Positions 1-64,000 of a stretch of DNA of 64,000 nt are shown here, in pieces. A model generated the notes under the pieces. That model had not been told where the DNA came from, searched no databases, and saw nothing but the letters and a program-made list of their open reading frames with translations. Source of the stretch: an uncultured Ruminococcus sp. (GTDB lineage: Bacteria > Bacillota > Clostridia > Oscillospirales > Ruminococcaceae); assembly GCA_945877315.1 (NCBI GenBank), contig CAMCRP010000005.1:1-64000 (forward strand). The letters are read 5' to 3'. Both the position numbers and the translations under genes were made by a program. Position 1 is the first letter of the stretch; each line of letters begins with the position of its first letter.

Positions 1-135
1 ATTCACCTCATGTACTTCCGCTTGTCTTAAAATACAGGAGTTTTTAGAGGTTGCCATAATATTTTCGCCGAAAAAGATTTCGCAGTAGGCAAGGTAGCAG
101 TTTCCACCAAGATCTCTAAGATCACTTCAATTACA

Positions 136-2610
136 ATGTCCCCCGACATAACTAACACAAAACTGAACCTTGGAGAAGAACTGCCTAAATTTGTAATTTC
201 ATCGTATACATATGAGGCTAACGGTGTATCCGCAACGGAAACCCGCAAGTCAAACGGCTATTGGCTTACAGGCGATAATGGTCCCGTTGAGTATGTTGAT
301 TCATCTGACAAGATAGTAAAGGATAACACAAAATACTATTGTCAGTTTGATTTTAATGCTCCTGATGGCTTTATCTTTGGTATTGATAATCTTAGTCAAA
401 TTGTTCTTCCCGAAGGCTGGAAAATCAACACTGAATCAATCGATGTATATGACAATCAGATTCCTCTTTATTACGAGGTACCTATCGCAACTGCTTCTAC
501 CGAGGACACCATCAAGGAAGTAACAATTACTGTTGATACAAGTAAGCTTCCCAAATTAATAGCAGGACAGAAAGCAAGTGTTGTATGTTATGACTATTTA
601 AAAGCATTTACTCTTTCCGAAGGTGTTTCGTTAAATAACGTATTCGGATTTTATGACAGCAATAAGAACTATACAACAAGTGTTGTTGCCGGCAACGACT
701 ATTATATGTATACTTCCATCAGACCTTCTGACTTAACAAAGGTTTTTGACGATTCAGTTACAATTAAAACAATCGGCGGAACTACACAGGTTGAAATAGA
801 AAAAAATAATAAGTCGAATATTTTGATTTGTTATTATCTCGGCACAGCTTATGAGGCTGAAACTCCCGAAAACAAGGCTGAAAAGGCAGCTTCCGACATC
901 GACCTTGCACTTGACAGCCTGAAACCCACAAATGACACCGTAAAGGACGACGTTCAGAAGATAGTTGACGATAATAAGGGCGACACCACAGCAACAGTTA
1001 CCACATTCGAGCTTAACCCCGCAACAGAAGAAGCAGACGGTTCTCTCAAGGTAACAGTTACCGTTTCCGACGGTACAAACACCAAGACCGTTGAAAAGAC
1101 ATACACAATTGACAAGCTCCCCGCAACACCCGAGAACAAGGCTGAAAAGGCTGCCGAGGACATCAAAACAGCCCTTGACGACCTTGTTCCCACAAACGAC
1201 ACCGTAAAGAACGATGTTCAGAAGATAGTTGACGATAATAAGGGCGACACAGAAGCAACAGTTACCACATTCGAGCTTATCCCCGCAACAGAAGAAGCAG
1301 ACGGTTCTCTCAAGGTAACAGTTACCGTTTCCGACGGTATAAACACCAAGACCGTTGAAAAGACCTACGTTATCCCCGCTCTCGGCGCAGGAACCATCAA
1401 GGTTGAGGGCAGCGACAAAAACGTAGGCGGCGCAGGCGTTGAAAATGCAGAAGAGGCAAAGGCAGCTGTTGAGATAACCGACGAAGAACAGGCTCTTATC
1501 GACAGCGGCTATGACCTTACTATCGTGCTGAACGTTGAAAACGCAGACGAAACCGTTTCCGACAATGACAAGGCTCTCACCGAGTCCGCTGTTGAGGAAT
1601 CCGAGGAAGAAGCAGTTATCGGTATGTACCTTGACATCACTCTCCTCAAGAAGATCGGTTCCTCCGAAACAGCTGTTACGGAAACAAGCGCACCCATCTC
1701 CATCGCATTTGAAATGCCCGAAAGCCTTGTAAACGGCGATGAATTCGTAACAAGAAAGTATTTCGTTATCCGTGTTCACGACGGCAAGACAGAAATTATT
1801 CCCTGCGAATACGATCCCGAAACAGGCAAGGCAACCTTCGAAACAGACAAGTTCTCCAGCTATGCTATCGCTTACACCGATTCCGAGGATCCTATCCCCG
1901 CATTCGTTGAAAGACTCTACAAGTACATGCTTGGCAGACACTCCGACCCCGTAGGCAAGGCAAACCACGTTGCAAACCTGAGAAACGGCGAAACAGCTGT
2001 TAAGGTTTCCTTCGATTTCGTTTACAGCGACGAGTTCAAGAATATGAACCTCTCCAACAAGGAGATCGCTGAAAGACTGTATCTCACATTCCTTGACAGA
2101 ACACCCGACGAAGCAGGTCTTGCAGACTGGACAGCAACTCTTGACGGCGGCTGCTCCGTAGGACACCTGTTCTATGGATTTACACAGTCCAAGGAATTCA
2201 CAGAGCTTTGTGAAGAATACGGCATTGTAAGAGGCGACTGGACAGTTATGGAATCAAGAGATGTAAGCTCCAAGCTGACAGCATTCGTTTCCAGACTGTA
2301 CACAAAGGCTCTTAACAGAGGATTTGACGTTGACGGTCTGAACAATCACACCGCAAACTACATTGCAAACCACGATCTGTATCAGCTAGCATATGACTTC
2401 ATCTTCTCCTCCGAATTCCTCGAGAAGGATCTTTCCGATGAAGACTTTGTTGATACAATGTACCGCACATTCTTCGACAGAGAGGGCGATCCCGACGGCA
2501 GAGCAGATTGGCTCGGCAAGCTGAAGAGCGGCATGACTCGTGAGGAAGTTCTTGCAGGCTTTGTTGGCTCGCAGGAATGTGCCGATCTGGTGGCTAAGTT
2601 CGGTATCTGA
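136..2610 (+). CDS. Repeat-rich DUF4214 surface-type protein, 5' end unresolved
   Basis: Function unknown; DUF4214 repeats are common in large secreted or surface proteins. Residues 243-330 and 331-418 are two nearly identical 88-residue acidic repeats, each opening with PENKAEKAA and ending near KTVEKTY. A beta-type, Glu/Ala-rich region follows to about residue 585. The C-terminal 240 residues hold four DUF4214-type units, marked by LGRHSDPVG, FLDRTPDEAGLADW, LNRGFDVDG and FFDREGDPDGRADW. The first ATG at 136 has no Shine-Dalgarno and no signal peptide follows it. The frame stays open back to 31, where a TAA at 28-30 closes it. The gene is therefore probably 5'-truncated, frameshifted, or starts outside the visible frame. 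The domain reading is secure; the start is not. Confidence 0.7.
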   Translation: MSPDITNTKLNLGEELPKFVISSYTYEANGVSATETRKSNGYWLTGDNGPVEYVDSSDKIVKDNTKYYCQFDFNAPDGFIFGIDNLSQIVLPEGWKINTESIDVYDNQIPLYYEVPIATASTEDTIKEVTITVDTSKLPKLIAGQKASVVCYDYLKAFTLSEGVSLNNVFGFYDSNKNYTTSVVAGNDYYMYTSIRPSDLTKVFDDSVTIKTIGGTTQVEIEKNNKSNILICYYLGTAYEAETPENKAEKAASDIDLALDSLKPTNDTVKDDVQKIVDDNKGDTTATVTTFELNPATEEADGSLKVTVTVSDGTNTKTVEKTYTIDKLPATPENKAEKAAEDIKTALDDLVPTNDTVKNDVQKIVDDNKGDTEATVTTFELIPATEEADGSLKVTVTVSDGINTKTVEKTYVIPALGAGTIKVEGSDKNVGGAGVENAEEAKAAVEITDEEQALIDSGYDLTIVLNVENADETVSDNDKALTESAVEESEEEAVIGMYLDITLLKKIGSSETAVTETSAPISIAFEMPESLVNGDEFVTRKYFVIRVHDGKTEIIPCEYDPETGKATFETDKFSSYAIAYTDSEDPIPAFVERLYKYMLGRHSDPVGKANHVANLRNGETAVKVSFDFVYSDEFKNMNLSNKEIAERLYLTFLDRTPDEAGLADWTATLDGGCSVGHLFYGFTQSKEFTELCEEYGIVRGDWTVMESRDVSSKLTAFVSRLYTKALNRGFDVDGLNNHTANYIANHDLYQLAYDFIFSSEFLEKDLSDEDFVDTMYRTFFDREGDPDGRADWLGKLKSGMTREEVLAGFVGSQECADLVAKFGI
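862..1389 (+). repeat. Tandem 264-bp in-gene repeat (two copies)
   Basis: Positions 862-1125 and 1126-1389 encode the two 88-residue repeats of the DUF4214 protein. Long stretches are identical at the nucleotide level, for example the part encoding DVQKIVDDNKGDT. This suggests recent duplication or ongoing homogenisation. Confidence 0.85.
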
Positions 2611-2641
2611 TAAATTCTGATATCAGCGAAGAATTCTATAT

Positions 2642-2682
2642 AAACAGGGCTGATTCGGCTTATGCCGGGTCAGCCCTGTTTT
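2642..2682 (+). terminator. Intrinsic terminator after the DUF4214 gene
   Basis: A perfect 12-bp stem (AAACAGGGCTGA with TCAGCCCTGTTT) encloses a GC-rich inner loop. The 3' arm runs into T residues about 30 nt after the stop codon. Confidence 0.85.
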
Positions 2683-2813
2683 AACGTAACCGTCAAGCAC
2701 TCTCCCATCCATAAATAAAACCTTTCCATAGCGTCCTTGGGAAGTTGCTAAATCGAATTACCCACACTTTCAATTATATATTCTATTTATATATGTGAAA
2801 GGAGTGGTCAACT

Positions 2814-2960
2814 ATGTCCAAAGAAAAGGTCATTGAAGCAGTGCTGCTGTCGCTGTCATTAGCTTATGAAGTCACAAAGGCTATTGCAGATTTCAAAAGC
2901 AGCAGCGAAGAAAAGTCTGACGAAAACACCTCGGACGATGTTTCGGAAGACAGTTCTTAA
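2814..2960 (+). CDS. Small acidic peptide (48 aa), unknown
   Basis: Unrecognised 48-residue protein. The ATG at 2814 follows an AAAGGAG ribosome site with about 9 nt spacing. Residues 1-28 could form an amphipathic or weakly hydrophobic helix (EAVLLSLSLAYEVTKAIADF). Residues 29-48 are Ser/Glu/Asp-rich and strongly acidic. The gene sits between two intrinsic terminators, so it is probably its own transcription unit. It lies immediately upstream of the recombination genes of the element remnant and could be an element-encoded accessory or phage-type small protein, but nothing in the sequence fixes a role. Confidence 0.5.
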   Translation: MSKEKVIEAVLLSLSLAYEVTKAIADFKSSSEEKSDENTSDDVSEDSS

Positions 2961-2964
2961 TATG

Positions 2965-3011
2965 AAACCGGCAGGGTTTCCCGTTTTGGGAAATCCTGTC
3001 GGTTTGTTTTT
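2965..3011 (+). terminator. Intrinsic terminator after the small acidic peptide gene
   Basis: Long stem in two stacked parts (AAACCGGCAGG with CCTGTCGGTTT, and TTTCCC with GGGAAA) followed by GTTTTT. It starts 5 nt after the stop codon of the 48-aa ORF and just before the YqaJ gene's ribosome site. Confidence 0.85.
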
Positions 3012-3040
3012 GCAACGAAAATCAAAGAGGAGATGAAACA

Positions 3041-3982
3041 ATGGCAAAGATAGTAGTAAACACAGAAAATTTGTCCTACGAAGAATGGCTTGAATACCGC
3101 AAAACAGGAATCGGCGGTTCCGATGCTTCTGTTGTTTGTGGCATCAACAAGTACAAATCACCCGTTGAGCTGTTGTGGATGGAGAAAACAGGTCAGCTGC
3201 CTTATCAAGAAGCGGGTGAAGCTGCATATTGGGGGACTCAGCTTGAACCGATGGTAAGAACTGAGTTTACCAAGCGAATAGGAATTGAAGTACAGCTTGT
3301 CAAGCAGCTGCTTCAAAGCGAAGAATATCCATTCATGCAGGCAAATCTTGACGGTATATGCGAACACCCCGATCTCGGCACTTGCATATTTGAAGCAAAG
3401 ACAGCTTCTGCTTACAAGGCGAGCGAATGGGAAAACTCTATCCCCGCCGAATATATGCTGCAAATTCAGCACTATATGGCGGTGACGGGCTACAAGGGAA
3501 CTTACATTGCCGTGCTTATCGGTGGTAACACATTCAAATGGAAATTCATCGAGCGTGATGATGAAATGATAGCTATGCTTATCAGCCTTGAATCGGATTT
3601 CTGGGAGCATATCAAAAGCAATACTCCCCCAGCCCTTGACGGCTCGGACGCATCGGCAAAGTTTCTTTCGGGCAGATTTCCAGAAAGCGTATCGGGGACA
3701 CAAATCGTTCTCCCCGATAACGCCGAAACTCTGTTAAAAGAATATGATGCCGCCTGCGAACAGCTGTCCGAAGTCACCGAACGAAAGCAGAAAGCCGAAA
3801 ATCTGTTGAAGGATATGCTTGGAGATAACGAGATTGGCACATCGGGAAACCGAGTAATATCCTGGAAAAGTATCTCTCAGGAACGCCTTGACACCAAAGC
3901 TTTGAAAGCAAATTATCCCGAGCTTTTCAAGGAATATGCAAACAGAATTTCATTCCGAAAATTCTCAGTTAAGACGGTATAA
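3041..3982 (+). CDS. YqaJ-family viral recombinase / exonuclease
   Basis: Phage-type 5'-3' exonuclease of the lambda-exo/YqaJ superfamily, which resects DNA ends for single-strand-annealing recombination. Family signatures are visible: TGIGGSDASVVCG near residue 25, GTQLEPMVRTEF near 68, QANLDGI near 104 and the catalytic-type FEAKTA near 120. At 313 residues it has the usual length. A strong AGAGGAG site lies before the ATG at 3041. The next gene starts 2 nt after its stop, so the two are co-translated. In phages and integrative elements this nuclease normally pairs with a RecT-like annealing protein or functional analogue, which supports a mobile-element origin here. Confidence 0.9.
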   Translation: MAKIVVNTENLSYEEWLEYRKTGIGGSDASVVCGINKYKSPVELLWMEKTGQLPYQEAGEAAYWGTQLEPMVRTEFTKRIGIEVQLVKQLLQSEEYPFMQANLDGICEHPDLGTCIFEAKTASAYKASEWENSIPAEYMLQIQHYMAVTGYKGTYIAVLIGGNTFKWKFIERDDEMIAMLISLESDFWEHIKSNTPPALDGSDASAKFLSGRFPESVSGTQIVLPDNAETLLKEYDAACEQLSEVTERKQKAENLLKDMLGDNEIGTSGNRVISWKSISQERLDTKALKANYPELFKEYANRISFRKFSVKTV

Positions 3983-3984
3983 CT

Positions 3985-4743
3985 ATGAACATGGAACAGC
4001 TTAAAAGTCGTTTGAACAGCAAAGTTGAATCTATAACTCACGAAAGGAAAATTGAAGCTATGAACGAAAACACTTTAATTGCAGATCAGGGATATATCGC
4101 CCTGAAGGACAACACCATTGACATCATTAAGCAGAATCTTAAAAATCAGCCGCTGTCGTTTCAGCTGTTTGATACGGTTAAGGCACCTTCGGGCGGGTCT
4201 ACCGTATTTACTGTCCCGGGCATATCGGGAGATGAGATTGAAAAGTCTATCACGGGAATAATTCTCGATTATGCAACACCGAGGGCATATTGGGAAACTG
4301 CCGATCCCGTGGAAGGAACTCCTCCGACCTGTTACAGCACAAACAGCATTGTTTCAACCGATGGAAAAGCTTGCAGCAACTGTCCCTTCAACACCTTTGG
4401 CTCCCGCAACGGGGACAGCTTGGCTAAGGCTTGTAAGGAATCCGTATCGTTGTTTATGCTGCGTCCCGGGAATATTATGCCGATAATCGTGCGTATTCCT
4501 GTGTCAAGCAAGGTGATTTTCCAGAGGTATCTTACAAGGCTTATCGGAAAGATGCTTCCGCTGTCGGGAGTGGTTACAAAGATTACTCTGGAAAAGACTA
4601 CCAACAAGGCGGGACAGCCTAATTCTGTTTACAGCTTTGAGGCGGTTGACGTGCTTTCGCCTGAGGAGGCTGCCAGGGCTAAGGCGTTTGGTGATGGTTT
4701 TATGGAGGTGATGGATTCGGGGGAGAGTAAGGCTGCTGGGTGA
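3985..4743 (+). CDS. Four-cysteine recombination-module protein, possible ssDNA-binding partner
   Basis: Conserved protein type found next to YqaJ nucleases in Firmicute phages and integrative elements; its biochemical role is not established. A central cysteine cluster (CYSTNS, KACSNCP, KACKES; residues about 113-150) looks like a zinc site. Flanking beta-rich segments include APSGGSTVFTVPG and YLTRLIGKMLPLSGVVTKITLEK. A single-strand-binding or annealing role beside the nuclease is inference from position. The start is uncertain. The ATG at 3985 has a poor ribosome site. An ATG at 4060, preceded by AAAGGA, would give MNENTLIADQG and remove a 25-residue extension. GC content is similar to the nuclease gene. 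Confidence 0.65.
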   Translation: MNMEQLKSRLNSKVESITHERKIEAMNENTLIADQGYIALKDNTIDIIKQNLKNQPLSFQLFDTVKAPSGGSTVFTVPGISGDEIEKSITGIILDYATPRAYWETADPVEGTPPTCYSTNSIVSTDGKACSNCPFNTFGSRNGDSLAKACKESVSLFMLRPGNIMPIIVRIPVSSKVIFQRYLTRLIGKMLPLSGVVTKITLEKTTNKAGQPNSVYSFEAVDVLSPEEAARAKAFGDGFMEVMDSGESKAAG

Positions 4744-4772
4744 GTGGGGTTGCTGTAATCTCTTTATAATGG

Positions 4773-4820
4773 AATCAGCTACAGTAAGGAAAGCCGCCTT
4801 ACTGTAACTGATTTTTTATT
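4773..4820. terminator. Bidirectional intrinsic terminator
   Basis: The stem pairs AATCAG and TACAGTAAGG with CCTTACTGTA and CTGATT, then runs into TTTTTTATTT. It lies between two convergent genes (four-cysteine protein on plus, 368-aa protein on minus) and can serve both. Confidence 0.85.
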
Positions 4821-4827
4821 TGTGCTT

Positions 4828-5934
4828 TTATTTTATTCTCCATCCATAGTTCCAGCCATTATATTCTACTATGAAGTCACCAATAGCCTGATCGTTTCTT
4901 TGAAAATTTTGACAGTCGTCCCTATTTATAGCTACCGTAGCATTAAAGTTTAAACAAAAACCTATATCTTCAAGTCCAAGCTCTTTAAAGTGTGAACAAA
5001 AGTAGCATTTCTTAAACTTTGGATCTGATATAATCTCCTCCCATTCTTTGTTTATGTATGAAAAAACAGCATCCATGTCCATTGTAGAATTATTTTGTAG
5101 TGTAGCTTCCTCAATATTAGCTGCTTTGCTGGCAGTAATATCAGCGCTTTTGTTCATTCTTTTCTCAAAAATCTCATTAAACAGATTATTGTCCCCAAAA
5201 GTAAGGGTATTATCATCATCATTCCAAGAATATTTGACATTAGCAAAATGAGATTCGGCCTCATGAATGAGATTGAAAATAGGACTAATCTTTGATAAAT
5301 ATCTATTTTTCCCACGTCGACCATGCGTTAAGTTTGCGTAAATGCTTGTCGCATATTCTTTTTCCTTAATATCATTTTTTTCATTGAATATCATATAGAG
5401 CAAAATTCCTACCATTAATTCGGCAAAAACATACTTTCCATTTTCCCTATAAATATACTTCTTAAATAACTCAAAGGATTTTTGATTGTTACGGATACTC
5501 TCGTCAACAGCAATGATGTGGAGTAATGACAACATAAGAATCCTTTTGTCCTCAAACTCATTTTCCCAAAAAATTGCAAATCTTTCCGTATAGACTGTAA
5601 ATTTTTCCTCAGTTATTTCGCCTACAAAATCAGAAGAAATCTTAAAATTGCCTTTTCCTGTCAGTATTCTTGAAATTTTCGACTTGTCACCTTTGTTTAA
5701 TAATTTTCTCTCGTTATTTTTATCATCATCGTTCCCCAGCAGTAACTGATTTTCGCACTCTGATAACTTTTTTGCGACACAAGCAACGTATCTGCTGACA
5801 AGAGCTTCTTGAGTAATACCTGTTCCTTTCCTGTAAATGTTTGCAAAATGCATCATAATATGGGCTACAACGGCAAAGTATAATGAGTCAAAGTTTATTA
5901 TGTCCAAGCGTTTTTGTGAATTCACATTACCCAT
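4828..5934 (-). CDS. Unknown AT-rich cargo protein with C-terminal cysteine cluster
   Basis: A 368-residue protein I do not recognise. It is largely charged and helical. The N-terminal third contains KGDKSKISRILTG, which could be a DNA-contacting helix-turn-helix-like segment. A hydrophobic stretch (ELMVGILLYMIF) lies near the middle. Near the C-terminus, CYFCSHF, GFCLNF and DDCQNF form a C-x2-C...C...C pattern suggesting a metal site. The gene is clearly more AT-rich than its neighbours and is transcribed against the element's other genes, as expected for a separately acquired cargo gene. Defence, regulatory and addiction roles are all possible. None is shown. Confidence 0.6.
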   Translation of the reverse strand: MGNVNSQKRLDIINFDSLYFAVVAHIMMHFANIYRKGTGITQEALVSRYVACVAKKLSECENQLLLGNDDDKNNERKLLNKGDKSKISRILTGKGNFKISSDFVGEITEEKFTVYTERFAIFWENEFEDKRILMLSLLHIIAVDESIRNNQKSFELFKKYIYRENGKYVFAELMVGILLYMIFNEKNDIKEKEYATSIYANLTHGRRGKNRYLSKISPIFNLIHEAESHFANVKYSWNDDDNTLTFGDNNLFNEIFEKRMNKSADITASKAANIEEATLQNNSTMDMDAVFSYINKEWEEIISDPKFKKCYFCSHFKELGLEDIGFCLNFNATVAINRDDCQNFQRNDQAIGDFIVEYNGWNYGWRIK

Positions 5935-6328
5935 AATCGGTTCACATCCTTTTTCATTTATAATGATATTATGAATAGCGTCAGTTAAATTTTTATTTTC
6001 ATCAACGCTAGCTCATGCTATATATTAAGTTTGTACTACAAAATATACTATTTACAAGTCAGAGCAACTTTGTTTATAGTTCGGTATAATACTATTTACA
6101 AATCTGAATGGCAATTGCAAATTCAACTTGCAATTGCCATCTATTTACATTTTTTAACCTTTGTGTTATCCTTACCTTAAGGTCAAAGGTAATCCGAACA
6201 AAGGACAAATACGAATACGCCCGCTGCAGCATCAGCAAAGGTGTACACCTACCTTAAGTATACCGTATTTCGTATAAAATGTCAAGGGTTGGGTTAACCC
6301 TTAATATAAATTATAAGGAGGCATAAAA
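5935..6328. other. 394-bp AT-rich intergenic region with repeats and palindromes
   Basis: No gene is seen. The region separates the minus-strand unknown gene from the plus-strand coupling-protein gene, so it carries divergent promoters. It also holds a 12-bp perfect inverted repeat (6109-6120 with 6128-6139), three copies of a CTATTTACA-type sequence near 6048, 6092 and 6141 spaced about 44-50 bp, a palindrome ACCTTAAGGT at 6174-6183, and a 12-bp palindrome AGGTGTACACCT at 6239-6250. This could be an operator cluster, an oriT or an element origin. The sequence alone does not decide which. Confidence 0.6.
6109..6139. repeat. 12-bp perfect inverted repeat upstream of the coupling-protein gene
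   Basis: TGGCAATTGCAA and its exact reverse complement are separated by 7 nt. No T-run follows, so a terminator is unlikely. A protein-binding site, or a hairpin of the kind found near transfer origins, is possible. Confidence 0.7.
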
Positions 6329-8149
6329 ATGTCCAAGAAGGAAAAATATAGTGGCTGGGATAACGACTACGAAGATGAACTTGATCAATATCAGGAGACC
6401 ATGAAGAAATATCCAAAAGTTATGCCCGAAATCAGCGGAACCCCAGGTGTGTTTTTGGGTCAACATCCGTTCCACGAACCATATGTGTATTATGGTATGC
6501 CGCAGGGAAGCGAAGGCCACATGGCTATTATCGGCGGCAGCGGAACGGGCAAGTCATCAGGCATAGTCAAGCCTACGCTCAAGACCTGGACTGCTCCGCT
6601 TCTGGCTACCGATATTAAAGGAGAGCTGTCCGATTTTTATAAAGAGCTGTATCGGGACGGGCTTGTTAAGCGTCCATATCTGATTTTCGACCCTATGCAG
6701 GTCAATACTCCTTGCTATGACCCGTTTCAGTGGCTTATGGACGACAGTCAAGACAACCTTTCCGGAAATATCGGAGAGTTGAGTTTTGCAATAGCTCCGA
6801 AAGTACACGATGACCAAAACAAGTTCTGGTATGAATCTGAGAGGAATTTCCTTTCTGCGGCTCTGTTATACTATTATAATAGGGGACTGAGTTTCAGCCA
6901 GACAATGTGTGAGATCGCATCTAAGACGTTGTCTGAGCATTGCAAGAGGATAGTCAATAGCTCAGATGTGGAGAGCAAGGTTTTTCTGGGTGAGATGGTC
7001 AACCTAAAGAAGGAACAATTGGCGGCTATTGACAGAGGTGTACGAAATAAGATAGTTGTGCTGGCAACCGATAAACGTATTGCACACGCATTCAGAGGAG
7101 TGCGGGAGGGAGCTAACTGTTTTTCATGGAACGACCTGGAGCAGTATAACATATTCCTGCGGATCCCTGAAACACAAATAGAGCAGTGGGGGCCTGTCAT
7201 AAGGCTTATGTACGTCCAGCTTATTCGACATCTTGAGCGTCGCCCGGATAAATACAGTGTAACCGGGGCAAACACTTCGCCAATACTGCTGCTGATGGAC
7301 GAGTTTGCGAGGTTCGGTAAGGTGCAGGCACTTGCAAATGCCACATCTACGCTTAGAAGCAAGAATGTCAATATCTGTATGGTAATGCAGAGTTTTGCTC
7401 AGCTTGATAAGAATTACGGTGCTGATGACAGACGGATTATTATGGACAATTGCAGCTACATATCGATTCTCGGTGCAAATGACCCTGGGACTCAGGAGGA
7501 ACTGTCAAAGCTTATAGGTCAGAAAAAGGTGACGCAGACAAGCAAGAGCGAATTATTTGACGAGTATGAGGATACCACAGGATACAGCGTCCAAAAAAGT
7601 GAAGTCTATGAACCGATAATATTACCTGCCGACCTTGCACGTCTTGATGATGTTATTATCCTTTCAAAGTATGGGGTTCAAAGAGCTTACAAATTTAAGG
7701 GACATGACATTTCGGAGCAGCTGTATCAGTCGAGTTTCCGTGATAAGAGTATCTCAGGGCTGGATAATTTGCCTGAAAATGACATTGCAAACGAATCAAG
7801 CAAGCCGGAGCAATCCGAAAAACTAAATAACGAGGTGGTCAAAATGAAAGCTTTTATTGAAAGAGTAAGTGAAGCAGACATCAAAATTAAAAACTATGAG
7901 CAAAAGGCTGAGTATGACGCCATGGAAAAACAAGAAGCTATAAAGAAGGCAGAATTGAACCGATTTTGTGCCATTGGTGAGCTTGTTGTAAAGCATTTTC
8001 CGGGACTTAACAGCCTTGACTCCGGGAAAACCAAAGCAGAGAAAGCACGCAACTTTCAGCCGTTAGATGTTTTTCTAAAAGTATTGGCTTCCAAACCCGA
8101 ATTGGTTCGGGAGATAGCAGAGAGGGTCCAATTCAAAGAATTGATGTAG
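6329..8149 (+). CDS. VirD4/TraG-type conjugative coupling ATPase
   Basis: Type IV coupling protein that links the relaxase-DNA complex to the mating channel. Walker A is GGSGTGKSS at residues about 69-77, followed by the family motif ATDIKGELSDFY. Walker B is ILLLMDEFARFG around residues 318-329, and MVMQSFAQLDKNYG follows. No N-terminal transmembrane helices precede Walker A, unlike canonical VirD4, so it is a soluble short-N-terminus form. The last ~120 residues are a charged, coiled-coil-like tail. A strong AAGGAGG site precedes the ATG at 6329. It lies directly upstream of a relaxase fragment. With no other transfer genes present, it is probably part of a decayed element. Confidence 0.9.
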   Translation: MSKKEKYSGWDNDYEDELDQYQETMKKYPKVMPEISGTPGVFLGQHPFHEPYVYYGMPQGSEGHMAIIGGSGTGKSSGIVKPTLKTWTAPLLATDIKGELSDFYKELYRDGLVKRPYLIFDPMQVNTPCYDPFQWLMDDSQDNLSGNIGELSFAIAPKVHDDQNKFWYESERNFLSAALLYYYNRGLSFSQTMCEIASKTLSEHCKRIVNSSDVESKVFLGEMVNLKKEQLAAIDRGVRNKIVVLATDKRIAHAFRGVREGANCFSWNDLEQYNIFLRIPETQIEQWGPVIRLMYVQLIRHLERRPDKYSVTGANTSPILLLMDEFARFGKVQALANATSTLRSKNVNICMVMQSFAQLDKNYGADDRRIIMDNCSYISILGANDPGTQEELSKLIGQKKVTQTSKSELFDEYEDTTGYSVQKSEVYEPIILPADLARLDDVIILSKYGVQRAYKFKGHDISEQLYQSSFRDKSISGLDNLPENDIANESSKPEQSEKLNNEVVKMKAFIERVSEADIKIKNYEQKAEYDAMEKQEAIKKAELNRFCAIGELVVKHFPGLNSLDSGKTKAEKARNFQPLDVFLKVLASKPELVREIAERVQFKELM

Positions 8150-8219
8150 AAAACCAAGTCAGGCATCACCAACATGTAACCTACACATTGGAATATTATC
8201 AAGAAGGAGAATTACAATT

Positions 8220-8525
8220 ATGGCAAACTTTCATCTTGAAGTAAAAAATATCGGAAGGCGTAAGCACAAGTCCCTGGCAAAGATTGTGAACTATATCACA
8301 GGACAAAGTATCTATGATTCCCGCAACAAGCGAACCTATATCGTCGAAAGAACGGACGTGATCTATCGGGGAAATTTCCTCCCCGATAATGCTCCGGACG
8401 AATTTGCTGATATTCAGACGCTTTGCACAAAGATCGATGAGGCAGAAAAGCGAGCCGATGCTCGTACTGCTCGGGAATATATCGGATCGCTGCCTAATGA
8501 ATTGATTACAACATTGTGGAAATAG
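8220..8525 (+). pseudogene. MobA/MobL-family relaxase, N-terminal fragment
   Basis: The 101 residues match the start of MobA/MobL relaxases (MANFHLEVKNIGRRKHKSL, then IVNYITGQSIYDSRN and REYIGSLPNEL). Full-length family members usually run to several hundred residues, and the histidine-rich catalytic segment that follows is absent. The frame stops at 8523-8525, right after the LPNEL motif. Positions 8558-8602 encode, in another frame, a short charged tail (KREQLEEFLNKSFSI) that might be the residual C-terminus, suggesting an internal deletion. The ATG follows an AAGGAG site and sits 70 nt after the coupling-protein gene. It is unlikely to act as a relaxase. Confidence 0.75.
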
Positions 8526-8607
8526 TCTTGGAATTTGTTTCAAGGAACTACTGATAAAAAAGGGAACAGCTTGAAGAGTTTCTGAACAAATCTTTCTCGA
8601 TATAACC

Positions 8608-8636
8608 TTGAAAAGTGACCTCAGCTATGATATAAT
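8608..8636 (+). promoter_or_regulatory. Sigma-A-type promoter of the phosphatase gene
   Basis: TTGAAA at 8608-8613, a 17-nt spacer, then TATAAT at 8631-8636. It lies about 37 nt before the phosphatase start and just past the relaxase fragment. Confidence 0.75.
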
Positions 8637-8672
8637 AAATATGCCCAGCAATTTTGAAAGGAATTTTTGATT

Positions 8673-9131
8673 ATGATAAATATTATGTTCGTCTGCCACG
8701 GCAATATCTGCCGTTCGCCTATGGCAGAATTTGTTATGCGGGACATGCTGAAAAGGGAGGGCATATGCGGGGTGAATGTTGCCTCCGCCGCAACCAGCTA
8801 TGAGGAGATAGGAAACCCCGTTCATCGGGGGACAAAGCGTATTCTTTCGGAGATGGGCATTTCCTGTGCGGGAAAAACTGCCGTTCATCTGGAGCGTTCG
8901 GATTACGGAAAATATGACCTGATTATCGGAATGGACAGTGCAAATATCCGAAATATCCTACGCATTTTTAACGGCGACCCCGAGGAAAAGGTGAAAAAGC
9001 TGCTTGAATTTGCGGGGATCAACCGTGACGTTGCTGACCCTTGGTACACGGGGGATTTTGAAACCACAAGGCTGGACGTGGAAACGGGCTGCACCGCACT
9101 TTTGTCATACATAAAAAAGGAGCTGTTATAA
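8673..9131 (+). CDS. Low-molecular-weight protein-tyrosine phosphatase
   Basis: Cytoplasmic phosphotyrosine/phosphoarginine-type phosphatase. The catalytic P-loop C-x5-R-S is CHGNICRS at residues 8-15, and the general-acid loop is the DPWY motif near the C-terminus. About 152 residues is normal for the family. The start is either ATG 8673 or TTG 8667; the AAAGG at 8657-8661 gives spacing of 11 or 5 nt respectively. I chose the ATG. The stop codon abuts the ATG of the following HAD gene, and the AAAGGAG ribosome site of that gene lies inside this one, so the two form an operon. Confidence 0.93.
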   Translation: MINIMFVCHGNICRSPMAEFVMRDMLKREGICGVNVASAATSYEEIGNPVHRGTKRILSEMGISCAGKTAVHLERSDYGKYDLIIGMDSANIRNILRIFNGDPEEKVKKLLEFAGINRDVADPWYTGDFETTRLDVETGCTALLSYIKKELL

Positions 9132-9773
9132 ATGAAAAATGCAATTTTATTTGATCTGGACGGTACTCTCTGGGATTCGGGAGAAACCGTTATTGCCGCT
9201 TGGAATGATGTTCTCATAAGCCTGGGAATGGAGAAATACACCAAGACCGTTGACGATATGCACTCCTACATGGGAAAAACTCTCCCTGCAATTGCCGAGA
9301 TGATAATGCCCGATATTCCCGAAAAAAGGCGTATGGAGATACTGAACGCCTGTTGTGAGGAGGAGCAAAAGCGTCTTGCGGTCACGGGAGGGAAGCTTTA
9401 TCCCCGGCTGGAGGAAACTCTGCAAAGGCTGTCCGAGAACTATTTTCTCGGCATAATCAGCAACTGTCAGTGCGGCTATATCGAAACATTTCTTGATGCG
9501 CACAACATGGCAAAATATTTTTCCGACACCGAATGTAACGGCGGTACGGGGCTTTCAAAGGGCGAAAATATCCGCCTTGTCATTGAACGAAACGGCATTG
9601 ACAGAGCGGTTTATGTGGGCGATACGCTGATGGATATGCAGGCTGCCGATCAAGCGGGAGTGCCGTTTATCCACGCTGCATACGGCTTTGGAAAGCCTGA
9701 CAGGGAAACGGAAAGTATTAGCGAAATAGGTGAAATAATTGCTGTCGCAGAAAAGATTCTTTCAAAAAAGTGA
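9132..9773 (+). CDS. HAD-superfamily hydrolase, phosphoglycolate-phosphatase-like
   Basis: Class I haloacid-dehalogenase phosphatase. Motif I is DLDGTLWDS near the N-terminus with the nucleophilic Asp. Motif II is GIISNCQ, and motif III/IV is YVGDTLMDMQAADQAG. The cap sits between motifs I and II, as in beta-phosphoglucomutase and phosphoglycolate phosphatases. The substrate cannot be assigned from sequence. It starts immediately at the stop of the tyrosine phosphatase gene, so the two are translationally coupled. Confidence 0.9.
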   Translation: MKNAILFDLDGTLWDSGETVIAAWNDVLISLGMEKYTKTVDDMHSYMGKTLPAIAEMIMPDIPEKRRMEILNACCEEEQKRLAVTGGKLYPRLEETLQRLSENYFLGIISNCQCGYIETFLDAHNMAKYFSDTECNGGTGLSKGENIRLVIERNGIDRAVYVGDTLMDMQAADQAGVPFIHAAYGFGKPDRETESISEIGEIIAVAEKILSKK

Positions 9774-9790
9774 AAATTTGGTGAAACCTC

Positions 9791-9819
9791 TTGACAAATC
9801 AAGTTATACGATGTATAAT
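9791..9819 (+). promoter_or_regulatory. Consensus promoter of the EcsC-like gene
   Basis: TTGACA at 9791-9796, a 17-nt spacer, and TATAAT at 9814-9819. Both boxes match the consensus exactly, predicting strong sigma-A expression. Confidence 0.88.
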
Positions 9820-9866
9820 ATGAATTGTAAAAACATATTAGACGACCAACAATGGGAGGTAATATT

Positions 9867-10469
9867 ATGTCAGTTGAAAAAATGAGCGAATCCGCAGTTA
9901 TCAATATGCTTAATTCCTGTTACCGCAGTGCGCTGGACGGTGTGGCGGGAACCTCGTCGGCAAGGGCTTTTGCAGATGAATATCTTGCTAAGGAAAACGG
10001 CAATGTTATGGCTGCCGCAAAGCGTCTTATCAGCATGCAGAAAACTCTCTGCGCAGGCACAGGCTTTCTGACAGGCGTAGGCGGACTTATTACCGCTGCC
10101 GTGGCAGTACCTGCCGATGTAGCGGGAACTGTGTTTATGCAGCTGAGAATGATATGCGCTTTGGCGTATATGGGCGGCTACGATCCCGAGGACGATAATG
10201 TTCGTGCGCTGGCTTATGCGTGTCTGGCGGGCGTTCCCGTGGACAGCTATATAAGCGGTACAGACATTTCCGCAATTCCTATGGACGTTGCCCGTGAGAT
10301 AAACAGGGAGGCAGTGTTCAGACTTATGGCAAAGACAGGCACAAGGGGTGCTGCTGCTATTTTCAGAATGGCTCCTGTTATCGGCGGTGCTATCGGTGCT
10401 GTTCTTGACCTTTCCATTGCGGGAAATGTTGCGGACAATACTGTTAAGGTTTTCCTTAAAAACAAATAA
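9867..10469 (+). CDS. EcsC-family protein
   Basis: About 200 residues resembling the EcsC protein family, whose molecular role is poorly defined. A Gly/Ala-rich hydrophobic stretch (GTGFLTGVGGLITAAVAVPADVAG, given here in two parts: GTGFLTGVGG and LITAAVAVPADVAG) and a second near the C-terminus (GGAIGAVLDLSIAG) suggest membrane association. ATG 9867 is chosen because the upstream ATG at 9852 overlaps the GGGAGG ribosome site at 9854-9859. It is preceded by a consensus promoter and followed by its own terminator, so it is monocistronic. Confidence 0.75.
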   Translation: MSVEKMSESAVINMLNSCYRSALDGVAGTSSARAFADEYLAKENGNVMAAAKRLISMQKTLCAGTGFLTGVGGLITAAVAVPADVAGTVFMQLRMICALAYMGGYDPEDDNVRALAYACLAGVPVDSYISGTDISAIPMDVAREINREAVFRLMAKTGTRGAAAIFRMAPVIGGAIGAVLDLSIAGNVADNTVKVFLKNK

Positions 10470-10498
10470 CTTGCCACCTCAATTCTTTCCAATACAGA

Positions 10499-10543
10499 AA
10501 AGCTGCCGCAAGGTCACTTGAACCAAGCGGCAGCTTTGTTTTT
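10499..10543 (+). terminator. Intrinsic terminator after the EcsC-like gene
   Basis: An 11-bp perfect stem (AAAGCTGCCGC with GCGGCAGCTTT) around a 17-nt loop, followed by GTTTTTG. It may also end the convergent SDR transcript. Confidence 0.85.
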
Positions 10544-10567
10544 GTAGGTATAGGCGGGAAATTTAAA

Positions 10568-11368
10568 TTACCATGTACGTGAATTCATCTTCTTAAATTC
10601 GCCAACGGTAGAAACGTGAGCGTTCAGACCGCCGTCAACGGTAACTACCTGACCTGTGAAATATTCACTTTCGTCAGATGCCAGATATACGCACATATTT
10701 GCAATATCGGCAGGTGCGCCGTAACGGTTGACCATAATGTTGTTGAGGAATATATCCTTGAGTGCCTGGGGAACGTAAGCTTCGTTTTCGGGAGTAACGA
10801 TAAGTCCCGGGCGAACGCAATTGCAGCGGATATTGTCCTTGCCGCACTGCAGAGCGGTGGACTTTGTGAGCATATCAACTCCCGCCTTTGCACAAGCATA
10901 AGCGGTAGAGCCAAGGTCGCCGCCGCAGGAAGCCATAGAGCCGATATTGATGATAGAACCGCCGCCGTTTTCCTTCAGATAGGGAAGAGCGCACTTGATA
11001 GCATAGAATGTACCTCTGATATCGCTCTGGAAAATGCCGTCCCACATTTCAAGAGTAAGCTCGTCAACACGGCCGTCCTTCAAGGTAACGTTTGCGGCGT
11101 TGTTTACGAGAATGTCGAGCTTGCCGTACTTTTCAACTGTATCTGCAAGGAGAGCCTCGATGCTTTCGGTAGCGGTAATGTCCATGAAATGATAGAATGC
11201 TTCGCCGCCTGCTTCCTTAATGCTGTCAACTACTGCCTGACCCTTTGCTTCACGGCGTCCGCAGATAACAACCTTTGCACCCTCAGCTGCAAAAAGCTTT
11301 GCGATACCTACGCCGATACCGCTTGTTGAGCCTGTTACGATAGCAACCTTGCCTTTTAATCTGTCCAT
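10568..11368 (-). CDS. Short-chain dehydrogenase/reductase (SDR)
   Basis: Classical NAD(P)-dependent SDR of 266 residues. The cofactor motif TGSTSGIG lies near residue 12, the structural NNAAN follows, then a GSMAS serine and the catalytic Y-x3-K as YACAKAG. The C-terminus has the usual TGQVVTVDGG. The nearest relatives by pattern are hydroxysteroid or 3-oxoacyl-type reductases, but the substrate is unknown. Start at 11368 (MDRLKGK) because AAGGAGG sits just upstream. The longer open frame to 11434 would add 22 residues that overlap the leader. It is alone between a promoter with a flanking inverted repeat and a terminator. Confidence 0.9.
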   Translation of the reverse strand: MDRLKGKVAIVTGSTSGIGVGIAKLFAAEGAKVVICGRREAKGQAVVDSIKEAGGEAFYHFMDITATESIEALLADTVEKYGKLDILVNNAANVTLKDGRVDELTLEMWDGIFQSDIRGTFYAIKCALPYLKENGGGSIINIGSMASCGGDLGSTAYACAKAGVDMLTKSTALQCGKDNIRCNCVRPGLIVTPENEAYVPQALKDIFLNNIMVNRYGAPADIANMCVYLASDESEYFTGQVVTVDGGLNAHVSTVGEFKKMNSRTW

Positions 11369-11400
11369 TTTAAAATCCTCCTTAAAATATGAATTTTGAG

Positions 11401-11461
11401 ATTTCCGAAAAATGTTTCCCAGATAATTATACATTATAACACACTATTTCGGAAATTGCAA
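11401..11461 (-). promoter_or_regulatory. SDR promoter with 10-bp inverted repeat
   Basis: On the minus strand, TTGCAA (11456-11461), 17 nt, then TATAAT (11433-11438). The arms ATTTCCGAAA (11401-11410) and TTTCGGAAAT (11447-11456) are perfect complements, one inside the spacer and one in the leader. This is a possible operator for an unidentified regulator. Confidence 0.6.
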
Positions 11462-11505
11462 GAGGTTTTTTGTATTTTTTCACAATAAAGGAACGGATGG
11501 TACTG

Positions 11506-13242
11506 TTACTCGGCTGTAAGGCAAGGACTGCCGTCAAAGGCGGATATGAAAAGGGTAATGTCAGCGGAATTTGTTTTGTAGGTCACTCGGTAGCAAAGCT
11601 GATTTTGGGTTTTCTCAGAATCTGAAAAATCATAAAAACACATAGGCGTTATTTCGGGAGATGAAATGTCAAGAACCTCTGCTTTTTGCTCGGCTGTCAG
11701 AAGCTTCTCTGCCGCCGCTGCCGCATTTTCTGGGGACAGCATACCGTCGGTAATTTCAAGGGTGCAGTAAGCGGTTTGGTCGGTTTCGTCGTTCTCCACA
11801 CGGTAGGTTTTTGAGATACGATAAGTTCCGTTATACAGCACAGTATGGGAGATAGTATATGATCTCGTAAATTGCCGCTCCTGCCATTTGTCACCTAGAT
11901 AAATGCTCTCAGCGGTAAATACATTGGGAACAAAATTATCGGGAACAGGCTGAACGGGAAATACAGGTACATATTCGCCGTTTTCCAGACGCTCTATGGT
12001 GTACGGATTGCCTGTCATTACAGATGTTCCGTCAATGCTTTCTGATGTAATTGTCAGCTTGTTTGATTGCTTGTCGTATTCGGCGGAAACTGACATTTTT
12101 GCATCAACGGTTTCTTTTTCGGTATTGCTGTCGGTGATCGGCAGGTCGGTAGTTGGGCTGTCTTGAATAATTGTTTCGGGTTTGCTTTCGATAATCGGCA
12201 CATTTGTTGACGGACTGTCATGGGGAGCAGTTTCAAAATTGCTGTCGGTTATATGCACATCGTTTGCGGGGTTGTCTTTGGTAACATTTTTGGATTTACC
12301 ATCTGTAAGCAGAACGGCAGCTGCGATTATTATAAGCAAAACTGCCATACACACGGCAATGACCGTTGGCTTCTTCCAATTAAGAACGCCCTTTATTCGG
12401 GACTTTACGCTGTTTTCGCCGAATGAGATGACCTGTCCGCCGCTGAGATGATTCTGCTTCATGGAAATGTTCAGAAGTGCCGAAGCGTAATCCTTGCGGA
12501 CGTCCTCGGAGAAGCTTTCAACAGCCGATTCATCGCAGGAAAGCTCCATATCCCGCTCCATCAGCTTGAAGGAAAGCCATAGAATGGGATTGAACCAATG
12601 CACGGTCAGGGCGGCAAATGCAAGGGGCTTTATAATGTGGTCTTTTCGGTGTATATGCGCCTGTTCATGGGCTAAAATGAAGGGCATATCCTCCACGGAA
12701 ATGTCCTCGGGAAGGTAAATTTTCGGCTTGATGATACCGAAAACAAAGGGCGTTTCAATGTCGCTGCATATCATAACATTATCCTGAAGCGGACGGGCAT
12801 TTGACAGCCGTTTTCTCAGCCAAATTATGCACACGGCGGTGTAAACGGCTATTCCGACTATCCCAGCAAGCCAGATAATTGTTCCCGCAAAAAGCATTAT
12901 CTGTACGGGATTTGCTGAATTTTCGGGGACTGCTTCGGGCAGGGGAACGGTGATATTTTCGGGGGCGGAGGGCAGCGGAAAACCTGTGTCAATAACGGGG
13001 CTTTGGTCGTATTCCACGCTTTGGCTTATGTAGCTTTCTGCCTTCGGTTTTATCAGGTTGAAAAGGCTGAACGTCGTTTCCACGGAAAATGGGCATATCA
13101 TACGGATAAACGGAATTATCCACAGGAAATAGGAAAATTTTGCGGGCAGCTTTTTCAAAAAAAGCCTTATGAGCATGACAAAAATGCAGATGTAAGCGGC
13201 GGTTATGCTCATGTTAAGCACTATTCGGAAAATTTCGGTCAT
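11506..13242 (-). CDS. BlaR1/MecR1-family M56 metallopeptidase sensor
   Basis: Membrane sensor-protease that normally inactivates a BlaI-type repressor. The N-terminal ~290 residues carry transmembrane helices and the zinc motif HEQAH at residues 192-196. A further transmembrane helix lies near residue 300 (VIAVCMAVLLIIIAA). A low-complexity linker then contains three 19-residue repeats, and an extracytoplasmic C-terminal domain follows. I do not see a penicillin-binding transpeptidase module with SxxK/SxN/KTG spacing, so the ligand may not be a beta-lactam. It lies 1 nt downstream of the BlaI-type gene and forms the usual repressor-sensor operon. Confidence 0.87.
   Translation of the reverse strand: MTEIFRIVLNMSITAAYICIFVMLIRLFLKKLPAKFSYFLWIIPFIRMICPFSVETTFSLFNLIKPKAESYISQSVEYDQSPVIDTGFPLPSAPENITVPLPEAVPENSANPVQIMLFAGTIIWLAGIVGIAVYTAVCIIWLRKRLSNARPLQDNVMICSDIETPFVFGIIKPKIYLPEDISVEDMPFILAHEQAHIHRKDHIIKPLAFAALTVHWFNPILWLSFKLMERDMELSCDESAVESFSEDVRKDYASALLNISMKQNHLSGGQVISFGENSVKSRIKGVLNWKKPTVIAVCMAVLLIIIAAAVLLTDGKSKNVTKDNPANDVHITDSNFETAPHDSPSTNVPIIESKPETIIQDSPTTDLPITDSNTEKETVDAKMSVSAEYDKQSNKLTITSESIDGTSVMTGNPYTIERLENGEYVPVFPVQPVPDNFVPNVFTAESIYLGDKWQERQFTRSYTISHTVLYNGTYRISKTYRVENDETDQTAYCTLEITDGMLSPENAAAAAEKLLTAEQKAEVLDISSPEITPMCFYDFSDSEKTQNQLCYRVTYKTNSADITLFISAFDGSPCLTAE
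12106..12276 (-). repeat. Three 57-bp repeats in the BlaR1-like linker
   Basis: The linker encodes three 19-residue units starting DNPANDVHITDSN, DSPSTNVPIIESK and DSPTTDLPITDSN. They lie just outside the membrane between the protease and sensor domains. They probably act as a spacer through the cell wall and could vary in number between strains. Confidence 0.75.
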
Positions 13243-13243
13243 T

Positions 13244-13600
13244 TCAGTTTTCCTCCGTTCTGCTGTCGATAAGGCGTTTTAGCTCCTCAGCCTCCTCCTT
13301 GGTCAGCCGTTCCTTGCTGAGAAATGCGGTGAGGAACATGGATAGTGAACCGTTAAAGCCCTTTTTCAGAGCCTTTTCCGACTGTTCCGAAAGCTGCTCC
13401 TCCCGTCCAACAAGTGAACGGACAACGGAGTTTTCATTGACTGCCGCAGACTTTTCCGACGCACGTTTAAGCAGGGTGTAAACGGTGGATTTTTTCCAGC
13501 CGTACCGTTCACCCGCCAGCCTGACAAGCTCCCCCGACTTTATGGGTTCGTTCTCCCAAATGATTTCCATAAGGCTCAGTTCGCTTTGATTTAGTTTCAT
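13244..13600 (-). CDS. BlaI/MecI/CopY-family transcriptional repressor
   Basis: A 118-residue winged-helix repressor. The N-terminus (MKLNQSELSLMEIIWE) and recognition region (GWKKSTVYTLLKRASEK) fit the family, which is normally cleaved by the adjacent BlaR1-type protease. The C-terminal dimerisation helices end in KLRLIDSRTEEN-like sequence (observed: LKRLIDSRTEEN). The AAGGAGAGG ribosome site precedes the ATG at 13600. The promoter directly upstream carries dyads consistent with autorepression. Targets beyond its own operon are not visible. Confidence 0.9.
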   Translation of the reverse strand: MKLNQSELSLMEIIWENEPIKSGELVRLAGERYGWKKSTVYTLLKRASEKSAAVNENSVVRSLVGREEQLSEQSEKALKKGFNGSLSMFLTAFLSKERLTKEEAEELKRLIDSRTEEN

Positions 13601-13618
13601 AATATCCTCTCCTTTTGG

Positions 13619-13673
13619 TCTACGATTGTAAACTTGTTAAGTTAAGTCTACCACAATAGACCGCATTTGTCAA
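13619..13673 (-). promoter_or_regulatory. BlaI-type operon promoter with overlapping operators
   Basis: Minus-strand TTGACA (13668-13673), 17-nt spacer, TAGACT (13645-13650). A dyad GTCTA-N6-TAGAC at 13646-13661 covers the -10 and spacer. A second imperfect dyad, GTCTAC-N4-GTAAAC at 13619-13634, lies just downstream. Two dyads over a promoter fit the operator arrangement known for BlaI/MecI regulators. Confidence 0.75.
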
Positions 13674-13688
13674 GAGGATTTTCAAATT

Positions 13689-14648
13689 TTATTCGGAAAG
13701 CTTCACGGAAATATTCAGCTCCGTTCTGTCGGCGATAATTCCCGGCTCACCCGTGCAAAGGGGCTGCCAGGCATCTGTTTTGTCAATAAGGTCGGTGCAG
13801 TATTTTCTCAGGGCGTTTTCTGCGGATAGTTTTAAAACCTCGTCTTTGGGAACATCACTGCCCGATTTGCCGCATTTTTCGTCGGTTTTCAGCATTGCGG
13901 TCAGGTCAACACGGCAGACAGATTTTCCGTCCTCGGCGGTAAATTCAAACCTCGGCTCTGCCTTTGTGACGGTAAGTGCGCCGTATCCGCAGGAGGTAGA
14001 AATGTCCGCAAGCATTCCGTCAGCGTTTCCCGAAAGGAGCATATAGCCCGCATTTTCATCACGGTCGGTGACTACCTTTCCGCCGCCGGGGGTTATGAAG
14101 GCGGTTTTCAGAAAGAAAACGTCATTGTTTTCATATTCGGCAAAGGGCAAAGCAAAAAATCCTCCGCTGTCCTTTCGGGAAATTTCTGCAAGTGTCAGTG
14201 ACTTAATAAGCCCCTGACGCTCCGCATAATTTATCTGCTTTTCGGGGTCGTCGGAAACTTGTCTTGCAGCGTCCCCACCATTGAATGCACAGACCGCCTT
14301 GCATGAGGGCGGAACGCCGTATTCCGAAGTCAGCAGACGGACAAGACCGCTGTCAGGGACAACGCTTTTTCCCGCAATAAACAGCTGTGTGTGTCCCGTG
14401 AAAAGTGTGGTTCCGTCGGGGAGCGAAAGCTCGGCGTTTCGGAGTGCTTCGGCGATAGTCTTGCCCGTCCCCGAAATGCTTTGCTTGCCGTTTTTGCCTT
14501 CTGTCAACAGGGTCATAAGAATGTTGTCCCCCGAACGATCCATTGCCATTACGGTGACAAATGCCCGCTCGTTTATCTCAATGGATTCCATGCAGCCAGA
14601 CAGCAAAATTGCCCCTGTCAGCATTGTTATCATAAGCAGCCTTTTCAT
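13689..14648 (-). CDS. gerC: Ger(x)C-family spore germination lipoprotein
   Basis: C subunit of a GerA-type nutrient germinant receptor in the spore inner membrane. The start MKRLLMITML gives a signal peptide with lipobox LLSGC (Cys19). Family features include INERAFVTVMAMD near the N-terminus and TLFTGHTQLFIAGK. Start at 14648 follows a strong AAGGAGG; a longer open frame to 14735 lacks support. At 319 residues it is somewhat shorter than typical members, and its C-terminal domain is divergent. Its start overlaps the gerB stop by 4 nt, so the two are translationally coupled. Confidence 0.87.
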   Translation of the reverse strand: MKRLLMITMLTGAILLSGCMESIEINERAFVTVMAMDRSGDNILMTLLTEGKNGKQSISGTGKTIAEALRNAELSLPDGTTLFTGHTQLFIAGKSVVPDSGLVRLLTSEYGVPPSCKAVCAFNGGDAARQVSDDPEKQINYAERQGLIKSLTLAEISRKDSGGFFALPFAEYENNDVFFLKTAFITPGGGKVVTDRDENAGYMLLSGNADGMLADISTSCGYGALTVTKAEPRFEFTAEDGKSVCRVDLTAMLKTDEKCGKSGSDVPKDEVLKLSAENALRKYCTDLIDKTDAWQPLCTGEPGIIADRTELNISVKLSE

Positions 14649-15688
14649 CGGGAAGCCTCCTTTTTTCGCCTGTTCAGCAGGATAATTATCAGCGGTATGA
14701 CCGTAAACAGAAGTATTATCGGCACACCCGAACAAAGGTATTTTGCATAACCGTCCGCAAATGTCAGCAGTATGCAGAGAACCGCCGAAACGGGGAAGGA
14801 GAGCAGCACATTTTTGTCCCTTACATCAAATATCCCGCAGATAAGCTCAGACGCAATTAACAGGTAAAACGCCGCCGAAATTATCCCCGAAATGATGAGT
14901 ATTGCCATAAAAACAGCGTCCGTTCTGCCGAACAAAACATCGTCCGCAAAGGCGGAAAGGGACATAAACGGATAGTCTGTGATATAGGCAAACCGTCCCC
15001 CGATTGCACCAACGGCAAATATTATTCCGCAGGTAACTAACAGTTTCACGGCAATGAAAGTGTAAAACGGTTTTCGGATATTTTCTTTTGAATATCCCGC
15101 AAGGAAACCGGCGGCAACTATCTCTCCGCCCCTTGACAAATCCTTGTAGACCGCTTTAGGCAGCTGTCCCGAATAGACAAAGCTCCTGTCCATAAAAACG
15201 GACATGTCTGCTTTCCCCACAGACGGCAATATCAGGGCGATAGTTATAATGAACAACACCGTCAGCATCACCGCAGAGGAACGGGCAAGCCCCTCTATCC
15301 CAAGAAAGGCGCAGTAGCCGCAGAGTACAGCAAGCGTTATGCAAACACCGATCTTTCCCGCATTCCGATAGAACTGTTTTTCCAGAAATCCGAAGCTTTC
15401 AAGTATAACATTTGCCGAAATTGCAAGGAAAAATATGCAGTACAGAATACGGCAGACAATTCCCCAAAAGCCCCGTTTCAAGCCGTTTTCGGGACTCAAC
15501 AGCATTACAAGTGGGATAGCGATCATCGCTTGAATGAGCGCAGAAACCGCTGCTGCCGCCAGCTGCACCTTGAACCCGATATTCTCATCGGGAGGCATTG
15601 TCATCAGGCTGAACATACTGCAAATAAGCAGCAGGCAAACCGTCTGCGCACCGCTTATCCTGCCCCCGAAGAAGCTGTTACTGTTCAT
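14645..15688 (-). CDS. gerB: GerAB/GerB-type spore germination permease
   Basis: Integral membrane B subunit of a germinant receptor, in the APC-superfamily endospore germination permease family. About ten hydrophobic helices are visible (for example VCLLLICSMFSLMTMP, ILYCIFFLAISANVI, FMAILIISGIISAAFYLL). About 347 residues is typical. The start is taken at MNSNSFFGG (15688), which overlaps the gerA 3' end; MEGMV at 15709 is an alternative. It sits between gerA and gerC in the standard A-B-C order. Confidence 0.88.
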   Translation of the reverse strand: MNSNSFFGGRISGAQTVCLLLICSMFSLMTMPPDENIGFKVQLAAAAVSALIQAMIAIPLVMLLSPENGLKRGFWGIVCRILYCIFFLAISANVILESFGFLEKQFYRNAGKIGVCITLAVLCGYCAFLGIEGLARSSAVMLTVLFIITIALILPSVGKADMSVFMDRSFVYSGQLPKAVYKDLSRGGEIVAAGFLAGYSKENIRKPFYTFIAVKLLVTCGIIFAVGAIGGRFAYITDYPFMSLSAFADDVLFGRTDAVFMAILIISGIISAAFYLLIASELICGIFDVRDKNVLLSFPVSAVLCILLTFADGYAKYLCSGVPIILLFTVIPLIIILLNRRKKEASR

Positions 15689-17186
15689 CGAAATGACCAT
15701 TCCTTCCATAGTTTGAGCCTGTCATATTCCCGATATCGGCGTGACCTTTTTCAAGAGTTTTGAATCCCAGACGGACAAAAACGTCCCGCATTGATTTCAG
15801 CGTAAAGGGAGAAAGGGGCGCAGTTACGGGGATACCGCAGCTTTCTATTGAGCAGATATTTACAAGAACAACTGCCGCAAGAGCGGACACGCCGAAAAAT
15901 CCCCAAAAGCCCCCGACAATAACGCATATAAACCGCAGCAGCGTAACAGGTTGATTTAAATTTGGGACAACAAAGGACGCTGTTACCGCCAACGCAACAG
16001 CCACAAGCAAGGGGTTTGAGATAAGTCCTCCGCTTACGGCTGCGTCCCCGATAATTAGCCCGCCCACAATGCTTACCGCACCGCCCACATTTTGCGGCAG
16101 ACGCAGCCCCGCTTCTCTTACGACTTCGTATATCAGCATGACGATTATTGCTTCTGCCATAAGAGGCAAGGGTGCGTCCTTTTCCGCATCGGCAAGCTTT
16201 AGCATAAGACCGTAGCGGAACATTTCGGGGTGGAATGTGGCGGCTGCAACGTATATCCCCGGGAGAAATATCGCAAGGAGAAATGCGGCAAATTTTATTA
16301 TCCGAATAAACGCCGCATAATACGGGCGCATATTGTAATCGTCCATTGTCTGGAAATTTTCGATAAACAGGTAGGGGACGATTATTGCGTAAGGCGTTCC
16401 GTCGATCATTATCCCCACTCTGCCCTCCAGAAGCTTTCCGCAGAATGAGTCGGGGCGTTCGGTGACGGACACTCCCGAAAACAGCGAAAGCTTTGAATTA
16501 TCCAGAAAAGGCTCTATATATCCGCTGCCGAGAATGGTTTCCAGCTTTATGCTTTTCAGCCGTTTTTTGATGCTTTCAACCGTTTCTTTAGGGACACGGT
16601 CAGCCATATAGCAGACGATAACATCGGTGTTTGAGCAGTCGCTTATGGGGAACAGTTCAAATCTCAGCAGGGGAGATTTCATTCGGCGGCGGACAAGGGA
16701 CATATTTGTTCTGACGACTTCAACAAAGCCTTCGTGCGCCCCTTTTACGTTACCTTCGCCGTTAGGCTCGTCAATCCCACGGACGGCATAGCCCTGAACA
16801 CCGAAGGCACAGGCTTCTGCAACTCCGTCAATAAGCAGTATGGCAAACCCGCTCATGGCACGGCGTATCAGGTCGCCGTAATCCTCGGAAAATCCTCGGT
16901 CGATGGTCATAAGCATATGGTTTTTGACGTGGCTGAGAAGTGCTTCGGGGGCATGGTCTTGTCCGATGTCAATATTCATGAGCGGGTGGAGGATAAGCTC
17001 GGTTATGGTGGAGGTGGATATCATTCCTTCATAGCAGATAAGGTTGCATTTTACGCCGTTTATGATAATGGGATTTTCCAGCAAATCGGAGCTTTTGCCT
17101 GTAATTCTGCGTATGTTTTCAAGGTTTTTTTCAAGGCTTTTTTCCAGCGGAACACCTTTGAAATCCAGCATATCGGGTTTTGTCAT
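15678..17186 (-). CDS. gerA: GerA-type spore germination protein
   Basis: A subunit of a nutrient germinant receptor. A soluble N-terminal domain (about residues 1-240) ends in a membrane domain with several helices (AAFLLAIFLPGIYVAAATFHPE and LIYEVVREAGLRLP, shown here as landmarks AAFLLAIFLPGIYVA and YEVVREAGLRLP). The motifs SGVSVTERPDSF and GRVGIMIDGTPYA are characteristic of the family. The likely start is MTKPDMLDF at 17186, giving 502 residues; the longer open frame to 17288 runs into the promoter region of divergent radC. First gene of a gerA-gerB-gerC operon, which implies the organism forms endospores. Confidence 0.9.
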   Translation of the reverse strand: MTKPDMLDFKGVPLEKSLEKNLENIRRITGKSSDLLENPIIINGVKCNLICYEGMISTSTITELILHPLMNIDIGQDHAPEALLSHVKNHMLMTIDRGFSEDYGDLIRRAMSGFAILLIDGVAEACAFGVQGYAVRGIDEPNGEGNVKGAHEGFVEVVRTNMSLVRRRMKSPLLRFELFPISDCSNTDVIVCYMADRVPKETVESIKKRLKSIKLETILGSGYIEPFLDNSKLSLFSGVSVTERPDSFCGKLLEGRVGIMIDGTPYAIIVPYLFIENFQTMDDYNMRPYYAAFIRIIKFAAFLLAIFLPGIYVAAATFHPEMFRYGLMLKLADAEKDAPLPLMAEAIIVMLIYEVVREAGLRLPQNVGGAVSIVGGLIIGDAAVSGGLISNPLLVAVALAVTASFVVPNLNQPVTLLRFICVIVGGFWGFFGVSALAAVVLVNICSIESCGIPVTAPLSPFTLKSMRDVFVRLGFKTLEKGHADIGNMTGSNYGRNGHFDEQ

Positions 17187-17277
17187 AAATTTGCGCTGCC
17201 TTTCTCGGAAAATTTTCAAAATCCTCTTTTCTTTGGGGGATTTATGTAGTATAATGATATAGTTGGAGGTGAATGCT

Positions 17278-17976
17278 TTGGCTGACAAAAATGAAGAAAA
17301 TCTTCACGAGGGACATCGCGCCAGACTGAAAAAACGGTTTCTCGAAAACGGCTTCGAGGGCTTTGAAATACACCAGATACTGGAGTTTTTTCTGTTCTAT
17401 TCCTGTCCGAGAAAGGACACAAATGAGCTTGCACACAGGCTCTTGAACAGATTCGGAAATCTCCCCGGAGTGTTTTCGGCGGATATGAAGGCACTGACAT
17501 CTGTTGACGGTGTTTCAGAGCATACGGCGACACTTTTGCGTGCCATACCGCAGCTGATGAAATGTTACAGCACCGAAACCATGAAGGAACGCAGCTTTGA
17601 CAACTGCTTCAAGCTGATGGAGCTTTTCGAACATTCCTTTGACGGGACTGTTCGTGAGGAATTTCGTGTTGCCTGCTTTGACAGCAAGCTGCGTCTTGTG
17701 GCAAACGGGCTTATTTCCGTGGGGACACCCTCTGCATCTGCCGTTAATATGCGCAGAATTGCGGAATTTATTCTGTCAAATAATTCCGATATGGTTGCAT
17801 TCGCCCACAATCACCCGAAAGGCTCTTCAACTCCGTCAAAGGCTGATGTCAGCGCAACAAGAGCTATTTGCGGGACGCTTTCCAGTATGGGCATCACGGT
17901 CATGGATCATATTGTAGTAGGCGAGGACGGCGTTCGGTCAATGCGGCAGTCGGGCGTTCTCGGGGTATTCGATTAA
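17278..17976 (+). CDS. radC: RadC/JAB1-type metalloprotein
   Basis: RadC-family protein whose cellular role is unsettled despite the historical DNA-repair name. A helix-hairpin-helix-like N-terminal region is followed by a JAMM domain with HNHPKGSSTPSKAD, in which His177, His179 and Asp190 are the metal ligands. The TTG at 17278 is chosen because GGAGGT at 17265-17270 precedes it by 7 nt. The upstream TTG at 17263 lies within the ribosome site itself. A TATAAT box at 17250-17255 is present. Divergent from the ger operon. Confidence 0.92.
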   Translation: MADKNEENLHEGHRARLKKRFLENGFEGFEIHQILEFFLFYSCPRKDTNELAHRLLNRFGNLPGVFSADMKALTSVDGVSEHTATLLRAIPQLMKCYSTETMKERSFDNCFKLMELFEHSFDGTVREEFRVACFDSKLRLVANGLISVGTPSASAVNMRRIAEFILSNNSDMVAFAHNHPKGSSTPSKADVSATRAICGTLSSMGITVMDHIVVGEDGVRSMRQSGVLGVFD

Positions 17977-18050
17977 GCATACCTAAACACGTCACTAACG
18001 TACAGAAAATGTTGATATAATTCACGGTTTCCAAGTATAAAGGAGAGATT

Positions 18051-20009
18051 ATGGATAAATTTCAGCTTGTATCACCATATCAGCCTGCGGGAGATCAGCC
18101 CGAGGCAATTGAACGCCTTGTTGAGGGACTTAATTCGGGAATGAAGGAGCAGACTCTTCTGGGCGTTACGGGTTCGGGTAAGACGTTCACAATGGCGAAT
18201 GTTATTGCGAAGATGAATCGTCCAACCCTTATACTTGCCCACAATAAAATTCTTGCGGCACAGCTTTGTTCCGAGTTCAAGGAGTTTTTCCCGAATAACT
18301 GCGTTGAATATTTCGTGTCCTATTACGATTACTATCAGCCCGAGGCGTACATTCCTCAGACCGACAGCTACATTGAAAAGGATTCTGCCATTAACGATGA
18401 AATAGACAAACTTCGTCACTCTGCTACCTTTGCGCTTTCCGAGCGGCGGGACGTTATTATCGTTGCCAGCGTGTCCTGCATTTACTCATTGGGAAGTCCA
18501 GAGGAATACCGAGGAAATATGATATCCCTCCGAAAGGGAATGGAAAAGTCCCGTGAACAGCTGCTTGCGGAGCTTGTTATGATACAGTATGAGCGAAACG
18601 ATGTGAATTTTATCAGAAACAAGTTCCGTGTTCGGGGAGATGTGGTGGAGATTTTCCCCGCAGGAAATACGGACACGGCACTTCGCATAGAATTTTTCGG
18701 AGATGAAATTGACAGGATAACCGAGTTTCAGGCGCTTACGGGAAATGTGGTCTGTCAGCTGTCCCATGCAGTTATATATCCCGCTTCGCACTACGTTGTT
18801 TCCAGAGATACTATGCGGGACGCTATCGAGGACATCGAACGGGAGCTTGAAGAGCGTGTGAAATATTTCACCGACAAGGGTATGCTTATTGAGGCACAGC
18901 GCATCAAGCAGCGCACATTATACGATATTGAAATGCTTGAAGAAATAGGATTTTGCAAGGGTATCGAGAACTATTCCCGAGTGCTTTCAAGACGTGCCCC
19001 GGGAAGTACGCCCTACACACTGCTTGACCATTTCCCCGAGGACTGGCTGCTGTTTGTGGACGAGAGCCACGTTTCTCTGCCGCAGGTTCGGGGAATGTAC
19101 GCAGGCGACAGGGGAAGAAAGCAGGTGCTTGTGGATTACGGCTTCCGTCTGCCGTCGGCGTTTGATAACCGTCCGCTGAATTTTGACGAGTTTTACGGAC
19201 ATATAAATCAGGCGATCTTCGTTTCCGCAACGCCCGGAGATATTGAGAAGGAAAAGTCTGCACAGATAGTTGAGCAGGTGATTCGTCCCACGGGACTAGT
19301 TGACCCCGAAATAATCGTTAAGCCCGTTGAAGGACAGATCGAGGATCTGCTTTCGGAGATAAATGTAAGAGCGGCAAAGGACGAGCGTGTTCTTGTCACC
19401 ACCCTTACCAAGAAGATGGCGGAGGATCTCACCGATTATCTCGGAAAAATGGGCGTCCGTGTGCGGTATATGCACCACGATATCGACACTATCGAGCGTA
19501 TGGAAATTATCCGTGATCTGCGTTTGGGAGAGTTTGATGTGCTGGTGGGAATCAACCTGCTTAGAGAGGGTCTTGACCTGCCGGAGGTTTCACTGGTGGC
19601 TATCCTTGATGCGGATAAGGAGGGCTTTCTGCGTTCGGCATCGTCCCTTATACAGACCATAGGACGTGCGGCGAGAAACTCCGAGGGCAAGGTAATTATG
19701 TATGCCGACAGCGTTACAAAGTCAATGGAATACGCAATCACCGAAACGGAACGCCGCAGAAAGCTGCAGCTTGAATTTAACGAAAAGCACGGCATTGTCC
19801 CGAAAACTATCCGCAAGGATATCAGAGATGTTTTGGAGATCTCCACAAAGGAGACCGTTACCAAGGAAACGGACGGAAAGAAGCTGTCCAAGAAGGAAAA
19901 GCTGGAGCTTATCGAAAAGCTGAAAAAGGAAATGAAGGAGGCCTCAAAGATGCTTGAATTTGAGCATGCAGCGTTCCTCCGTGACAAGATAAAGGAGCTT
20001 TCCCAGTGA
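18051..20009 (+). CDS. uvrB: Excinuclease ABC subunit B
   Basis: DNA damage-recognition helicase of nucleotide excision repair, which works with UvrA and UvrC in the cytoplasm. Walker A is [12 protein letters not shown] near residue 40. The beta-hairpin region has [15 protein letters not shown], and helicase motifs include VDESH and [13 protein letters not shown] domain closes the protein ([14 protein letters not shown]). At 652 residues it is full length. AAAGGAGAG precedes the ATG, and a TATAAT lies at 18016-18021. The stop overlaps the GTG start of the next gene by 4 nt. Confidence 0.98.
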
Positions 20010-20995
20010 AAAAATTTGTCATAAATAAAAACGATGCGGGACAGAGGGTGGACAAGTTCATCGTAAAGGCTGCTCCAAATCTCCCGAAAAGTCTTATGTA
20101 CAAGGCTATCCGCAACAAGGACATAAAGCTGAACCGTAAGCGGTGCGAAATTTCCGACAGGCTTTGCGAGGGCGATGTTTTGGAGCTGTATTTAAAGGAC
20201 GAGTTTTTTGCGACCGTTCCCGATGAACAGGATTTTCTCAAGGTTTCGGCAGATATTGATGTGGTCTATGAGGACGAAAACATTCTGCTTGTGAACAAAA
20301 AGCAGGGCTTAGTGGTTCACGAGGACGATGAAAACACCCGTGACACGCTGATAAACCGCATAAAACGCTATCTTTATGAGAAAGGCGAGTACCGTCCCGA
20401 GGAGGAAAATTCCTTCGTTCCGTCCCTTTGCAACCGCATTGACAGGAACACCAGCGGTATTGTCATAGCGGCAAAAAATGCGGAATCACTGCGTATCCTG
20501 AATGAGAAGATTCGGGAACGTGAGCTGGAAAAACGGTACCTTTGCATAACCGTTGGCGCACCGCCGAAAAAGCATGATACTGTCACCGTTTATATGAAAA
20601 AGGACAGTGCCGAAAATATGGTAAGAGTGTCCCCGAAGCCCGAAAAAGGGTATCTTACGGCTGTTACCGAATATACTGTTCTGGAGAAAAGAGGGGAGCT
20701 TTCGCTTGTGGAGGTGCTGCTTCACACGGGGCGGACACATCAGATAAGGGCACAGTTTTCCTATCTGGGCTGCCCGCTTCTGGGGGACGGCAAGTACGGC
20801 ATAAACTCCGTAAACAGGGAATATAAATTGAAAACACAGGCACTATGCTCCTATAAGCTGAAATTTGCTTTTAAGACTGACGGCGGTGTTCTAAACTATC
20901 TTGACGGAAGGGAGTTTTCCGTAAAAAACGTGTGGTTTGCTGATGAATTATTCGGGAAAGACAGAAAATCGTCATTTTCGCAAAAAAAAGCTTGA
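20006..20995 (+). CDS. RluA-family 23S/tRNA pseudouridine synthase
   Basis: Pseudouridine synthase of the RluA/RluC/RluD family. An N-terminal S4 RNA-binding segment ([20 protein letters not shown], about residues 10-30) is followed by the catalytic motif [11 protein letters not shown] with the essential Asp. [14 protein letters not shown] is the other family signature. The GTG start at 20006 overlaps the uvrB stop, so translation is coupled. The exact target uridine cannot be assigned. Confidence 0.93.
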
Positions 20996-21020
20996 TTATA
21001 GGAGAGCTTTGTGGTATAAT
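20992..21020 (+). promoter_or_regulatory. Promoter of the PHP-domain gene cluster
   Basis: TTGATT at 20992-20997, 17-nt spacer, TATAAT at 21015-21020. It overlaps the last codons of the pseudouridine synthase gene and drives PHP-TSCPD-YdcF. Confidence 0.78.
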
Positions 21021-21067
21021 AAAACTAATACGGACATTCCGATAATTATTAGCTGGAGGTATATCTT

Positions 21068-21919
21068 ATGGTTGGCGACCTGCATTGTCATACGAAGCTG
21101 TCCGATGGTTCTCTCGGTATAGAGGATATTATCGTTCAGGCTAAACGCACGGGAATTGATTTCATCTCAATTACCGACCACGATACACTCGCTTCCGTTT
21201 CAAGAGCCGCAGTTCTCGGCGAAAGATACGGCGTGCGTATGATACCGGGTGTGGAGCTATCAGCCTGGGACAAGACGAGAAACCGTAAGGTACATATTCT
21301 CTGCTACGCTCCCCAGAAGCCCGACAGACTTGAAGGACTTTGTATCAAATGCTGCGAAATAAGAAAGCAGTGCGCAAAGGAAATGGTTGAAAAGGTAATG
21401 AAGCTTTACCCCATCACCCCCGAAAGCGTTATGAAATACGCCACGGGAAGCAAGAGTATCTTCAAGCAGCATATTCTTCATGCCCTCATTGATTACGGCT
21501 ATACTACCGAATTTTACGGCGAGCTTAACGACGAGCTTTTCAATCTGGAAACAGGTACCTGCCTTGTGGAAAGAGAATATCCCGATGTTAATTTTGTCCT
21601 TGATCTTATCCACTCCTCACGGGGAATTGCAGTTCTGGCTCACCCTGCATTTTACGATTCCTTTGACCTGATGGACGAGCTGGCTGAAAAGGGTAAGCTG
21701 GACGGTGTTGAGGCTTACCATTACACCACCGATGATGCGGCTAAGAAGAAAATTCTGGAAACTGCCGAGAAGTATAACCTTATCGTAACAGGCGGCTCAG
21801 ATTTCCACGGACTGTACAATGCGCAGCCCACTCATATCGGAAGTCATACCACCGATAAGGAAAATCTTGACAGGATATACAAGCTTATCAAGCAGAATAA
21901 AAACAGTCTGCAATCTTAA
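21068..21919 (+). CDS. PHP-domain metal-dependent phosphoesterase
   Basis: A 283-residue PHP domain protein similar to YciV/TrpH-type nucleases and phosphatases. Metal-binding motifs are visible: DLHCHTKLSDGS at the N-terminus, SITDHDT, PGVELSAW, LAHPAFYD, and GGSDFHG near the C-terminus. RNase AM or 3',5'-nucleoside bisphosphate phosphatase activity is known in this family, but the substrate here is inferred only. GGAGG precedes ATG 21068. The next gene begins within about 20 nt. Confidence 0.88.
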   Translation: MVGDLHCHTKLSDGSLGIEDIIVQAKRTGIDFISITDHDTLASVSRAAVLGERYGVRMIPGVELSAWDKTRNRKVHILCYAPQKPDRLEGLCIKCCEIRKQCAKEMVEKVMKLYPITPESVMKYATGSKSIFKQHILHALIDYGYTTEFYGELNDELFNLETGTCLVEREYPDVNFVLDLIHSSRGIAVLAHPAFYDSFDLMDELAEKGKLDGVEAYHYTTDDAAKKKILETAEKYNLIVTGGSDFHGLYNAQPTHIGSHTTDKENLDRIYKLIKQNKNSLQS

Positions 21920-21939
21920 TTATGAAAGGAAAAAACTAT

Positions 21940-22182
21940 ATGACTATAAATTTCACTCCCAGAGGAGTTTGTTCAAGACTTATTACAATTACCGTTGAAA
22001 ACGGCGTTGTGGAGGACGTTAAGTTCACAGGCGGCTGCAACGGCAACACTCAGGGCATTTCCATGCTCGTCAAGGGAATGAGAGTTGAGGACGTTATCCA
22101 GCGTCTTGACAATATCGACTGCGGCGGACGAGGCACATCATGTCCCGACCAGCTGGCAAAGGCACTCAAAACAATTCAGTGA
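21940..22182 (+). CDS. TSCPD-domain small protein
   Basis: An 80-residue protein matching the TIGR03905/TSCPD type: GGCNGNTQGI, then CGGRGTSCPDQLAKAL at the C-terminus. TSCPD domains also occur at the ends of class II ribonucleotide reductases, but free-standing copies have no proven role; conserved cysteines suggest metal or redox chemistry. ATG 21940 is preferred over 21922 because AAAGGA at 21925-21930 lies between them. The stop overlaps the GTG start of the next gene. Confidence 0.85.
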   Translation: MTINFTPRGVCSRLITITVENGVVEDVKFTGGCNGNTQGISMLVKGMRVEDVIQRLDNIDCGGRGTSCPDQLAKALKTIQ

Positions 22183-22961
22183 AAAAACGGACAATGCCGA
22201 ACATTTTCATAGGCATCTGTGAAGTGCTTCTTGCTGCGTTGGCTTTGCTGTTTTTTGCACCTGTCATAACGGGAAGGATCATCAATATCGGGAATGTTTC
22301 GGGCTTTGCGGCGTCTGTGCTGCTGCTTTGCTGTCTTATTTTCCGAAGCCCTTTGACGGAATTTGTGAAGAATTTGCGGGGCAGTACGGCGGGGCGGATA
22401 GCTGTCAATGCGGTATTGGCAATTGCAGCGGCGACGGTGCTTCTGGCGGCTGTCATTTCGGGGTTTATGATAGCTTCTCTGAATATCAAGCCTGCGGAGG
22501 GAAGTACGGCTGTGGTGCTGGGCTGCAAGGTTCGGGGAGATTCTCCCAGCCTTATGTTGAAAAGGCGGCTTGATGCGGCTTATGATTTTCTTACCGAAAA
22601 TCCCGAAAGCTTCTGCGTTGTTTCGGGCGGACAGGGCGATGACGAGGAGTACAGCGAGGCGTCCGTCATGAAAAGCTATCTTGTTTCTAAGGGCATTTCC
22701 GAGGACAGGATATTTATGGAGGACAGGTCTTCAAGCACCGAGGAAAACCTTGAATTCTCAAAAAAGATAATCGAAGAAAACGGACTGAACGGCAATATCA
22801 CCATAATTACCGACGGCTATCATCAGCTTCGGGCAACACTTCACGCCAAAAGACTGGGCTTGACTTACGGCACATATTCGGCAAATACCGCCTTCTGGCT
22901 TCTGCCGACCTATTGGGTGAGGGAATGGTTCGGTATTGTGCATTTCTTCGTTTTCGGATAA
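22179..22961 (+). CDS. YdcF/SanA-like DUF218 membrane protein
   Basis: About 260 residues. Three or so N-terminal hydrophobic helices (for example VLLAALALLFFAPVI) are followed by a DUF218 domain with AVVLGCKVRG, VVSGGQGDDE, SSSTEENLEFS and ITDGYHQLRA. DUF218 proteins are linked to envelope integrity and nucleotide-like ligands; the activity is undefined. GTG 22179 overlaps the TSCPD stop by 4 nt; ATG 22194 is an alternative start. Confidence 0.82.
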   Translation: MKKRTMPNIFIGICEVLLAALALLFFAPVITGRIINIGNVSGFAASVLLLCCLIFRSPLTEFVKNLRGSTAGRIAVNAVLAIAAATVLLAAVISGFMIASLNIKPAEGSTAVVLGCKVRGDSPSLMLKRRLDAAYDFLTENPESFCVVSGGQGDDEEYSEASVMKSYLVSKGISEDRIFMEDRSSSTEENLEFSKKIIEENGLNGNITIITDGYHQLRATLHAKRLGLTYGTYSANTAFWLLPTYWVREWFGIVHFFVFG

Positions 22962-22984
22962 AAATAAGATCGGGTGATGACAAA

Positions 22985-24430
22985 ATGAAATCTCCAAAAA
23001 TAACGGCTGCCGTGCTTGCGGCGGTCATGTCTGCGCAGCTTCTGGGCGGCTGCTCCGATAATAAGGTAAAGCTTGATCCCGCAAATCCTACGGTGGTTTC
23101 CATATGGCATTACTATAACGGCGCACAGAAGGAAGCTTTTGATGCGCTGATGGACGAGTTTAATGCTACCGTGGGAACTGAAATGGGAATTATCGTTCAG
23201 GGCACAAGTTACAGCGATGTGGGTGCTCTGGAGGACGCAGTAAAGTCTGCCGCAGAAGAGGGCGCCGAAAAGCTCCCGTCCATATTTGCAGCATACAGTG
23301 ATATGGCATATACCATTGAAGAAAAGGGTATGCTGGCAGAGCTTGACAGCTATTTCACCAATGAGGAACTGTCCGAATATGTGGACGGATTTATTGCCGA
23401 GGGACGTTTCGGCGCAGACGGAAAGCTGATGATATTCCCCGTGGCGAAATCCACCGAGGTGTTTATCTTAAATAAGACCGATTGGGACAAATTTGCCGAA
23501 GCAACGGGCGCAGACCTTTCCGAGCTTGAAACCAAGGAAGGTCTTGTGCGTATCTCCAAGCGGTATTATGAGTGGACCGACAGCCTGACGCCGGACATTC
23601 CCGATGACGGAAAGGCATTCTACGGCAGGGACGCTATGGCAAATCTGCTGTCTGTGGGACTTATGCAGCTGGGCACGGAGATATTCGCCGCAGATAACGG
23701 AAATGTTACCATTAATGCCGATAAGGAAAATCTGCGCAAGATCTGGGACTGCTATTATGTTCCGTACATAAACGGCTGGTTCAGCTCCTACGGAAGATTT
23801 CGTTCCGACGATGTGAAAATAGGTCAGATATGTGCTCTTACAGGTTCGTCCTCGTCCGCAACATATTTCCCAAAGCAGGTTATGACCGATGAAGCAAGCT
23901 ATCCCATTGAAGCACTGACGCTGCCTGTTCCCGAATTTGAGGGCGGAAAGCATTATGCCGTACAGCAGGGCGCGGGAATGGCTGTGGCAAAAAGTACACC
24001 TTCCTGCGAGTACGCTTCTGTAGAGTTCCTGAAATGGTCCACAGAGTCGGAAAGAAACCTGAAATTCGCCTGTCTGTCGGGTTATATGCCCGTTAAAAAG
24101 GCAGCAAATGAGGAAGATCTGCTGTCGAAGGCGGTCAAGGATATGGACGCTGCCGACACTATTCCTGTTGAAGCACTGAATGTCTGCTTTGATATTGCTG
24201 CCAAGAATGAAATGTACACATATAAGGCGTTTAGCGGTGCGGGGGAGGCAAGAAATGTTCTTAATTACAGCCTTTCCGACAAGGCGGCTGCCGACTGTGA
24301 AAAGGTAAATCAGATGGTGGCGGAGGGCATGTCCCGTGCGGAGGCTGCCGCAACTCTTGATACCGATGAAAACTTTGAGGAATGGTATAACGGTTTCTGC
24401 GCTGCGCTGAATGAAGCCTGCGGGAAATGA
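22985..24430 (+). CDS. ABC-type extracellular solute-binding lipoprotein (family 1)
   Basis: A 481-residue sugar-type solute-binding lipoprotein. The signal peptide ends in lipobox LLGGC (Cys23). The mature part starts with the family pattern VSIWHYYNGAQKEAFDALMDEF and has QQGAGMAV and YASVEFLKW blocks (landmarks WHYYNGAQ, QQGAGMAV). Start at 22985 (MKSPKITAA) because the signal peptide begins there. No ABC permease or ATPase is adjacent, so it must work with a system encoded elsewhere or act as a stand-alone ligand-binding sensor. A terminator follows. Confidence 0.9.
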   Translation: MKSPKITAAVLAAVMSAQLLGGCSDNKVKLDPANPTVVSIWHYYNGAQKEAFDALMDEFNATVGTEMGIIVQGTSYSDVGALEDAVKSAAEEGAEKLPSIFAAYSDMAYTIEEKGMLAELDSYFTNEELSEYVDGFIAEGRFGADGKLMIFPVAKSTEVFILNKTDWDKFAEATGADLSELETKEGLVRISKRYYEWTDSLTPDIPDDGKAFYGRDAMANLLSVGLMQLGTEIFAADNGNVTINADKENLRKIWDCYYVPYINGWFSSYGRFRSDDVKIGQICALTGSSSSATYFPKQVMTDEASYPIEALTLPVPEFEGGKHYAVQQGAGMAVAKSTPSCEYASVEFLKWSTESERNLKFACLSGYMPVKKAANEEDLLSKAVKDMDAADTIPVEALNVCFDIAAKNEMYTYKAFSGAGEARNVLNYSLSDKAAADCEKVNQMVAEGMSRAEAAATLDTDENFEEWYNGFCAALNEACGK

Positions 24431-24449
24431 AGTTTTTTATGATATTTAC

Positions 24450-24490
24450 AAAGCCGAGCAAAATGACTGCATCGGCTTTGTGTTTTTTGT
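24450..24490 (+). terminator. Intrinsic terminator after the solute-binding protein gene
   Basis: An 8-bp stem AAAGCCGA with TCGGCTTT around a 14-nt loop, followed by GTGTTTTTTG. Confidence 0.8.
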
Positions 24491-24734
24491 AGGGCATTTC
24501 TGATAAATGACTGCTATTCATTTTAGACGAGAAATGTATATTTTCTATAATCATTGTACGGTTTGAACGTTTTTAACTGTGAGAATTGTTCAAAACGCTG
24601 AATTTTATGTTATTTAGGTAAAAAGTCATAAAAATCGTTGAATTTTTCGTGCGTATCTGCTATAATAATTTAGCAAAATGACAGATTGAAGCTCCCGGGT
24701 TTCCGATTTTTTTCAAATTTTTTTCTCTAGGGTA

Positions 24735-24763
24735 TTGACAAATGTATACTTGTGTGGTATACT
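24735..24763 (+). promoter_or_regulatory. Strong promoter of the split pyruvate formate-lyase operon
   Basis: TTGACA at 24735-24740, 17-nt spacer, TATACT at 24758-24763. Two GTATAC palindromes (24744-24749 and 24757-24762), 13 bp apart, lie within the spacer and -10. This might form an operator. Upstream, 24491-24734 is AT-rich and shows no gene. Confidence 0.85.
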
Positions 24764-24922
24764 TAAATCAGAACCAAGGGATAATCTTGGAAATATCATA
24801 TTTTCGGGACTTTGCAAGCTGCCGGACGGCCACAAGCTGTCCGCCGAACGTTTGACATACCCTGTCAGGCGTAAAAAATAAATTGCAGGAAACCAAACAG
24901 GTTTCTTGAAAGGAGTAGAAAT
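24764..24922 (+). ncRNA. Structured 5' leader of the pfl operon (candidate regulatory RNA)
   Basis: About 159 nt lie between the promoter and the core gene's ATG. Visible hairpins are CCAAG-N7-CTTGG (24774-24790), CGGAC...GTCCG in the GC-rich middle, TGACA-N5-TGTCA (24853-24867) and GAAACC-N5-GGTTTC (24889-24905). The last sits 3 nt before the AAAGGAG ribosome site (24909-24915) and could affect ribosome access. I do not recognise a named riboswitch class. Confidence 0.4.
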
Positions 24923-27022
24923 ATGACAAAGGAATTTTTTGAACAGTGGGAGGGCTTCACACCCGGTAAGTGGAGCGACGGTGAGATCAATGTAAGAGAT
25001 TTCATTCAGAGAAACTACACTCCCTATGACGGAGATGAGAGCTTCCTCGCAGGTCCTACCGACGCTACCAAGAAGCTGTGGGATGAAGTTATGGAGCTCG
25101 CTAAGAAGGAAAGAGAAGCAGGCGGCGTTCTCGATATGGACACTAAGGTCGTTTCCTCTCTCGTTTCTCACGGCGCAGGCTACATAGACCAGCCCCTTGA
25201 AAAGATTGTCGGACTTCAGACAGATAAGCCCTTTAAGAGAGCTTTAATGCCCTACGGCGGTCTGAGAATGGCTGAAAAGGCTTGCTCCGACAACGGATAT
25301 AAGGTTGACCCCGAAATCAGCCACATTTTCACAGAATACAGAAAAACACATAACGCAGGCGTTTTTGACTGCTATACCCCCGAAATGAGAGCTTGCAGAA
25401 CCAATCACATCATCACCGGTCTTCCCGATGCTTACGGAAGAGGACGTATCATCGGCGACTACAGAAGAGTTGCTCTTTACGGTGTTGACAAGCTTATCGA
25501 AGACAAGGAAGATCAGAAGGCGTTCTACACATGTCCTATGACTGAGGAGAAGATCCGCGCAAGAGAAGAGATCGCCGAGCAGATCAGAGCTCTCCAGAAT
25601 CTGAAGAAGATGGCTGAGATCTACGGCTGTGATATCTCCAAGCCCGCTACAACCGCTAGAGAAGCAGTTCAGGCTGTATACTTCGGTTACCTGGGTGCTG
25701 TTAAGGACCAGAACGGTGCTGCTATGTCCCTCGGACGTACCTCCACATTCCTTGACATCTACTTTGAGAGAGATTTCAAGCTGGGCAGAATTACCGAAGT
25801 TGAAGCTCAGGAGATCATCGACCATTTCATCATGAAGCTTCGTCTTGTTCGTTTCGCAAGAACTCCCGAGTACAATGCACTGTTCTCCGGTGACCCCCAG
25901 TGGGTAACAGAGTCCCTCGGCGGTATCGGCATCGACGGCAGACACATGGTAACAAAGAACAGCTTCCGTTACCTGCATACTATCGAAAACCTCGGCACAT
26001 CTCCCGAGCCTAACCTGACAGTTCTCTGGTCTCCCAGACTGCCCGCAGGTTGGAAGAAGTACTGTGCTAAGATCTCCATCATTTCCTCTTCTATCCAGTA
26101 CGAGAATGATGAAGTTATGAGAGTTACTCACGGCGACGACTACGCTATCGCTTGCTGCGTATCATCTATGAGAGTCGGCAAGGAAATGCAGTTCTTCGGC
26201 GCAAGAGCTAACCTGGCTAAGTGCCTGCTGTATGCTATCAACGGCGGTGTTGATGAGATCAGCGGTGTACAGGTAGGCGCAAAGTACCGTCCTATCACCT
26301 CCGAGTACCTCGATTACGATGAGGTAATGGAGAGATACGATGATATGATGACATGGCTCGCAGAAATTTATGTAAACACTTTGAATATCATTCACTATAT
26401 GCACGACAAGTACTGCTACGAGAGCCTCCAGATGGCTCTTCACGACAGAGAGGTAAAGAGATACTTCGCTACAGGTATCGCAGGCCTTTCTGTTGTTGCA
26501 GACTCCCTCTCCGCTATTAAGTACGCTAAGGTTAAGGTAGTTCGTAAGGACATCGAGATCAAGAACAAGAAGGGCGAGGTAGTTTCCGTTGCTAAGAACG
26601 TTGCTGTTGACTACATTACAGAGGGCGATTTCCCGAAGTACGGCAACAACGACGACAGAGTTGACGAGATCGCAGTTGATATCGTTAAGAGATTCATGCA
26701 AAAGGTTCGTCAGCAGCAGTGCTACAGACACGGCGTTCCTACTACATCTATCCTTACTATCACTTCCAACGTTGTTTACGGTAAGAATACCGGTTCTACT
26801 CCCGACGGACGTAAGCTCGGTGTGCCTCTGGCTCCCGGTGCTAACCCCATGCACGGACGTGATACTCACGGTGCTTCCGCTTCGCTTTCCTCCGTTTCCA
26901 AGCTTCCTTTCACAGAGGCTCAGGACGGTATCTCCAATACCTTCTCCATTATCCCCGATGCTCTCGGTAAGGACGACAAGGTATTCATGGGCGATCTGGA
27001 CATTGAATCTCTCGCTAAGTAA
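24923..27022 (+). CDS. pflB: Pyruvate formate-lyase core subunit, lacking the glycyl-radical domain
   Basis: Formate C-acetyltransferase converts pyruvate and CoA to acetyl-CoA and formate. This 699-residue protein aligns with PFL from its N-terminus ([18 protein letters not shown]) through the active-site pair Cys411-Cys412 in YAIACCVSS and on to KDGISNTF-like sequence (observed [10 protein letters not shown]). It then stops at DLDIESLAK, just where other PFLs continue into the ~70-residue glycyl-radical domain (E. coli PFL is about 760 residues). The missing RVSGYA segment is encoded by the next gene. The two must form one active site. AAAGGAG precedes ATG 24923. No pflA activase gene is seen in the window. 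Confidence 0.95.
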
Positions 27023-27048
27023 AAGCTGCGGCTTGACCGCATAAACCA

Positions 27049-27080
27049 TTACTTCCTGCGGTATCTGCCGCAGGAGGTAA
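27049..27080 (+). promoter_or_regulatory. Strong intercistronic hairpin between the two PFL subunit genes
   Basis: TCCTGCGG pairs with CCGCAGGA around a 6-nt loop, extended outward by TTAC with GTAA and a T-G pair. No T-run follows, so it is more likely an mRNA-processing or stability element or weak attenuator than a terminator. A second small hairpin CCGAA-GTAA-TTCGG lies at 27089-27102, just before the AGAAGGAGG site of the next gene. Confidence 0.6.
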
Positions 27081-27126
27081 TACAAAGTCCGAAGTAATTC
27101 GGCAATTTTAGAAGGAGGATATTATT

Positions 27127-27372
27127 ATGGCAAATGTTAATACACAGCAGGTAGATAACCTGGTTGCTCTTCTCGATGGCTATTCCGCAAAGGGCGGTCA
27201 TCACCTCAACGTAAACGTGTTCACTAAGGATACTCTTCTGGACGCTCAGAAGCACCCCGAGAACTATCCTCAGCTGACTATCCGTGTTTCCGGTTATGCT
27301 GTAAACTTCATTAAGCTGACCAAGGAACAGCAGGATGACGTTATCTCCAGAACATTCCACAATGCTCTGTAA
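27127..27372 (+). CDS. Stand-alone glycyl-radical subunit of pyruvate formate-lyase
   Basis: An 81-residue protein equal to the C-terminal domain of PFL. It carries [27 protein letters not shown], the glycyl-radical motif RVSGYAVNF with Gly56, and the C-terminal [18 protein letters not shown]. GrcA/YfiD of E. coli is a related spare part, but there the full-length PFL retains its own domain. Here the adjacent core has none, so this is an obligatory subunit rather than only a repair factor. A perfect AGAAGGAGG gives strong independent initiation, which would permit excess subunit. The radical Gly would be made by an activase not present in the window. Confidence 0.93.
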
Positions 27373-27375
27373 TTT

Positions 27376-28020
27376 ATGAGTAAGAAACAGTTAATATCAT
27401 TTCTGTCTGACTCAGTTTTAGCCGGACTGATGATCGGTGTCGGGGGAGTGGTTAGCCTCTCCTCCGACAACCGATACATCGGTGCGGTTCTCTTTTCGTT
27501 GGGAATTTTGACAATAATTCACTTCAAGTTCGGACTTTATACGGGTAAGGTTGGGAATATTGCAAGAAACGGTGTCAAATTTATTCCCGAGGTGGCTGTC
27601 ACGCTTCTCGGAAACGGCATAGGTACCTTCCTTGCGGCAGTTCTTATCCGACTGACAAGAATTGCACCGCCGCTTGTTGAAAAGGCGCAGGCAACGGTTC
27701 AGACGAAAACCTCGGACAGCATTGTAAGTATGTTCATTCTCGGAATTTTCTGCGGTATGCTTATGTTCATTGCCGTGGACGGTTACCGCAAATGCAAGGA
27801 AAATTCCGATTCTACGGCTGGCTTTATGATAGTTGCGTTCCCTGTTATCGTGTTTATTATCAGCGGCTTCAACCATTGTATTGCCGATATGTTTTACATA
27901 TTCTTAGCAGGGGAGTACACTCTTTCCGCTTTGGGATATTTTGTAACGGTCGTCCTCGGAAATGCCGTGGGCGGTATGCTTATCCCTACATTTAAAAAGG
28001 TTTCGGAGAATAAGCTTTGA
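27376..28020 (+). CDS. Formate/nitrite transporter (FNT/FocA)-like channel
   Basis: A 214-residue membrane protein with about six hydrophobic helices. The region SGFNHCIADMFYI corresponds to the conserved SGFEHSVANMF-type motif of FNT channels, and LGNAVGG near the C-terminus is the usual LGN.xGG motif. It is shorter than the ~260-280 residues typical of FocA. It starts 3 nt after the glycyl-radical subunit stop, so it is in the same operon and most likely exports the formate made by PFL. A strong terminator follows. Confidence 0.85.
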   Translation: MSKKQLISFLSDSVLAGLMIGVGGVVSLSSDNRYIGAVLFSLGILTIIHFKFGLYTGKVGNIARNGVKFIPEVAVTLLGNGIGTFLAAVLIRLTRIAPPLVEKAQATVQTKTSDSIVSMFILGIFCGMLMFIAVDGYRKCKENSDSTAGFMIVAFPVIVFIISGFNHCIADMFYIFLAGEYTLSALGYFVTVVLGNAVGGMLIPTFKKVSENKL

Positions 28021-28027
28021 TGAAACA

Positions 28028-28068
28028 AAACGGATATGCTGAATTTTTCTCAGCATATCCGTTTTTTT
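28028..28068. terminator. Bidirectional terminator after the pfl operon
   Basis: A 15-bp perfect stem (AAACGGATATGCTGA with TCAGCATATCCGTTT), T-run after it and A-run before it. It ends both the pfl operon and the convergent HD-domain operon. Confidence 0.9.
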
Positions 28069-28070
28069 AT

Positions 28071-28652
28071 TTATTTGCCTTCAAGGAAATATGTCGCTTC
28101 CATATCCGCAACGCTCAACGCAAAGGCAAGGGGGAACATTTCAAAGGCTTTTCCCACATTATTTGGTTCCTCATTTCCCGAAAATCCCATATGATATCGT
28201 ATGGCAAAGGCTTCTTCACGAGTGAGCCGCATATATCCCGAAATGATATAGACCGACTTTTCACCGTGGCCGTAGGGGAGCCTGTCGTCAATGGTGTAGT
28301 AGGGAACCTTTTCCCAGACACCTTGCTCATTTTTGGAATTTCGGTAATCCGTCTTATAGAAATTTACCTTGCAGATGTCGTGGAGAAGGGCTGTCAGCGC
28401 AACACTTTCCGCCGACGGGTTAAGCTTATATGTATTCTTTACACGCTCTCTTTCAACATAGTCCGCAAGACAGTGGTAAACATTCAGACTATGCTCCAGC
28501 AAGCCGCCCTCATATGCCCCGTGATAGCGGGTGCTTGCAGGTGCTGTGAAGAAGTCGCTCTTTGACGAGGTAAGGTATTCAAGCAGCTTATCGGCTCCTT
28601 CACGGGTGATGTTTTTCTGATAGATCTCAATAAATTCGTCTTTTAAGCTCAT
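28071..28652 (-). CDS. HD-domain phosphohydrolase-like protein
   Basis: A 193-residue HD-superfamily protein. Metal ligands are suggested by GGLLEHSLNVY (His), LLHDICKV (the HD pair) and later GHGEKSVY and IRYHMGFSG. Similar proteins occur in clostridia as putative hydrolases of nucleotides or nucleic acids; the substrate is unknown. GGAGG precedes ATG 28652. It starts 1 nt after the beta-mannosidase stop and is the last gene of that operon. Confidence 0.85.
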   Translation of the reverse strand: MSLKDEFIEIYQKNITREGADKLLEYLTSSKSDFFTAPASTRYHGAYEGGLLEHSLNVYHCLADYVERERVKNTYKLNPSAESVALTALLHDICKVNFYKTDYRNSKNEQGVWEKVPYYTIDDRLPYGHGEKSVYIISGYMRLTREEAFAIRYHMGFSGNEEPNNVGKAFEMFPLAFALSVADMEATYFLEGK

Positions 28653-28653
28653 A

Positions 28654-31146
28654 TTAATTCCTCCATTCGATCACATCATAGTATGACATTATACGCAGCT
28701 GCTTTTCAATTGACTGTGCAGGTGTCAGATTTGGAAAATTGGATTTGTCCAGAAGTATCATGGTTTCACCGCCGAACATATCGAACCAGTTGTCGCTGAA
28801 TATAGCATCTGTTTTGTCAAAATCAAGGAAAACTCCCTTTGCAAACCCCTCGGACTTGATTGTAATTTTGAACTTGCTGCCTATTTCAGTCACATTGAAG
28901 GACAGCTTCGGGTCGGTAAATGAAAAGTGCTTCGGCTGAACGAACATATAAGTTCCGCCCGCAACAATGGCTTGCTTTTCCAGAACCGAATATTGCAGGA
29001 CACATTCATGGCGGTTGAAATTCTTCCGGATAGGGTCGTTTGAGGAGAGAATTACAAAATCCTTGGCAAAATGGTCGTGCAGCTTAACAGGGGTGCTGCC
29101 TTCCAGAAGAATTTCGCCTGTATTTTTCCTCAGACGCCATTTCAGTTCACCGTTGAGAATATCGTTTCTCTCGCTTGAAATGTTTACCGTAAGACAGTCG
29201 GGATTTGAGTCGTCCACAGAAGCAATAACGGGAGCATAAAACTTCCTTGCGTAATAGTGAAGTGCCTTCCATCTGCCGAAATAGTCAATGCTGGACCAGG
29301 AAATAACGGGGTTTGAGTCGTTCACCTGCCAGTAGAGGGAACCCATGCATAGCCCACGTTTTCTGCGCATATTTTCCACGTTAAGGCGGACGGCATCTGC
29401 CTGCACCAGCTGGCTGAGATACACAAGATGTTCGAATTTGTAGGGATAGTTCATCATCTGCGCAAGATAGTACATCAGCTTTTCCGTGCCCTGAGTGCAT
29501 TTCTGATGCGCTTCCATAACGGGACACATCAGGTCGAAATCCTTTTCCTCTGCAAAGCTTCGGATAGTTTTCATTGACGGAAGGGACTCAAAGCCGTATT
29601 CCGAGCAGAATCTGAATGTATATTTTTTGTAATCCTCAAAGGGCTTAAGACCATGCCAAACGTCCCAATAGTGGGAATCGCCCTTGTTGATGTTGCTTGC
29701 GTCCTTGTAGCCGCCGCCGGAAGACGGTGAGGACGGCCAGTAGAAGGAGGCGGGATCGTACTCGTTTAACAGCTGGGGCAGAAGCAGTTCAAACTGAACC
29801 AGATATTCACGCTTGCGCTGTTCGTCCACAGGGATACCCCAGCCCACAATGGCGGATTCTATCTCATTGTTTCCGCACCAAAGGGCAAGGGAGGGGTGAT
29901 TTCGCAGCCGCTTGATATTGTCAATGGCTTCCAGCTTGACATTGTCGTAGAAATCGCCGTTCAGACGGTAAACTGCACAGGCAAACATAAAATCCTGCCA
30001 TACGAGAATTCCCAGACGGTCGCAGCAGTCGTAAAAGCTTCTGTCGGGGTAAAATCCGCCGCCCCAGACACGAATGCAGTTATAGTTTGCGGCGGCGCAG
30101 TGTTTAAGAAGCCGCTCCGTCCTTTCGGGGGTGATGCGGTTAAGTATCTGATCCTCGGGGATATAGTTTGCGCCCATGGCAAATATCTTTTCGCCGTTTA
30201 CAATAAAGCAGAATTCCTCTCCGTCAGTGCCGTCATTGTCCTTTGCACGGCTGACGGTAACGGTGCGCAATCCAACGGTATCGTTCTTTTCATCGAGAAT
30301 ATTACCGTTTGCGTCCCTGAGAATGATATGAAGGGCGTAGAGATTCTGCTCGCCGTAACCTCTCACATTCCATAGCATGGGATTTTTCACTTCGGCAACC
30401 ACTACCGATTTTCCGCTTGAACAATCTGCGGAGGAAAACTCGGTGACCGTTCCGTCGGGTGCGGTAAGTGAAGCGGTAACGGTCAGGGGGATATTGCTGT
30501 CTGCAATGTTTATTTCTGCGGTTAGGTCGCAGGTCACGGATTTTTTGTTGTGCCGCTGACGGAAATAGAAGCTGTCAATGGCGGCGGTTTTTATGCCTGT
30601 AAGCTCAACGTCCCGCCAGATACCCATATCGGGTAGCTTGGGACCCCAGTCCCAGCCGAACATATAGTGCGCTTTCCTAATATGCGGAAATCCCTGAACG
30701 GTTGAATCCACGCCCCAAAGGTGCTTCTCGGCTTCTTTTTCTTCGATGTATTTCAGAGGAGATTCAATTTCTATGCGAATAAAGTTGGGAGAGTCGGTCT
30801 TGAGATACGGGGTTATGTCAAAGCGATAGGAACGGTGCATATTGTCGGTTTTTCCCAGCAGACAGCTGTTGAAATAAACCGAAGCGACAGTATCAATGCC
30901 GTGAAATGTCAGCAGTATCTTATCCGCATCTAGCATAGCCTTGTCGGCATTGAAGGTCTTTTCAAATACGCAGGAGGTTCCCGAAAGTGCTGTTGCCCAT
31001 TCCTCGTTAAGTCCCTTGTAAGGGTCGTCTATCTTCTTGTTGTCGATAAGCAGAGAATACATGGAGCAGGGGACATCTGCGGTAAAGATTCCGTCAAAGC
31101 CGTCAATGGTAACATTCCATTTGCTGTTCAGATTTTGGGTAAACAT
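28654..31146 (-). CDS. GH2 beta-mannosidase
   Basis: Exo-beta-mannosidase that removes terminal beta-mannose from mannan or N-glycan oligosaccharides. At 830 residues it has a GH2 layout: N-terminal jelly-roll domain (SSxCVFEKTF-type, observed SCVFEKTF), Ig-like domain and TIM barrel. The acid/base is Glu428 in LWCGNNE and the nucleophile Glu516 in CSEYGFES. HYMFGWDWGP is characteristic of beta-mannosidases. There is no signal peptide, so it acts in the cytoplasm on imported oligosaccharides. AAAGGAG precedes the ATG. It lies 6 nt after the histidine-kinase gene. Confidence 0.93.
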   Translation of the reverse strand: MFTQNLNSKWNVTIDGFDGIFTADVPCSMYSLLIDNKKIDDPYKGLNEEWATALSGTSCVFEKTFNADKAMLDADKILLTFHGIDTVASVYFNSCLLGKTDNMHRSYRFDITPYLKTDSPNFIRIEIESPLKYIEEKEAEKHLWGVDSTVQGFPHIRKAHYMFGWDWGPKLPDMGIWRDVELTGIKTAAIDSFYFRQRHNKKSVTCDLTAEINIADSNIPLTVTASLTAPDGTVTEFSSADCSSGKSVVVAEVKNPMLWNVRGYGEQNLYALHIILRDANGNILDEKNDTVGLRTVTVSRAKDNDGTDGEEFCFIVNGEKIFAMGANYIPEDQILNRITPERTERLLKHCAAANYNCIRVWGGGFYPDRSFYDCCDRLGILVWQDFMFACAVYRLNGDFYDNVKLEAIDNIKRLRNHPSLALWCGNNEIESAIVGWGIPVDEQRKREYLVQFELLLPQLLNEYDPASFYWPSSPSSGGGYKDASNINKGDSHYWDVWHGLKPFEDYKKYTFRFCSEYGFESLPSMKTIRSFAEEKDFDLMCPVMEAHQKCTQGTEKLMYYLAQMMNYPYKFEHLVYLSQLVQADAVRLNVENMRRKRGLCMGSLYWQVNDSNPVISWSSIDYFGRWKALHYYARKFYAPVIASVDDSNPDCLTVNISSERNDILNGELKWRLRKNTGEILLEGSTPVKLHDHFAKDFVILSSNDPIRKNFNRHECVLQYSVLEKQAIVAGGTYMFVQPKHFSFTDPKLSFNVTEIGSKFKITIKSEGFAKGVFLDFDKTDAIFSDNWFDMFGGETMILLDKSNFPNLTPAQSIEKQLRIMSYYDVIEWRN

Positions 31147-31152
31147 ACAAGC

Positions 31153-33237
31153 TTAGCTCCTTTCCGCTTTTACGCCGTTTGAGATCTGCTTTTCAATGGG
31201 TATCCATTTGCACATTGCCTTATCAAATAACGCCATATCAATAGGCTTTGCGATGTAATCGTTCATACCAGATGCTATAAGCTCGTCGCTGGCACCCTTT
31301 TCGGTGGTGGCTGTCAGGGCGATGATAGGCACCTGCTTTGCGCTGCTGCTTCTGAGGGCTCTTATGTGCTTTACGGTTTCCGTTCCGTTCATATCAGGCA
31401 TAAGCTGATCCATAAAGATAAGGTCGAACTGCTGACCTGCACGCATGAGCCGAAGTGCTTTTTCACCGCTTTCCGCAGACACCGAACGAATGCCGTAGCA
31501 TTTGAGGATAGCCTCAACCAACTTTCTGTTGGAGGCTGTGTCGTCAACAATGAGCACTCTTGCTTCGGGGGCGGTAAAGCTGTTGATAAGGGCATTTTTC
31601 TCCTGAACGGTTTCCGAAAGCCCGTTGACAATGTCGCAGAAGGAGAAGAGTGTCAGGGGTTTTCTTATGCGCTCAACGCCCGCAAAAGCTATATCGGAGT
31701 GATCCTGGATACTGAGCATCTGCACGATCTTTGCCTTTTTGAAGGACGGCAGCTCGCTTATCCCCGCAGAACGGGCATATTTGCAGTCAAACAGGAGAAT
31801 ATTTTCGGGAACGTCCTCCACGATCTTGTCAACGGAGGAAATATCGTCCAGCACGAAATATTCCATATTAAGGGATTCAAACATATTGCACGCAGAAAGT
31901 CGGCAGACAAAATTCGGTTCGATAATGTAAACACGGCATGCAGGCAGACTTCCGATGTTTGATATTATTTCTTCGGACACCACCTGCTGCACCACAGATG
32001 CCGTAAAGGTTGAGCCGACGCCGTAAACGCTTTCCACGGTAATATCGCCGCCCATAAGCACAGCCAGACGCCTTGCAATGGCAAGTCCCAGACCTGCACC
32101 ATCGCCCGACTGCCCGGGAATATTGTCAACACGGAAAAATTCGGTAAACAGCTTAGGAATGTCGTCCGCCTTTATCCCGATGCCCGTGTCCTCCACAGAA
32201 ACGGTAAGCAGCACCTTGTCAGCCGAAACCTGTTCGCTGCCCACAGTCATGGTGACCATACCGTGATTGGTGTATTTTACTGCATTTGACAGGATATTCC
32301 CGACGATTTTTTCCAGCTTGTGCAGGTCGCCCGAAAGGGAGGCGGGAATGTCAGGGCTGACATTTACGATAAATGCAATATCCTTGTTTTTGAAGGACGC
32401 ACTTATTTCGCTGATGGTTTCTTCCACAAATTTTCTGACAGAGTAGGTCTGGCAAATGACCTCGTCGCCGCCTGCTTCGACACGGGAAAAGTCCAGAACA
32501 TCGTCAATAATGGTAAGCAGCTGTTCGGCTGCCTCCTTGATATTTTCGGTGTATTCTATACACTCGTCACTCAAATTGTTGTGCCTTAGCAGGTCATTCA
32601 TACCGCATATGGTGTTAAGAGGAAGCCGCATTTCGTAGCTGAGTCCTGCGATAAATTCGCCCTTTGCTTTTGCTGCCTTCTCGGCTTCATTTTTCTTCAG
32701 CTCCAGAAGCTGCAGCAGATCCTCGTGGCTCTGTGCCTTTTCGGCAGCACGTCTGTCTGCTCTTTTACGGAAAAATGCAATAAATGCGAAGGTCATGCTG
32801 ATCATTACCAGGTAAACAACGGTAAGAAGCTGTGACGAATCAAGCGTTCCTTCCATGGCGGCATTTGCAAGAAATATGACAAATGCTGCTCCGATATTTG
32901 TCAGGCATACGGGGATAACTCCTAATCCCGCAGCCACTGCAATATCGCCTATCAGGAGGATGGCTGTATTTTCCGATTTGCAGGAAAATATGTATACAGA
33001 GATCATTGCCAGCATAAAAATGTCAGATATCCACGCCTTGCTTTTTCGCGAAAGCGGTTTGATAAAGGCGACGGACGCCGACAGTCCGCCAAAAATTGCG
33101 GTAAGAGCAGTAACGGTCACGCTTCCCGTTTCCTTTGCCGCCGAGACCGCTGTGAAAATGGTAAGAACTAAGATTATCCAGCCGCCGATACGCACTGCGA
33201 GTCCGTCTGAACGGTTGTTTTTGTTGAGATTTTTCAT
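31153..33237 (-). CDS. Membrane hybrid histidine-kinase-like protein with Tyr in place of the H-box His
   Basis: A 694-residue membrane sensor. Six or so N-terminal helices precede a dimerisation segment (GLSYEMRLPLNTI) in which the usual phosphoacceptor His of S-H-E-x-R-x-P is Tyr201. The ATP domain is intact: NILSNAVKYTN, VEDTGIGIKADD and GAGLGLAIA. A receiver-like pseudo-domain (about residues 430-550) is followed by a complete receiver with VDD, Asp610 in FMDQLMP, ALTA and KP. No HPt domain is seen. It is probably not an ordinary autokinase. Its start overlaps the lipid-kinase stop by 4 nt. Confidence 0.88.
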   Translation of the reverse strand: MKNLNKNNRSDGLAVRIGGWIILVLTIFTAVSAAKETGSVTVTALTAIFGGLSASVAFIKPLSRKSKAWISDIFMLAMISVYIFSCKSENTAILLIGDIAVAAGLGVIPVCLTNIGAAFVIFLANAAMEGTLDSSQLLTVVYLVMISMTFAFIAFFRKRADRRAAEKAQSHEDLLQLLELKKNEAEKAAKAKGEFIAGLSYEMRLPLNTICGMNDLLRHNNLSDECIEYTENIKEAAEQLLTIIDDVLDFSRVEAGGDEVICQTYSVRKFVEETISEISASFKNKDIAFIVNVSPDIPASLSGDLHKLEKIVGNILSNAVKYTNHGMVTMTVGSEQVSADKVLLTVSVEDTGIGIKADDIPKLFTEFFRVDNIPGQSGDGAGLGLAIARRLAVLMGGDITVESVYGVGSTFTASVVQQVVSEEIISNIGSLPACRVYIIEPNFVCRLSACNMFESLNMEYFVLDDISSVDKIVEDVPENILLFDCKYARSAGISELPSFKKAKIVQMLSIQDHSDIAFAGVERIRKPLTLFSFCDIVNGLSETVQEKNALINSFTAPEARVLIVDDTASNRKLVEAILKCYGIRSVSAESGEKALRLMRAGQQFDLIFMDQLMPDMNGTETVKHIRALRSSSAKQVPIIALTATTEKGASDELIASGMNDYIAKPIDMALFDKAMCKWIPIEKQISNGVKAERS

Positions 33238-34181
33238 TTAGTTTCCTCCTTGTCGGTACCGTCAAGAGTAACACCTGCGGGTACGACAAAATTCAGCTTC
33301 TTACGTTCAAGTGAGGCGTTAATTTCGGTAAATTCTACCGCTTCTCCGTCGAGATTGGCGATAATAGGCTTTCGGTCAGCACGTCTTATATGGATCTCAG
33401 AACCGTCGGTGACGATTGCCTTGTCGCCAATACTTTCAAGGTCGCCGTTCCTAAATGGTTTCAGCGAGCGGAGGACATTAAGGCGCCCCGCAGCCTTGAA
33501 AAGCATTATTTCCAACCTTCCGTCATTGGGACGGGCATAGGGAAGCGGGTACATATTGCTTCCGAAGCATTTTCCGTTGGCGAAATGAAGAACAACGTAT
33601 CTTCCGTCATACCGCCTTCCGTCAACGGTTATCTCGTATTCGGCGGAGGTATCGGTGAGGATAGTTATAACGGGCATCAGCTTGTAGGGCAGGTTTCGGT
33701 TTATCATAGACAGGTCCTGAAAGAAGGAAAATGTCCGAAAGCAGCTTTCAAAGCCGATGGTGAGGGAATTTGCCGCCCTGTATTCGCCGTTTATCCTTAT
33801 AACATCAAGTGGTACCGTGCTGCCGCCTATAAGCTTTTTGAGATCTCTGAAATCAGCGTAAGAGCTCATTCCGAAGCATTTGATAAGGTCGTTCGTAAGA
33901 CCTGTGGGACAGCAGGCTATCTCTCTTCCCGAAAGCTCGGGAATACCGGAAATTGTGCGCTGGAGCGTTCCCGAGCCGCCGCATGCGTAAAATCTCAGGG
34001 GTTCGTCCGAGAATATGGAGCATATCTTGTCTGCCAAAATGCTTTCGTGTCCCTGATATTCCGAGTCAAATGCCAGATAATCGAAGCCCGAATCGGTTTT
34101 CAGCTCTTCAAGGGTTCGGCGTATCTTACGGGAAAGCTGACCGTTTCCCGCCTGTGGATTTATAATAAAAACGTGTTTCAC
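33234..34181 (-). CDS. Diacylglycerol/lipid-kinase-family protein
   Basis: A 315-residue DAGK-catalytic-domain protein. It begins VFIINPQAGNG, the family's usual start. The nucleotide-binding motif normally written GGDGT is GGSGT here, with Ser70, and PTGLTND replaces the common GTxND. Bacterial relatives phosphorylate diacylglycerol, sphingoid bases or related lipids with ATP. Whether this variant is active is uncertain. GTG start with AAAGGA upstream. Translationally coupled to the hybrid kinase gene, hinting at a shared membrane-related role. Confidence 0.85.
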   Translation of the reverse strand: MKHVFIINPQAGNGQLSRKIRRTLEELKTDSGFDYLAFDSEYQGHESILADKICSIFSDEPLRFYACGGSGTLQRTISGIPELSGREIACCPTGLTNDLIKCFGMSSYADFRDLKKLIGGSTVPLDVIRINGEYRAANSLTIGFESCFRTFSFFQDLSMINRNLPYKLMPVITILTDTSAEYEITVDGRRYDGRYVVLHFANGKCFGSNMYPLPYARPNDGRLEIMLFKAAGRLNVLRSLKPFRNGDLESIGDKAIVTDGSEIHIRRADRKPIIANLDGEAVEFTEINASLERKKLNFVVPAGVTLDGTDKEETK

Positions 34182-34397
34182 AAGTCACGATCCTTTAAAT
34201 CAGTTTATTATATCATTATACAGTATTTGGCGGAAAATTTCAATAATATTTTATTAATTTCACTATGGCGGACGGGGATTTTTACTGAATTTTCAGCGGA
34301 AAAAATTATTAGGCTGAACGTGCCAATATATGAGGAAAATTTACCCTAAATAATATTTGGGAAACAAAAAGGTAACATTATGTCAATGCTGATATGG

Positions 34398-34403
34398 TAT
34401 AAT
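34398..34403 (+). promoter_or_regulatory. Putative -10 box of the ABC exporter operon
   Basis: TATAAT 53 nt before the ATPase gene start. A good -35 box is not obvious. The rest of 34182-34455 is AT-rich and divergent between two operons, with no gene seen. Confidence 0.45.
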
Positions 34404-34455
34404 TAAAAGAATATTTACGAAGAAAATCCCATAACATTGAAAGGAAGCGGTTTCT

Positions 34456-35157
34456 TTGGCATTTGTGGAGCTGAAAGATGTGTATAAAAGATATAAGATG
34501 GGTGAGGTGACCATAACCGCTTCGGACGGTGTGAGCTTTACCGCCGAAAAGGGCGAGTTTGTCATCATTGTGGGTGCAAGCGGTGCAGGAAAGACCACCA
34601 TGCTCAATATGCTGGGCGGTATGGACACCTGCGACGAGGGGCAGATAATCGTTGACGGTCAGGATGTAGCAAAGCTGACCTCAAAGGAGCTTACCACCTA
34701 TCGCCGCTATGACATTGGATTTGTTTTCCAGTTTTACAATCTTGTGCAGAACCTGACTGCCAAGGAAAATGTGGAGCTTGCATCTCAGATAAGTAAAAAC
34801 GCTCTCGATCCCGAGGAAGTGCTGAAAGCCGTCGGTCTGGGGGACAGAATGGACAATTTCCCCGCACAGCTTTCGGGCGGCGAGCAGCAGAGAGTTGCCA
34901 TTGCAAGGGCGTTGGCGAAATCTCCGAAGCTGCTCCTCTGCGACGAGCCCACGGGTGCGCTTGACTATGCAACGGGCAAGGTAATTCTCAAGCTTTTGCA
35001 GGACACATGCCGTGAAAAGGGTATGACGGTAATCGTTATCACCCATAATCAGGCGCTTACGCCCATGGCTGACCGTGTTATCAAGATGAAAAGCGCAAAG
35101 GCTTATGAAATTTCCGTGAACGAAAATCCCGTTCCCGTTGAACAGATAGAATGGTAA
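34456..35157 (+). CDS. ABC transporter ATP-binding protein (MacB/LolD/BceA type)
   Basis: A 233-residue ATPase of the type-VII/FtsX-associated ABC class. Walker A is [12 protein letters not shown], the signature motif is [15 protein letters not shown], and Walker B is [15 protein letters not shown] start with AAGGAAG about 9 nt upstream. It pairs with the large permease that follows 13 nt later. Such systems extrude peptides or lipoproteins, or act mechanically on the envelope, rather than import sugars. Confidence 0.93.
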
Positions 35158-35170
35158 AGGTGAGTTCCCT

Positions 35171-38131
35171 ATGAAGAATAAGCTTGTTTTGAATACCTTT
35201 CGAAGCATAAAGACAACGTTCAGCCGATTTGCTGCCATAATGGCGATAATTGCCATCAGCTGCGGATTTTTTGCGGGTGTAAAGGTGTGCAGCTCCGACC
35301 TTCTTATCTCTGCGCAGGACTATTACGAGAAGCAGCAGCTGGCGGATTTCCGTCTGGTGTCAACACTGGGCTTTACCGAAGATGACCTTTCCGAGGTGAA
35401 AAAGCTGGACGGCGTTGAAGCGGCGGAGTATGGCTATTCTGCCGACCTTTTCATGATGCTGCCCGACGGAAAAAGCCTTACAGTCAAAACTATGTCCTTT
35501 GACAGCAGCCGATTTTCTTCGGGTGAAATGCTTAGTCTACCTTATTTTATTGAGGGACGTTTGCCCGAAAATGCGGGGGAATGTCTGGCGGATGCCTCCT
35601 TCCGTTCGGGTACGGAGATAAATATCGGGGACAAGATAGTCCTATCAGCGCCTGAAAATACGGAGTTTGGGGACATTATGAGCCGTTCTGAATACACCGT
35701 TGTGGGACGGGTCAAGTCACCTATGTACATATCCTTTGAGCGTGGTTCGACCAATATCGGAAACGGTTCGCTGAACGGTTTTCTGTACATTCCCGAGGAA
35801 AATTACACCTACGAATATTACACGGATATTTACCTTACGGGCAAAAAGCTTACGGGCGAAAAATTCTGGACGGATAAGTATGAAGAAGCCTCCGATAGCC
35901 TGAAATCGGAGCTTGAAGCCTTTGCCGAGGACAGGATCGCTGTCAGAGTTTCGGAGATAAAGGCGGAAGCACAGCCCGACCTTGACGATGCAAGAAAGAA
36001 GATAGACGACGGAAAGCGCGAATACAACGACGGCCTAAAGGAGCTGGAGAATACAAAATCGCCCTTTGAAGCGCTGTCAACGGCTTGCGATGGAATTGAT
36101 GATATTCTGACAGAATTTTCAGATAAATATATCCCTACGCCGTCAAGAAACGTAAATCCTGTATTGCCCGAGGAACTGGACAGCTCCATGAAGGGGATAG
36201 GTGATGCGTTCAAGGCGTTCGGCGTGGACGCTCCTATTTACGAAATGCTGCTTTCCTATGTCACACAGGACCCTGCGGACGCTGTCCACAAGGAGGCGGC
36301 AAAGCAGACTATCATGGCATATCAAAGCTCGGTGCGGGAGCAGATAGCTCTTGCTCAGTCGGATATAACCGAGGCTTACAACAAGCTGTCCGACGCAAAG
36401 AACGATATTGATAAGGCGGAGAAGGAGCTTGCGGAAGCCATTGCCGACATTGATGAAATGACGAACAGTGCGGAATGGTACGTTTGGAATCGTGATGATG
36501 CGTTCCCGTATTTTGCCAATTTTGAGACCGACTGCGGACGTGTTGACGCTATTGCCAACGTTTTCCCCATATTCTTTGTGCTGGTGGCGGCTCTTGTCTG
36601 CTTTAACACTATGACAAGAATGGTGGAGGAGCAGCGCACTCAGACGGGTACTATGAAAGCCCTCGGTTACAGCAGAAAGTCCATTGCGGCTCAGTATCTT
36701 ATCTATGCTTTTTCCGCAAGCATTATGGGCGGATTTATCGGTATTGCCATATGCTTGAAGGTTTTTCCTGTGATAATATATAAGGCATACAGTTCTATGT
36801 ATCTTTTACCGTATTTGCTGACGCCCTTTCGATGGGATTACACGGCTGCGTGTATTCTGGCGGCGGTTCTCTGTACGGGAACAGCTTCTATGCTTTCCTG
36901 TTATTCAGAGCTTATTTCCGTGCCTGCTCAGCTTATGCGTCCCAGACCGCCTAAGGAGGGCAAAAGAGTATTTCTGGAGAAGGTCGGCTTTATCTGGAAA
37001 CGCCTGAAATTCACACAAAAGGTAACTGTGCGAAATCTTTCCCGATACAAAAGCCGTGTGCTTATGACGGTTATGGGTGTGGCGGGCTGTACTGCTTTGC
37101 TGCTGGCGGGATTTACGCTGAAATATTCCATTTCCGCCATAGTTGACAGGCAGTACGGCGACCTGTTCTTGTATGATATGCTGACCGTTCTGGACGATGA
37201 AGCGGACGAGGAGGACAGGAAAGCCGTTCCCGAGCTGCTTGAAAATTCTCCCGACGTTTCGGCGTATATGTCCATTATGCAGGACACTACTGAGATCGAC
37301 ACAAAGGAAGGCGTGATGGAGGTCTACTATTTCGTCCCCTCTGATGAAAAGCGGCTGGGCGAGTTCATTACACTTCGCACTCGTGTGGGACGTGACCCCA
37401 TAATCCTTGATGACAGCGGCGTTGTGATCAACGAAAAGCTGTCAAAGCAGCTGGGCGTTTCGGTGGGAGATGAGATTACTCTTGAAAATGCGTCCAAGGC
37501 TGTAAAAATTTCAGCAATTACGGAAAATTACACCTTCAACTATATTTATTTCACTCACGCTCTTTACAAATCCCTTTTTGGGGAGTATAATAACAATATG
37601 TTCATCATAAACACCGCCGACGGCTGTGACAGGGACAGGCTTTCCGCTGCTTTGCTGGAAAATGACAGTGTTCTCGGTTCAAGCTTTTCCGATGACGGAA
37701 GTCAGAAATTCAAGGACCTGGTGTCAAGCCTTAATCTGATTGTTCTTGCAATTATCGTGGCTGCGGGTGCGTTGGCGTTTGTGGTGCTTTTCAATCTTGC
37801 GAATATCAACATAAACGAGCGTATGAGGGAGCTTGCGACGCTAAAGGTGCTCGGCTTCTATGACGGTGAGCTGTCGGCGTATGTTTACAGGGAAAATACA
37901 GTATCTGCCGTTCTGGGAATTGCTTCGGGACTGTTTCTGGGCATTTTCCTGTCGAGGTTCGTTATAACAACCGCCGAGGTTGACGCTGTAATGTTCGCAC
38001 CCGATATACCGCTGTACTGCTTTGTTTTTGCGGCTCTGCTGACGGCTGTATTTACGGTTTTCGTGAACCTGATACTGCATTTCCGTCTGAAAAAGATCGA
38101 CATGGCGGCTTCGCTAAAGGCTATTGAATAA
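35171..38131 (+). CDS. ABC transporter permease, FtsX-like, with extracytoplasmic coiled coil
   Basis: A 986-residue permease. One N-terminal helix (FAAIMAIIAISCGFFAG) precedes a large extracytoplasmic region. That region contains two coiled-coil stretches (about residues 253-300 and 380-435, rich in DAKNDIDKAEKELAEA). The first FtsX helical block begins near residue 460, and a second helix set starts near 630 and ends the protein after 860. The duplicated FtsX layout matches YxdM-like or toxin/peptide-exporter permeases. The substrate is unknown. It is the second gene of an operon with the ATPase, galT and a DtxR regulator. Confidence 0.9.
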   Translation: MKNKLVLNTFRSIKTTFSRFAAIMAIIAISCGFFAGVKVCSSDLLISAQDYYEKQQLADFRLVSTLGFTEDDLSEVKKLDGVEAAEYGYSADLFMMLPDGKSLTVKTMSFDSSRFSSGEMLSLPYFIEGRLPENAGECLADASFRSGTEINIGDKIVLSAPENTEFGDIMSRSEYTVVGRVKSPMYISFERGSTNIGNGSLNGFLYIPEENYTYEYYTDIYLTGKKLTGEKFWTDKYEEASDSLKSELEAFAEDRIAVRVSEIKAEAQPDLDDARKKIDDGKREYNDGLKELENTKSPFEALSTACDGIDDILTEFSDKYIPTPSRNVNPVLPEELDSSMKGIGDAFKAFGVDAPIYEMLLSYVTQDPADAVHKEAAKQTIMAYQSSVREQIALAQSDITEAYNKLSDAKNDIDKAEKELAEAIADIDEMTNSAEWYVWNRDDAFPYFANFETDCGRVDAIANVFPIFFVLVAALVCFNTMTRMVEEQRTQTGTMKALGYSRKSIAAQYLIYAFSASIMGGFIGIAICLKVFPVIIYKAYSSMYLLPYLLTPFRWDYTAACILAAVLCTGTASMLSCYSELISVPAQLMRPRPPKEGKRVFLEKVGFIWKRLKFTQKVTVRNLSRYKSRVLMTVMGVAGCTALLLAGFTLKYSISAIVDRQYGDLFLYDMLTVLDDEADEEDRKAVPELLENSPDVSAYMSIMQDTTEIDTKEGVMEVYYFVPSDEKRLGEFITLRTRVGRDPIILDDSGVVINEKLSKQLGVSVGDEITLENASKAVKISAITENYTFNYIYFTHALYKSLFGEYNNNMFIINTADGCDRDRLSAALLENDSVLGSSFSDDGSQKFKDLVSSLNLIVLAIIVAAGALAFVVLFNLANININERMRELATLKVLGFYDGELSAYVYRENTVSAVLGIASGLFLGIFLSRFVITTAEVDAVMFAPDIPLYCFVFAALLTAVFTVFVNLILHFRLKKIDMAASLKAIE

Positions 38132-38149
38132 TATTGGGGAGGATTTCAA

Positions 38150-39646
38150 ATGATTTTCAAGGACATTGACCGTTTGGTTTCTTACGGTCTGAAAACGGGA
38201 CTTATTGAGGAAGAAGACAGAATTTATACGGTAAACCGTCTATTAGAGCTTCTGGGTTTGGAGGATTACGAGCCTACGGGGACAGAAGCGGAGGTTTCCG
38301 AGCTGGAGGACATTCTGAAAAATCTGCTGGACTATGCCTGTGAAAAGGGCATTGTCCCCGAAAACAGCGTGGTTTACAGAGATTTGTTCGACACGAAGCT
38401 TATGAGCGTTTTTATCTCAAGGCCCTCCGATGTCACAAGAAAATTCTTTGATATTTACGAAAAATCGCCTATTGAGGCAACGGACTATTACTACAAGCTC
38501 AGCTGCGACAGCGACTATATCCGCCGCTACCGCATTGCAAGGGATATGAAGTGGAAATCCGCTACCGAGTACGGCGAGTTGGATATTACAATCAATCTGT
38601 CCAAGCCCGAAAAGGATCCGAAGGCAATTGCCGCTGCGAAAAATGCCAAGCAGACAGGCTATCCCAAGTGCCTGCTGTGTGCGGAAAATGTAGGTTACAG
38701 CGGACGCATCAATCACCCCGCAAGGCAGAATCACCGCATTATTCCTCTAACCATAAACGGCGAGCCCTGGGCAATGCAGTATTCGCCTTACGTTTACTAC
38801 AACGAGCACTGTATTCTGCTGAACACAAAGCACGTTCCCATGAAGATCGATAAGGCGGCGTTCTGCAAGCTGTTTGACTTTGTGAAGCTGTTCCCGCACT
38901 ATTTTATCGGCTCAAATGCGGATCTGCCAATTGTTGGCGGTTCCATACTTGCACACGAGCATTTCCAGGGCGGACATTACACCTTTGCCATGGCGAAGGC
39001 ACCTGTTGAAAGAACATATACCGTCAAGGGATTCGAGGACGTTGAGGTCGGCAGAGTAAAATGGCCTATGTCGGTAATTCGTCTGTCGGGAACCGTTTCC
39101 GATAGACTTGTTGAGCTGGCGGACAGAATACTTACCAAATGGCGGGCATATTCCGATGAAGCTGTGGGAATTTTTGCCGAAACGGACGGCGAGCCGCACA
39201 ACACTATCACGCCCATTGCCCGAATGAACGGAGATAAATACGAGCTTGACCTTGTTCTCCGAAATAACCTTACCACCGAGGAGCACCCACTGGGCGTTTT
39301 CCACCCCCATGCAAAGCTGCATCACATAAAGAAGGAAAATATCGGACTTATTGAGGTAATGGGACTGGCTGTTCTTCCCGCACGTCTGAAATCGGAAATG
39401 GAGCTGCTTGCCGAAACACTTATTTCAAAGGGTGTGGACGCTGTACGCAGTGTTCCGGAACTTGAAAAGCACGCAGATTGGGCGGAAGAGTTTGTTTCCC
39501 GCCGTGATATAACCGCTGAAAATGTGAACGACGTTATCAAGGACGAGGTAGGCAAGGTTTTTGCACAGGTTCTGGAGGACGCCGGCGTTTACAAGCGCAA
39601 TGACGAGGGTGCGGCAGCATTTGACAGATTTGTTGCTTCTATATGA
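38150..39646 (+). CDS. galT: UDP-glucose-hexose-1-phosphate uridylyltransferase, class II
   Basis: Leloir-pathway enzyme converting galactose-1-phosphate and UDP-glucose to UDP-galactose and glucose-1-phosphate. The 498-residue length and N-terminal helical region fit the Firmicute GalT type 2 family. The active-site motif is AHEHFQGG, with NKH-like and HNTITPIAR motifs nearby (observed LNTKHVPM and PHNTITPIAR). GGGGAGG precedes ATG 38150, 18 nt after the permease stop. galK and galE are not in the window, so its presence with an ABC exporter is unusual. Confidence 0.95.
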   Translation: MIFKDIDRLVSYGLKTGLIEEEDRIYTVNRLLELLGLEDYEPTGTEAEVSELEDILKNLLDYACEKGIVPENSVVYRDLFDTKLMSVFISRPSDVTRKFFDIYEKSPIEATDYYYKLSCDSDYIRRYRIARDMKWKSATEYGELDITINLSKPEKDPKAIAAAKNAKQTGYPKCLLCAENVGYSGRINHPARQNHRIIPLTINGEPWAMQYSPYVYYNEHCILLNTKHVPMKIDKAAFCKLFDFVKLFPHYFIGSNADLPIVGGSILAHEHFQGGHYTFAMAKAPVERTYTVKGFEDVEVGRVKWPMSVIRLSGTVSDRLVELADRILTKWRAYSDEAVGIFAETDGEPHNTITPIARMNGDKYELDLVLRNNLTTEEHPLGVFHPHAKLHHIKKENIGLIEVMGLAVLPARLKSEMELLAETLISKGVDAVRSVPELEKHADWAEEFVSRRDITAENVNDVIKDEVGKVFAQVLEDAGVYKRNDEGAAAFDRFVASI

Positions 39647-39664
39647 TAAAAGGAGGGCTCAGCT

Positions 39665-40048
39665 TTGCCGAAAACCATTTACGAGTCGGGCGAGGATTAT
39701 CTGGAAACCATACTCATACTTGATGAACGCACAAAATATGTCCGTTCGGTAGATATTGCAGCGGAGCTGGGCTATTCAAAGCCAAGCGTTAGCCGTGCAG
39801 TGGGCATTTTGAAGGCAAACGGCTACATCACTGTTGAACCTGATGGGCAGATAAAGCTTACCAAATCGGGGCTAAAAAAGGCAAATGAGGTTTACAGCCG
39901 TCATAGGCTTATCAAGCAGTTTTTCGTCGAAATTCTCGGTGTAAATCAGGTCACAGCTGAGGAGGACGCCTGCAAGGTGGAGCATGTTATCAGTGAGGAA
40001 ACCTATCAGCGGCTTAAAGCGTTTGTTGAACAGAATAATGAGCAATAA
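39665..40048 (+). CDS. DtxR/MntR-family metal-dependent regulator
   Basis: A 127-residue winged-helix metalloregulator. The DNA-binding helix lies in AAELGYSKPSVSRAV (about residues 32-46). Likely metal ligands are Asp11 (MntR-like), His80, Cys103 (DtxR-like), Glu106 and His107 in EEDACKVEHVIS. The mix makes Mn versus Fe preference uncertain. It ends after the dimerisation domain with no SH3/FeoA domain. TTG start after AAAAGGAGGG. Last gene of the ABC-galT cluster; a terminator follows. Confidence 0.88.
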   Translation: MPKTIYESGEDYLETILILDERTKYVRSVDIAAELGYSKPSVSRAVGILKANGYITVEPDGQIKLTKSGLKKANEVYSRHRLIKQFFVEILGVNQVTAEEDACKVEHVISEETYQRLKAFVEQNNEQ

Positions 40049-40050
40049 AA

Positions 40051-40094
40051 ATCGTCCGCAGAACCGTAAAATGTTCTGCGGACGATATTTTTTT
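40051..40094. terminator. Bidirectional terminator between the DtxR-type and FliD-C-like genes
   Basis: A 14-bp perfect stem (ATCGTCCGCAGAAC with GTTCTGCGGACGAT), 8-nt loop, then ATTTTTTTT. The convergent neighbour ends 3 nt beyond. Confidence 0.9.
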
Positions 40095-40096
40095 AA

Positions 40097-40807
40097 TCAA
40101 ACAAGTGTATTCAGACTCGAACCCGAGGTGTAAGCAGCTAACCACTGCTCAATTCCCGAAGCACTGTAGGTCTGATAGGTGGCTTTCGGAGTTTCGGAAA
40201 GTGTTCCTATCTGAGAAGCCTTTGCGGAAATTCTTTCTGTAAAGGAATTTGCTCCGTTGAAAAGGGCGTTAAGGAAAGGTGCTTCTGCGTTTTTCAAAGT
40301 TTCCTTGTTCAAAGAAAGGGTACCTTCCTTGGAATCAACGGTAATTCCTGCCTTTGCAAGGAGTTTTGAAGAATAAGCGGCAGTTCCTGTCATCAGGGAA
40401 ACCTTTTCCTTAACAAGGCTGTTTGTGGACGATTTTCCCTGTGCGGCAACGGAATTGTAGCTGTTTACGAAATCGGCAACGGCTGATTCCAGCTTATCTC
40501 TGTCAACGGTGTAGGTACCGTCCTCATTTCTGGTAACGACGGAATTTGAAAGCGCATCTGCAGCTGCTTTAAGGCTGTCTGCGGAATTTTTCAGAGCGGT
40601 GTCGGGCTTGTATGTGTCGGAAACGGCAGTAGTGTTTTGGGTTTTCCACGACTTTGCAAGCTCTGCATACTGCGCCTTGAGGTCGGACTTATTTGCCTTG
40701 AATTCCTCATAGCGTTTTGCGATACTCTGCATATCGGACAGTCCCGATATTTTAGATGTATAGTAATTGCTGTAATTTAGCATTGAACTTATAGGTGAAA
40801 TATACAT
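40097..40807 (-). CDS. FliD C-terminal-like protein of unknown function
   Basis: A 236-residue Ser/Ala-rich, largely helical protein without signal peptide or membrane helix. The middle (AVADFVNSYNSVA, LLAKAGITVDSKEGTLSLNKETL, FLNALFNGA, with the second shown as AGITVDSKEGTLSL) resembles the C-terminal domain of the flagellar cap protein FliD. The FliD N-terminal domains are absent and no flagellar genes are nearby. It may be a cytoplasmic or surface adaptation of that fold, or only superficially similar. AAGGAGG and a good promoter precede it. Confidence 0.6.
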   Translation of the reverse strand: MYISPISSMLNYSNYYTSKISGLSDMQSIAKRYEEFKANKSDLKAQYAELAKSWKTQNTTAVSDTYKPDTALKNSADSLKAAADALSNSVVTRNEDGTYTVDRDKLESAVADFVNSYNSVAAQGKSSTNSLVKEKVSLMTGTAAYSSKLLAKAGITVDSKEGTLSLNKETLKNAEAPFLNALFNGANSFTERISAKASQIGTLSETPKATYQTYSASGIEQWLAAYTSGSSLNTLV

Positions 40808-40847
40808 AGGTAAACCTCCTTATGGCATAGTTTTCCTTTATACTTAC

Positions 40848-40875
40848 ATTATACCACCATTTTCGGAAATGTCAA
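40848..40875 (-). promoter_or_regulatory. Promoter of the FliD-C-like gene
   Basis: On the minus strand, TTGACA (40870-40875), 16-nt spacer, TATAAT (40848-40853). Both boxes are consensus. Confidence 0.82.
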
Positions 40876-40882
40876 TAGTTTT

Positions 40883-42682
40883 TCAGTCAATCGCATACTT
40901 TTGTTTGTAGAATGCAGAAGCGTCCATAAAGCTCTGGTCCTTGCCCTGATGAATGTCCTGAATGTATTCGTGGCGGTTGATGGAATCCTTCTTGACGTTA
41001 ATACCCATAACATATACGCCTGCGTTGGAGCAATGGTCGGAAATTCTTTCCAGATTTATCAGCATATCAAGGAAAACAATGCCCGCATCGACGTTGCAAA
41101 GACCTGTTTTAAGTCTGTCGATATGGCGTGTTTTAAGAGTTTCGTTGAGGTAGTCTATGACCTCTTCCAGAGGTTCGATACGCATTGCTATGGTCATATC
41201 CTTGCTGTCTGCCGCATTGACCGCCATTGTGATTATTTCCTCGACTGCATCGGAGATAACGGTAAATTCAGCAAGTGCCTTTTCGGAGAATTTCAGACCC
41301 TTTGCGTTCATTTCCTGTGCGCTTTCCACGAGATTTATGGCATAGTCGCCAATACGCTCGAACTCGGAAAGCAGGTGCAGGAGGGCTGTTACCATACGGC
41401 TTTCGTACTCGGTCAGCTCGCAGTCGGTCAGCTTGATGAGGTAGGCGTTCAGCTTGTCCTCGGCGGTGTCGATAATGTCTTCACGGGAGTGGATATTGTC
41501 AACGGTCTTCTGGTCAAAATCGGTGAACAGAGTGCGCATTTTCACGAAATTCTGCTTTGCCATACCGCCCATGGTTATAACGGTTTTCATAGCCTGCTGG
41601 ATAGCAAGTGAGGGAGATTTCAGCAGACGGTCATCAAGAAACTGAATGCCCGCTTCTTCACCCGAAATGTCGTCATCGGAGGTTTTGCCGTCCTTAATGG
41701 TCTTGCAGGCGAGAAATTCAAGTACACGGTGGAAGGGGATAAACACCGCCGTTACCACAATGTTGAAAAGGGTGTGGAAGTTTGCGATGCCGCCCATGTC
41801 AATGGTATCGTCCCAGAAGGTAAAGCCGATAAGTCCCTGAATGGTGTAAACCACCACCAAAAACAGAATAGTTCCGATGATATTGAAGTAAAGGTGGACC
41901 ATTGCAGTCCGCTTTGCGTTCTTATTTGCGCCGATGGAGGAAATAAGGGGAACTACGCAGGTACCGATATTCTGTCCCATAATTATGGGAAATGCGGAGG
42001 AGAAGTTCAGCACGCCTGTGGTGGAGATCGCCTGCAAAATTCCGACAGATGCAGAGGAGCTTTGCAGGATAGCCGTAACCACTGCACCCACAATTACGCC
42101 GAGAATGGGGTTTGACAAGGACGCAAACAGCGTTCTGAACGCAGGAAGCTCCGCAAGAGGGGACACCGATTCGGTCATGGAAAGCATTCCCGTGAACAGG
42201 ATACCTACTCCGAGAAGTATCTCACCGGTGGTTTTTCCGTTGTCGCTGCGGGATACCATAAAGATGATTATACCAATTATTGAGATAAACGGTGCAAGCG
42301 TGGACGGGCTGAGCAGGTCAAGCAGGGAACCGACGCCTGTATTGTTTTCCAGATCGCCCAAACGCAGTATCTGACCCGTAATGGTCGTACCGATATTTGC
42401 GCCCATAATAACGCCGACAGCCGAGGAAAGCTTCAGAATTCCCGCATTTACCAAACCTACCACGATAACCGTTGTGGCACCCGAGCTTTGCACCGCTGCC
42501 GTAACAAATGCGCCTAAAAGTACGCTTTTGAAGATATTGTTTGTAAGACTTTCGAGTATTTTTTCCATTCTTCCGCTGGACAGCTTTTCAAGGCTGCTGC
42601 CAAGCATAGACATTCCATAAATGAAGAGAGCAATTCCGCCGAACATTCCGATGAAAATTTTCACTAGTTCGATGCCGGTCAT
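40883..42682 (-). CDS. Na+/phosphate cotransporter family protein with PhoU-like tail
   Basis: A 599-residue NptA/PhoU-type transporter. Two inverted membrane repeats carry the QSSGATTVIVVGLVNAG and QSSSASVGILQAI signatures, with GANIGTTITGQ and GQNIGTCVVPL. From about residue 350 a cytoplasmic helical PhoU-like domain follows (LLSEFERIGDYAINL, NLERISDHCSNAG). It probably imports or exports phosphate with sodium. The ribosome site is weak (GGGATAAG). A TATAAT lies upstream on the minus strand (42732-42737). Monocistronic. Confidence 0.93.
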   Translation of the reverse strand: MTGIELVKIFIGMFGGIALFIYGMSMLGSSLEKLSSGRMEKILESLTNNIFKSVLLGAFVTAAVQSSGATTVIVVGLVNAGILKLSSAVGVIMGANIGTTITGQILRLGDLENNTGVGSLLDLLSPSTLAPFISIIGIIIFMVSRSDNGKTTGEILLGVGILFTGMLSMTESVSPLAELPAFRTLFASLSNPILGVIVGAVVTAILQSSSASVGILQAISTTGVLNFSSAFPIIMGQNIGTCVVPLISSIGANKNAKRTAMVHLYFNIIGTILFLVVVYTIQGLIGFTFWDDTIDMGGIANFHTLFNIVVTAVFIPFHRVLEFLACKTIKDGKTSDDDISGEEAGIQFLDDRLLKSPSLAIQQAMKTVITMGGMAKQNFVKMRTLFTDFDQKTVDNIHSREDIIDTAEDKLNAYLIKLTDCELTEYESRMVTALLHLLSEFERIGDYAINLVESAQEMNAKGLKFSEKALAEFTVISDAVEEIITMAVNAADSKDMTIAMRIEPLEEVIDYLNETLKTRHIDRLKTGLCNVDAGIVFLDMLINLERISDHCSNAGVYVMGINVKKDSINRHEYIQDIHQGKDQSFMDASAFYKQKYAID

Positions 42683-42917
42683 TTCTTATCCCAACTTTCC
42701 TTTTTATCATAAAATTTAACCATACACGCTTATTATATCACGTTTACCCCTATAAAAAAACCATATTTTCTTAACATTAGAAGATAAGGTAAAAAATTTT
42801 TATTTCGGAAGAAATAATACAGATGTATTTGTAAAAATTCTGTAAATTATTTGGTGTATTCCAAAAAAATGGCCGTGTAAATGGTATTATTAATAAAACG
42901 ATTGAGGAGATGAAGCA

Positions 42918-43952
42918 ATGAAACGGGAAAATATTTCACTTTTGCTGTACACCTTTGCTCATTTTGCCGTAGACTTTGCTTGTGCAAATCTGATTTTTCG
43001 CATTAGCGGCAGTTTTTCCGATGCGGCTTTGCTGATGCTTAAATATAATTTCTGCGCATTTGCTGTCCAACTTCCTTTGGGCGTTATCCTCGATAAGCTG
43101 GGACGGAACGCTCTTGCGGCGGCGGCCGGCTGTCTGCTGACGGGGGCGGCTTATCTGTTCGGCAGTGTGCCTTTGGCTGCGGCGGTCGTATGCGGTCTGG
43201 GAAATGCGGCTTTTCATCTGGGCGGCGGGCTCGATGTGCTGAACGGCTCGAAAAAGGCGGCTCCTTCGGGCGCTTTCGTGTCGTCGGGAGCCATAGGTTT
43301 GTTCCTCGGGACACTCTGCGCAAAAAGCGGGGCGGCGGTGAGCTTGCCTGTGCTGTCCATACTTTGTCTGCTAGCGGTGGGGATAGTTCTTCTGAGAAAA
43401 CGGCTTTACGGCGATGTTCGTTCGGAAAATGCGGAGTTTTCTCTTCCCGACAAAAGCGTATTTGCTTGGGGTGCGCTGGGACTGCTGTTTGCGGTGGTGC
43501 TTATGAGAAGCTTTGCGGGCTTTGGAATGGGCTTCACATGGAAAACCGGCTTTGGTGTGCTGATTGCGGTCATTAGTGCGGCTTTGGGTAAATTTTTCGG
43601 GGGATTTGCCTCGGACAGGCTGGGCAGCGGCGTGGCTTCGGCGGTATCTCTGGGAGCGGCGGCTTTGCTCTGCATTTTCGGGAACAATATTATCTGCGGT
43701 GCACTTGCAATACTGACATTTAATATGACAATGCCCATAACCCTGCGAAAAGCAGCGGACATTTGCGGCGGATGCAAGGGCTTTTCCTTCGGGCTTATGA
43801 CCTTTGGACTGTTCTGCGGATTTATTCCCGTATATGCGGAAAATACGTTATCTCTGAGCCCTGTGATGCTTTGCGGAGCGTGCCTGATTTCTCTTGCATT
43901 GCTGCTGTTGGCGTTGTCATTTGAAAAGAGGGGGCGGTGGGGTCGAAACTGA
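42918..43952 (+). CDS. Major-facilitator-type membrane transporter
   Basis: A 344-residue protein with about ten or more hydrophobic helices. The loop GVILDKLGRNALA between helices 2 and 3 matches the MFS D-x3-G-R pattern, and FGGFASDRLGSGVA is its second-half counterpart. It is shorter than most MFS proteins, and the substrate cannot be inferred. GAGGAG precedes the ATG. Its 3' end overlaps the next gene by 16 nt. 42683-42917 upstream is AT-rich with no gene. Confidence 0.75.
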   Translation: MKRENISLLLYTFAHFAVDFACANLIFRISGSFSDAALLMLKYNFCAFAVQLPLGVILDKLGRNALAAAAGCLLTGAAYLFGSVPLAAAVVCGLGNAAFHLGGGLDVLNGSKKAAPSGAFVSSGAIGLFLGTLCAKSGAAVSLPVLSILCLLAVGIVLLRKRLYGDVRSENAEFSLPDKSVFAWGALGLLFAVVLMRSFAGFGMGFTWKTGFGVLIAVISAALGKFFGGFASDRLGSGVASAVSLGAAALLCIFGNNIICGALAILTFNMTMPITLRKAADICGGCKGFSFGLMTFGLFCGFIPVYAENTLSLSPVMLCGACLISLALLLLALSFEKRGRWGRN

Positions 43953-44281
43953 TACTTTCTATGGTCATATCTCTTTTGCTGACAATTGTTCTGGAGCTTT
44001 CGGCGGCTGCCGTTTTCGGACTTCGGGGAAGAAATCTATTGCTGACAATGATAGTCAATCTTCTGACAAATCCCATAGTTACAGCTTCTTTCTACATTTT
44101 ATCGGGACTGACGCAGTTTTCCGAACCGCTAATAAAACTATTTCTTGAAATTTCCGCCGTTGTCGCCGAATGGCTTATTTACCGAAAATTCGGTGAAAAT
44201 ATCAAACGTCCGCTGCTATTGTCTATGGGACTAAACGGTTTTTCATTCTTTTCGGGAATGTTAATAAATTATCTTATTTAG
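43937..44281 (+). CDS. Small membrane protein, unknown
   Basis: A 114-residue protein with three to four predicted transmembrane helices (LILSMVISLLLTIVLELSA, TMIVNLLTNPIVTASFYIL, LLLSMGLNGFSFFSGML). No family recognised with confidence. GTG start at 43937 overlaps the end of the transporter gene, preceded by AGAGGGGG. The next gene, encoding a signal-peptide protein, starts 11 nt downstream, so the three probably form one transcript. Confidence 0.65.
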   Translation: MGSKLILSMVISLLLTIVLELSAAAVFGLRGRNLLLTMIVNLLTNPIVTASFYILSGLTQFSEPLIKLFLEISAVVAEWLIYRKFGENIKRPLLLSMGLNGFSFFSGMLINYLI

Positions 44282-44292
44282 GAGGAAATATT

Positions 44293-45141
44293 ATGAAATT
44301 AAGAAAGCTTTTGCCCGCAATTACCGCCGCTTTGTTGGCTGTCACAATGACTGTCACTGCATCTGCCGATGTTATCTGGGAACCCTATGAGAGCGACTTT
44401 TATCAGAAGTATCAGGAGGACGCCGAGCATTTTTACAATGCAAGGCAGTTTGTGTCTGAGGTAGATGTGGATATTTACGATGAGCCGTATAAAAATGTTA
44501 TTGACACAATTAAAGCGGGCACACCGCAGTATGTCAGCCTTGCATTGACCGATGATGACGGCGTGCGCTGGGGCTCGTTTGGCTATGCTAATGGCAGCCT
44601 GCACCGTGATGTGTGGATATGTCTTGACGGAATGTCGCTGGTTTACGACAGCACCGAATTTATCAAGGATCACGAGGGCGAATTTACGGCATATAACGGT
44701 GAGCTGTCGGGTGACTCTTTTGAGGGGAAAACTGTTTACAAATGGAAATATCCCGGCTCTTCCGAGGTCACTGCGGCTGATTATTTTCCCGAAGATTTCG
44801 AGAATTATTTTGATAGAGTGTATACCGACAAGCACGGCAGTTGGGGATATATCGGCTATATGATGGGTGAGCGTGATGTGTGGATATATTTGGACGACCC
44901 AACGAACCCCGCTCCCGAAAAGCTTGCTGATATTTTGTCACAGACGGAAATTGTTACACTTCCGCCCGAAAAGTCTGCTCCCGTATCGGAAGAAGCTGTG
45001 GACCATAATTCGGAAAATCCTACTGTTGAGGATAAGACTGCCGCTTATCTTCCCGCTGTGATACTGGCGGTTTCGGCTGCTGCAATAGCTGCGGTTTGCC
45101 TTGCGATTTTCGGAAGAAAGAAGAAAAGTGACAGCGAATGA
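44293..45141 (+). CDS. Exported, C-terminally membrane-anchored protein with duplicated motif
   Basis: A 282-residue protein of unknown function. A signal peptide ends near residue 25 (VTASA|D). Two copies of a W-G-x2-G-Y...R-D-V-W-I-x-L-D motif are present at about residues 90-115 and 181-205, suggesting two repeated SH3-like or carbohydrate-binding-like units. A Pro/Glu-rich linker and a C-terminal helix with positive stop (FGRKKKSD) anchor it in the membrane facing outward. GGAGG precedes the ATG. Confidence 0.7.
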   Translation: MKLRKLLPAITAALLAVTMTVTASADVIWEPYESDFYQKYQEDAEHFYNARQFVSEVDVDIYDEPYKNVIDTIKAGTPQYVSLALTDDDGVRWGSFGYANGSLHRDVWICLDGMSLVYDSTEFIKDHEGEFTAYNGELSGDSFEGKTVYKWKYPGSSEVTAADYFPEDFENYFDRVYTDKHGSWGYIGYMMGERDVWIYLDDPTNPAPEKLADILSQTEIVTLPPEKSAPVSEEAVDHNSENPTVEDKTAAYLPAVILAVSAAAIAAVCLAIFGRKKKSDSE

Positions 45142-45148
45142 CCATATT

Positions 45149-45196
45149 ATGCCGCATATTTCCCAATTTTACGGCTTGGGGGATATGCGGCATTTC
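45149..45196 (+). terminator. Hairpin terminator after the exported protein gene
   Basis: An 11-bp stem ATGCCGCATAT with ATATGCGGCAT, extended by CCC with GGG. The T-run is poor (TTCCATT), so efficiency is uncertain. Confidence 0.65.
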
Positions 45197-45234
45197 CATT
45201 ATAAAAAAATTTTTGAGAAAAACCTAAAAACCTA

Positions 45235-45276
45235 TTGACAAGGTAGGAAAAATGTGCTATTATAAGACCAACCTAC
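45235..45276 (+). promoter_or_regulatory. cysK promoter with candidate Rrf2-type operator
   Basis: TTGACA at 45235-45240, 17-nt spacer, TATTAT at 45258-45263. The half-sites GTAGG (45243-45247) and CCTAC (45272-45276) flank the -10. An Rrf2-family gene follows cysK, so autoregulated sulfur control is plausible. Confidence 0.7.
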
Positions 45277-45315
45277 TTGATAGATATGCAAATAAATTCA
45301 GAAGGAGAGATCGTT

Positions 45316-46248
45316 ATGTCAAAAATTTATACATCTGCCGATCAACTTATAGGCAAAACCCCGCTGCTGGAACTGTCCAACATCGAAAAGGAGCTTGGTT
45401 TGAAGGCAAAGCTGCTGGCAAAGCTGGAGTATTTCAATCCCGCAGGTTCTGTTAAGGACAGAGTTGCAAAGGCAATGATCGATGATGCGGAAAAGAGCGG
45501 AAAGCTTAAGCCCACTTCCGTTATTATAGAGCCTACTTCGGGAAATACGGGAATCGGTCTGGCGGCTGTTGCGGCGGCGAGAGGGTACAGGATAATCATT
45601 GTAATGCCCGAAACAATGTCCATCGAGCGCAGACAGCTTATGAAGGCTTACGGCGCAGAACTGGTGCTTTCCGAGGGCGCAAAGGGCATGAAGGGCGCAA
45701 TTGCTAAGGCTGAGGAGCTTGCTTCGGAGATCCCCGACAGCTTTATCCCGTCACAGTTTACAAATCCTTCAAATCCCAAGGCGCATTTTGAAACCACAGG
45801 TCCCGAGATTTTTGAGGACACGGACGGAAATGTGGATATTTTCGTTGCGGGCGTCGGAACGGGCGGAACTATTACCGGTATTGGCGAATATTTGAAATCT
45901 AAGAAGCCTGATGTGAAGATAGTTGCCGTTGAGCCCGCTTCATCGGCAGTGCTTTCGACGGGCGTTGCGGGACCGCATAAGATACAGGGAATAGGCGCAG
46001 GCTTCGTTCCCGAGGTGTTGAACACCAAGATCTACGACGAGATCATTCCCGTTACCAATGAGGACGCATTCAGCACAGGCAAGCTTATCGGCAGAAGTGA
46101 GGGCGTGCTTGTGGGAATTTCCTCGGGTGCGGCTGCGTGGGCTGCTATCGAGCTTGCAAAGCGTCCCGAAAATGAGGGCAAGAATATTGTCGTTCTGCTG
46201 CCCGATACAGGCGACAGATACCTTTCTACTGCGCTTTTTGCCGATTAA
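45316..46248 (+). CDS. cysK: Cysteine synthase A (O-acetylserine sulfhydrylase)
   Basis: PLP enzyme making L-cysteine from O-acetylserine and sulfide. NPAGSVKDR holds the PLP Lys47, followed by [11 protein letters not shown] and the [10 protein letters not shown] phosphate-binding loop. Start at 45316 ([11 protein letters not shown]) because AGAAGGAGAG sits before it; the longer frame from 45277 lies across the promoter and leader. 310 residues is normal. An Rrf2-type regulator gene lies downstream past a partial terminator. Confidence 0.96.
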
Positions 46249-46273
46249 CAGAATAATTCTCGGCGTATGAGAT

Positions 46274-46305
46274 ACCGCCGTTCGCTAAGTCGGGCGGCGG
46301 TTTTT
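46274..46305 (+). terminator. Terminator between cysK and the Rrf2 gene
   Basis: ACCGCCG pairs with CGGCGGT around a 14-nt loop, followed by TTTTC. It may let only part of the cysK transcript into the regulator gene. Confidence 0.7.
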
Positions 46306-46328
46306 CGGTTTTAAAAGAGGTGCTTATT

Positions 46329-46757
46329 ATGATGATCTCAACAAGAGGGAGATATGCCCTGCGTGTGATGATAGACCTTGCTGAGCATGACAACGGCGGC
46401 TATATCCCCATGAAGGACGTTGCCGAACGTCAGGAGCTTTCCTTGAAATATCTTGAAAGGATATTGCCTGTGATGACAAAAAACAAGCTTGTTTCGGGCG
46501 TTCACGGAAAGGGCGGCGGTTACAGGCTGAGCAGGCGACCCGATGAATATACCGTGGGGGAGATATTGCGGCTTACGGAGGGAAATTTGGCTCCCGTGTC
46601 CTGTCTGGAGTCTGATGCCGAGCCATGTTCCCGTGCTGCCGAATGCAGGACGCTGAAAATGTGGACGGATTTTTATAATATGACAAACAAGTTCTTTGAC
46701 GGCATAACCATTGCCGATCTTATGCGGTCGGGTAGTGTGGGGGATTATGTTATTTGA
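46329..46757 (+). CDS. Rrf2-family transcriptional regulator (IscR/CymR type)
   Basis: A 142-residue Rrf2 protein. The N-terminus STRGRYALRVMIDLAEH and winged region VHGKGGGYRLSR are characteristic. Three cysteines in CLESDAEPC and SRAAEC match the IscR/NsrR Fe-S ligand positions, though CymR-type cysteine regulators also occur beside cysK. Start at ATG 46329 with AGAGG about 8 nt before; ATG 46332 is possible. The position just after cysK suggests control of cysteine or Fe-S metabolism. Confidence 0.9.
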   Translation: MMISTRGRYALRVMIDLAEHDNGGYIPMKDVAERQELSLKYLERILPVMTKNKLVSGVHGKGGGYRLSRRPDEYTVGEILRLTEGNLAPVSCLESDAEPCSRAAECRTLKMWTDFYNMTNKFFDGITIADLMRSGSVGDYVI

Positions 46758-46763
46758 GATGGA

Positions 46764-46802
46764 AAAATGCTCCTTGTCGGGTTGTCGGCAAGGAGCATTT
46801 TT
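46764..46802 (+). terminator. Intrinsic terminator after the Rrf2 gene
   Basis: A 13-bp stem AAAATGCTCCTTG with CAAGGAGCATTTT, 12-nt loop, ending in TTTTTC. Confidence 0.88.
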
Positions 46803-46899
46803 CTGTTTAGGAGAATACATATGGAAAAATTCTTGGACTTTTATGCAAATATGCCAAAAATCTACTCTCAAAATTTACACCGAAATTAATCAAACCATA

Positions 46900-46981
46900 T
46901 AGACAAGCCTTCAAAAAAATTGTATAATATATACATACGGCAAATGCACTATGAAATCATTTTTGTGAAGATTTTTGCCGT
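46900..46981 (+). promoter_or_regulatory. Promoter and dyad upstream of the fucose cluster
   Basis: TAGACA at 46900-46905, 17-nt spacer, TATAAT at 46923-46928. An inverted pair ACGGCAAA (46937-46944) and TTTGCCGT (46974-46981) lies just downstream in the leader and could be an operator or stem-loop. The rest of 46803-47008 shows no convincing gene. Confidence 0.7.
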
Positions 46982-47008
46982 TAATCTTAGAAACAGGGGA
47001 ATAGTCCA

Positions 47009-47698
47009 ATGAATGAGAAAGAAATCAAGGAGCAGATGTGTGATGTCTGCCATAAAATGTGGCAGCTGGGCTGGGTTGCCGCCAATGACGGAAATGTGTC
47101 CGTTAAGTTGGACGACAACACATTTCTTGCTACCCCCACAGGTATCAGCAAAAGCTTTATTACCCCCGAAAAAATCGTCAAGATAAACGCTGACGGTGAA
47201 GTTCTTGAAGCTGAAAACGGTTACAGACCGTCCTCGGAGATAAAAATGCACCTCCGCTGCTATAAGGAGCGTCCCGATGTGGGCGGAGTTGTTCACGCTC
47301 ACCCGCCGACGGCTACCGGATATGCGGTGGCTAACAAGGCTCTTGACGGCTACACTATGATTGAGGCGGTAATTGCGGTGGGAAGCGTTCCTGTTACACC
47401 TTACGGAACGCCGTCTACATATGAAGTCCCCGAAGCTATCGCACCATATCTAAAGGAACATGACGTAATGCTGCTGCAAAATCACGGCGCACTTACCGTC
47501 GGCGCAGACCTGCTGACAGCATACTACCGAATGGAAACGCTGGAGCTGTTTGCGAAGATCTCCCTGACGGCTCATCTGCTGGGCGGAGAAAGGGAAATTT
47601 CCCGAGAAAATATCGACCGGCTGTGCAAAATGCGTGAAAACTACAAGGTCACGGGAAATCACCCGGGATATAAGAAATATCCTTATGGCGACAAGTAA
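47009..47698 (+). CDS. fucA: L-fuculose-phosphate aldolase (class II aldolase)
   Basis: Zinc aldolase that splits L-fuculose-1-phosphate into DHAP and L-lactaldehyde. Visible motifs are NDGNVSVKL near residue 27, TPTGISKSF, PSSEIKMH (catalytic Glu region), VVHAHPPTA (two zinc His) and LLQNHGALTVG (third zinc His). 229 residues is typical. The other fucose enzymes downstream support the fucose assignment over ribulose-phosphate relatives. First gene of the cluster, next to a promoter. Confidence 0.9.
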   Translation: MNEKEIKEQMCDVCHKMWQLGWVAANDGNVSVKLDDNTFLATPTGISKSFITPEKIVKINADGEVLEAENGYRPSSEIKMHLRCYKERPDVGGVVHAHPPTATGYAVANKALDGYTMIEAVIAVGSVPVTPYGTPSTYEVPEAIAPYLKEHDVMLLQNHGALTVGADLLTAYYRMETLELFAKISLTAHLLGGEREISRENIDRLCKMRENYKVTGNHPGYKKYPYGDK

Positions 47699-47706
47699 GC
47701 GTAAAT

Positions 47707-48214
47707 GTGGAGAGTGGAAAGTGAAAAGTGAAATTTTCCCTTCTTCATAAAAAGTAGTGTTGTGTTGATATGGTAAACGAAAATATTGCAATGGAAAAAA
47801 GCAAGCGATTTGCTATTCGCATTGTGAATATGTATAAGTATCTTTGCGCTGAAAAGAAAGAATACATATTGTCTAAACAAGTGTTAAGAAGCGGAACAAG
47901 TATCGGTGCAAATATTGCTGAAGCAGAATGTGCTATGAGCAGAAATGACTTTCTGAGCAAGCTGTATATTGCTTTAAAGGAATGTAATGAAACTGTATAC
48001 TGGCTGGATTTGCTTCATGAAACCGATTATCTTGATGATGATATGTTTGAAAGCATTTTCAAAGACTGCATGGAGCTGAAAAGAATCCTATCCGCTTCAA
48101 CTAAGACAATCAAAAGTCGATTTTCATAATTCTACATTTTAATAATTATGAAACTATTTGGAAATGTGAAAACGTGAAAGAGAATAGTTCCACTTTCCAC
48201 TTTTCACTTTCCAC
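47707..48214 (+). mobile_element. Inverted-repeat-bounded unit carrying a four-helix-bundle gene
   Basis: Left arm 47707-47733 (GTGGAGAGTGGAAAGTGAAA...) and right arm 48188-48214 are imperfect reverse complements, matching at 23 of 27 positions. They enclose one gene of the four-helix-bundle/23S-IVP family. The unit sits between fucA and fucO, interrupting an otherwise metabolic cluster. GTGGAAAGTGAAAAGTG-like sequence is reminiscent of dispersed repeats that travel with this gene family. Confidence 0.65.
47770..48129 (+). CDS. Four-helix-bundle protein (23S rRNA intervening-sequence/Avd-like)
   Basis: A 119-residue all-helical protein. RSGTSIGANIAEAECA and LSKLYIALKECNETVYWL are hallmark motifs of the TIGR02436 family first seen inside 23S rRNA intervening sequences and related to the Avd accessory protein of diversity-generating retroelements. 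These pentameric bundles bind nucleic acid. No reverse transcriptase is nearby. Inverted repeats flank the gene, consistent with a small mobile unit. Base composition is more AT-rich than the adjacent fuc genes. Confidence 0.9.
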   Translation: MVNENIAMEKSKRFAIRIVNMYKYLCAEKKEYILSKQVLRSGTSIGANIAEAECAMSRNDFLSKLYIALKECNETVYWLDLLHETDYLDDDMFESIFKDCMELKRILSASTKTIKSRFS

Positions 48215-48239
48215 ATTATTTATAAAAGGAGTGTTTTAA

Positions 48240-49385
48240 ATGAACAGATTTATTCTCAACGAAACATCTTACCATGGTGCAGGTGCTATCGCTGCTATCG
48301 CTGACGAGGCAAAGGGCAGGGGCTTTAAGAAGGCTCTGGTTTGCTCCGACCCCGACCTGGTTAAGTTCGGCGTTACCAAGAAGGTAACAGATGTTCTGGA
48401 CGGTGCAGGTCTGGCTTATGAGCTTTATTCCAACATCAAGCCTAACCCCACTATCGAGAATGTTCAGTCTGGCGTTGAAGCGTTTAAGGCTGCAGGCGCA
48501 GATTATCTTATTGCTATCGGCGGCGGCTCTTCCATGGACACCGCAAAGGCTGTCGGAATCATCATCACTAACCCCGACTTTGCCGACGTAAGAAGCCTTG
48601 AAGGCGTTGCAGACACCAAGAACAAGTGCGTTCCTATTCTTGCTGTTCCAACTACCGCAGGTACAGCTGCCGAGGTTACCATTAACTACGTTATCACCGA
48701 TGCTGAGAAGAACAGAAAGATGGTTTGCGTTGACCCCCACGACATTCCCGTAGTTGCTTTCGTTGACCCCGATATGATGGAGTCTATGCCTAAGGGACTT
48801 ACCGCCGCAACAGGTATGGACGCTCTCACACACGCTATTGAGGGCTACATAACAAAGGGCGCATGGGAGCTTTCGGATATGTTCCACCTGAAGGCTATCG
48901 AGATAATCGCACGTTCACTGAGAGATGCAGTTGCCAACACAAAGCAGGGTCGCTCCGATATGGCTCTCGGTCAGTATGTTGCAGGAATGGGCTTCTCAAA
49001 CGTTGGTCTGGGAATCGTTCACTCCATGGCTCACCCTCTCGGTGCTCTTTATGACACTCCTCACGGCGTTGCAAACGCTATCATTCTGCCTACGGTAATG
49101 GAGTACAATGCTCCCGCAACAGGTGAAAAGTACCGTGAAATTGCTCGTGCTATGGGCGTTAAGGGCGTTGACGCTATGTCACAGGAGGAATACAGAAAGG
49201 CTGCTATCGATGCTGTTAAACAGCTTTCCGTTGACGTTGGCATTCCCGCAGACCTGAAGGCTATTGTTAAGCCCGAGGATCTGGATTTCCTGTCACAGTC
49301 TGCTTATGACGACGCTTGCCGTCCCGGAAATCCCAGAGATACGTCTGTTGAAGAGATCAAGGAGCTTTACAAGTCTTTGATGTAA
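48240..49385 (+). CDS. fucO: Lactaldehyde reductase (iron-containing alcohol dehydrogenase)
   Basis: NAD-dependent group III alcohol dehydrogenase reducing L-lactaldehyde to 1,2-propanediol under anaerobiosis. Motifs: GGGSSMDTAKAVG (NAD site), PTTAGTAAE, DALTHAIEGYITKGAWELSD (the part THAIEGYIT carries a metal His) and GIVHSMAHPLG with further metal His. 381 residues matches FucO. AAAGGAG precedes ATG 48240. It uses the product of fucA in the same cluster. Confidence 0.93.
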   Translation: MNRFILNETSYHGAGAIAAIADEAKGRGFKKALVCSDPDLVKFGVTKKVTDVLDGAGLAYELYSNIKPNPTIENVQSGVEAFKAAGADYLIAIGGGSSMDTAKAVGIIITNPDFADVRSLEGVADTKNKCVPILAVPTTAGTAAEVTINYVITDAEKNRKMVCVDPHDIPVVAFVDPDMMESMPKGLTAATGMDALTHAIEGYITKGAWELSDMFHLKAIEIIARSLRDAVANTKQGRSDMALGQYVAGMGFSNVGLGIVHSMAHPLGALYDTPHGVANAIILPTVMEYNAPATGEKYREIARAMGVKGVDAMSQEEYRKAAIDAVKQLSVDVGIPADLKAIVKPEDLDFLSQSAYDDACRPGNPRDTSVEEIKELYKSLM

Positions 49386-49408
49386 TTTGAATTTTTTGAT
49401 AATTATGC

Positions 49409-49450
49409 CGCAATCCGTGCAGCCTTTGTGCGGGTTGCGTGCGTATTTTT
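49409..49450 (+). terminator. Terminator-like hairpin after fucO
   Basis: CGCAATCCGTGC pairs with GTGCGGGTTGCG, allowing G-U pairs, and a short T-run lies at 49446-49450. It shows that the GTG at 49428 is stem rather than a start codon for the next gene. Partial read-through into the HAD gene is likely. Confidence 0.65.
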
Positions 49451-49481
49451 GAAAGAAGTGGTTTTTATCAGGCTTCCCGAA

Positions 49482-50195
49482 ATGATACTTTTTGATTACG
49501 GAAATACGATTTTATATGAACAATATGTTGACGGAGTGAGGGGACACAAGGCAGTATTCGAGCATTTGAAAAAAAATCCCGACAATGTTACTCCCGAGCA
49601 GGTGAACGAACTTGGCGGGGAGATATTCAAAAGGCTGAATGTCCCGAGAAATAGTGGATTTGAGATACACCAGCGGTTTTATGACAAGCTTCAATATGAG
49701 TATTTCGGGCTGGAATTTGACATTCCCTACGAGGAGATCGAGCTGATATTCTGGAAAAATGCTTCGGAGATTAAGCCTATGCCGGGCGTTCAAAAAATGC
49801 TTGCTTATCTTCGGGAAAAAGGCATACGCAGCGGAGTTGTCAGCAATCTGGGCTGGTCGGGAAATGCCTTGAAAACCCGCATTGACGAGTGTTTGCCCGA
49901 TAATCGGTTTGAGTTTGTCATTGCGTCCAGCGAGTATATTTTCCGTAAACCCGACAGGCTGATTTTCGAGCTGGCACTTAGAAAAGCAGGTTTGGCTGCC
50001 GACAAGGTATGGTTCTGCGGAGATACGGTTTCGGCAGATGTTGACGGGGCTCATAATGTGGGAATATTTCCTGTTTGGTACGACGATAAAACTATTCCCT
50101 GTCCGTGGAAAACGCCCTGTTCGGAACCCGATTACGAGCATCTTCACATTGATTGCTGGGAAAGTCTGACAGATATTCTTGAAAAATTGAAATAA
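49482..50195 (+). CDS. HAD-superfamily hydrolase in the fucose cluster
   Basis: About 237 residues. Motif I is FDYGNTI, in which Tyr follows the nucleophilic Asp, so it departs from DxD. Motif II is GVVSNLGWSG and motifs III/IV are FRKPDRLIF and FCGDTVSADVDGAHNVG. The missing second Asp is seen in some HAD subfamilies. The substrate is unknown; a sugar phosphate of the pathway is possible. The start is uncertain: ATG 49482 directly precedes the core strand, while GTG 49458 overlaps the only ribosome-like sequence. Confidence 0.8.
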   Translation: MILFDYGNTILYEQYVDGVRGHKAVFEHLKKNPDNVTPEQVNELGGEIFKRLNVPRNSGFEIHQRFYDKLQYEYFGLEFDIPYEEIELIFWKNASEIKPMPGVQKMLAYLREKGIRSGVVSNLGWSGNALKTRIDECLPDNRFEFVIASSEYIFRKPDRLIFELALRKAGLAADKVWFCGDTVSADVDGAHNVGIFPVWYDDKTIPCPWKTPCSEPDYEHLHIDCWESLTDILEKLK

Positions 50196-50206
50196 GGAGT
50201 ACAGAA

Positions 50207-50635
50207 ATGCTGAAAAATATTCCGAAAATTCTATCTCCCGAGCTTGTTAAAACGCTGATGGAAATGGGTCACGGCGATGAAATCGTTATCGCAGACGGAA
50301 ATTTTCCTTCCGAAACCATCGGCAAAAGAGTTGTAAGGGCTGACGGTCACGGCGTCCCCGAGCTGCTGGACGCAATTATGCAGCTTTTCCCGCTGGACAC
50401 ATACACGGAAAAGCCTGTTATGCTGATGGAGGTCGTCCCCGGTGACCCTGTTGTTCCCACGATCTGGGACGATTACAAGGAGATCATCAGCAAATATGAG
50501 CCTGAAAACTGCAAGATCGAAATGATCGAGCGTTTTGCCTTTTACGAGCGGGCGAAAACCGCTTACGCCGTTGTTGCCACGGGCGAGGAGGCTATTTACG
50601 CAAACATTATCCTTAAAAAGGGTGTCGTCAAGTAG
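50207..50635 (+). CDS. fucU: L-fucose mutarotase (RbsD/FucU family)
   Basis: A 142-residue RbsD/FucU-fold enzyme interconverting fucose anomers. The N-terminus (MLKNIPKILSPELVKTLMEMGHGDEIVIADGNFP, landmarks MGHGDEIVIADGNFP) carries the catalytic His and Asp. IERFAFYERAKTAYAVVATGE at the C-terminus is FucU-like (landmark RFAFYERAK). AAGGAGT precedes the ATG. The gene lies 11 nt after the HAD gene and 9 nt before the kinase gene, so all are co-transcribed. Confidence 0.92.
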   Translation: MLKNIPKILSPELVKTLMEMGHGDEIVIADGNFPSETIGKRVVRADGHGVPELLDAIMQLFPLDTYTEKPVMLMEVVPGDPVVPTIWDDYKEIISKYEPENCKIEMIERFAFYERAKTAYAVVATGEEAIYANIILKKGVVK

Positions 50636-50644
50636 GAGGTCGTT

Positions 50645-52114
50645 ATGTCGGAAAAACGTGTGCTTGCATTTGATTTCGGCGCATCGGGCGGACGGGCTAT
50701 GCTCTGCTCCTTTGACGGCGAAAAAATCACGCTGAAGGAGCTTCACCGTTTCGAGAATAATCCCGTAATGGTGGGGAAAACCTTTTATTGGGACATTCTT
50801 CGGCTGTTTCACGAGATAAAGCAGGGAATTGTCAAGGCGAAAAATGACGGCGGCTTTGACAGCATTGGAATTGACACCTGGGGCGTTGATTTCGGGCTTA
50901 TCGACAAGGACGGACGGCTGCTGGACAATCCCGTTCATTATCGGGACAGGCGCACCGATGGGCTTGCGGAGAAGTCATTTCGCTATATTGACCGTGAGCA
51001 GTTTTACAAGATAACGGGTATTCAGTTTATGGACATTAACACGGTCTTTCAGCTGATGGCGGTTAAGCGTGACCGTCCCGACTTGCTGAAAAGGGCGGAC
51101 AAGCTGCTGTTGATGCCAGATTTGTTCAACTTCCTGCTGACGGGTGAGGTGCACGCCGAATATTCCATTGCCTCCACCACTCAGATGATGAACGCCACCA
51201 ACAGCATCTGGTCGGACACGGTGCTGAAAGCTCTCGGAATTCCAAGAAATATTCTCCCCGATATTATCCCAAGCGGAAGTCAAGCGGGTATGCTGTCCGA
51301 CGATATTTGTGGGGAGCTGGAGGTTCCCAAGGTGCCTGTTTTCGCTGTTTGCGGACATGATACACAGTGCGCTGCGGCGGCTGTTCCCACCGAGGAGGAC
51401 GACTTTATCTTTATTTCCTGCGGAACATGGTCGCTGTTCGGCACGGAGCTTGACGAGCCTGTTCTTACGGAGAGATCCGCAGAACTCAGCGTTTCCAACG
51501 AAGGCGGCTACGGTGGAAAAACCACGCTGCTGAAAAATATCATCGGTCTGTGGCTGATACAGGAAAGCCGCCGTCAATGGATAAGAGAGGGCAGCGAGTA
51601 CAGCTATGCCGATCTTGAACGGCTGGCGCTTGAAGCCGAGCCTATGGTGTCCTTCATCGACCCCGACGCACCCGAGTTTACGCCTCAGGGAAATATCCCC
51701 GAAAGAGTTAGAGATTTTTGCAGAAGAACAAATCAGCCTGTCCCCGAAACGGTGGGCGAAATTATGCGCTGCATTTATCAGAGTCTTGCGCTGAAATATC
51801 GTCAGGCATTTGACGAGATAAGGACTTGCACGGGCAGGGAATACCGTTCCATACATCTTATCGGCGGGGGAACGAAGGACGGTCTGCTTTGCAAAATGAC
51901 TGCGTCTGCCTGTGATTGTACGGTTTATGCAGGTCCCGCAGAAGCTACTGTTTTCGGAAATGCGGCAATTCAGTTTATTTCTCACGGAGATATTTCGGAC
52001 ATTAAGTCGGCGAGAAAAATTATTGCAGCGTCCGACGAGATAAAGAGCTATTCGCCTGAAAATACGGAGGAATGGCAGGTCGCATTTGAGATATTTAAAT
52101 CTATTGTTAAATAA
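50645..52114 (+). CDS. FGGY-family L-fuculokinase / rhamnulokinase-like kinase
   Basis: A 489-residue sugar kinase that by context phosphorylates L-fuculose. Sequence details (LAFDFGASGGRAML at the N-terminus, GIDTWGVDFGL, SCGTWSLFGTEL) are closest to the rhamnulokinase RhaB subgroup. HLIGGGTKDGLLCKMTA near the C-terminus is the ATP-binding signature (landmark GGGTKDGLL). RhaB-type enzymes often serve as fuculokinase in Firmicutes. TAGGAGG precedes the ATG. Next gene is fucI. Confidence 0.9.
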   Translation: MSEKRVLAFDFGASGGRAMLCSFDGEKITLKELHRFENNPVMVGKTFYWDILRLFHEIKQGIVKAKNDGGFDSIGIDTWGVDFGLIDKDGRLLDNPVHYRDRRTDGLAEKSFRYIDREQFYKITGIQFMDINTVFQLMAVKRDRPDLLKRADKLLLMPDLFNFLLTGEVHAEYSIASTTQMMNATNSIWSDTVLKALGIPRNILPDIIPSGSQAGMLSDDICGELEVPKVPVFAVCGHDTQCAAAAVPTEEDDFIFISCGTWSLFGTELDEPVLTERSAELSVSNEGGYGGKTTLLKNIIGLWLIQESRRQWIREGSEYSYADLERLALEAEPMVSFIDPDAPEFTPQGNIPERVRDFCRRTNQPVPETVGEIMRCIYQSLALKYRQAFDEIRTCTGREYRSIHLIGGGTKDGLLCKMTASACDCTVYAGPAEATVFGNAAIQFISHGDISDIKSARKIIAASDEIKSYSPENTEEWQVAFEIFKSIVK

Positions 52115-52132
52115 TATAAAAGGAGAATTATT

Positions 52133-53905
52133 ATGTACCCAAGAATTGGAATCAGACCCGTAATTGACGGCAGACAGATGGGAATAAGAGAGAGTCTTGA
52201 GGATCAAACTATGAACATGGCAAAGGCAGCAAAGGCTCTTATTGAGGCAAACTGTACATATCCCGACGGAACTCCCGTTGAGTGCGTTATCGGTCCATGC
52301 ACAATCGGCGGCGGGGCAGAAGCGGCAAAAACTCAGGAGTATTTTTCCACTCGCAATATTGCCGCAACTCTCTCCGTAACTCCTTGCTGGTGCTACGGCT
52401 CGGAAACTATGGATCTTGACCCGCTGACCGTTAAGGCTGTCTGGGGATTTAACGGCACGGAGCGTCCCGGTGCGGTATATCTTGCGGCTGTTATGGCTGC
52501 TCATGCTCAGAAGGGTCTGCCTGCGTTTGCAATTTACGGTCACGACGTTCAGGACGCCGATGATACATCAATTCCCGCAGATGTTTCCGAAAAGATACTC
52601 CGATTTGCACGCTGTGCAGTTGCTGTTGGCTGTATGAGAAACAAGGCTTATGTTGGTCTGGGAGCTGTTTCCATGGGAATTGCAGGTTCACAGTGCAGCC
52701 CCGACTTTTTGCAGAAATACCTCGGTATCAGAGCGGAATATGTTGATATGACCGAGATACTCCGCAGAATGAAGCTGGAGATCTACGACCACGACGAGTA
52801 CGAAAAAGCACTGGCATGGACAAAGGCAAACTGCCCCGAGGGAATGGACGTAAACGACGGTCCCAACCCCGGAAACAAGGACGTTATGAGCCATGAGAAG
52901 CAGTGGGAATTCTGCGTAAAGATGACGCTTATTATCCGTGATATTATGCTGGGTAATCCAAAGCTTCTGGAGATGGGCTGGAGGGAAGAGTCCAACGGCA
53001 GAAACGCAATTTACGGCGGTTTCCAGGGTCAGAGAATGTGGACAGACTGGCTCCCCAACGGCGATTTTTCCGAGGCTATCCTCAACTCCACCTTCAACTG
53101 GAACGGCAAAAAGCAGCCCACTCTCCTTGCTACGGAGAATGACGGTCTGAACGGTACAGCAATGCTTTTCGGCAATCTGCTGACAGGTACGGCGAGCGTT
53201 TTTGCAGATGTCCGCACCTATTGGAGCCCCGAAGCTGTTGAGCGTGTTACAGGTAAAAAGCCCGAAGGCAAGGCTGCGAACGGTTTTATCCATCTGATAA
53301 ATTCGGGTGCTGCCGCTCTGGACGGAACCGGTCTGGCTGTTGACGAAAAGGGCAATAACTGCATGAAGCCCTGGTGGAAGGTGACCGACAAGGACATTGA
53401 TACTATTCTGAAGGCTGTTGACTGGTGTCCCGCAAATCTGGGCTATTTCAGAGGCGGCGGATTCTCCTCCCACTTCAAAACACAGGCTGAGATGCCCGTT
53501 ACCATGATAAGGCTGAATATCATTGACGGTCTGGGACCTGTTTTGCAGATAGCAGAGGGCTATACCGTAACACTTCCCGACGAGATACATAACCTCCTTG
53601 ACCTGAGAACCGACAAGACATGGCCTACCACTTGGTTCGTTCCCAATCTTGTGGAGGACGGAAACCCCGCATTCAAGGACGTTTATTCCGTAATGGCAAA
53701 CTGGGGCGCAAACCACGGTTCTCTCACATACGGTCACATCGGCGCAGACCTTATCACGCTGGCATCAATGCTGAGAATTCCCGTTGCTATGCACAATGTT
53801 CCCTCCGAGAAGATTTACCGTCCTCACGCATGGACTGCATTCGGTACAAAGGACGCTGAATCAGCCGATTACAGGGCTTGTGAAAAGTACGGTCCGCTTT
53901 ACTGA
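52133..53905 (+). CDS. fucI: L-fucose isomerase
   Basis: Mn-dependent ketol isomerase converting L-fucose to L-fuculose, the first catabolic step. 590 residues is the normal length. It opens [15 protein letters not shown], the family's conserved start. [12 protein letters not shown] includes the metal-site Glu/Asp, and VNWGxNHG-like [18 protein letters not shown] carries another conserved block (landmark NWGANHGSL). AAAGGAG precedes ATG 52133. Last gene of the cluster; a terminator follows. No fucose transporter or fuc regulator is in the window. Confidence 0.97.
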
Positions 53906-53957
53906 TTTTCTGTGCAGTTTTTACCGTAAATAATCCGTAAACATACGCAAATAATAA

Positions 53958-53999
53958 TACCGTACATCGGAGAATTTCCCGATGTACGGTATATTTTTT
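53958..53999. terminator. Terminator after fucI
   Basis: A 13-bp stem TACCGTACATCGG with CCGATGTACGGTA, followed by TATTTTTTG. The A-rich upstream flank could also serve the convergent PfkB-type gene. Confidence 0.9.
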
Positions 54000-54010
54000 G
54001 ATTTGAAATA

Positions 54011-54973
54011 TTAGAGTCTGGGAACGTTGTTCATACATTCCAGAATTTCCTCGTTTGACGGCATTGAGGGAATTGCGCCGTATTTTGTGGAGCAGAGCGC
54101 ACCGCAGGCGTTGGCGTAATCGGCAATGCTTTCCAACTCGGAAATATCAAGCTCCTCGGGCTTTTTACCCGTTTCGGCAAGCTTTGCCAGAAATGCGCCC
54201 TGAAAGCTGTCGCCCGTGCCGAGAGTGTCCAAAACCTCCACTTTGTAGGAAGCCGAGCGGATAATGCCCTTCTTTGTGGCAATAACGCAGCCCTTTGCGC
54301 CCTGTGTGACGATGACCGCTTTTACGCCCTTGGACAGCAGAGTTGCCGTTCCCGTCAGCATATTGTCATAGTCGGATATGATTTTCAGTTCCTTTTCGGA
54401 AACCTTGATAATATCGCAGAGGGGCACAACGCTTCTCATAATCTTAAATGCTTCCGACTTGGATTCCCACAGCTGTTCACGCCAGTTGGGGTCGTAGGAG
54501 ATTATTTTTCCCTGCTCCTTGCAGTATTCGATGGCGTTCAGTGTTGCCGAACGTGTTGGCTCGTTGGTGAGGGAGAGCGCACCAAAATGAATTATCCTGC
54601 ATTTGTCAAGCTGGGACTTCTTTATCTCGTTAAAGGACAGATTGACATCGGCGGAATTTTTGCGATAGAACACAAATTCACGCTCGTTGTCCTCGTCTGT
54701 GCCCACAAATGCAAGTGTCGTCTGATGCTCCTTGTCGAGAATAACTCCGCTTGTGTCAACGCCGTGGCTTTCAAGCTCCGATTTAAGGTATTTTCCAAAA
54801 AGGTCTTTTCCAAGCTTTCCGATAAATGCCGAAGATGCTCCCGCTCTTGCTGCCATAACAGCGACCATTGCAGGTGCTCCGCCCGGATTGCGGTAGAAGC
54901 GCACAGCACCATCGGGGGTGGTTTCGGCGGTGAAATCAACTAGCATTTCGCCGATAGAAATAATATCAGCCAT
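54011..54973 (-). CDS. PfkB-family sugar kinase (fructokinase-like)
   Basis: A 320-residue ribokinase-fold kinase. IISIGEMLVDF opens the protein, NPGGAPAMVA is the substrate-binding GG motif, and DTLGTGDSFQGAFL holds the catalytic Asp and anion hole. The pattern fits fructokinases. Start MADIIS at 54973, since GGGGT lies 8 nt upstream; ATG 54979 is too close to it. A minus-strand TATAAT is at 55007-55012. It faces the fucose operon but is not obviously part of fucose breakdown. Confidence 0.9.
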   Translation of the reverse strand: MADIISIGEMLVDFTAETTPDGAVRFYRNPGGAPAMVAVMAARAGASSAFIGKLGKDLFGKYLKSELESHGVDTSGVILDKEHQTTLAFVGTDEDNEREFVFYRKNSADVNLSFNEIKKSQLDKCRIIHFGALSLTNEPTRSATLNAIEYCKEQGKIISYDPNWREQLWESKSEAFKIMRSVVPLCDIIKVSEKELKIISDYDNMLTGTATLLSKGVKAVIVTQGAKGCVIATKKGIIRSASYKVEVLDTLGTGDSFQGAFLAKLAETGKKPEELDISELESIADYANACGALCSTKYGAIPSMPSNEEILECMNNVPRL

Positions 54974-55089
54974 TTTCATTACCCCATTCTAAAAGTACTT
55001 AATTATATTATAGCACATTATCTGAATATTCGGCACAAATAATGTGAAGATTTGTTAAAATTTCAGTTAATTTCAAGGGAGGAAAAGAA

Positions 55090-56598
55090 GTGAAAGCATA
55101 TTTGCACAGATATTTCTCCCTGTTTTCGGGTATAGCACTTGCGGCGTCCTTTACATTCAGCGGCTGGAACCTGCTCTGTTTTGCGGCACTTATCCCCATG
55201 ATGACACGGATTTTAGGCTGTCAAACGTCGGGAGAGCTTAGACGGGAAACGCTGCTTTTCTCCTACGGCTACTATATGCCGCTGCTTTCGTGGATATACG
55301 GAATTTACGATATGCTGCCCTTTTCGGACGGGGTAAACGCCTTTCTGTTGGTGCTGCTGACGGCTGTCCTGCCCGGGCTGTTCGGGCTGATAATGTTTGC
55401 GGCGACAGCTGTGTTTGTACGTGTGAAACAGTCCGATTTATGGGACAGCTACAGATATGCGCTGCTTTTCTGTTTCGGGGAATTTCTGCTGGAGATAGTT
55501 CCCGGGTTTTCCTTTCCGTGGGGAAGGGTGGGGACAATAACTGCGGTGTTTACGCCCTTTATTCAGTCTGCGTCCCTGTTCGGGGGACTGTTTCTGAGCT
55601 TTCTGGTGCTGCTTGTAAACGGAGGGGCTGCGTACCTTATTGTCAACAGAAATCGTATAAACAGGGAAATGATAAGCGGTTCGGTCTTAATTATATGTAT
55701 CATTTCTCTGAATATTTCCTACGGATATTTGCGGATAAATCGTTATGACTATTCCGCCGAGAAGAAAACTGAGGTCGTTCTTGTTCAGGGAAATTTTTCG
55801 GGACGGCGAAAATGGGTATCATCTCCCGACAGTATGACCGAGAAATATATCAGCTTATCGGAGCTTGCCAAAACGGACAAAACTCGGCTCATAGTATTTC
55901 CCGAAACGGCAATTGCCGGATTTCTGGACAATGACGAATATCTCACGGTCGGTCTGCGGAAGCTTGCACGCAACAGCGGTTCGGTGTTGGTTACGGGGAT
56001 AAACTGCCGTGTCAGCGGAGAGCGGTACAATTCTGCGGCGGCATTTGAGCCTGACGGAACTGTTTCCGAGCCGTATTTCAAACAGCGTCTGGTGCCCTTC
56101 GGGGAATATCTTCCGTTGGTGCCCGATTCGGCGGTTGACGGTTACAGCGGATATTCGGCGGGAATGGTTTCCTTTCCCATAGATACGTCGGCGGGATGCG
56201 TCGGGACGGTCATCTGCTATGAATCCGTTTACCCGAATATTTCCCGAAAAACCGTCAGGAACGGCGCAGAGCTTCTTGCCGTTATCACTAACGACTCTTG
56301 GTTTGACAACACCCGTGCGCTGGAGCAGCACCTTGCACATTCCGTTATGCGGGCGGTGGAAAATAACCGTTGGGTGGTCAGGGCGGCAAACACGGCGGTG
56401 ACAGCGGTCATTTCTCCCACGGGCGAGATAACCGAAGAAGCCCCGCCATATGTCCCATGTGCACTTAGGTCGCAGGCGGGGCTGAAAGCGGGGCTGTCGG
56501 TTTACGGTATTTTCGGGGACATTATCATTATCCCCGCACTTTGGCTCATAGCTTGCGGTCTGGGAGAGAAAAAACGGTCAGAAAACGTTGTACCATAA
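55090..56598 (+). CDS. lnt: Apolipoprotein N-acyltransferase
   Basis: Membrane enzyme that N-acylates the lipoprotein amino-terminal cysteine. Six or so N-terminal helices (FSGIALAASFTFSGWNLLCFAAL region) precede a carbon-nitrogen hydrolase domain. The catalytic triad reads Glu272 in FPETAIAGF, Lys331 in YFKQRLVPFGEYLP and Cys376 in VICYES. The 502-residue length and motif spacing match E. coli Lnt (267/335/387). GTG start after AGGGAGG. Its last 21 nt overlap the convergent DUF4363 gene. Lnt is best known from diderm bacteria, so its presence in a Firmicute is notable. Confidence 0.9.
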   Translation: MKAYLHRYFSLFSGIALAASFTFSGWNLLCFAALIPMMTRILGCQTSGELRRETLLFSYGYYMPLLSWIYGIYDMLPFSDGVNAFLLVLLTAVLPGLFGLIMFAATAVFVRVKQSDLWDSYRYALLFCFGEFLLEIVPGFSFPWGRVGTITAVFTPFIQSASLFGGLFLSFLVLLVNGGAAYLIVNRNRINREMISGSVLIICIISLNISYGYLRINRYDYSAEKKTEVVLVQGNFSGRRKWVSSPDSMTEKYISLSELAKTDKTRLIVFPETAIAGFLDNDEYLTVGLRKLARNSGSVLVTGINCRVSGERYNSAAAFEPDGTVSEPYFKQRLVPFGEYLPLVPDSAVDGYSGYSAGMVSFPIDTSAGCVGTVICYESVYPNISRKTVRNGAELLAVITNDSWFDNTRALEQHLAHSVMRAVENNRWVVRAANTAVTAVISPTGEITEEAPPYVPCALRSQAGLKAGLSVYGIFGDIIIIPALWLIACGLGEKKRSENVVP

Positions 56599-56955
56599 GG
56601 GAATTTCCGCCCCGTAAAGCCGCTCGATGCGCTTGGAAAGGCTCTTTATCTCCGACTCGGTTTCCTCCGCTTTGATATTTATCAGGGGCATAAGCTTTGC
56701 AAATGAGCTGTTTATTTCTTCAAGCCTGTCAAGGTCAACGATGACCGAGGCGGTGCGGCAGAATTTGTTCCATTCGGCATACAGCATATCGGCTTTTCGG
56801 TAAGCTTCGTCGTACCGTTCAAGCTGATAAAGACGGGAAATATTTTCAAGATCATTGGTGAAATAGGTGGTGTTTTTTTTCAGCATATTCAGGGAAAGAA
56901 ATGACGAAATGCAGATAAAAAGCAGTAAGCTTGCGCAGAGAATTATCCGTTTCAC
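56578..56955 (-). CDS. DUF4363 family protein
   Basis: A 125-residue protein with one N-terminal transmembrane helix (IILCASLLLFICISSFLSL) and a helical remainder facing out. It matches the DUF4363 family, which usually accompanies DUF421 proteins in spore-formers. GTG start overlaps the DUF421 stop by 4 nt, so the pair is translationally coupled. Function unknown. Confidence 0.85.
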   Translation of the reverse strand: MKRIILCASLLLFICISSFLSLNMLKKNTTYFTNDLENISRLYQLERYDEAYRKADMLYAEWNKFCRTASVIVDLDRLEEINSSFAKLMPLINIKAEETESEIKSLSKRIERLYGAEIPLWYNVF

Positions 56956-57629
56956 AGCTGACGCTCCTTTTTTACTATTTTGAATGAACCGTCCGATTTA
57001 ACGGACATTAGAAAAATATCGGCGATTTTGAGATGCTTGTTTGACAGTATTTCCGCAAACCGTTTTTCGCTGATTGCGGAACGGTTCAGGGCTTCGGGGA
57101 TAAGTATTCCGTCCTGAACGATTATTACGGGCGGGTCCTCGGGATTGGCATTTGCACCCACATCGCCCTTTTCAGCTGCCTGATATTTTGTTTTCTCGTA
57201 AACGGACAGCGCACCCGTTGTTTCCACGACAGCAAACTGCACCTCCGAAATATCGAATATGCCGTAGGAACGCAGAGCCTCCATCAGGTCGTCTATGGTG
57301 TAGCGAAGTTCCTTTAGTTTTTTTTGGTCAATAACGCCGCCGCTGATAACAATGACGGGTTTTCCGCAAAGTATTCTTCGTACACGCCAGCTGTGCAGCG
57401 ACCAGAACCCCACCAGAACGTCCAGGGCGGCAAGGGTGAAGATAGGCACAAGCCCCGTTATCAGCGGGATAGACGGGTCCTCCACGGGAAGCGTAGCGAT
57501 ATTTGAGATAAGGATAGTTATGGCAAGCTCAGAGGGCTGCAGCTCGCCTATCTGACGCTTTCCCATAAGCCGCACCGCCGCAATTACCGCAGCGTACAGG
57601 ATAGCGGCTCTTATAAAAACAATTGACAT
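56952..57629 (-). CDS. DUF421 (YetF-like) membrane protein
   Basis: About 225 residues. Two or three N-terminal helices carry VRLMGKRQIGELQPSELA (landmark MGKRQIGELQPSE), the DUF421 signature. A cytoplasmic domain with YTIDDLMEALRSYGIFDISEV follows (landmark RYTIDDLMEALR). Relatives in Bacillus and Clostridium are linked to sporulation or envelope stress but the role is unclear. Start MSIVFIRAA at 57629 because GGAG lies just before the upstream ATG 57638. It forms a pair with DUF4363. Confidence 0.88.
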   Translation of the reverse strand: MSIVFIRAAILYAAVIAAVRLMGKRQIGELQPSELAITILISNIATLPVEDPSIPLITGLVPIFTLAALDVLVGFWSLHSWRVRRILCGKPVIVISGGVIDQKKLKELRYTIDDLMEALRSYGIFDISEVQFAVVETTGALSVYEKTKYQAAEKGDVGANANPEDPPVIIVQDGILIPEALNRSAISEKRFAEILSNKHLKIADIFLMSVKSDGSFKIVKKERQL

Positions 57630-57684
57630 TTGATTCATCTCCGTTTTTTGGAGATATTATTTGCTTTTTTTCGGGAAATATACA

Positions 57685-57721
57685 GAAAAAAACGACCCGT
57701 TCATCTGCCGAACGAGCCGTT
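57685..57721 (-). terminator. Intrinsic terminator after tcdA
   Basis: On the minus strand, AACGGCTCGTTC pairs with GAACGGGTCGTT (two non-Watson-Crick positions) and runs into TTTTTTT. It lies 4 nt beyond the tcdA stop. Confidence 0.8.
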
Positions 57722-57724
57722 GAT

Positions 57725-58444
57725 TTATTGTTGAACAATTCCCGCAATATCCCTGATTACCTCTCCCGCAATCATCAGCCCCGCACATGAGGGGACAAAG
57801 CTTACCGATCCCACGTGTCTGCCCTTGCCACTTTCGTCCTCACATTCGCCCATAGGCTGAACCGCTTTTTCCTCGGAAAACAGCACTTTTAGATGATTAA
57901 TCCCACGCTTGCGAAGCTCATAACGCATGACCTTTGCAAGGGGACAGGTGTGGGTCTTGGAAATATCGGTAATTTTAAGCTTGTCGGGAAATAGCTTGTT
58001 TCCCGTACCCATTGATGAAATTAGGGGAATATTCAGCCGAACCGATTCCGACGCAAGAAACAGTTTTGAGGGGACGGAATCTATGGCATCGACGATATAA
58101 TCATACTCCGAAAGGTCAATTTCGCAAGCGTTTTCCTCCGAATAAAACATTGTGTACAGCTTCACCATGCAATGGGGGTTAATGTCGCAGATACGCTTTG
58201 CGCAGACCTCGGTTTTGTACTGTCCGACAGTGCTGTGCAGGGCGATAAGCTGGCGGTTTATGTTGGTCAGAGATACGGTGTCATTGTCAACGATGCCAAT
58301 TTTTCCAATGCCGCCCCGTACAAGCGCTTCGATAACATAGGAGCCGACTCCGCCCGCTCCGAACACAATTACAGAGGATTCCGACAGCTTTTTCTGCTTG
58401 TCCGAGCCGATAAGCATACGCATTCTTGAAAATTCATCTGCCAT
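57725..58444 (-). CDS. tcdA: tRNA threonylcarbamoyladenosine dehydratase
   Basis: ThiF/E1-like ATP-dependent enzyme forming cyclic t6A at tRNA position 37. The nucleotide loop is VFGAGGVGSYVIEAL near residue 27. VDNDTVSLTNINRQ follows, and YIVDAIDSVPSK includes the conserved Asp. ISKTHTCPLAKVMRYELRKRG is typical of TcdA (landmark DPLAKVMR-like CPLAKVMR). A GAGGT ribosome site precedes it. Last gene of a minus-strand operon with two transporters and a peptidase. Confidence 0.92.
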   Translation of the reverse strand: MADEFSRMRMLIGSDKQKKLSESSVIVFGAGGVGSYVIEALVRGGIGKIGIVDNDTVSLTNINRQLIALHSTVGQYKTEVCAKRICDINPHCMVKLYTMFYSEENACEIDLSEYDYIVDAIDSVPSKLFLASESVRLNIPLISSMGTGNKLFPDKLKITDISKTHTCPLAKVMRYELRKRGINHLKVLFSEEKAVQPMGECEDESGKGRHVGSVSFVPSCAGLMIAGEVIRDIAGIVQQ

Positions 58445-58454
58445 TTATCATACC

Positions 58455-59561
58455 TCACAAAATGATATAGTATGCAAATAATCCGAGAATTATCAGCATT
58501 GAAAAGTTAAGTACGGAAAATTTCACAAGATAGGAAAGCGGCTTTGCGCCCTCTGTCCTGCAATAAAATTTGTAGGAAATAAGGCTTGCCAGGGACGCTA
58601 TTATTGTTCCCAGACCGCCTATATTCGTGCCTAGGATAAGTGCGTCACCTCTATCGGTAAATCCCGAAAGCATTACAGCTGCCGGCACATTGGATATTAC
58701 CTGTGAAAGCAGCAGGGAGGAGAAAAATTCTCTGCCCATGATAAATTCGGACATAAAGGTGCTGACTTCATCTATCAGCTTTATATTTCCCACAAAAACA
58801 AAGAAGAATGCAAAGGTTAAAAGCAGCGAATAATCCGCCTTTGTGAACAGCTCCGTTTCCGTTATGAAGATTACTATACATACGGACATAAATGTGGTGA
58901 ACGTGTCCAATATGCCGAAAACGGACAGTATGCAGAGAGCAAATAATATGCCGTAAAGGGCGAGATATGGCTTGTGTTTCAGCACGGCGGGTTTGCTGTC
59001 TGACGGCTCAAAGTCCTCATTTTCCAGAAAGAAAACGGGGATTATGGTTAGGAAAAGTCCCAGAAGGGAAATGGGCAGCGTTAGGCGGAAAAATTCGCCC
59101 GCAGGCATATCAAAGGTGGAAAAAAGAAACAGATTCTGCGGATTTCCAAAGGGCGTTGCCATGCTGCCGATATTTGCCGCAGCCGTCTGCAAAATGAGTA
59201 CAAAGGGTATGTAATGGGGCATTGACGAAAGCGTCATAATGGTAAACGGTACGATGGTTATCAGCGCAACATCGTTGGTTATGAGCATTGACATAAAGAA
59301 CGCCGCCGCCACCAGAACGGCGGAAAGTGTCCTTGCGCTGCGAACCCTTGAAACCAGCTTTTCCGAGATAAGCTGCAGCAGCCCGTTTTCCGCAAATCCC
59401 GCTATTATCAGCATAAAGCAGAAAAGTATTGCCATCATATCCGTGTCCAGCATTTCCAGAAGATTGCCGCCCTTCGGGGCTATCAGGCAGGATAGAAATG
59501 CAAGTATTCCCGATATCCATAAGACCGGCTCGGTCTTGAATGATTCTAAAAGCTTTTTCAT
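58455..59561 (-). CDS. SLC13/ArsB-NhaD superfamily permease
   Basis: A 368-residue membrane protein with about ten helices. MATPFGNPQNLFLFS carries the NPQN anion-binding motif, and TNDVALITIVPF and a C-terminal GTNIGGLGTIIASL are the other half's signature. Relatives move dicarboxylates, citrate, sulfate or arsenite with Na+ or H+. The substrate is unknown. Its ATG overlaps the upstream permease gene's stop by 4 nt, so the two transporters are coupled. Confidence 0.85.
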   Translation of the reverse strand: MKKLLESFKTEPVLWISGILAFLSCLIAPKGGNLLEMLDTDMMAILFCFMLIIAGFAENGLLQLISEKLVSRVRSARTLSAVLVAAAFFMSMLITNDVALITIVPFTIMTLSSMPHYIPFVLILQTAAANIGSMATPFGNPQNLFLFSTFDMPAGEFFRLTLPISLLGLFLTIIPVFFLENEDFEPSDSKPAVLKHKPYLALYGILFALCILSVFGILDTFTTFMSVCIVIFITETELFTKADYSLLLTFAFFFVFVGNIKLIDEVSTFMSEFIMGREFFSSLLLSQVISNVPAAVMLSGFTDRGDALILGTNIGGLGTIIASLASLISYKFYCRTEGAKPLSYLVKFSVLNFSMLIILGLFAYYIIL

Positions 59562-60463
59562 AAAACAGTGATCCCCATAAGGTCAATTAAAAATCCCGAA
59601 AATGTTCCTACAAGATACAGGACAACGGTGATGAAAATGTTCTCCTTAACGCTTTTGTTGGATTTGAAAAGCACGGCAAGTCCAACGCCTGCGCCTGTGG
59701 ACAGCCCCGCAACGGCGGAGCCAGTTGTAATGCCGCCCTGAACGAAAAGCTCGGTGATAACGACCGAAGCTGCGCAGTTGGGTATCATTCCCACAAGTCC
59801 CGCAACAAAGGGCTGAAACACTCGTATTCCCGAAAGAAACTCTGAGAAATGTTCCTCTCCCACAAAGGAAATTATGCCGTTTAACAGAATATTTACCAGC
59901 AGAATAAAGATGAAAATATTCAGCGTGTGACGGAATGAACTGTAAAAGATACCGTGTTCGCCGCAGCCGCAGTCGGAGCAGAATTCCTCGAAGGGTTCGT
60001 CACGGCGTTTGCGTTTGAACAGTTTCAGGCAAAGGTCAAGGAGAAGTCCCGCAATTATCGCAATAATGACCTTGATAAGCAGCAGCTTCCAGATGGCACC
60101 TGCATGTTCGGGGTGGGCGAGAAGTACGGGTACAGCCTCGTCCGAGGTGGAGAGGAAAACCGCCAGCAGCGTTCCTGCGGTGATAAGCTCGCCTGCATAC
60201 AGATTGGATGCCGCAACAGAAAATCCGCACTGTGGTATGCAGCCCATAAGTGCGCCGCCCACAGAGCCGAAGCCGCCCATTTTTTGCAGGGCATTTGCAA
60301 GCTTGTCGCCAGCTTTATGCTCGAAATATTCCATAAAAAGGAATGCCGCAAAGAGAAATGGCAGCATTTTCAGCGAGTCAAGCAGGGCATCTGTCAGAAT
60401 ATCCAAAATGCTGAACGCTTCCTCTGCGTGACTGTGGAAGGTGGTATACTCTAAAAAAATCAT
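59558..60463 (-). CDS. Putative manganese/arsenic-type efflux permease
   Basis: A 301-residue membrane protein of the family annotated as putative manganese transporter or arsenic efflux protein. Two symmetrical repeats carry GCIPQCGFSVAASNLYAG (landmark CIPQCGFSVA) and GMIPNCAASVVITELF (landmark MIPNCAASVV). A cytoplasmic loop contains CSDCGCGEHG, a likely metal-binding Cys/His segment. The start at 60463 follows AAGGAG. The longer open frame reaching 61066 only overlaps the peptidase gene in another frame and is not coding there. Confidence 0.8.
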   Translation of the reverse strand: MIFLEYTTFHSHAEEAFSILDILTDALLDSLKMLPFLFAAFLFMEYFEHKAGDKLANALQKMGGFGSVGGALMGCIPQCGFSVAASNLYAGELITAGTLLAVFLSTSDEAVPVLLAHPEHAGAIWKLLLIKVIIAIIAGLLLDLCLKLFKRKRRDEPFEEFCSDCGCGEHGIFYSSFRHTLNIFIFILLVNILLNGIISFVGEEHFSEFLSGIRVFQPFVAGLVGMIPNCAASVVITELFVQGGITTGSAVAGLSTGAGVGLAVLFKSNKSVKENIFITVVLYLVGTFSGFLIDLMGITVL

Positions 60464-60509
60464 CTTTTTCTCCTTATTTGATAAGATAATAAACGTTTTG
60501 GTGCGTTGA

Positions 60510-62057
60510 TCATTGCTTTTCGTTAATGAGTTCAAGAGCTTTTGCAAGAACGCTGTCCCATTCAATGCGGCTTTCGTAGGAAAGGGAATTTTCCTGTGAA
60601 AGCTTTTTGATATATTCGTCAATTCCGTTTTGAACATAAATGTCGGGGGCTGTGCCGTATACGGAATTATCCCTGTTATCCATATTATAGTTATAACCGA
60701 AATTATAGTTGATAACCAGCTTGCTGTTGGGCAGAACAGCGGTGAGATGGGAGCCTGTCCTGCCTTCGCCTGCGGTATTGTTTCCAATGAGCGTTCCAAG
60801 ACCGTACTGCTGTATAAGTGAAGCCGCTTCATCGCCGGCGGAAATGGTGCTGTGATCAATAAGGACAAACAAATTATGCTCCTTTTCCGACTCTCCCACA
60901 GCATGATATTTTTCCGAAAAAACGCCGATGCTTCCGTTAATTTCAATGGTTTCCGAGATAATGGGGTCGTTGTCGGCGATTTTTGGCGTAATGTATCGGG
61001 TAAATCCATTGACATCAAAACTAAATGTGTTTTCAAAGGAAATGTTACCCGTGAGCAGCGGAACAAACAGGCTGTTTATCTCTGTTCTGGACGTTCCTCC
61101 CGTGTTTCCTCTCAGGTCGATGATAACATTTTCGCAGCTGCCCGCAAGAGTTACTTTTTCCTTTATTACCTCGGCAGCAGCGGAGGAAAACGAGCCAATG
61201 CTTATGTACGAAATATTGTTTTTGTTGTCAATATGCAAATTATACGCGTCGGTGGGATCTGAATTTCCCGATTTGAACTTCATATTCTCAAAATCGTTTG
61301 ATGTCCACGAAACAGTGTCGCTTGCAAACAGGGAATAATACAGCGGCATTTCCACCTCCGTGCCGTCAATATAATGTCCCCGAATGTCTGCCTTTTCACC
61401 GTATTTATCGTTGAAAACCACGGCGGAATAAAACGGCTTTTCATTTATATGGTCATATCCTATCTTAAAAATTGACTGAATATGGCTGATAAACAAATCC
61501 GGCTCCCTGCCGTTGATGCTGTCTATCTCAATAATTTTGTCGGCGTTGTCTGACAGAAAATAGTATTTGCCGTCCATATAATTGGACAGATAAAGCTTTG
61601 CCTCGGAATAATTGCAAGCGTCCTCAGCAAGGGCAGAAGCAAAATGCTCCGCTTGCGTTTTCACACCGAAACGTTTTGTCTGCTGCGACGAATTATAGCC
61701 ATGTATCTGTGCATAGTAACCGACGTCGGGAAACACAGTCACCGTATGCACACTGGGAATTGTATTAAGAAAGGCTTTCATCAGATAGTAAAATTCCGCA
61801 TCATTCCGACAATTCAATATAAGCTCGGCATATTCGGCTTTGAGCTCATTGTAATTTAAGCCGTACAGCTGTTCGTAATCACTTAACTGATGGAGCGAGG
61901 CTTCTATTGTTTCGCAAGCATACTCAAAATCCGCAAGCCTTTTCTTGGGTGTCATTTTAGGAGATATTGTGAGCGAACATATAAATACGATAATGAATAA
62001 TAAGGCAATAAAAATAATTGTGGTAATTGCGATTTTTTTCTTTGAATGATTGATCAT
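60510..62057 (-). CDS. S41-family (C-terminal processing-like) peptidase, membrane-anchored
   Basis: A 515-residue protein with an N-terminal signal anchor (IAITTIIFIALLFIIVFIC, about residues 8-26) and a large external domain. NVIIDLRGNTGGTSRTE and LIDHSTISAGDEAAS are S41 tail-protease signatures, the latter containing the nucleophile Ser of SAGDE. No clear PDZ domain is seen. ATG 62057 follows GGGAG. The TTG at 62072 lies inside the ribosome site. AT-rich in places. First gene of the minus-strand cluster; the substrate is unknown. Confidence 0.85.
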   Translation of the reverse strand: MINHSKKKIAITTIIFIALLFIIVFICSLTISPKMTPKKRLADFEYACETIEASLHQLSDYEQLYGLNYNELKAEYAELILNCRNDAEFYYLMKAFLNTIPSVHTVTVFPDVGYYAQIHGYNSSQQTKRFGVKTQAEHFASALAEDACNYSEAKLYLSNYMDGKYYFLSDNADKIIEIDSINGREPDLFISHIQSIFKIGYDHINEKPFYSAVVFNDKYGEKADIRGHYIDGTEVEMPLYYSLFASDTVSWTSNDFENMKFKSGNSDPTDAYNLHIDNKNNISYISIGSFSSAAAEVIKEKVTLAGSCENVIIDLRGNTGGTSRTEINSLFVPLLTGNISFENTFSFDVNGFTRYITPKIADNDPIISETIEINGSIGVFSEKYHAVGESEKEHNLFVLIDHSTISAGDEAASLIQQYGLGTLIGNNTAGEGRTGSHLTAVLPNSKLVINYNFGYNYNMDNRDNSVYGTAPDIYVQNGIDEYIKKLSQENSLSYESRIEWDSVLAKALELINEKQ

Positions 62058-62296
62058 TTTTTCATCTCCCAATCGTGCTGTCAGGTTGAAGTCACAGATT
62101 TTGTTGATATACGCAGGCTGTTTAATCGGAAATTCGCCGCATTAAAATATTATAGCACATATCCACATAATTTTCAAGGATTTATTCAAAATTTTCTGCT
62201 TGCTTTTTTAGGGGAAATGTGGCATAATATAATATGACCTGTTTTCACTTGATTGAAGGCATATATATCAAAATTATAAAGGAATGAGGAAAAAGA

Positions 62297-63829
62297 ATGG
62301 CTCATCAGTTAGTTATAGTTCTTGATTTCGGCGGACAGTACAATCAGCTTATCGCAAGGCGTGTCAGAGAATGTGGTGTTTACTGCGAGGTACATTCCTA
62401 CAAGACACCTATCAGCAAGCTTCGTGAAATGAACCCTGTGGGAATTATTTTTACGGGAGGCCCCAACAGCGTTTATCTGGAAACATCTCCTACAGTTTCA
62501 AAGGAGATCTTTGAGCTGGGTGTTCCTGTTCTGGGACTTTGCTATGGCTGTCAGCTTATTGCACATCTTTGTGGGGGAAAGGTTTCCACCGCCATTACAA
62601 GCGAATACGGAAAGACTGAAACTGTCTACGATACTTCGTCCTTGCTTTTCAAGGGACTTTCCGAGAAGAATATTTCCTGGATGAGTCATACCGATTATGT
62701 CGAAAAAATACCGGAGGGCTTCAAAAATATTGCTTATACGGAAAATTGTCCCACGGCGGCAATGGAATGTCCCGAACGCAAGCTTTACGGTATTCAGTTC
62801 CACCCCGAGGTAAATCACACCGTTGACGGTACAAAAATGCTCCACAATTTCCTTTATGAAATATGCGGCTGCAAGGGCGACTGGTCTATGGGCGAGTATG
62901 CTCAGACTGCTATAAAGTCTATCCGTGAAAAGGTGGGCGACGGAAAGGTGCTGCTGGCACTTTCGGGCGGCGTGGATTCCTCCGTGGCGGCTGCTCTGTT
63001 GTCCAAGGCGGTGGGCGACAAGCTTACCTGTATCTTCGTAGACCACGGCTTTATGCGCAAAAACGAGGGCGACGAGGTCGAGGCTGCATTCAAGGATTGG
63101 GATATTAACTTTGTCAGGGTAAATGCCAAGGAGCAGTTTATGGAGAAGCTCAGAGGTGTTTCCGACCCCGAAACAAAGAGAAAGACCATCGGTGAGGAGT
63201 TTATCAGAGTTTTCGAGCAGGAAGCAAAGAAGATAGGCAAGGTTGACTTTCTTGTTCAGGGAACTATTTATCCCGATATTATCGAAAGCGGGGCAGGGGA
63301 CGCTGCTGTTATCAAGTCCCATCATAACGTTGGCGGTTTGCCCGATTATGTGGATTTCAAGGAGATCATCGAACCCCTCAGACTGCTGTTCAAGGACGAG
63401 GTAAGAAAGCTGGGCGAGGAGCTGGGACTGTCACCCGTGCTGGTGTGGCGTCAGCCGTTCCCGGGTCCCGGACTTGCTATCAGAATTATTGGCGAGATAA
63501 CCGATGAAAAGCTGGAGATCTTACAGGACGCCGATTGGATATTCCGTGAGGAAATTGCAAAGGCAGGTCTGGATAAGTCCATTAATCAGTATTTTGCCGT
63601 TCTCACCAATAACCGTTCGGTAGGCGTTATGGGTGACGGAAGAACCTACGATTACACGCTTGCGCTGAGAGCCGTTACAACCACAGACTTTATGACCGCT
63701 GATTTTGCACGTATTCCTTATGAGGTTTTGGAAACTGCGTCAAGCCGTATTGTCAACGAGGTCAAGTCTATTAACAGGATAGTTTACGATGTTACCACAA
63801 AGCCCCCCGCAACTATTGAGTGGGAATGA
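62297..63829 (+). CDS. guaA: GMP synthase (glutamine-hydrolysing)
   Basis: Converts XMP to GMP with glutamine and ATP. The N-terminal class I amidotransferase has GLCYGCQ (Cys82) and FHPEV. The ATP-pyrophosphatase domain has [11 protein letters not shown]. The C-terminal dimerisation domain ends KPPATIEWE. 510 residues, full length. A TATAAT at 62228-62233 and GGAATGAGG ribosome site precede it. 62058-62296 shows no guanine riboswitch that I recognise. A terminator follows. Confidence 0.98.
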
Positions 63830-63865
63830 TCCCTGTCACCTTCGAAATTCGTGTTTCCTTATATA

Positions 63866-63900
63866 AATAATAATCCCCGCTTTTGGCGGGGATTATTATT
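63866..63900 (+). terminator. Intrinsic terminator after guaA
   Basis: A 15-bp perfect stem AATAATAATCCCCGC with GCGGGGATTATTATT, 5-nt loop. Confidence 0.88.
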
Positions 63901-63983
63901 TAATGTCTGCTTTTGCCGCCCGTTAGCGGCGGCAAAAGCAGACATTAATCAGGTAGTACGGCACAAATCTTTGATTTGTGCCG
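63900..63983. repeat. Two adjacent perfect palindromes downstream of guaA
   Basis: Palindrome 1 has 21-bp arms, 63900-63920 with 63928-63948, and a 7-nt loop. Palindrome 2 has 11-bp arms (CGGCACAAATC, 63959-63969, and GATTTGTGCCG, 63973-63983) and a 3-nt loop. No T-run follows either. They look like a miniature palindromic repeat or the end of a mobile unit running off the window. Confidence 0.75.
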
Positions 63984-64000
63984 CTGAAAATCCTGTTTTA

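Follow-up and report, generated by a model that had tools for sequence, protein, structure and literature searches.

A split pyruvate formate-lyase in an uncultured Ruminococcus: a catalytic core, a separate glycyl-radical chain and a probable third component

We analyzed a 64,000-nucleotide stretch of DNA from an uncultured Ruminococcus sp. (contig CAMCRP010000005.1, positions 1 to 64,000; hereafter, the window), in which pyruvate formate-lyase (PFL) is encoded in two pieces, a 699-residue catalytic core and an 81-residue protein, GrcA3, that carries the glycyl-radical loop. We consider it probable that the two form one enzyme with the radical supplied in trans, and that a 67-residue cysteine protein likely completes it. 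Genome comparisons strongly support an obligate two-chain PFL. PFL is a central, oxygen-fragile enzyme of fermenting gut bacteria, and a natural split with a separable radical subunit offers a way to test if anaerobes preserve the expensive core and renew just the damaged piece. If our reading holds, the oxygen-vulnerable part would likely be replaceable without remaking the whole enzyme, and the conserved third-protein family would add a new accessory component to a textbook enzyme. The small protein is already known to NCBI as GrcA3 (NF038360). In the open-licence PMC literature, mostly represented by titles and abstract openings, we found no paper announcing a natural split PFL or GrcA3, and the word GrcA3 is absent from what was searched.

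All features of the locus lie on the forward strand. The core gene (24923..27022), identified as an open reading frame with profile matches, is preceded by a Shine-Dalgarno-like AAGGAG (24910..24915). Its product covers positions 4-647 of the PFL-like profile PF02901 and scores 1070.6 bits against TIGR01255, above the curated cut-off of 994.2. The adjacent active-site cysteines of that family are present as Cys411-Cys412 (codons 26153..26158; presumed to correspond to C418/C419 of the E. coli enzyme), but its same-chain glycyl-radical domain is not, the radical loop being a separate gene. Within the 106-position Pfam Gly_radical model, the core matches only positions 2-51 and the small protein positions 51-106; the latter match includes the predicted radical glycine, Gly56 (27292..27294), which lies within RVSGY, aligns with E. 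coli Gly734 and is invariant in 31/31 aligned sequences. The core ends in a C-terminal tail of the [VI]FxG[DE][LI] type (26981..27019). The GrcA3 gene (27127..27372) begins after a 104-nt spacer (27023..27126) and has its own Shine-Dalgarno sequence, AGAAGGAGG (27110..27118). Its product exceeds the curated cut-off of NF038360 (165.8 versus 158 bits) and falls well below that of the GrcA/YfiD family TIGR04365 (94.8 versus 170 bits). The sequence-only reading had described just this arrangement, a core with Cys411-Cys412 that stops short of the radical domain and a separate 81-residue radical protein with its own ribosome site 104 nt downstream, and the reading frames, the divided Gly_radical match and the ribosome site bear it out.

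The two genes occupy different frames, each with a ribosome-site-like sequence before it. Their spacer is too short for the middle reading frame found in relatives, and holds a 15-bp hairpin (27048..27081) with no T-run after it; the stretch 27010-27140 folds with a z-score of -4.35 versus shuffles, and a similar stem occurs in the 105-nt spacer of a sister species (L189). The hairpin may be an mRNA stabilizing or processing element; Rfam has no match in 24400-28100. Its 3' arm contains an AGGAGG that no start codon follows. The PFL core frame of the sister species (G111:C19) contains one stop codon near residue 99, either a sequencing error or real. Directly downstream of GrcA3 lies a formate/nitrite transporter family gene (27376..28020, from profile matches), which has a BLAST match in 1 of the 63 linked named loci drawn from the best 80 relatives described below.

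The window's genome is a draft of 3.30 Mb in 138 contigs, 97% complete. It contains a single PF02901 match and a single GrcA3 gene, with no orphan copy found, and a profile search of the draft contigs found no second PFL-type radical domain and no fused PFL; the core/GrcA3 pair is thus the only PFL found in this genome. The sole Gly_radical match off the pair's contig, on contig C30, is below cut-off and sits beside a second activase-like match; it probably belongs to an anaerobic ribonucleotide reductase. A check proposed earlier, for the activase gene pflA, located PflA on contig C66, unlinked to the pair (304.7 bits, cut-off 231.75), and a missing activase is ruled out.

We then quantified how far the split extends. 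Of 148 genomes from the family to which the window belongs, 24 have a split PFL. Some match to the GrcA3 model occurs in 104 of the 148; 24 are above cut-off, all in short frames (82-138 aa). Another 66 genomes, none of them among the 24, have a match of at least 100 bits in a longer frame (at least 439 aa), and no fused-type match of at least 100 bits occurs in any of the 24 split genomes, both tallies being hand counts of the search listing. A phylum-wide draw gave 4 of 398 genomes above the GrcA3 cut-off, the window's own included. Among named relatives, we scanned the best 80 of at least 583 confirmed stretches: in 63 of them a separate core gene precedes the small gene on the same strand, 17 lack a neighboring core, and no fusion was seen. 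The homologue search suggested earlier, for cores that end before the radical domain beside a small protein, therefore succeeds, and 101 distinct linked pairs were collected in total. Named carriers include Lacrimispora amygdalina, Eisenbergiella tayi, Kineothrix alysoides, Claveliimonas bilis, Parablautia intestinalis and Beduini massiliensis; Ruminococcus and Gastranaerophilales bins are further carriers, although bin names may be wrong. The claim that in other PFLs the two parts are one chain was consequently too strong: the split recurs across many Lachnospiraceae and Oscillospiraceae records, and NCBI had already named GrcA3. In 45 of the 63 linked named loci, the retrieved flanking sequence encodes a PflA-like protein. 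A second, intact PFL in the same genome had been named as grounds for abandoning the two-chain reading; the window's genome has none that we found. Claveliimonas bilis holds both kinds; its fused-type match scores 112 bits in a 756-aa frame and is the only one of at least 100 bits in the 50 genomes searched from the 63 linked named ones. The proposal that the small protein is an obligate subunit thus gains genomic support, as the window's genome and 24/24 split family genomes yielded no fused PFL and the 101 linked pairs repeat the arrangement.

How would such an enzyme work? Within the core barrel, GrcA3 would stand in for the C-terminal domain; PflA would form the radical on Gly56 of the slotted GrcA3, and the radical would pass on to Cys412/Cys411. 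A fold model of a relative's pair, tethered, has a mean pLDDT of 70.6 (41-80 in the GrcA3 part), which is modest confidence, and is partly circular because AlphaFold knows E. coli PFL. In E. coli, oxygen cleaves activated PFL at Gly734 (PMC8683613). By extension, oxygen would cut GrcA3 and spare the core, into which a fresh GrcA3 could then be slotted. Oxygen-driven replacement is plausible, and is the least-supported step of the scheme.

The genes that speak to this step are additional copies of GrcA3. In 13/13 tested genomes with an orphan locus (17 orphans in the best 80; L053, L061, L102 and L103 were left out), a truncated core with its own adjacent GrcA3 lies elsewhere, so the orphan is a further GrcA3 copy; in a 14th genome examined (L112), the linked pair is cut by a contig end. 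Nine of the 17 orphans have a Crp/Fnr-type regulator no more than two genes away, on the same strand in L047, L050, L053, L060, L081 and L114 and divergently in L091, L103 and L107, whereas BLAST with two of the orphan-locus regulators found no match in the 63 linked loci. These extra genes in some relatives point toward a radical subunit made in excess or replaced. Their position near Crp/Fnr regulators and their presence on phages lead us to favor replacement by exchange over a fixed two-chain PFL, produced by neutral fission, in which both chains are remade after oxygen damage. We regard a fixed pair as rather unlikely. It would fit the single GrcA3 and lack of any orphan found in the window's genome, the rarity of a second GrcA3 above cut-off (5 of the 50 linked named genomes searched from the best 80) and the adjacency of core and GrcA3 in 63 of the best 80 named loci; it accounts poorly for the second or third GrcA3 genes of all 13 tested orphan-locus genomes, for the regulators (9/17 orphans versus 0/63 linked loci by BLAST) and for lone GrcA3-like genes borne by phages.

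Several further observations concern these copies. Two of the Crp/Fnr-type regulators hold a cysteine cluster. In L050, two GrcA3 genes lie about 3 kb apart, and the genome's third is beside the core. An orphan GrcA3 is divergent from spoIIIAA (by Pfam) in L072, L098 and L105, and the gene layout of L061 is alike. GrcA3-like sequences occur on 18 viral contigs (L213-L230), near phage nrdD in L215, L217 and L221, and tblastn finds matches in 1,539 phage records, some of them labeled glycyl radical cofactor or pyruvate formate-lyase. On a 109.8-kb IMG/VR contig (L219:2944-5237), a split core that ends in SLGKDED, with no tail, accompanies GrcA3; viral contig L227 carries a fused PFL and L228 a frame of equal length.

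The earlier reading of the locus missed a third component. The first hint was a set of weak GrcA3-like matches between core and GrcA3 in some genomes, from a model search. Spacers of at least 200 nt separate the two genes in 72 of 103 pairs, and a cysteine-pattern scan found that 71 of these 72 encode a protein of about 65-80 residues. A profile of 44 members finds the third protein in 71/71 distinct long spacers; its rows were chosen by cysteine pattern and a length limit, and those two traits are partly due to selection. The first 30 or so residues resemble the start of GrcA3 (residues ~5-33; hhalign E 4.5e-9 over 29 columns), and this GrcA3-like part stops ahead of the radical loop. At the C-terminus, a cysteine motif leads into P-[TN] and acidic residues; this end aligns with 11 full-motif core tails (E 9.1e-8, 23 columns). 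Across the 44 sequences, C54 is invariant, C47 is present in at least 90% and some have a third cysteine.

The third protein and a cysteine-bearing core tail show a complementary pattern across the pairs. In the distinct set, 26 of 29 short-spacer cores carry cysteines on their own tail, with the third protein absent from the spacer; tail cysteines were counted loosely, and 9 of these 26 tails have only a CC pair with no P-[TN] motif. The tally of 100 distinct pairs, which leaves out L068 for its run of N, gives 72 with the third protein only (including L189, whose copy is unlinked), 26 with the tail only, none with both and two with neither. The last two, L038 and L089, are draft bins whose genomes gave no full-length third-protein match. 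Because pair rows are related, the complementarity was also examined on the tree: among five well-supported independent contrasts, none goes the same way, three to four go opposite ways and one or two show no difference (sign test, p 0.125-0.25). We therefore do not treat a Fisher test on the pair counts as proof.

Genome-wide, full-length third-protein matches, defined as reaching model position 59 or beyond, occur in 18 of the 24 split family genomes versus 0 of the other 124; nine of the 18 had contributed profile rows and the other nine, the window's genome included, had not. The six split genomes without a match (G025, G137, G142, G055, G106 and G090) have core-tail cysteines. In fused genomes, profile matches never extend past the first ~33 positions and lie within the fused PFL itself. 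Among 41 chosen genomes, full-length matches number 0/24 where the core tail has cysteines and 0/13 where PFL is fused, none in L038 and L089, and one each in G111 and G351. The copy in the window's genome (G000:C47:20594-20797; 67 aa, E 3.8e-14) has GGAGG upstream and is unlinked to the core; it sits between deaminase-like and TetR-regulator-like genes, named by eye. With an E limit of 0.001, a public database yields 2,148 relatives, and the visible names among the best 120 are 'hypothetical protein'. Six members scanned have no Pfam match over cut-off, NCBIfam gave 20 partial GrcA3 matches and two stray ones for the 44 members, and sequence comparison gave no PDB match of note.

From these patterns, the third protein is likely part of PFL. 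We find it improbable that it is instead unrelated to PFL, for example a radical-SAM-modified precursor peptide that by chance shares the operon. Such a peptide would also be short, cysteine-containing and without a Pfam match over cut-off, as in the six members scanned, and 1 of the 44 members does weakly match a family of rSAM-modified Cys-rich peptides (E 0.0099, 15.8 bits, cut-off 35). However, chance sharing would hardly give a start like the PFL radical domain and an end like the split-core tail, nor confine full-length matches to split family genomes (18/24 versus 0/124) and exclude them from 24/24 genomes with core-tail cysteines.

Taken as a PFL component, the third protein combines a relative of the radical-domain start with the cysteine tail of the core, and for this reason its binding site is likely the radical-domain slot or a place next to it, where it may hold the vacant core or govern exchange or activation. 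Results with the E. coli enzyme (PMC8683613) cut both ways for the two-chain reading. An E. coli core of residues 1-695 has wild-type-level activity with YfiD once activated, but this truncated core binds YfiD and is activated poorly, residues 696-733 aiding YfiD binding. The activity is a precedent for a two-chain PFL, whereas the poor binding and activation count against one and would require the natural pair to have an additional binding feature. Through alignment, the start of the third protein corresponds to about residues 678-711 in E. coli and so shares the first part of 696-733. Weak GrcA3 binding could then be made up for by the core tail and the third protein, which would either keep the empty slot in shape or steer GrcA3 into it. 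A fuller picture, which we offer tentatively and consider less likely than not, is that many gut anaerobes share a three-part PFL. Its core would endure; its GrcA3 would be a throw-away cartridge, in some genomes supplied by extra genes near Crp/Fnr-type regulators and carried by phages; and the cysteine protein, a chimera of the first strand of the radical domain and the core tail, would plug the slot or sense oxygen so that a damaged cartridge can be swapped.

We next consider the origin of the split. A tree of 98 split cores, 40 fused cores and two PDB chains required two changes of split/fused label, while a tree constrained to hold the 98 split rows together had the better likelihood (p-AU 0.58); a single origin is not rejected. 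The tail pattern [VI]FxG[DE][LI] (VFxGDL type) is present in 97/102 split cores versus 0/40 fused junctions. One fused row, L131 (G122), was placed among the split cores in the first tree; its junction reads LGKDSDIFIGCDNC... ahead of the radical domain, with a tail-like IFIG and cysteines, and it is possibly a re-fusion or an intermediate. The two PDB chains, 38la and 38lb, are core-only and lie near or inside the split group. A natural protein near-identical to 38lb (P0121) is 718 residues long and ends without a radical domain but with tail cysteines; its named relatives, among the matches listed, are Olsenella and Thermophilibacter. The PDB sequence search turned up neither a GrcA3-like chain of ~80 residues nor the third protein.

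Two other explanations would remove the two-chain enzyme altogether. NCBI calls the family an autonomous glycyl radical cofactor and the window's genome is a 138-contig draft, so GrcA3 might merely be a spare part, in the style of E. coli GrcA/YfiD, for a full-length PFL that the assembly missed. This is very improbable: the genome is 97% complete with one PF02901 match, core and GrcA3 are separate in 63/63 linked named loci from the best 80, a fused-type match appears in 0/24 split family genomes and the ~60-residue N-terminus of YfiD is absent. A GrcA/YfiD-type protein serves a full-length PFL in the same cell, and no fused PFL was found in this draft genome. A frameshift, from assembly or sequencing, that split a single gene, a danger the sequence-only reading had itself raised, is scarcely credible, for despite the two frames and the draft assembly the second gene has its own ribosome site and a 104-nt spacer, the sister species has the same split with a 105-nt spacer, and a separate core recurs in 63 of the best 80 named loci, which speaks against a chance frameshift.

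The two-chain PFL shares its chemistry residues with both E. coli PflB and GrcA/YfiD (PDB 1h16, 6owr). PMC8683613 describes YfiD residues 61-127 as having the same fold as PFL 693-759, and the natural split point falls close to the artificial E. coli cut at 695 given there. The systems differ in how the parts are used: E. coli makes PFL in full length and calls on YfiD once oxygen has damaged it, while no full-length PFL was found in the window's genome; its 81-residue radical chain is without YfiD's ~60-residue disordered N-terminus; and the split cores, unlike E. coli PflB, bear their own conserved tail. The protein is a member of NCBIfam NF038360, a name that implies a repair cofactor, whereas the genomics argues for a PFL radical subunit. 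PDB entries 38la and 38lb (formate acetyltransferase) resemble the split cores as core-only chains without a radical domain, the end of 38la being either natural or a construct. For the third protein, the nearest parallels are the small subunits of benzylsuccinate synthase and 4-hydroxyphenylacetate decarboxylase, likewise small cysteine-containing accessory chains of glycyl radical enzymes. Those subunits bind [4Fe-4S] clusters, whereas in the third protein one cysteine is invariant and another nearly so; unlike them, it is kin to the radical domain itself.
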